From Desulfuromonadales bacterium (lineage in GTDB: Bacteria > Desulfobacterota > Desulfuromonadia > Desulfuromonadales > BM103): a stretch of DNA of 14,475 nt. A program made the position numbers and the translations under genes. The notes beneath the pieces were generated by a model. The model was not told where the DNA came from. It ran no database searches and saw only the letters and a program-made list of their open reading frames with translations. Below, one piece after another: positions 1 through 14,475 of the stretch (positions are counted from its first letter, which is position 1; each line of letters starts with the position of its first letter). The stretch spans positions 1-14,475 of the forward strand of contig DAOWJU010000332.1 of assembly GCA_030640215.1 (NCBI GenBank). Reading direction: 5' to 3'.

Positions 1-279
1 ATTTCTCAGATACGGATTCCTCTGCTATATAAACTCTTTTGTTTACGGATCTATCCACCAAACAAAGATCGGTTGGCAGTCGCTTGGCGAGGCTCTGAAG
101 GTTTGACAGCGCCAACGGTTGGGGTAGATTAAAACGGTAGGCTGCTTCGAGCTGGGGAGGGCCTGATCGTGAGCTAAGTCATCGTGGTGTAACGCAGATA
201 GCGCCGTAAATAACCGGCATCAGCCGACACGATTGACCGCGCAGGAAAGTAGATTTACAAGGGGGGTGACCGATCCGCC
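1..279. other. Upstream region without a supported gene
   Basis: No complete gene is visible. On the minus strand, bases about 1-165 read as a protein-like open frame running off the left edge (it includes LEAAYRFNLPQPLALSNL). It is preceded by an in-frame TGA with no good start codon or ribosome binding site in between. A different minus frame just upstream (about 170-235) gives VSADAGYLRRYLRYTTMT and then a stop. This could be a decayed or frameshifted minus-strand gene such as an old transposase, but I cannot assign it. The last bases hold the archease ribosome binding site. Confidence 0.3.
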
Positions 280-711
280 ATGAACTGTTTTCAGTTGCTG
301 GAACACACTGCCGACATGGGGATAGCGGCCGAAGGGGAGACGTTGGTCGCCCTGTTCGTGCAGGCGGCGCTCGGTCTGCGGCAGATTCTTACCGCCTGCA
401 CCGATATCGAGCCGAAGACGGAGTTTCCGGTTGAGGTGCAGGGCGCGGATCGCGAAGAGCTGATGATCAACTGGTTGAGTGAGCTGCTGTTTCTGCTCGA
501 ATCGAGGCGGCTGCTCCCGGCGGCATTTGAGATCGACAGACTTGAGGTTGACACCCTCGGCGATTGCCGGCTGCGGGCGCGGGTGTTTGGGGAGACGTTT
601 GACCCTGAGCGGCATTACCTGGAGAGGGAGATCAAGGCGGTCACCTATCACCGGATCGAGGTCGAGCCGACCGCCGCTGGCTGGCGGGCGCAGATCTATG
701 TCGATCTCTGA
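280..711 (+). CDS. Archease (RtcB RNA ligase cofactor)
   Basis: This 143-aa protein has the size and hallmarks of archease. It has an N-terminal LLEHTADMGIAAEG block (residues 6-19) with the acidic and His residues of the family's metal site. It ends in the typical beta-strand pattern YHRIEVEPTAAGWRAQIYVDL-stop. In characterised systems archease speeds guanylylation of RtcB and allows multiple-turnover RNA ligation, acting as a small cytoplasmic metal-binding cofactor. The ATG is preceded by a purine-rich ribosome binding site (AAGGGGGGTG) about 10 nt upstream. The rtcB gene starts 46 bp after the stop on the same strand, the usual partner arrangement, so the two are probably co-transcribed. 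No RtcR/RtcA-type neighbour is visible. Family assignment is from sequence; the role is known family function. Confidence 0.93.
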   Translation: MNCFQLLEHTADMGIAAEGETLVALFVQAALGLRQILTACTDIEPKTEFPVEVQGADREELMINWLSELLFLLESRRLLPAAFEIDRLEVDTLGDCRLRARVFGETFDPERHYLEREIKAVTYHRIEVEPTAAGWRAQIYVDL

Positions 712-757
712 ACCCCGATCTACCGGGAGATTTTTGCACAGAAATACGGGGGTAAAA

Positions 758-2206
758 ATGGATATCAAACTGCAACAGATCGATGCCTGCCGCTGGCGCA
801 TCCCCCGTGAGGGGGCGATGCGCACCGATGGCCTGGTGTTCGCCGACCGGAAGATGATGGCCGTCCTGCAGAATGAGAAGTCGCAGGCGCTGGAGCAGGT
901 ACGCAATGTTGCAACCCTGCCCGGGATCGTCGGCCCGTCGATCGCTATGCCCGATATCCACTGGGGCTACGGCTTTCCCATCGGCGGGGTGGCGGCCTTC
1001 GATGCCGAAGAGGGGGTGGTCTCCCCCGGCGGGGTCGGTTACGACATCAACTGCGGGGTGCGGCTGCTGCGGACTGAACTGACCGTCGACGAGGTCCGGC
1101 CGCGAATTGAACAGCTGGCCGATGAACTGTTTCGCAATGTCCCTTCCGGGATCGGCTCCCATCGAAGCGATCTGAAGCTGAGCGTCGCCGAGGAGCGCAA
1201 GATGCTCACCAAAGGTGCCTCCTGGGCGGTGGAGCACGGCTACGGCCGCGCCGAGGACCTTGCGCATATTGAGGAAAAGGGGACGATCAAAGGGGCCGAC
1301 CCGCAAATAATCTCCGACCGGGCGCTCGAGCGGGGACGCAATCAGCTCGGGACCCTCGGCAGCGGCAATCACTTCATCGAGGTTGATCTGGTCGATGAGA
1401 TCGGTGACGAGCACGCCGCAAGCGTCCTCGGGCTGTTTCCCGGTCAGATCACGGTCACCATCCACACCGGCAGCCGCGGCCTCGGCTATCAGGTCTGTGA
1501 CGATCACCTGCGCATGATGCAGCGCGCCGTGCGCAAGTACGGTATCGAGTTGCCGGACCGGCAACTCTGCTGCGCGCCGCTGACCAGCCCGGAAGGGAAA
1601 CAATACCTGGCAGCGATGTCCTGCGCGGCCAATTTCGCCTTTGCCAACCGTCAATTGATCTCCGCCTGGGTGCAGGAGAGTTTCGAGCGAGTGCTCGGCA
1701 AGGGTCCGGCCGCCATGCGCATCTCGACCATCTACGACGTCTGTCACAATATCGCCAAGATGGAGACTCACCTGTTTGAGGGGAAGAAGCGGCGGCTCTG
1801 CGTGCATCGCAAGGGTGCGACCCGCGCTTTTCCGCCGGGGCACCCCGACACCTCGGAACTCTACCGCAGCGTCGGCCAGCCGGTGATGATCCCTGGCGAC
1901 ATGGGGCGCTACTCCTACGTGCTGGTCGGCACGAAAGGGGCGTTCGACGAGACCTTCGGCTCCACCTGTCACGGTGCCGGGCGACTCCTCTCCCGGCATG
2001 CGGCGAAAAAGCTGGCCCGCGGCCGCAACATCGAGGCGGAGCTCGCGGCCAAGGGGATCATCATCCGCGCCTCATCCCGCGCCACGGTGGCTGAGGAAAT
2101 TCCCGAATCGTACAAGGATGTCCTCGATGTGGTGAGCGTGGTGGAGCAGGCCGGCATAGGCAAGATCGTCGCCCGCCTGCGGCCGCTGGCGGTGATCAAG
2201 GGGTAA
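758..2206 (+). CDS. rtcB: RNA-splicing ligase RtcB, long archaeal-type
   Basis: RtcB joins RNA 2',3'-cyclic phosphate (or 3'-phosphate) ends to 5'-OH ends using GTP and Mn2+, in tRNA splicing or RNA repair. The 482-aa protein carries the expected metal and nucleotide residues: D96 and C99 in GVGYDINCG, H205 in GSGNHF, H236 in IHTGSRG, H330 in YDVCHNIAKME, and H405 in STCHGAGR, the position that becomes guanylylated. Spacing and length match the about 480-residue archaeal form rather than the about 408-residue E. coli form. The same frame stays open upstream to 479, but that part overlaps archease in another frame and is not family-like. The ATG at 758 follows ACGGGGGTAAAA, a reasonable ribosome binding site. 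Archease lies immediately upstream. No strong terminator is visible before the group II intron that begins about 50 bp downstream. Confidence 0.97.
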   Translation: MDIKLQQIDACRWRIPREGAMRTDGLVFADRKMMAVLQNEKSQALEQVRNVATLPGIVGPSIAMPDIHWGYGFPIGGVAAFDAEEGVVSPGGVGYDINCGVRLLRTELTVDEVRPRIEQLADELFRNVPSGIGSHRSDLKLSVAEERKMLTKGASWAVEHGYGRAEDLAHIEEKGTIKGADPQIISDRALERGRNQLGTLGSGNHFIEVDLVDEIGDEHAASVLGLFPGQITVTIHTGSRGLGYQVCDDHLRMMQRAVRKYGIELPDRQLCCAPLTSPEGKQYLAAMSCAANFAFANRQLISAWVQESFERVLGKGPAAMRISTIYDVCHNIAKMETHLFEGKKRRLCVHRKGATRAFPPGHPDTSELYRSVGQPVMIPGDMGRYSYVLVGTKGAFDETFGSTCHGAGRLLSRHAAKKLARGRNIEAELAAKGIIIRASSRATVAEEIPESYKDVLDVVSVVEQAGIGKIVARLRPLAVIKG

Positions 2207-2258
2207 TCTCTTTTCCGTCGGGCGGGCGCTGCCGCTCCTTGTTGACCGATGACAAAGG

Positions 2259-2408
2259 GTAGAGTAGAGAGCAGGTCTCAGCAGCTTTAGGTTTGGCTTA
2301 TCTGTTGCCGTCACTTTCGTCTGACGGTGCCTAAATAACCTCACCATGACTTCTTCAACCAGCCCTCCCTCATCAAACCGTGCGTGCGGTTTTCCCGCAC
2401 ACGGCTTT
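2259..2408 (-). other. Group II intron domains V and VI
   Basis: Domain V reads AAGCCGTG, TGCGG, a GAAAA loop, CCGCA, a CG bulge and CACGGTTT (minus strand, plus 2407-2375). The 8-bp and 5-bp stems and the AGC catalytic triad are as expected. Domain VI follows: its basal strands GAGGGAGGG (about 2370-2362) and CCTGCTCTC (about 2275-2267) pair with one mismatch, and the element ends TACTCTAC with a candidate branch A. The roughly 85 nt between these strands include an inner hairpin CCGTCA/TGACGG (2308-2313 with 2322-2327) and a flanking AGGTT/AACCT pair, so this domain VI is much longer than the usual about 35-45 nt. The structure was folded by eye. Confidence 0.7.
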
Positions 2409-2418
2409 CCGATGTTCC

Positions 2419-3756
2419 TCATCGCAAGGCATGCGCCTTCGTCCAGACTGCTGTTGTCGGCACTTTGTACAGGCCATATTTTTCGTACAAAGTCTTACTG
2501 CTAAACCGGGCGTATCCAGTACCACGATCTCTGACTTTATGGCGTTTTCGCAAGTGCGTTTGCAGCCGTGCTTCAACATGACCCCGTACCTTGACCATTG
2601 TCTTGCTGCAATTGCCATAGTGAAAGTAGTTAACCCAACCTCTTACGGTGGTGTTAACCTCCCACACTATCCCTTCAAGCGGTTTCACCGTTGTAACTCT
2701 TCTCGTGAGTTGAGTCACTCGGTCTTTGATCGTTTGCAGGGCTTTCTTCGAGGGCTGAACATTGGGGTAATATTTCCCCGTTCTTCTGCTGGTCTCCATA
2801 CAGAGGCTAAAGCCGAGAAAGTCGAACTTTTCCTGATAAGCATTGACGGTCTTCGTCTTTGTCTCATTCAAGCTCAGTTCTAACCGCTCCAGAATCTGCC
2901 GTAACACCATCAAGACCTGCCCGGATTGACCTCTCCGACACAGGATGACGATATCGTCTGCGTATCTGACGATGCGGGCACCCAGTTTCTGCTGCAAGTT
3001 GTTCCGCTCCCATATCCTGTCCAGTATGTGCAGGTAGAGGTTGGCCAGCAGCGGTGAGATAACCCCGCCTTGCGGTGTGCCTTTGCGATTGCCCTTGCCG
3101 CCGCCGATGTTCCGTTTCGTTCCATCCTTATCCATTTCCATGACTGGGGCTTTGAGCCACATCTGGAGCAGGTGGAGCATTGCTCCATCACAGATGCGTT
3201 CAGCCACCGTTGCCATGAGTTTGGCATGCGGGATAGTGTCGAAATATTTGGACAGATCGGCGTCGATGACTTCAGCGTACCCGGTGTTCAGGGCATAGGC
3301 GACATCATCAACAGCATCGTGAGCCGACTTCTTTGGTCTGAATCCGTAGGAGGTTTCACAAAAGTCCGCCTCGAAGATCGGTTCGATGACCAGTTTCGCG
3401 GCCATCTGTGCCACCCTGTCCCGGATGGTCGGGATACCCAGGGGACGCTGACTGCCATCCGCTTTTGGTATCAGGACCCGTTTAACGGGATCGGGCTTAT
3501 ACGTCCTGTTTCTCAGTGCATCTTCCAACTCCGCAATAAATGCGGCGACCCCTTCCCGTTCCTCGATGGCCACGAAGGTCACGCCATCAATCCCGGCACT
3601 CCCTTTGTTAGCACGGACAAGGGCATAGGCATGACTGAGGATGTCAGCCCGATAGACCTTGTCGTACAAGGCGTGGAAGCGGAAGGCCGGTTCCTGCTTG
3701 GCCTTGCGATAGAGCTTCCTCTGTAGTGTCCTGATCTTTTCAGGGGTTGTTAGCAT
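2419..3756 (-). CDS. ltrA: Group II intron reverse transcriptase/maturase
   Basis: This 445-aa LtrA-type protein reverse-transcribes the intron during retrohoming and acts as a maturase for splicing. Counted from the chosen ATG, the RT motifs are the ANKGSAGIDGVTF block (about 49-61), IPKADGSQRPLGIPTIRDR (about 96-114), VIDADLSKYFDTIP (about 163-176) with a catalytic Asp, GTPQGGVISPLLANLYLH (about 226-243) and YADD (about 265-268). The maturase X/thumb region follows (FDFLGFS, then VRGWVNYFHYGNCSK). The protein ends at KAHALR with no HNH endonuclease domain visible, so it is an endonuclease-minus type. The ATG at 3756 has GAGGGG about 9 nt upstream; a GTG at 3780 would add 8 residues. The frame is intact and all catalytic motifs are present, so the element may be active. 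Confidence 0.95.
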   Translation of the reverse strand: MLTTPEKIRTLQRKLYRKAKQEPAFRFHALYDKVYRADILSHAYALVRANKGSAGIDGVTFVAIEEREGVAAFIAELEDALRNRTYKPDPVKRVLIPKADGSQRPLGIPTIRDRVAQMAAKLVIEPIFEADFCETSYGFRPKKSAHDAVDDVAYALNTGYAEVIDADLSKYFDTIPHAKLMATVAERICDGAMLHLLQMWLKAPVMEMDKDGTKRNIGGGKGNRKGTPQGGVISPLLANLYLHILDRIWERNNLQQKLGARIVRYADDIVILCRRGQSGQVLMVLRQILERLELSLNETKTKTVNAYQEKFDFLGFSLCMETSRRTGKYYPNVQPSKKALQTIKDRVTQLTRRVTTVKPLEGIVWEVNTTVRGWVNYFHYGNCSKTMVKVRGHVEARLQTHLRKRHKVRDRGTGYARFSSKTLYEKYGLYKVPTTAVWTKAHALR

Positions 3757-4272
3757 ATTTGCAATCCCCTCACCTTCCACTCTTTGGTTGCGTGAACAAA
3801 GTAGGGTTCCTTCCCTCGGGCAGGGTTATGTTGTCCCATGCCCTCAAACGGTACTATGAACCCCTCCGACTCCCGATACAGCCCTTGGCGATTTCGGTCT
3901 CCCTTATACACCTTGGTTGGCACTCCTCACGAGCCACCACATCGGGTCTCCAGCACTGGGTTGAATATCTTCCACAACATGCCATCCCTTCTACCCCGGA
4001 AGATTGCAAGGATCGTTTCCGTTGTCAAAATCCTTGCACAGCGGCCTTCCCCACATGACCATAGGGTCGGCATCTTCAATTGGATTTACGAGGCTACATC
4101 CGGGTTCACTTTCGTTACGGCCTGCTGATTTGCCAATTGGGAACTCACGACCCTCTGTCACCAGAACGCCGCTCCCTTGAACTACCGGGGTGAACGGATA
4201 ACTCCCCGGACGGGACTTCAACCCGCTAGATATCCAACTGTTACTGCGAACGGTCAAGTCTCCGTTTGACAC

Positions 4273-4302
4273 ATTGTTGTGGTCAAGTAATTCTGGACAC
4301 GT
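4273..4302. other. 5' exon of the group II intron; possible IS-end remnant
   Basis: On the minus strand this reads GTGTCCAGAATTACTTGACC then ACAACAAT into the intron. It contains the presumed IBS1 (plus 4275-4282). With the intron removed, TTGACC at 2242-2247 and GGTCAA at 4281-4286 form an inverted repeat around the insertion point, so the intron may have entered a hairpin or an element terminus. The sequence resembles the kind of terminal repeat seen on insertion sequences, but I cannot confirm a family. Confidence 0.3.
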
Positions 4303-4328
4303 GGAATCGGGGGACGGAATCGGGGGAC
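4303..4328 (+). repeat. Tandem 13-bp direct repeat (GGAATCGGGGGAC x2)
   Basis: Two exact adjacent copies of GGAATCGGGGGAC lie at 4303-4315 and 4316-4328, followed by ATAATACCTATT. Sequences of this style (xGGGGACAxAATAC) are often found in REP-type repeat debris near RAYT transposase genes in related genomes; that link is from memory. No transposase gene is present here. Confidence 0.7.
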
Positions 4329-4491
4329 ATAATACCTATTCTAATGTTAGTAGAGCTGGGGTCGGACCGAAAGCGCCGGTAAAAGCCGGTAAAGAGTAAA
4401 GGGTGAAAGTCCCTGCAAACAGACGCTGGAATGGTATGCTATGAACAGACAGCCGCTCAACTCCTTTTAGCCAGTGGGTCAAGAGTGTGGC
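4329..4491 (+). other. Pcm upstream region with retroelement-like segment
   Basis: No gene is supported. The stretch holds a duplicated GCCGGTAAA (4375-4383 and 4385-4393) and a small hairpin AGGG-TGAAAG-TCCCT just after 4395. The segment AAGGGTGAAAGTCCCTGCAA resembles motifs in domain I of group II introns, so it may be a truncated second retroelement. A nine-codon frame, ATG at 4441 to TAG at 4470, is probably chance. No clear promoter for pcm was found. Confidence 0.3.
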
Positions 4492-5172
4492 ATGCGAGAG
4501 ATCAAGCTTAGTGAGATGTTGCGCACCATCGAGAGAGAAGCGAGGTTTACTGCCTCGCTGACCGGCAGGCCAAGCTTCGATCCCCGCGTCATGGAGGCGA
4601 TGGAGCAGGTTCCGCGCGATTCCTTTGTGCTGCCGGAGATGATCGATCATGCCTTTGAAAACGGGCCCCTACCGATCGGTCAGGGACAGACCATCTCCCA
4701 GCCCTATATCGTCGCCCTGATGACCGATCTGCTCGAGCCGCAATCAACGCAGACCATCCTCGAAATCGGAACCGGCTCCGGTTACCAGGCGGCCATCCTC
4801 GCGCAGTTGGTGCAACAGGTCTACAGCCTGGAAATCATCCCCCCGCTGGCTGTCGAGGCGGCTGATTTACTCTTCCGGCTAGGCTATGCCAACATTGAAG
4901 TCAAAACCAGTGACGGCCACTCCGGCTGGCCCGAACATGCCCCCTACGATGGCATCATCATCACCGCTGCCGCTACCCATTTGCCGCAGGCACTGATCGA
5001 TCAGCTCAGACCGGGTGGTCGGCTGGTCATTCCCGTCGGCCTGCCTTATATGTCGCAGGAACTGCTGCTGGTCGAAAAGGACCTGAGGGGGAAATTACAT
5101 ACCAGAGACGTGCTAGAGGTCATTTTTGTACCGATGACCGACGGCATTCATGCAAGGACGAACAACCACTGA
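4492..5172 (+). CDS. pcm: Protein-L-isoaspartate O-methyltransferase
   Basis: Pcm uses S-adenosylmethionine to methylate the alpha-carboxyl of L-isoaspartyl residues in aged cytoplasmic proteins, starting their repair. The 226-aa product has the family's GQGQTISQPYIVALMTDLL substrate/active-site block (about residues 65-83), the SAM-binding motif ILEIGTGSGYQAAILAQL (about 92-109) and the downstream DGIIITAAATHLPQALIDQL and GGRLVIPVG blocks. The N-terminus (MREIKLSEMLRTIEREARF) is longer than in E. coli Pcm, as in a known longer subgroup. The start is uncertain: ATG 4492 is chosen; GTG 4474 (six residues longer) and ATG 4516 (eight shorter) are possible, and none has a strong ribosome binding site. 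The CBS-domain gene follows after 39 bp and is probably co-transcribed. Intron and repeat debris directly upstream may have displaced the original promoter. Confidence 0.93.
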   Translation: MREIKLSEMLRTIEREARFTASLTGRPSFDPRVMEAMEQVPRDSFVLPEMIDHAFENGPLPIGQGQTISQPYIVALMTDLLEPQSTQTILEIGTGSGYQAAILAQLVQQVYSLEIIPPLAVEAADLLFRLGYANIEVKTSDGHSGWPEHAPYDGIIITAAATHLPQALIDQLRPGGRLVIPVGLPYMSQELLLVEKDLRGKLHTRDVLEVIFVPMTDGIHARTNNH

Positions 5173-5202
5173 GTGAAGAGTGGCTGAACCTGATTCACAA
5201 AG

Positions 5203-5211
5203 GAGGAGACC
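5203..5211 (+). promoter_or_regulatory. Ribosome binding site of the CBS-domain gene
   Basis: AAGGAGGAGACC directly precedes ATG 5212. It is a near-perfect Shine-Dalgarno sequence, stronger than that of pcm upstream, and fixes the start of the CBS protein. Confidence 0.7.
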
Positions 5212-5661
5212 ATGTTAGTCAGTGAATTCTGTAATCGCGAAGTCGTCATTGTCGATCGGGCAACAACCATCCTTGAAGCTGCCAAACTGATGCGCTCTGA
5301 ACATGTCGGGGACTTGGTCGTGACCGACGAGCGTAATGGTCGGCAGGTGCCGGTCGGCATCCTCACCGATCGAGACATGGTGGTCGAACTGCTGGCAGAG
5401 GAGATAGAGTTGGACAAAGTCTCAGTTGGGGATGCCATGAGCTACGAACTGCTCAGCGTCAATGAGCAGGATGGCCTGCAGGAAACCATCGTAAAAATGA
5501 GTGATCGCGGGGTGCGCCGCCTGCCGGTGGTGGACGATGCTGGCACGCTGGTCGGCATAGTCACGGTGGACGATCTGATAGAATTGATTGCCGAGCAGTT
5601 GACCGATCTGGTCCGTCTGGTCGGCAACGAACTGGTCGGGGAACGGACAAGACGGGATTGA
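5212..5661 (+). CDS. Two-CBS-domain protein
   Basis: This 149-aa protein is made almost entirely of a tandem CBS pair (Bateman module). CBS1 covers about residues 8-62 (TTILEAAKLMRSEHVGDLVVTD, then VGILTDRDMV) and CBS2 about 76-132 (LQETIVKMSDRGVRRLPVVDD, then LVGIVTVDDLIELI). Such modules bind adenosyl nucleotides and usually regulate a partner; there is no catalytic domain here, so the ligand and target are unknown. It is soluble, with no signal peptide or membrane segment. The start is fixed by AGGAGG. It is probably translated from the pcm transcript and is followed by a strong palindromic terminator. Confidence 0.92.
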   Translation: MLVSEFCNREVVIVDRATTILEAAKLMRSEHVGDLVVTDERNGRQVPVGILTDRDMVVELLAEEIELDKVSVGDAMSYELLSVNEQDGLQETIVKMSDRGVRRLPVVDDAGTLVGIVTVDDLIELIAEQLTDLVRLVGNELVGERTRRD

Positions 5662-5695
5662 GACTGATGAACTGCAAACCGCGTGGAGTATCGGG

Positions 5696-5720
5696 GACAC
5701 TTCCGGAAGTGTCACTTTTT
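5696..5720 (+). terminator. Palindromic terminator after pcm-CBS
   Basis: GACACTTCCGGAAGTGTC (5696-5713) is a perfect 18-bp palindrome followed by ACTTTTT, consistent with a Rho-independent terminator for the upstream operon. TGTCAC (5710-5715) can alternatively pair with GTGACA (5729-5734). The preceding TCGGGGACA resembles the repeat at 4303-4328, so the hairpin may derive from a dispersed repeat. Confidence 0.7.
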
Positions 5721-5778
5721 ATGATTCAGTGACAAAGCATTTTTATTTATCTTCCTGCATTGTTAGAAAAGAGGGGTG

Positions 5779-5790
5779 CTCAATATTGAG
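5779..5790. repeat. 12-bp palindrome CTCAATATTGAG
   Basis: A perfect palindrome lies 45 bp upstream of the TATAAT box at 5835. It could be an operator for a dimeric regulator, but no regulator gene is nearby. Confidence 0.3.
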
Positions 5791-5834
5791 TGTCGCCAGC
5801 TCCCGCTATACAGACCTGACCCCGCTATATGGAG

Positions 5835-5840
5835 TATAAT
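5835..5840 (+). promoter_or_regulatory. Candidate -10 box TATAAT
   Basis: A perfect TATAAT lies in otherwise non-coding sequence, about 270 bp upstream of a strong same-strand terminator. The -35 position (16-18 bp upstream) has no TTGACA-like hexamer, so recognition might need an activator. Confidence 0.3.
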
Positions 5841-6038
5841 AAAAGTGTGGCAGCAATGTTTGAATTGTTGCTCAGCCGCGCAAAGGAGGCTGCTTATCGA
5901 AACAGATGCTGATTATCGGAGAATTTGCACCAGATGTAGGCAACGCGAGGTTGCCTGCCAAGCCCGTGATAGGGGCGCGAAAGCGAATGAATATCGAAGG
6001 CCCGGCAACAAGAGCGGGCCTTGCACTGTTTGGAAACT

Positions 6039-6063
6039 GGTGACACACACCGTATGTGTCACC
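6039..6063. repeat. Inverted repeat GGTGACACA-N7-TGTGTCACC
   Basis: This is a perfect 9-bp inverted repeat with a 7-nt spacer. The same core (TGTCAC...GTGACA) appears at 5710-5734, so the two could be members of one hairpin or operator family. It has no T-tract and is not a simple terminator. Confidence 0.5.
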
Positions 6064-6106
6064 GAATTCAAGGCCATTTCTTATAAGTCACCATTTATAA
6101 AGCACG

Positions 6107-6139
6107 AAAGCCCTCAATCTTCGGATCGGGGGCTTTCTT
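6107..6139 (+). terminator. Rho-independent terminator with UUCG loop
   Basis: AAAGCCCTC pairs with GGGGGCTTT, with an inner ATC-TTCG-GAT, so the hairpin is capped by a UUCG tetraloop and followed by CTT. No protein gene ends just before it on the plus strand, which implies a transcript from the 5840-6106 region. Confidence 0.75.
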
Positions 6140-6302
6140 ACATTGCAGGCTCCTGAGAAAGGTTCAAAAACTGCTAATTTGAAAAAAACAAACAATGTGG
6201 GATAATTCATTGGAAAAATGGCCTTGATAAACAGGTTGCATGCCGTGAAGTAAGTACTTTGCCTCTCAACGCTCAACCGTTGCGCACAAAAGGAAGAACC
6301 CA

Positions 6303-6722
6303 GTGAATCCTGAGATACAGATAACAGAAGACAAAGGCTACCTCAAGGTGCAGGTACATGGTCGCGACAGCCGTGAAGCGTCACTGGAGATATTACGGCG
6401 CATAGTCGCAGCGTGTGATGAGCATAACTGCCTCTATGTCCTTGTGAAGGCACACATTATTAACAAGACTGGAGTAATGGATAACTATGACATGCCCCAG
6501 ATTATCGAGGAGGCAGGGGTAACCCGGAAGCACAGAATTGCTTGGGTGGACCCGAATCCGGAAACCTACAACATTAGTTACTTTGCGGAGACGGTCCTGC
6601 ACAATCGTGGATATATTAATGTTCGGCTCTTCAGAACAGTAGCGGATGGCAAGGGGTGGCTGCGGGACGAGATAACTGCACATGAACGGCGCGTTGAGTC
6701 TACAGAAAAAACTATCTCATAA
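6303..6722 (+). CDS. Hypothetical protein, 139 aa
   Basis: I do not recognise this protein. It starts with GTG at 6303 behind AAAAGGAAG about 7 nt upstream and ends just before its own terminator, so it is very likely a real monocistronic gene. The N-terminus (MNPEIQITEDKGYLKVQVHGRDS) followed by a helix and a strand (LEILRRIVAACDEHNCLYVLVKA) is compatible with a small alpha/beta domain of STAS/SpoIIAA-like type. The middle (HRIAWVDPNPETYNISYFAETVLHNRGYINVRLFRT) also fits such a fold. There is no signal peptide, membrane helix or cysteine motif. It has no operon partner. The fold idea is inference only. Confidence 0.8.
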   Translation: MNPEIQITEDKGYLKVQVHGRDSREASLEILRRIVAACDEHNCLYVLVKAHIINKTGVMDNYDMPQIIEEAGVTRKHRIAWVDPNPETYNISYFAETVLHNRGYINVRLFRTVADGKGWLRDEITAHERRVESTEKTIS

Positions 6723-6742
6723 GTCACGATTAGCAGTAAAAC

Positions 6743-6778
6743 AAAGCCCCAACCTGTTTCTAAGGTCGGGGCTTTCCT
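6743..6778 (+). terminator. Rho-independent terminator after the 139-aa gene
   Basis: AAAGCCCC-A-ACCT pairs with AGGT-C-GGGGCTTT around a 7-nt loop, followed by CCT. It lies 20 bp after the stop of the 139-aa gene and clearly ends that transcript. Confidence 0.8.
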
Positions 6779-7082
6779 ATAAGTCCTGTTGCAACTATTT
6801 CTCATATTACCTAGGGATATTCAGTATGCGGGGGCGTAGGACAAAGCCAGACACTATCTGTCAGATCAAGTCCCGATTACTACACTTAACAGGAGAGTTA
6901 AAAGCACATCAGTTTATTCAAATTCCTATCATCTGGGTACGGGGTCAGTACTTTACATGCAAGGTCATAATCAAAAACCACCCCCCCGGGTATCCAACTA
7001 ACTTTGCCCCACAACTTTTTACCTCTCATTCCCCATGACAATCAAAACCCCCTTCACATGTATGGCAATATCTGCCCACCTT
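6779..7082. other. Non-coding stretch upstream of the 65-aa gene
   Basis: I see no supported gene. There is a run of seven C residues near 6981-6988 and a segment GTACGGGGTCAGTACTTTACAT (about 6937-6958) in the style of repeat remnants around RAYT transposases; GACCTGACCCC at about 5815-5825 is a similar piece in the opposite orientation. Short open frames here lack ribosome binding sites. Confidence 0.3.
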
Positions 7083-7096
7083 CCTGATCAGGAGTC
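7083..7096 (+). promoter_or_regulatory. Palindrome overlapping the ribosome binding site
   Basis: CCTGATCAGG (7083-7092) is a perfect 10-bp palindrome whose right arm merges into the AGGAG Shine-Dalgarno sequence of the 65-aa gene at 7101. A repressor bound there, or a local hairpin in the mRNA, could block translation. Confidence 0.35.
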
Positions 7097-7100
7097 CATC

Positions 7101-7298
7101 ATGAAAGTTGTAACAGCTAAGGCATCACTGCTTCCACAATCCGTCGGCAACCTCATCGAGTCGGCCAACTGTGCCACTCGCGTCATCCTTGCTACTTGCG
7201 AAGGTACTGAACGAGCAGTCAACGGTGTCGATGAACTCGCTACCCTCATGCTCCGTCAGCAACAGACCAGGCTCCTCGCAGAGCTTGCTCCTGCATAA
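7101..7298 (+). CDS. Hypothetical small protein, 65 aa
   Basis: This is a small protein of no recognised family. The ATG at 7101 has AGGAG at ideal spacing, and a hairpin terminator follows the stop within 10 bp; both argue for a real gene. The same frame runs upstream to 7035 but that extension has no ribosome binding site. The sequence is mainly helical and mildly amphipathic (LPQSVGNLIESANCATRVILATCEGTERAVNGVDELATLMLRQQQTRLL), with two cysteines spaced 9 residues apart and an Ala-rich end. There is no signal peptide or clear membrane helix. Confidence 0.6.
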   Translation: MKVVTAKASLLPQSVGNLIESANCATRVILATCEGTERAVNGVDELATLMLRQQQTRLLAELAPA

Positions 7299-7307
7299 CA
7301 GCTGTGG

Positions 7308-7336
7308 CCTCACCTTCGGGTGGGGTCATAAGTTTT
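7308..7336 (+). terminator. Terminator after the 65-aa gene
   Basis: CCTCACC-TTCG-GGTGGGG is a 7-bp stem (one U-G pair) capped by a UUCG tetraloop, followed by TCATAAGTTTT. It is placed 10 bp after the stop codon. Confidence 0.6.
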
Positions 7337-7592
7337 ACTGCTTACACAACCCGAGAAGCGATGCGCACACAACCCTTACACTTATAATCTACACCTACAG
7401 ATAGTATCCTAAAGACATGAACCAAACCACAGTTTGCACTATCACCATCCAGACAAGTAAGCACCTCCGGCCTGCCTGCGTCTGGTCGGTTCTCTCGGCA
7501 CGTTCCGTTCGCTTTGCTCACCGCAGAATGGCCATTCTGACGACATGCTTTCACTCCGCTTCGCTGCGTAAAAGTTCCCTCGGCTCGCCTAA

Positions 7593-7610
7593 ACATAACT
7601 GAAGTTATGT
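7593..7610. repeat. Inverted repeat ACATAACT-GA-AGTTATGT
   Basis: Perfect 8-bp arms flank a 2-nt centre in a non-coding region. This could be an operator or recombination site; no partner is identified. Confidence 0.35.
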
Positions 7611-7885
7611 AACCCTGACTTGGCAGACCTCCAGCGACGATGAATGATTCCCCACCCACCCCGGTCGTCACAATAATATTTAGTGCCAGGCTGCTCTCTT
7701 CATGTTTGATCTTGCCTAATGCCTGACGTCAATCGTTCCTCCAACCCGGTCCGCCCAGTGGGCTCCCAATAGAATTGACACCATTAGAGATAAATATATT
7801 TTCCCTACCATTGGATCAGTGCTGTGGCTATTATCAGAAAACGCTTATCAGGCTCCAGTGGATATGTGGAATGGACAAGAAATCG

Positions 7886-7907
7886 AAAGTGTACCTAAAA
7901 GTGTACC
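7886..7907. repeat. Paired AAAGTGTACC direct repeats
   Basis: Exact 10-bp copies lie at 7886-7895 and 7898-7907, a 12-bp period, 75 bp from the 3' end of the tRNA-Leu-like sequence. Closely spaced direct repeats next to a tRNA 3' end are typical of integrase arm-binding sites of integrative elements. No integrase gene is in the window. Confidence 0.5.
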
Positions 7908-7981
7908 CAATAACTATTCCTACCTACCCTCAGACACAAAAACAGATAGCCAGAAATTAATCTAACTACCTGTTTTCACGA

Positions 7982-8078
7982 TGGTACCCGGGACGAGAAT
8001 CGAACTCGTACAGACTTACGTCCGAGGGATTTTAAGTCCCATAAATATGCTTAACCACCGTTTCAGCTACGACACTCC
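7982..8078 (-). tRNA. tRNA-Leu(UAA)-like sequence, probably a fragment or pseudogene
   Basis: On the minus strand the 3' two-thirds is a good tRNA-Leu: anticodon stem-loop GGGACTTAAAATCCC with anticodon TAA, a long variable arm (GGAC-GTAA-GTCT), a T arm ACGAG-TTCGATT-CTCGT, and an acceptor 3' strand CCCGGGT followed by A and CCA. The 5' part is wrong: the expected ACCCGGG partner strand is absent. Instead GGAGTGT precedes a D-arm-like region (TAGCTGAAACGGTGGTTAAGCA) that is about 4 nt longer than usual. The acceptor stem therefore cannot form. This is either a decayed gene or the 3' tRNA copy left at an attachment site. The 5' boundary at 8078 is approximate. Confidence 0.6.
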
Positions 8079-8111
8079 ACAACAAATCGCGACGTCTCAA
8101 AACAGTACAAT

Positions 8112-8669
8112 TCAAACAATATCAGCATCCTTATTTTTATCTATGGCTGTTTCTACTTCCCTCCTACTCAGTTCAGGCGTTATGACTCCAGCCTTACGAT
8201 CTTCAGCTTTGGACTGAAGCAAATCATTGATGCTTTGTGGTATCAACGACTTAATCTTATCCCGAACAACCTTACCAACCGTCGGACTGGCACCATCCGT
8301 AGAAACAGCTATTTTCAGCATTCCATAATTTACGAGCGCAGAAAAATAGAAATCCGATTTTTCGGGACTCGCAGCTATATTGACCAGCAGGTAACGTTTT
8401 TCCTTTTCACGGAGAAGCATATCCGCAACATGCGAGACACCGGTCGCATCGACAACAATATCAAATGAAGTCAGGTCATCTACATACAACTGCTTGCGCA
8501 CCATCCCAAACTCAAGGTCAAGGTTGTTGAATGATGGCAGGAACTCTTCGGCAATCACCTTGAATTCAACCCGGTTCTCGATCAGAACCTTGGCTTTCCT
8601 GTAGGCGACCTTGCCACCACCGATCAGCAACAATCGCGGATTAACAAGAAGAACTGGCAAACTATACAT
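8112..8669 (-). CDS. sirC: Precorrin-2 dehydrogenase (SirC/Met8/CysG-N type)
   Basis: This enzyme oxidises precorrin-2 to sirohydrochlorin with NAD+; some relatives also insert iron to make siroheme. The 185-aa protein opens with a Rossmann motif LLLIGGGKVAYRKAK (about residues 13-27) and has the Asp of VVDAT (about 72-76). It also has the family block KSDFYFSALVNYGMLKIAVSTDGASPT (about 104-130) and a short C-terminal helical domain. Its length suits a stand-alone Met8/SirC protein. The ATG at 8669 has AAGGG 6 nt upstream; a GTG at 8684 that overlaps the cobA stop would add 5 residues. It is last in the cobalamin operon. Whether it also has ferrochelatase activity cannot be told from sequence. 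No terminator is seen between it and the tRNA-like sequence. Confidence 0.9.
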   Translation of the reverse strand: MYSLPVLLVNPRLLLIGGGKVAYRKAKVLIENRVEFKVIAEEFLPSFNNLDLEFGMVRKQLYVDDLTSFDIVVDATGVSHVADMLLREKEKRYLLVNIAASPEKSDFYFSALVNYGMLKIAVSTDGASPTVGKVVRDKIKSLIPQSINDLLQSKAEDRKAGVITPELSRREVETAIDKNKDADIV

Positions 8670-8683
8670 TGAAGACCCTTGCA

Positions 8684-9448
8684 CTACTCTGTGATCGTAT
8701 CAAACCAACGTAATTTATCACGCAAGGAAACGACTTCACCGACAATGATCACCGCCGGAGTAGGAATTTCCATCCCCTGGATTTTTTGAAGTGCATTCTC
8801 AAGAGTCGACACCACTGTCATCTGCCGGGATGTCGTAGCGCAACTGATAATTCCCACAGGCGTATTGATCGGACGACCGTGGGCAATCAACTCGCGACAG
8901 ATCGTATCGAGATTACCCAACCCCATATAAAAGACCAGAGTACCGTCCCCAGGGGCCAAACACTGCCAATTAACTTTCGGCTGTTCATTATTGTCCATCT
9001 TAGTGTGCCCAGTCACCAGAGTGACGCTGGTTGTGCAGTCACGATGCGTTACCGGAATTCCAGAATAAGCGGCAGCGGCAAATCCAGCCGTGACTCCGGG
9101 GACCACTTCAAACGGAACGCCTATCTCTTCGAGGTATTGCGCTTCTTCTCCGCCACGGCCAAAGACAAAGGGGTCACCGCCTTTGAGACGCACCACCACC
9201 CTTCCCGGCTGCGCTTTCTCTACCAGTAGCTTGTTAATCTCTTCCTGGGGCAGCAAGTGGTGACCCTTTACCTTGCCGACATAGATCAGCTCGGCCCCAT
9301 TGGGCACCTCCTTGAGGAATTCGGGATTAACCAGTTTATCGTATAGGACGACATCGGCCTGTTGCAGGCAGCGCAAGCCCTTTACGGTAATCAAGCCGGG
9401 GTCTCCAGGACCAGCACCGACCAGATAGACTTGAGTTTCTCTCTTCAC
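8684..9448 (-). CDS. cobA: Uroporphyrinogen-III C-methyltransferase
   Basis: CobA (SUMT) transfers two SAM methyl groups to C2 and C7 of uroporphyrinogen III, giving precorrin-2, the first committed step toward siroheme and cobalamin. The 254-aa protein shows every family signature: [15 protein letters not shown] (10-24), [16 protein letters not shown] (about 87-102), VVPGVTAG (about 115-122) and PVTHRD (about 132-137). It is a single-domain enzyme without a fused HemD or CysG dehydrogenase part. It starts with GTG at 9448, preceded by GAGG about 7 nt upstream. It lies between cobK (35-bp gap) and sirC (short gap), so the precorrin-2 branch point is encoded at the end of the cobalamin operon. 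Confidence 0.97.
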
Positions 9449-9483
9449 TTAATACCTCAATATATTCTGTGTTTGCCTGACTT

Positions 9484-10278
9484 TCATTCTGCGTCAACGT
9501 ACTGAGGGCACTGCTGTTGCAGCGCATTCAACAACTCATTGATGCCGTTATAAGATTGCCCTGATGGCTCGACCGGACGCCTGACAACAATGAACTGGCA
9601 ATGTTCATGTTCCGCTGCGCGCCATTTTTCCTCTACTCCACCGACTTGTCCGCTTTCCTTGGTCACCACGACACCGATCTCGTATCTACGAATCAGCGTC
9701 AGGTTGTCTTCATAACTGAAAGGACCACGGCCAAAAATACGGCGGGATGTTTCCAGCCCCGCAGCATTACATGCAGCAACGGAGTCAGGGTGGTTCAACA
9801 CTCTGGCGTAAAGCGGGAGTTGTCTCCTGCTCGCTTGTTCGACATAAGGAGCAAGATGGCGCGATCCAATAGTCAGGAGAATCGGCAGCCCCGATTCGCA
9901 GGCAAGCAATGAAGCCTGCTCATGATCATCAGCATACAACCACGCATCTCTTGGCCCTTGCGTTTCCTGGCGTTGGTAACGCAGGTAGGGGCAACCAGTC
10001 TCTTCACAAGCGTTGCGCGCGTTCCGGTGAACAACCTCCGCATAGGGGTGAGTTGCGTCGACCAGTGCTGAGAAGCCCTGCACCGTGATCAACTCAATTA
10101 GCTCTGAACGGTTCAACCGACCGCTACGACGACTGATCGCAGAATGTTGTCCACTATTTAACGGTTCGTCGGTTGCCGTTGACACAAGCACCTGCCAACC
10201 AAGCTCGGCTAAGCGCAAAGCCAGAGAAGCGGTTTCGCTGGTGCCACCGAGGAGAAGTATCTGTGCTCGTTCCGTCAT
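9484..10278 (-). CDS. cobK: Precorrin-6A reductase (CobK/CbiJ)
   Basis: CobK/CbiJ reduces the macrocycle of (cobalt-)precorrin-6A with a pyridine nucleotide. The 264-aa protein has the N-terminal LLLGGTSETASLALRL (about 8-23), the diagnostic DATHPYAEVVHRNARNAC (about 74-91), LLTIGSRHLAPY (about 134-145) and a C-terminal VVVTKESG block. The ATG at 10278 overlaps the cobJ stop as TGATG, indicating translational coupling; the TTG one codon upstream is an unlikely start. The 35-bp gap to cobA holds that gene's ribosome binding site. The position within the operon matches its pathway role between the methyltransferases. Confidence 0.94.
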   Translation of the reverse strand: MTERAQILLLGGTSETASLALRLAELGWQVLVSTATDEPLNSGQHSAISRRSGRLNRSELIELITVQGFSALVDATHPYAEVVHRNARNACEETGCPYLRYQRQETQGPRDAWLYADDHEQASLLACESGLPILLTIGSRHLAPYVEQASRRQLPLYARVLNHPDSVAACNAAGLETSRRIFGRGPFSYEDNLTLIRRYEIGVVVTKESGQVGGVEEKWRAAEHEHCQFIVVRRPVEPSGQSYNGINELLNALQQQCPQYVDAE

Positions 10279-11054
10279 CAATAATATCCGCGTGGTGTGA
10301 CCATTCGCCCATCAAGAACACAAGTTGTTGAATTGCCAATGATAACTATCGAGCGCATCCCAACCTCTTGCTCAAGAAGATGATCCAGGTCAGTCAAAAC
10401 CAGGCGTTCTTCTTCACTGCCAACGGCAGTTGCAACACCTACGGGGGTTGAACCAGGTCGATGCTCGCGAAAAATTTTTGTCGCCTCTTCCAATTGCATC
10501 ACGCGTTTCTTGCTTCGCGGGTTATATAACGAAACAACCAGATCAGCGGCGGCGACGGCCCCCAGACGTTTTACGATCATTTCCCAAGGGACAAGAAGAT
10601 CACTCAGGCTGATAGTTGCCGAATCAAGCATCAGGGGCGCTCCCATCAAGGCTGCCGCCGAATTAGCGGCCGTCACCCCAGGAATGACCTCCATGTCGAG
10701 ATCGTAGTCCTCTGCTGAAGCCATTTCCATGGCCAACCCTGCCATGCCGTATACCCCTGCATCGCCCGATGAAATCAAGGACACCACCTGTCCGGCCCTG
10801 GCTTGTTCAAGAGCCGCTCGACAACGATCTGCTTCCTGCTTCATCCCCGAGGTGATGACCGTCTGATCCTCGATCAGATCTTCTACTGCCTCGATATAAG
10901 GGCCATAGCCAACAACAACATTACTGTCTTTGATCGCCTTCCCTGCTCTTGGGGTACGATCGACAACGCTGCCCGGACCTATGCCAACGAGGAACAGTTT
11001 TCCTTGGCTATTGCTATGGTGATGCCGTTGAAGGCTGTTTTTTTCAGTATTAAT
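10278..11054 (-). CDS. cobJ: Precorrin-3B C17-methyltransferase, non-canonical start
   Basis: CobJ/CbiH methylates C17 and contracts the corrin ring using SAM. The core is clear: LFLVGIGPGSVVDRTPRA, then VVSLISSGDAGVYGMAGL, VIPGVTAANSAAALMGAPL and a C-terminal GNSTTCVLDGRMVTPRGYY. The start is the oddity. The frame is open from 11258, but no ATG, GTG or TTG occurs after 11258, and the conserved N-terminus begins only near 11000, inside the end of cbiG. Candidates are ATT at 11054, with AAGGAG 6 nt upstream (258 aa, used here), CTG at 10997 (239 aa, the usual family length but with a cramped AAGGA), or a -1 slip from cbiG at the A7 run (11038-11044). The stop overlaps the cobK ATG. Confidence 0.88.
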   Translation of the reverse strand: MNTEKNSLQRHHHSNSQGKLFLVGIGPGSVVDRTPRAGKAIKDSNVVVGYGPYIEAVEDLIEDQTVITSGMKQEADRCRAALEQARAGQVVSLISSGDAGVYGMAGLAMEMASAEDYDLDMEVIPGVTAANSAAALMGAPLMLDSATISLSDLLVPWEMIVKRLGAVAAADLVVSLYNPRSKKRVMQLEEATKIFREHRPGSTPVGVATAVGSEEERLVLTDLDHLLEQEVGMRSIVIIGNSTTCVLDGRMVTPRGYY

Positions 11055-11755
11055 GACGTTCTCCTTCCAGATAGCAATGCTGCCGGTTCTGCAACCGCTG
11101 GCAGATTGACTTGCTGTTGTACGAAGTCTGATGACTCGTATGTCAGATGACTCATGCGAATCAGCTCCGAATCGATAATCCGTAGTGGTAGTTCCAATTC
11201 CTCGGCAGCCTGTAACAAGCCCGACTCTGACTGTTTTACATCGGCAGTAGCAAGGCAACGGACCTGATCAAGACCGACTCCGATCAATTTCATTGCCGTC
11301 ATTATCGCAGCACGAATCTCCATTGCACTCTTACCCTTTCGACAGCCGACACCGACGACAAGATCTTTCACAGCCTCCGTGGTTGTGGAAACAACTGGTT
11401 CTGCGCCGGTCAGGTTGGCAATATCGTTTGCCAACTGATTAGCACCTCCTTCATGACCACTGAGCAGGCTTATGGCATAACGTGCCCCGACATCCAGACA
11501 AACCACCGCAGGGTCTCCAAGCTTATGCTTGACCAGAGGGGCAATGGCGCGCACAACCACACCGCAGGGGGCAATAAAGACAAGGCCGCCATAACGACTG
11601 AACAGCTCTTCCGTCAGGTCATACACCCGCTCAAAGGAATGGACTCCGCTGGGGGCATCAACCCCTTGATGCAGATACTGGTCAACCTCCATACCGGCTG
11701 CGATCCGTTGCATGACCTTGAAACCTTCGGGTGAAAAGGTGATCACCGCAACCAT
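10979..11755 (-). CDS. cbiG: Cobalt-precorrin-5A hydrolase, short form
   Basis: CbiG opens the lactone of cobalt-precorrin-5A and releases acetaldehyde from C20, a step specific to the anaerobic (early cobalt) pathway. The 258-aa protein has the N-terminal domain (GGLVFIAPCGVVVRAIAPL about 56-74; LLSGHEGGANQLANDIA about 97-113) joined almost directly to the C-terminal domain (VVGVGCRKGKSAMEI about 133-147, through EPAALLSG). The linking middle domain of about 350-residue CbiG proteins is missing. The ATG at 11755 overlaps the cobM stop as TGATG. The last 25 codons overlap cobJ and contain seven consecutive A residues; the zero frame after them (TAFNGITIAIAKE) still looks like a native CbiG end, so CbiG itself is complete. 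Confidence 0.92.
   Translation of the reverse strand: MVAVITFSPEGFKVMQRIAAGMEVDQYLHQGVDAPSGVHSFERVYDLTEELFSRYGGLVFIAPCGVVVRAIAPLVKHKLGDPAVVCLDVGARYAISLLSGHEGGANQLANDIANLTGAEPVVSTTTEAVKDLVVGVGCRKGKSAMEIRAAIMTAMKLIGVGLDQVRCLATADVKQSESGLLQAAEELELPLRIIDSELIRMSHLTYESSDFVQQQVNLPAVAEPAALLSGRRTSLILKKTAFNGITIAIAKENCSSLA
11038..11044 (-). promoter_or_regulatory. A7 run in the cbiG-cobJ overlap (possible -1 slip site)
   Basis: The minus strand reads CTG AAA AAA ACA in the cbiG frame. A -1 slip on the seven A residues moves ribosomes to AAC AGC CTT, which is the cobJ frame, and would give a CbiG-CobJ fusion. AGGAG lies 16 nt upstream, longer than the roughly 10 nt of the dnaX stimulator. The site is visible; its use is inferred. 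Confidence 0.35.
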
Positions 11756-12531
11756 CAACTTGAACCTCCAGTACCTTCAGTGTCAGCAACCCGATAACCG
11801 TGACTGAAGTGTTGATGATAAAGTTTCGAAACGGGAAGATCTCGCGACAGCGCCTGGCCGACAATAATCATAGCTGTTTTCTTGATCCCGGCACTCTCCA
11901 CCTTGTTGGCAATATCGGCCAGGCAGCCTTGAATCACCTGCTCATCGGGCCAGCTCGCCCGGTACACCACACCGGCGGGGCAGTCCTCCCCATAATAATT
12001 TGCCAGTTCAGCAGCGACTTCATCCAGTTTATGAACGGACAGGAACAGACAAAGAGTTGACTCAGTCCGGGCCAGATGTTCCAGCTCCTGCTTCTCTGGC
12101 ATTGGCGTTCGTCCCGAGGTCCGGCTAAGAATCACCGTCTGGGCAATTTCAGGCACCGTCAACTCGGTCTTCAAAGCCGCAGCGGCGGCTTGAAACGAGC
12201 TGACGCCCGGGACAACCTGATATTCGATTCCGAGCCGATCAAGCACATTCATCTGTTCCCTGATCGCTCCATAGATTGAAGGATCGCCAGTGTGCAAGCG
12301 TACGACATCAATCCCCAAAGGTTGGGCACGAACAAAGACCTCTTCTATCTCCTCCAATGTCATTCCGGCGGAATCATGCAGCTCACAATAATCAGGGACA
12401 AGGCCGACAACTTCCGGGCTGACCAGAGAACCGGCATAAACGCAGATTCGACAGCCTTCCAGTAAGCGGCGGGCCTTGACAGTCAACAAGTCAGGATCAC
12501 CAGGCCCCGCGCCGACAAAAATCACTTTCAT
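11755..12531 (-). CDS. cobM: Precorrin-4 C11-methyltransferase (CobM/CbiF)
   Basis: CobM/CbiF adds a SAM-derived methyl at C11 of (cobalt-)precorrin-4. The 258-aa protein matches throughout: [20 protein letters not shown] (4-23), VYAGSLVSPEV (about 31-41), VVRLHTGDPSIYGAIREQ (about 75-92), VPGVSSFQAAAAAL (about 106-119) and TVILSRTSGRTPMPE (about 131-145). The last of these distinguishes it from CobA. The ATG at 12531 has GAGGAG about 9 nt upstream. It lies 52 bp after cobI, the largest gap in this operon, and its stop overlaps the cbiG start as TGATG. Confidence 0.96.
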   Translation of the reverse strand: MKVIFVGAGPGDPDLLTVKARRLLEGCRICVYAGSLVSPEVVGLVPDYCELHDSAGMTLEEIEEVFVRAQPLGIDVVRLHTGDPSIYGAIREQMNVLDRLGIEYQVVPGVSSFQAAAAALKTELTVPEIAQTVILSRTSGRTPMPEKQELEHLARTESTLCLFLSVHKLDEVAAELANYYGEDCPAGVVYRASWPDEQVIQGCLADIANKVESAGIKKTAMIIVGQALSRDLPVSKLYHQHFSHGYRVADTEGTGGSS

Positions 12532-12583
12532 TGATTAACACTCCTCAAATTGAACAAAAATGAACCTGAATAGACATTCCCAG

Positions 12584-13324
12584 CTACTCACCAGCAGCCT
12601 GCACAATAATCACCGCCAGGTTGCCGGTTGTTTCATCTGCGTCGCGCAAGTGGTTCAGATCCAGCTCTACCCGTTGATCAGGCAACCCTGCGCGAGAGAC
12701 AAAGACACTTCTGTCCAGAACGTTAAGCTGTTCAAGCAGGTCAACAATCTCTCTTAGGCGAGAACCGATCTTCATCAAAACCACACCAGCACCACTCGTA
12801 ATAGCTGACTCGATCCTTACCAAATCATTGGCAACTGGAATCACATGCAGTGACTGTTGCCCTTCCCCCAATGGTGTATTGGTCAAGGCAGCAACCAAAC
12901 TGAAGGCGCTGACACCGGGGACCGTCTCTATCCTGGCGGCATCGAACTCCTTACGTAGCGCCCGAACCAGGTAAATATAGGTCGAATAAAGTAAGGCATC
13001 TCCGAGAGTGACAAAGGCCACATCCTGGCCAGCCTGTAATTTCGTGGCAATCTCCACAGCGGTTTGCTGCCAGTGCTGACACCGACTGGTACTGTCCGAC
13101 GCCAGAGAAAATGTCACTTCTTTTATCTCACACTCTGAACCGGCATAGTCCTGCACCACCTCACTGACGTAATCCTGAGTGCTTAAATGCGACGTCGGTA
13201 CATAGATACAATCACTCGAACTCAATACACGGATCGCCTTAAGGGTTAAAAGCTCCGGATCACCGGGGCCAACCCCGATACCGTAGAATGTTCCGAGCTT
13301 CGTTTCTTGTGGCCGATTCGTCAC
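12584..13324 (-). CDS. cobI: Precorrin-2 C20-methyltransferase (CobI/CbiL)
   Basis: CobI/CbiL methylates C20 of precorrin-2 or its cobalt form; with sirohydrochlorin made by SirC, the cobalt form is likely here. The 246-aa protein shows GTFYGIGVGPGDPELLTLKA (about 11-30), IYVPTS, VAFVTLGDALLYSTYIYL (about 102-119), ETVPGVSAFSLVAAL (about 132-146) and GAGVVLMKIGSRL (about 177-189), typical of this family rather than CobA or CobM. It starts with GTG at 13324, overlapping the cbiE stop as GTGA, with AAGGAG about 6 nt upstream. There is a 52-bp gap to cobM. Confidence 0.95.
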   Translation of the reverse strand: MTNRPQETKLGTFYGIGVGPGDPELLTLKAIRVLSSSDCIYVPTSHLSTQDYVSEVVQDYAGSECEIKEVTFSLASDSTSRCQHWQQTAVEIATKLQAGQDVAFVTLGDALLYSTYIYLVRALRKEFDAARIETVPGVSAFSLVAALTNTPLGEGQQSLHVIPVANDLVRIESAITSGAGVVLMKIGSRLREIVDLLEQLNVLDRSVFVSRAGLPDQRVELDLNHLRDADETTGNLAVIIVQAAGE

Positions 13325-13959
13325 GACATCTCCTTACGAGCAACCAGTATGATAATCGTTCGCGAAGCCAGTTCTGCCTGCGCCAAACCGCTCGCATCGT
13401 ATGGTGTGATGCGTTCCTCATCCCAGGTCAGGTTTTCGCAGGCAAATGCACGATAGGCGCTTCCGAGTTGTTCGAGTAGATCAGCAGCCCAGCGTGTTGC
13501 TTGCGCTGTACCAGCAAGAATAGCGATTTTCCCATACCCTTGCAGAGCGTTAACTGACTCCTCCGGTTGACGCCCATGAGCACTGACCACCTTTAAATCA
13601 TGCCAATCCAAACAGAGGCGGGCACAGGCAACCTGTACCGAGCTGATGCCCGGAATCAACCGACACTGCTGAGCACCGAAATGTTCCTGGATTGTACGCG
13701 CCAGGCTGAAAAGCCCGGTGTCGCCGGAGACCAGCACAACAACCCTCCGTTTCTGCTCCGACTCGATACGGGCCAAAACCGCCGGGATGTCTGCACCGAC
13801 CGGAACACAGGTAGCAGCCGTTGCGGGGAACAAATCGAGTAGATGCTTGGCGCCCACCAGAACTTCTGCACAGGCAACAGCATGCCGCACAGCATCAGAT
13901 AAATAGTCAGGGTGACCGGGGCCGCACCCCACAACAATTATTTGCGCACGATCCGTCAT
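13321..13959 (-). CDS. cbiE: Precorrin-6Y C5,15-methyltransferase subunit CbiE
   Basis: CbiE methylates C5 (and, with CbiT, completes C15 methylation and C12 decarboxylation) of (cobalt-)precorrin-7/6. The 212-aa protein is the CbiE half only: IIVVGCGPGHPDYLSDAVRHAV (about 6-27), EVLVGAKHLLDLFP, VVVLVSGDTGLFSLAR (about 72-87), LIPGISSVQVACARLCLDW (about 99-117) and VVSAHGR. There is no C-terminal CbiT decarboxylase domain and no separate cbiT between it and cobI. The ATG at 13959 overlaps the cbiD stop (ATGA) with GGAG about 8 nt upstream; a GTG at 13968 is less likely. Confidence 0.93.
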   Translation of the reverse strand: MTDRAQIIVVGCGPGHPDYLSDAVRHAVACAEVLVGAKHLLDLFPATAATCVPVGADIPAVLARIESEQKRRVVVLVSGDTGLFSLARTIQEHFGAQQCRLIPGISSVQVACARLCLDWHDLKVVSAHGRQPEESVNALQGYGKIAILAGTAQATRWAADLLEQLGSAYRAFACENLTWDEERITPYDASGLAQAELASRTIIILVARKEMS

Positions 13960-14475
13960 TGCCAGCACTCCAAGGAACCATGGCTACCGAGCAATTCCCC
14001 CTTGAGGTTAATCAGCATAACAGCCGATTGCCACCCTGGGTTAAAAGCCGCCTTGATTGCAGTATTGATCTCTTTTGCCAACACGTCTGCAACCACGCGA
14101 CGTTCAGTTTGTTCAAGTCCATGCATAAAAAATCCCTCCACGGTATTTTGCGGAGCAAACGATCTCTTCAGCATTACGGAAGCCAGCCCGGCAACATAAT
14201 CCAAAGCACTATCGGAATGCGCGGAGTGTGTCTGCCACTGCTGCATGGCCAACTTGCCCAACTTACCCGGATGTCCGATCAGCAACAATTTCTCGAAACT
14301 GTAATCGAGAGACTTCTCAAGCACGAACCCCCACTCGTTGCTGACTTCAACAAGCTGTTGCTCGGCAAGTTTGAAATAACGGCTGGCGGCCTGACGACCT
14401 ATATTGCCAGGCGTCATTACCGGGGCACGGGTCCCGGAAGCAGCACAAATATCCAGTGCGCATTTCAGAGAGTCG
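13956..14475 (-). CDS. cbiD: Cobalt-precorrin-5B C1-methyltransferase CbiD, C-terminal part
   Basis: CbiD methylates C1 of cobalt-precorrin-5B in the anaerobic cobalamin route. Only the last 172 or so codons lie in the window; the frame runs open to the right edge (from GAC at 14474) and a whole CbiD has about 360-380 residues. Family blocks seen are DSLKCALDICAAS, PVMTPGNIGRQAASRYF, LLLIGHPGKLGKLA (the usual G-H-x-GK-x-x-KLA element) and a C-terminal VMLINLKGELLGSH. The ATG at 14417 is internal, not the start. It is upstream of cbiE with an ATGA overlap. Confidence 0.93.
   Translation of the reverse strand, partial: DSLKCALDICAASGTRAPVMTPGNIGRQAASRYFKLAEQQLVEVSNEWGFVLEKSLDYSFEKLLLIGHPGKLGKLAMQQWQTHSAHSDSALDYVAGLASVMLKRSFAPQNTVEGFFMHGLEQTERRVVADVLAKEINTAIKAAFNPGWQSAVMLINLKGELLGSHGSLECWQ

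Follow-up and report, generated by a model that had tools for sequence, protein, structure and literature searches.

The window, which comprises the whole 14,475-nucleotide stretch that was analysed, carries a cobalamin operon on its minus strand. In the 5' to 3' direction, the operon consists of the end of cbiD, genes for two tetrapyrrole methylases, cobM, cbiG, cobJ, cobK, a gene that by eye resembles one for a uroporphyrinogen methyltransferase, and another that resembles one for a siroheme synthase. The cobM/cbiG and cobJ/cobK junctions are TGATG overlaps, and at the former the cbiG ATG at 11755 has its A in common with the cobM stop codon. The cbiG/cobJ junction is unlike these: cobJ lies in the -1 frame, and the overlap is 76 nt long from an ATT to the end of cbiG, whose stop codon ends at 10979. 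The cobJ product scored 304.3 bits against TIGR01466, above the curated cut-off of 246.35, and thus belongs to the CobJ/CbiH family. One CobJ copy was found in the window's genome, a draft of 347 contigs that is 83% complete. The features of the junction are as follows.

10979..11755, minus strand: cbiG, with matches to PF11760 and PF01890, the latter reaching the profile end
10278..11054, minus strand: cobJ (precorrin-3B C17-methyltransferase) from ATT to stop, 258 aa, with matches to TIGR01466 and PF00590; start assigned by comparison
11061..11066, minus strand: putative Shine-Dalgarno sequence AAGGAG, six bases 5' of the ATT and made mostly of cbiG Arg codons; GGAG in 46 of 46 loci
11052..11054, minus strand: ATT, predicted start codon of cobJ, kept in 46 of 47 overlapping loci
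11051..11053, minus strand: cbiG Leu codon TTA over the cobJ start, which would read TGA if the start were any NTG; TTA in 46 of 46 loci
11038..11044, minus strand: run of seven A residues (A7), the suggested slippery site, which lacks conservation
10995..10997, minus strand: CTG, most likely an ordinary Leu codon conserved in the family (CTG 34, TTG 6, CTC 4, CTT 2 of 46 loci)

The open frame of cobJ extends from a TTG at 11258 to the TGA at 10280-10278. As the original prediction from this DNA had stated, the frame contains no ATG, GTG, or TTG between 11258 and the enzyme core. That prediction had considered an ATT start, a start at CTG, a -1 frameshift from cbiG, and a missed eighth A residue, with a slight preference for an unusual start. 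The sequence elements it had named were all found in place: AAGGAG at 11066-11061 is followed by AACGTC and then by the in-frame ATT at 11054-11052, the seven A residues at 11044-11038 are read as AAA AAA A(CA) in cbiG, and the in-frame CTG is located at 10997-10995.

Subsequently, the junction was compared with that of relatives. Searches for CobJ covered 58 relatives, 136 genomes of the window's order, 277 of its class, 395 drawn evenly from its phylum, and 42, 5, 26, 3, and 2 genomes from the classes to which other hits belonged, together with a scan of named contigs. These searches gave 50 distinct loci of the window's CobJ type, which were picked by CobJ similarity and not by ATT; in the classes of G414, G589, G317, and G353, no further loci of this type were found. 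Before counting, we removed L035, L036, L038, L055, L056, and L065 as duplicates identical over the compared stretch, and L074 as the same place as L071; L037, L039, and L040 were counted as genomes of their duplicates. The class and phylum searches were limited to E-values of 1e-78; the partial gene L070 (G078), with a higher value of 6.4e-75, was nevertheless kept. The cbiG match extends beyond the position of the ATT in 47 of the 50 loci (46 by an automatic test, plus L058, whose cbiG match is split in two pieces). Forty-six of these carry the ATT and come from 45 genomes, two loci being from G069. The counts of codons, Shine-Dalgarno pairing, stop codons, and slippery sites given below refer to these 46 ATT loci and leave out the remaining one, L083, which is included in the parsimony analysis of 47 loci.

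The motif GGAG-N6-ATT-A was present in 46 of the 47 loci that overlap cbiG, and these 46 represent ten families, six within the order (f1, f4, f6, f8, f18, and f19) and four outside it (f25, f34, f51, and f79). Within the window's order, all 29 loci of the window's CobJ type that were read, none of them selected by ATT, had the ATT. The A of the ATT is a cbiG third-codon base. The cbiG codon that it closes was TCA in 24 loci, CGA and CAA in 8 each, AAA and GAA in 2 each, and AGA and ACA in 1 each, so that the CbiG residue varies among S, R, Q, K, E, and T. Nevertheless, on a CobJ tree of length 11.7 covering the 47 loci, parsimony required one change at the A of the ATT, one at the next cbiG third base, and one at the cbiG third base within GGAG, versus a mean of 14.0 and a minimum of 7 over 38 upstream third-base columns. 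Among the order's 29 loci, both the A of the ATT and the following cbiG third base showed zero changes, whereas 48 upstream third-base columns had a mean of 7.5 and none was at zero. The retention of ATT in 29 of 29 loci, against this mean, indicates conservation beyond chance. Invariance alone is not specific, since 19 of 74 upstream first- and second-base cbiG columns were also invariant. The third-base columns at +57 and +60 were invariant as well across the 47 loci, which we ascribe to double coding, Gly-Lys in CobJ and Glu-Asn in CbiG.

The pattern of stop codons in the cobJ frame changes at the ATT. Stops accounted for 73 of 1932 codons before the ATT and for none of 874 from the ATT to +62. 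One locus (L113) has a TGA directly before the ATT, and another (L081) has a TAG 12 nt before it. Counted from the last stop in the cobJ frame as far as +81, 17 of the 46 loci contain no ATG, GTG, or TTG. The TTG at 11258 was considered as a common start and rejected, because 36 of the 46 loci contain at least one in-frame stop between -120 and +5.

Pairing with the anti-Shine-Dalgarno sequence was likewise centred on the ATT. The best duplex there averaged -9.9 kcal/mol and was -5 kcal/mol or better in all 46 loci. The corresponding means were -0.9 at -6, -1.1 at +27, -2.8 at +63, and -4.6 kcal/mol at +69, with -5 kcal/mol or better in 0, 2, 7, and 15 of the 46 loci, respectively. The codon 12 nt before the ATT varies (AAG 25, ACG 10, ATG 4, GAG 3, GTG 2, TAG 1, and CAG 1) and is accordingly not a common start. 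Species with ATG or GTG at this codon (6 of 46 loci) or with NTG at +27 (10 of 46) might use other starts.

The in-frame ATG or GTG 12 nt before the ATT was seen in L061, L062, L064, L071, L040, and L070, which belong to one sub-lineage, and in their CbiG a Trp replaces an Arg at this place. Two other members of the sub-lineage, L063 and L066, lack it. Such upstream codons may offer a way of returning to ordinary initiation.

Taken together, the comparison strongly supports initiation at AUU, and frameshifting and a CTG start are rejected on the same ground. We consider it very probable that cobJ begins at the AUU at 11054, six bases downstream of a strong Shine-Dalgarno sequence and within the 3'-terminal part of cbiG. 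The place of this predicted start and its conservation were established by the comparison. The preference of the original prediction for an unusual start was right, and of the elements that it had proposed to align among relatives, ATT and the GGAG of AAGGAG turned out to be conserved and A7 did not. AAGGAG would recruit the ribosome to the AUU, which would then presumably be decoded by the initiator tRNA. The ribosome-binding site would be spelled by cbiG codons for G-R-R-T-x-L.

The overlap offers a candidate reason for the persistence of AUU. The base after the ATT was A in all 46 ATT loci. Consequently, ATG, GTG, TTG, or CTG at this site would create TGA in cbiG in every one of them, and ATA would create TAA, whereas ATT and ATC give no stop. 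The incompatibility of any NTG with cbiG thus emerged from the same comparison as the putative start itself. In the window, a cbiG stop there would cost CbiG its residues 236-259, counting from 11758. Since the CbiG_C match runs to residue 251, the profile end, 16 residues of the domain would be lost. AUU would be kept because it leaves the Leu codon TTA, and we infer that the overlap with cbiG is the reason why AUU persists. The codon choice of cbiG at the site differs from that upstream (at most 200 cbiG-frame codons): the second Arg was AGG or AGA in 46 of 46 loci, against 21% of Arg codons upstream, and the Leu at the start was TTA in all 46, compared with a 6% share of TTA among upstream Leu codons. 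The invariant A forbids NTG, and the overlap gives no reason for this A itself, as a G at that base (TTG) would also keep Leu. The second codon of cobJ was AAT in 29 loci, ACT in 12, and AGT in 5.

The loci that depart from the pattern fit the proposed constraint from the overlap. In L083, cobJ overlaps cbiG but has ATG followed by T, and cbiG is spared. In L077 and L079, which are from one genus, and in L112, no cbiG match was found in the stretch compared, and the candidate starts are ATG, ATG, and TTG, respectively. L077 and L079 additionally retain an ATT two codons 5' of their ATG, though no cbiG match was found there, and this retention is not explained by the overlap.

AUU might also serve as a regulatory device, by which low-level initiation sensitive to IF3 would tune CobJ as in infC and sigR; by analogy, such control of cobJ is conceivable, and we regard it as rather unlikely. 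The following observations speak for it. In 20 of 20 genomes, including the window's own (L094), infC (L084-L103) showed AGGAG(G) a few bases 5' of an in-frame ATA at the N-terminus of the family, so that this group apparently has an AUH start preceded by a strong Shine-Dalgarno sequence. Judging from these sequences, ATA is likely the infC start here; in L089 and L093, the open frame of infC also begins with an ATG or GTG, upstream of the Shine-Dalgarno sequence. The sigR gene of Streptomyces, which starts at GTC, is an IF3-controlled precedent according to the portion of the article available (PMC5472188), and the retention of ATT without overlap in L077 and L079 points in the same direction. 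On the other hand, an NTG candidate lies nearby in the three relatives without overlap, which speaks for the overlap as the chief reason. A combined reading, in which AUU would be held across much of a phylum by the overlap and would place CobJ on IF3-sensitive initiation, coupling corrin-ring synthesis to the stringency of initiation, is speculative and seems improbable to us.

The likeness of cobJ to infC and sigR is partial. With infC, cobJ would share a non-NTG AUH start and, in this group, a strong Shine-Dalgarno sequence; unlike infC, whose product reads start codons and is autoregulated, cobJ encodes a biosynthetic enzyme and would start inside another gene. The excerpts of PMC5472188 record AUU and AUC as known infC starts and report misannotation of infC in Streptomyces. 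They also describe the sigR GTC start as misannotated in public genomes and its repression by IF3 as shown by experiment. A non-NTG start and its misannotation would be common to sigR and cobJ, whereas sigR encodes a sigma factor, begins with GTC, and has experimental evidence for IF3 repression, and the cobJ start was deduced by comparing sequences.

AUU starts outside infC were met only a few times in the literature consulted. The available sections of the respective articles give an AUU start for Borrelia pncA (PMC13398362) and, in S. aureus, an AUU start for cvfC1 and an AUA start for infC (PMC13009471); an AUU start of E. coli pcnB appears there as a cited title (PMC13398362 and PMC13009471). 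These three genes, pcnB, pncA, and cvfC1, resemble cobJ in having AUU outside infC. They differ in their experimental support, and overlap with an upstream gene is not given as the reason in those sections. No report of an AUU start for cobJ was found among the matches listed from the open-licence literature. Starts of this sort are rare but known, and the cobJ AUU would add a new, widely conserved example, for which the proposed reason, based on overlap, is unusual. Because it is conserved across ten families and has a clear candidate reason, single-base changes would allow a test of both the start and the reason, and the case prompts a search of other overlapping gene pairs in which NTG would stop the upstream frame.

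A start at the CTG at 10997 (position +63) is highly unlikely, even though, as originally proposed, it gives the family length. The public CobJ entry of Desulfuromonas acetoxidans (P0002) begins at this position as MSLVGLGPGS, matching CTG TCC CTC GTT GGC of relatives, and CTG or TTG was present at +63 in 40 of 46 loci. However, the codon is CTC or CTT in the other 6, and CobJ proteins with an ATG start farther upstream have this Leu as well. Furthermore, Shine-Dalgarno pairing at the CTG was mostly weak compared with that at the ATT, and a CTG start gives no reason for the stop-free frame from ATT to +62 in 46 of 46 loci.

Fusion of CbiG to CobJ by -1 ribosomal frameshifting or transcriptional slippage at A7 was also proposed, and we consider it extremely unlikely. 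The run does lie in the overlap, with cobJ in the -1 frame relative to cbiG, and a database entry, P0074 (336 aa), shows that a fused frame is present at least once: ahead of the ATT motif, CbiG sequence continues into the cobJ frame, giving a single open frame that carries PF01890 and PF00590. However, A7 occurred in only 3 of the 46 ATT loci. A programmed -1 frameshift is recognized by a conserved zero-frame slippery heptamer, and X XXY YYZ in the cbiG frame was found in none of the 46 loci between -30 and +62. What is conserved is the Shine-Dalgarno sequence and the ATT instead of a slippery site, and no unusual RNA structure was found at the cobJ start in the one sequence examined, that of the window (z -0.26). 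P0074 itself reflects either an indel or a real fusion. Further CbiG-CobJ fusion proteins exist. Like P0074, they join the same two neighbouring B12 enzymes, whereas the window has two frames, which on the AUU reading would give two proteins.

A sequencing or assembly error, by which an eighth A or an ATG would have been missed, has a negligible probability: the genome is a draft in many contigs, but a separately assembled close relative, isolate IMCC39146 (L006/L035; coverage 59 in its title), is identical over the 30 nt before and the 75 nt after 11060, A7 included, and ATT is found in 44 further loci.

Initiation at AUU would bear on the annotation of public sequences. Twenty-eight of the best 120 database relatives are only 189-222 aa long, too short for the start of the enzyme, although truncation at contig ends may account for some of these entries. 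The Desulfuromonas acetoxidans entry begins at the CTG position, as noted above, and others begin at upstream codons. This suggests a systematic wrong annotation of the start in public cobJ entries.

Fifteen more distant loci were read (L041-L051, L014, L018, L025, and L029), the last four being 4 of the 21 loci of another CobJ type (L014-L034). GGAG-N6-ATT was found at this place in none of the 15, and all 15 have an NTG between +42 and +63. L029 (1462-3744), from another genus of the order, encodes a CobJ of another kind, whose ordinary ATG lies close to the core; by eye, a CobQ-like part is read in the same long frame as this CobJ, and frames of similar length recur in the order. Within the window's genus, 8 of 10 congeners besides G000 (G001-G005 and G008-G010, some of these genomes being incomplete) had no CobJ match at an E-value of 1e-40; this B12 gene is thus patchy within the genus. 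Elsewhere in the window, a group II intron with a reverse transcriptase/maturase (2259-4219, minus strand; RF00029, RF02005, PF00078, and PF08388) sits between a gene recognized by eye as rtcB-like and a PCMT gene.
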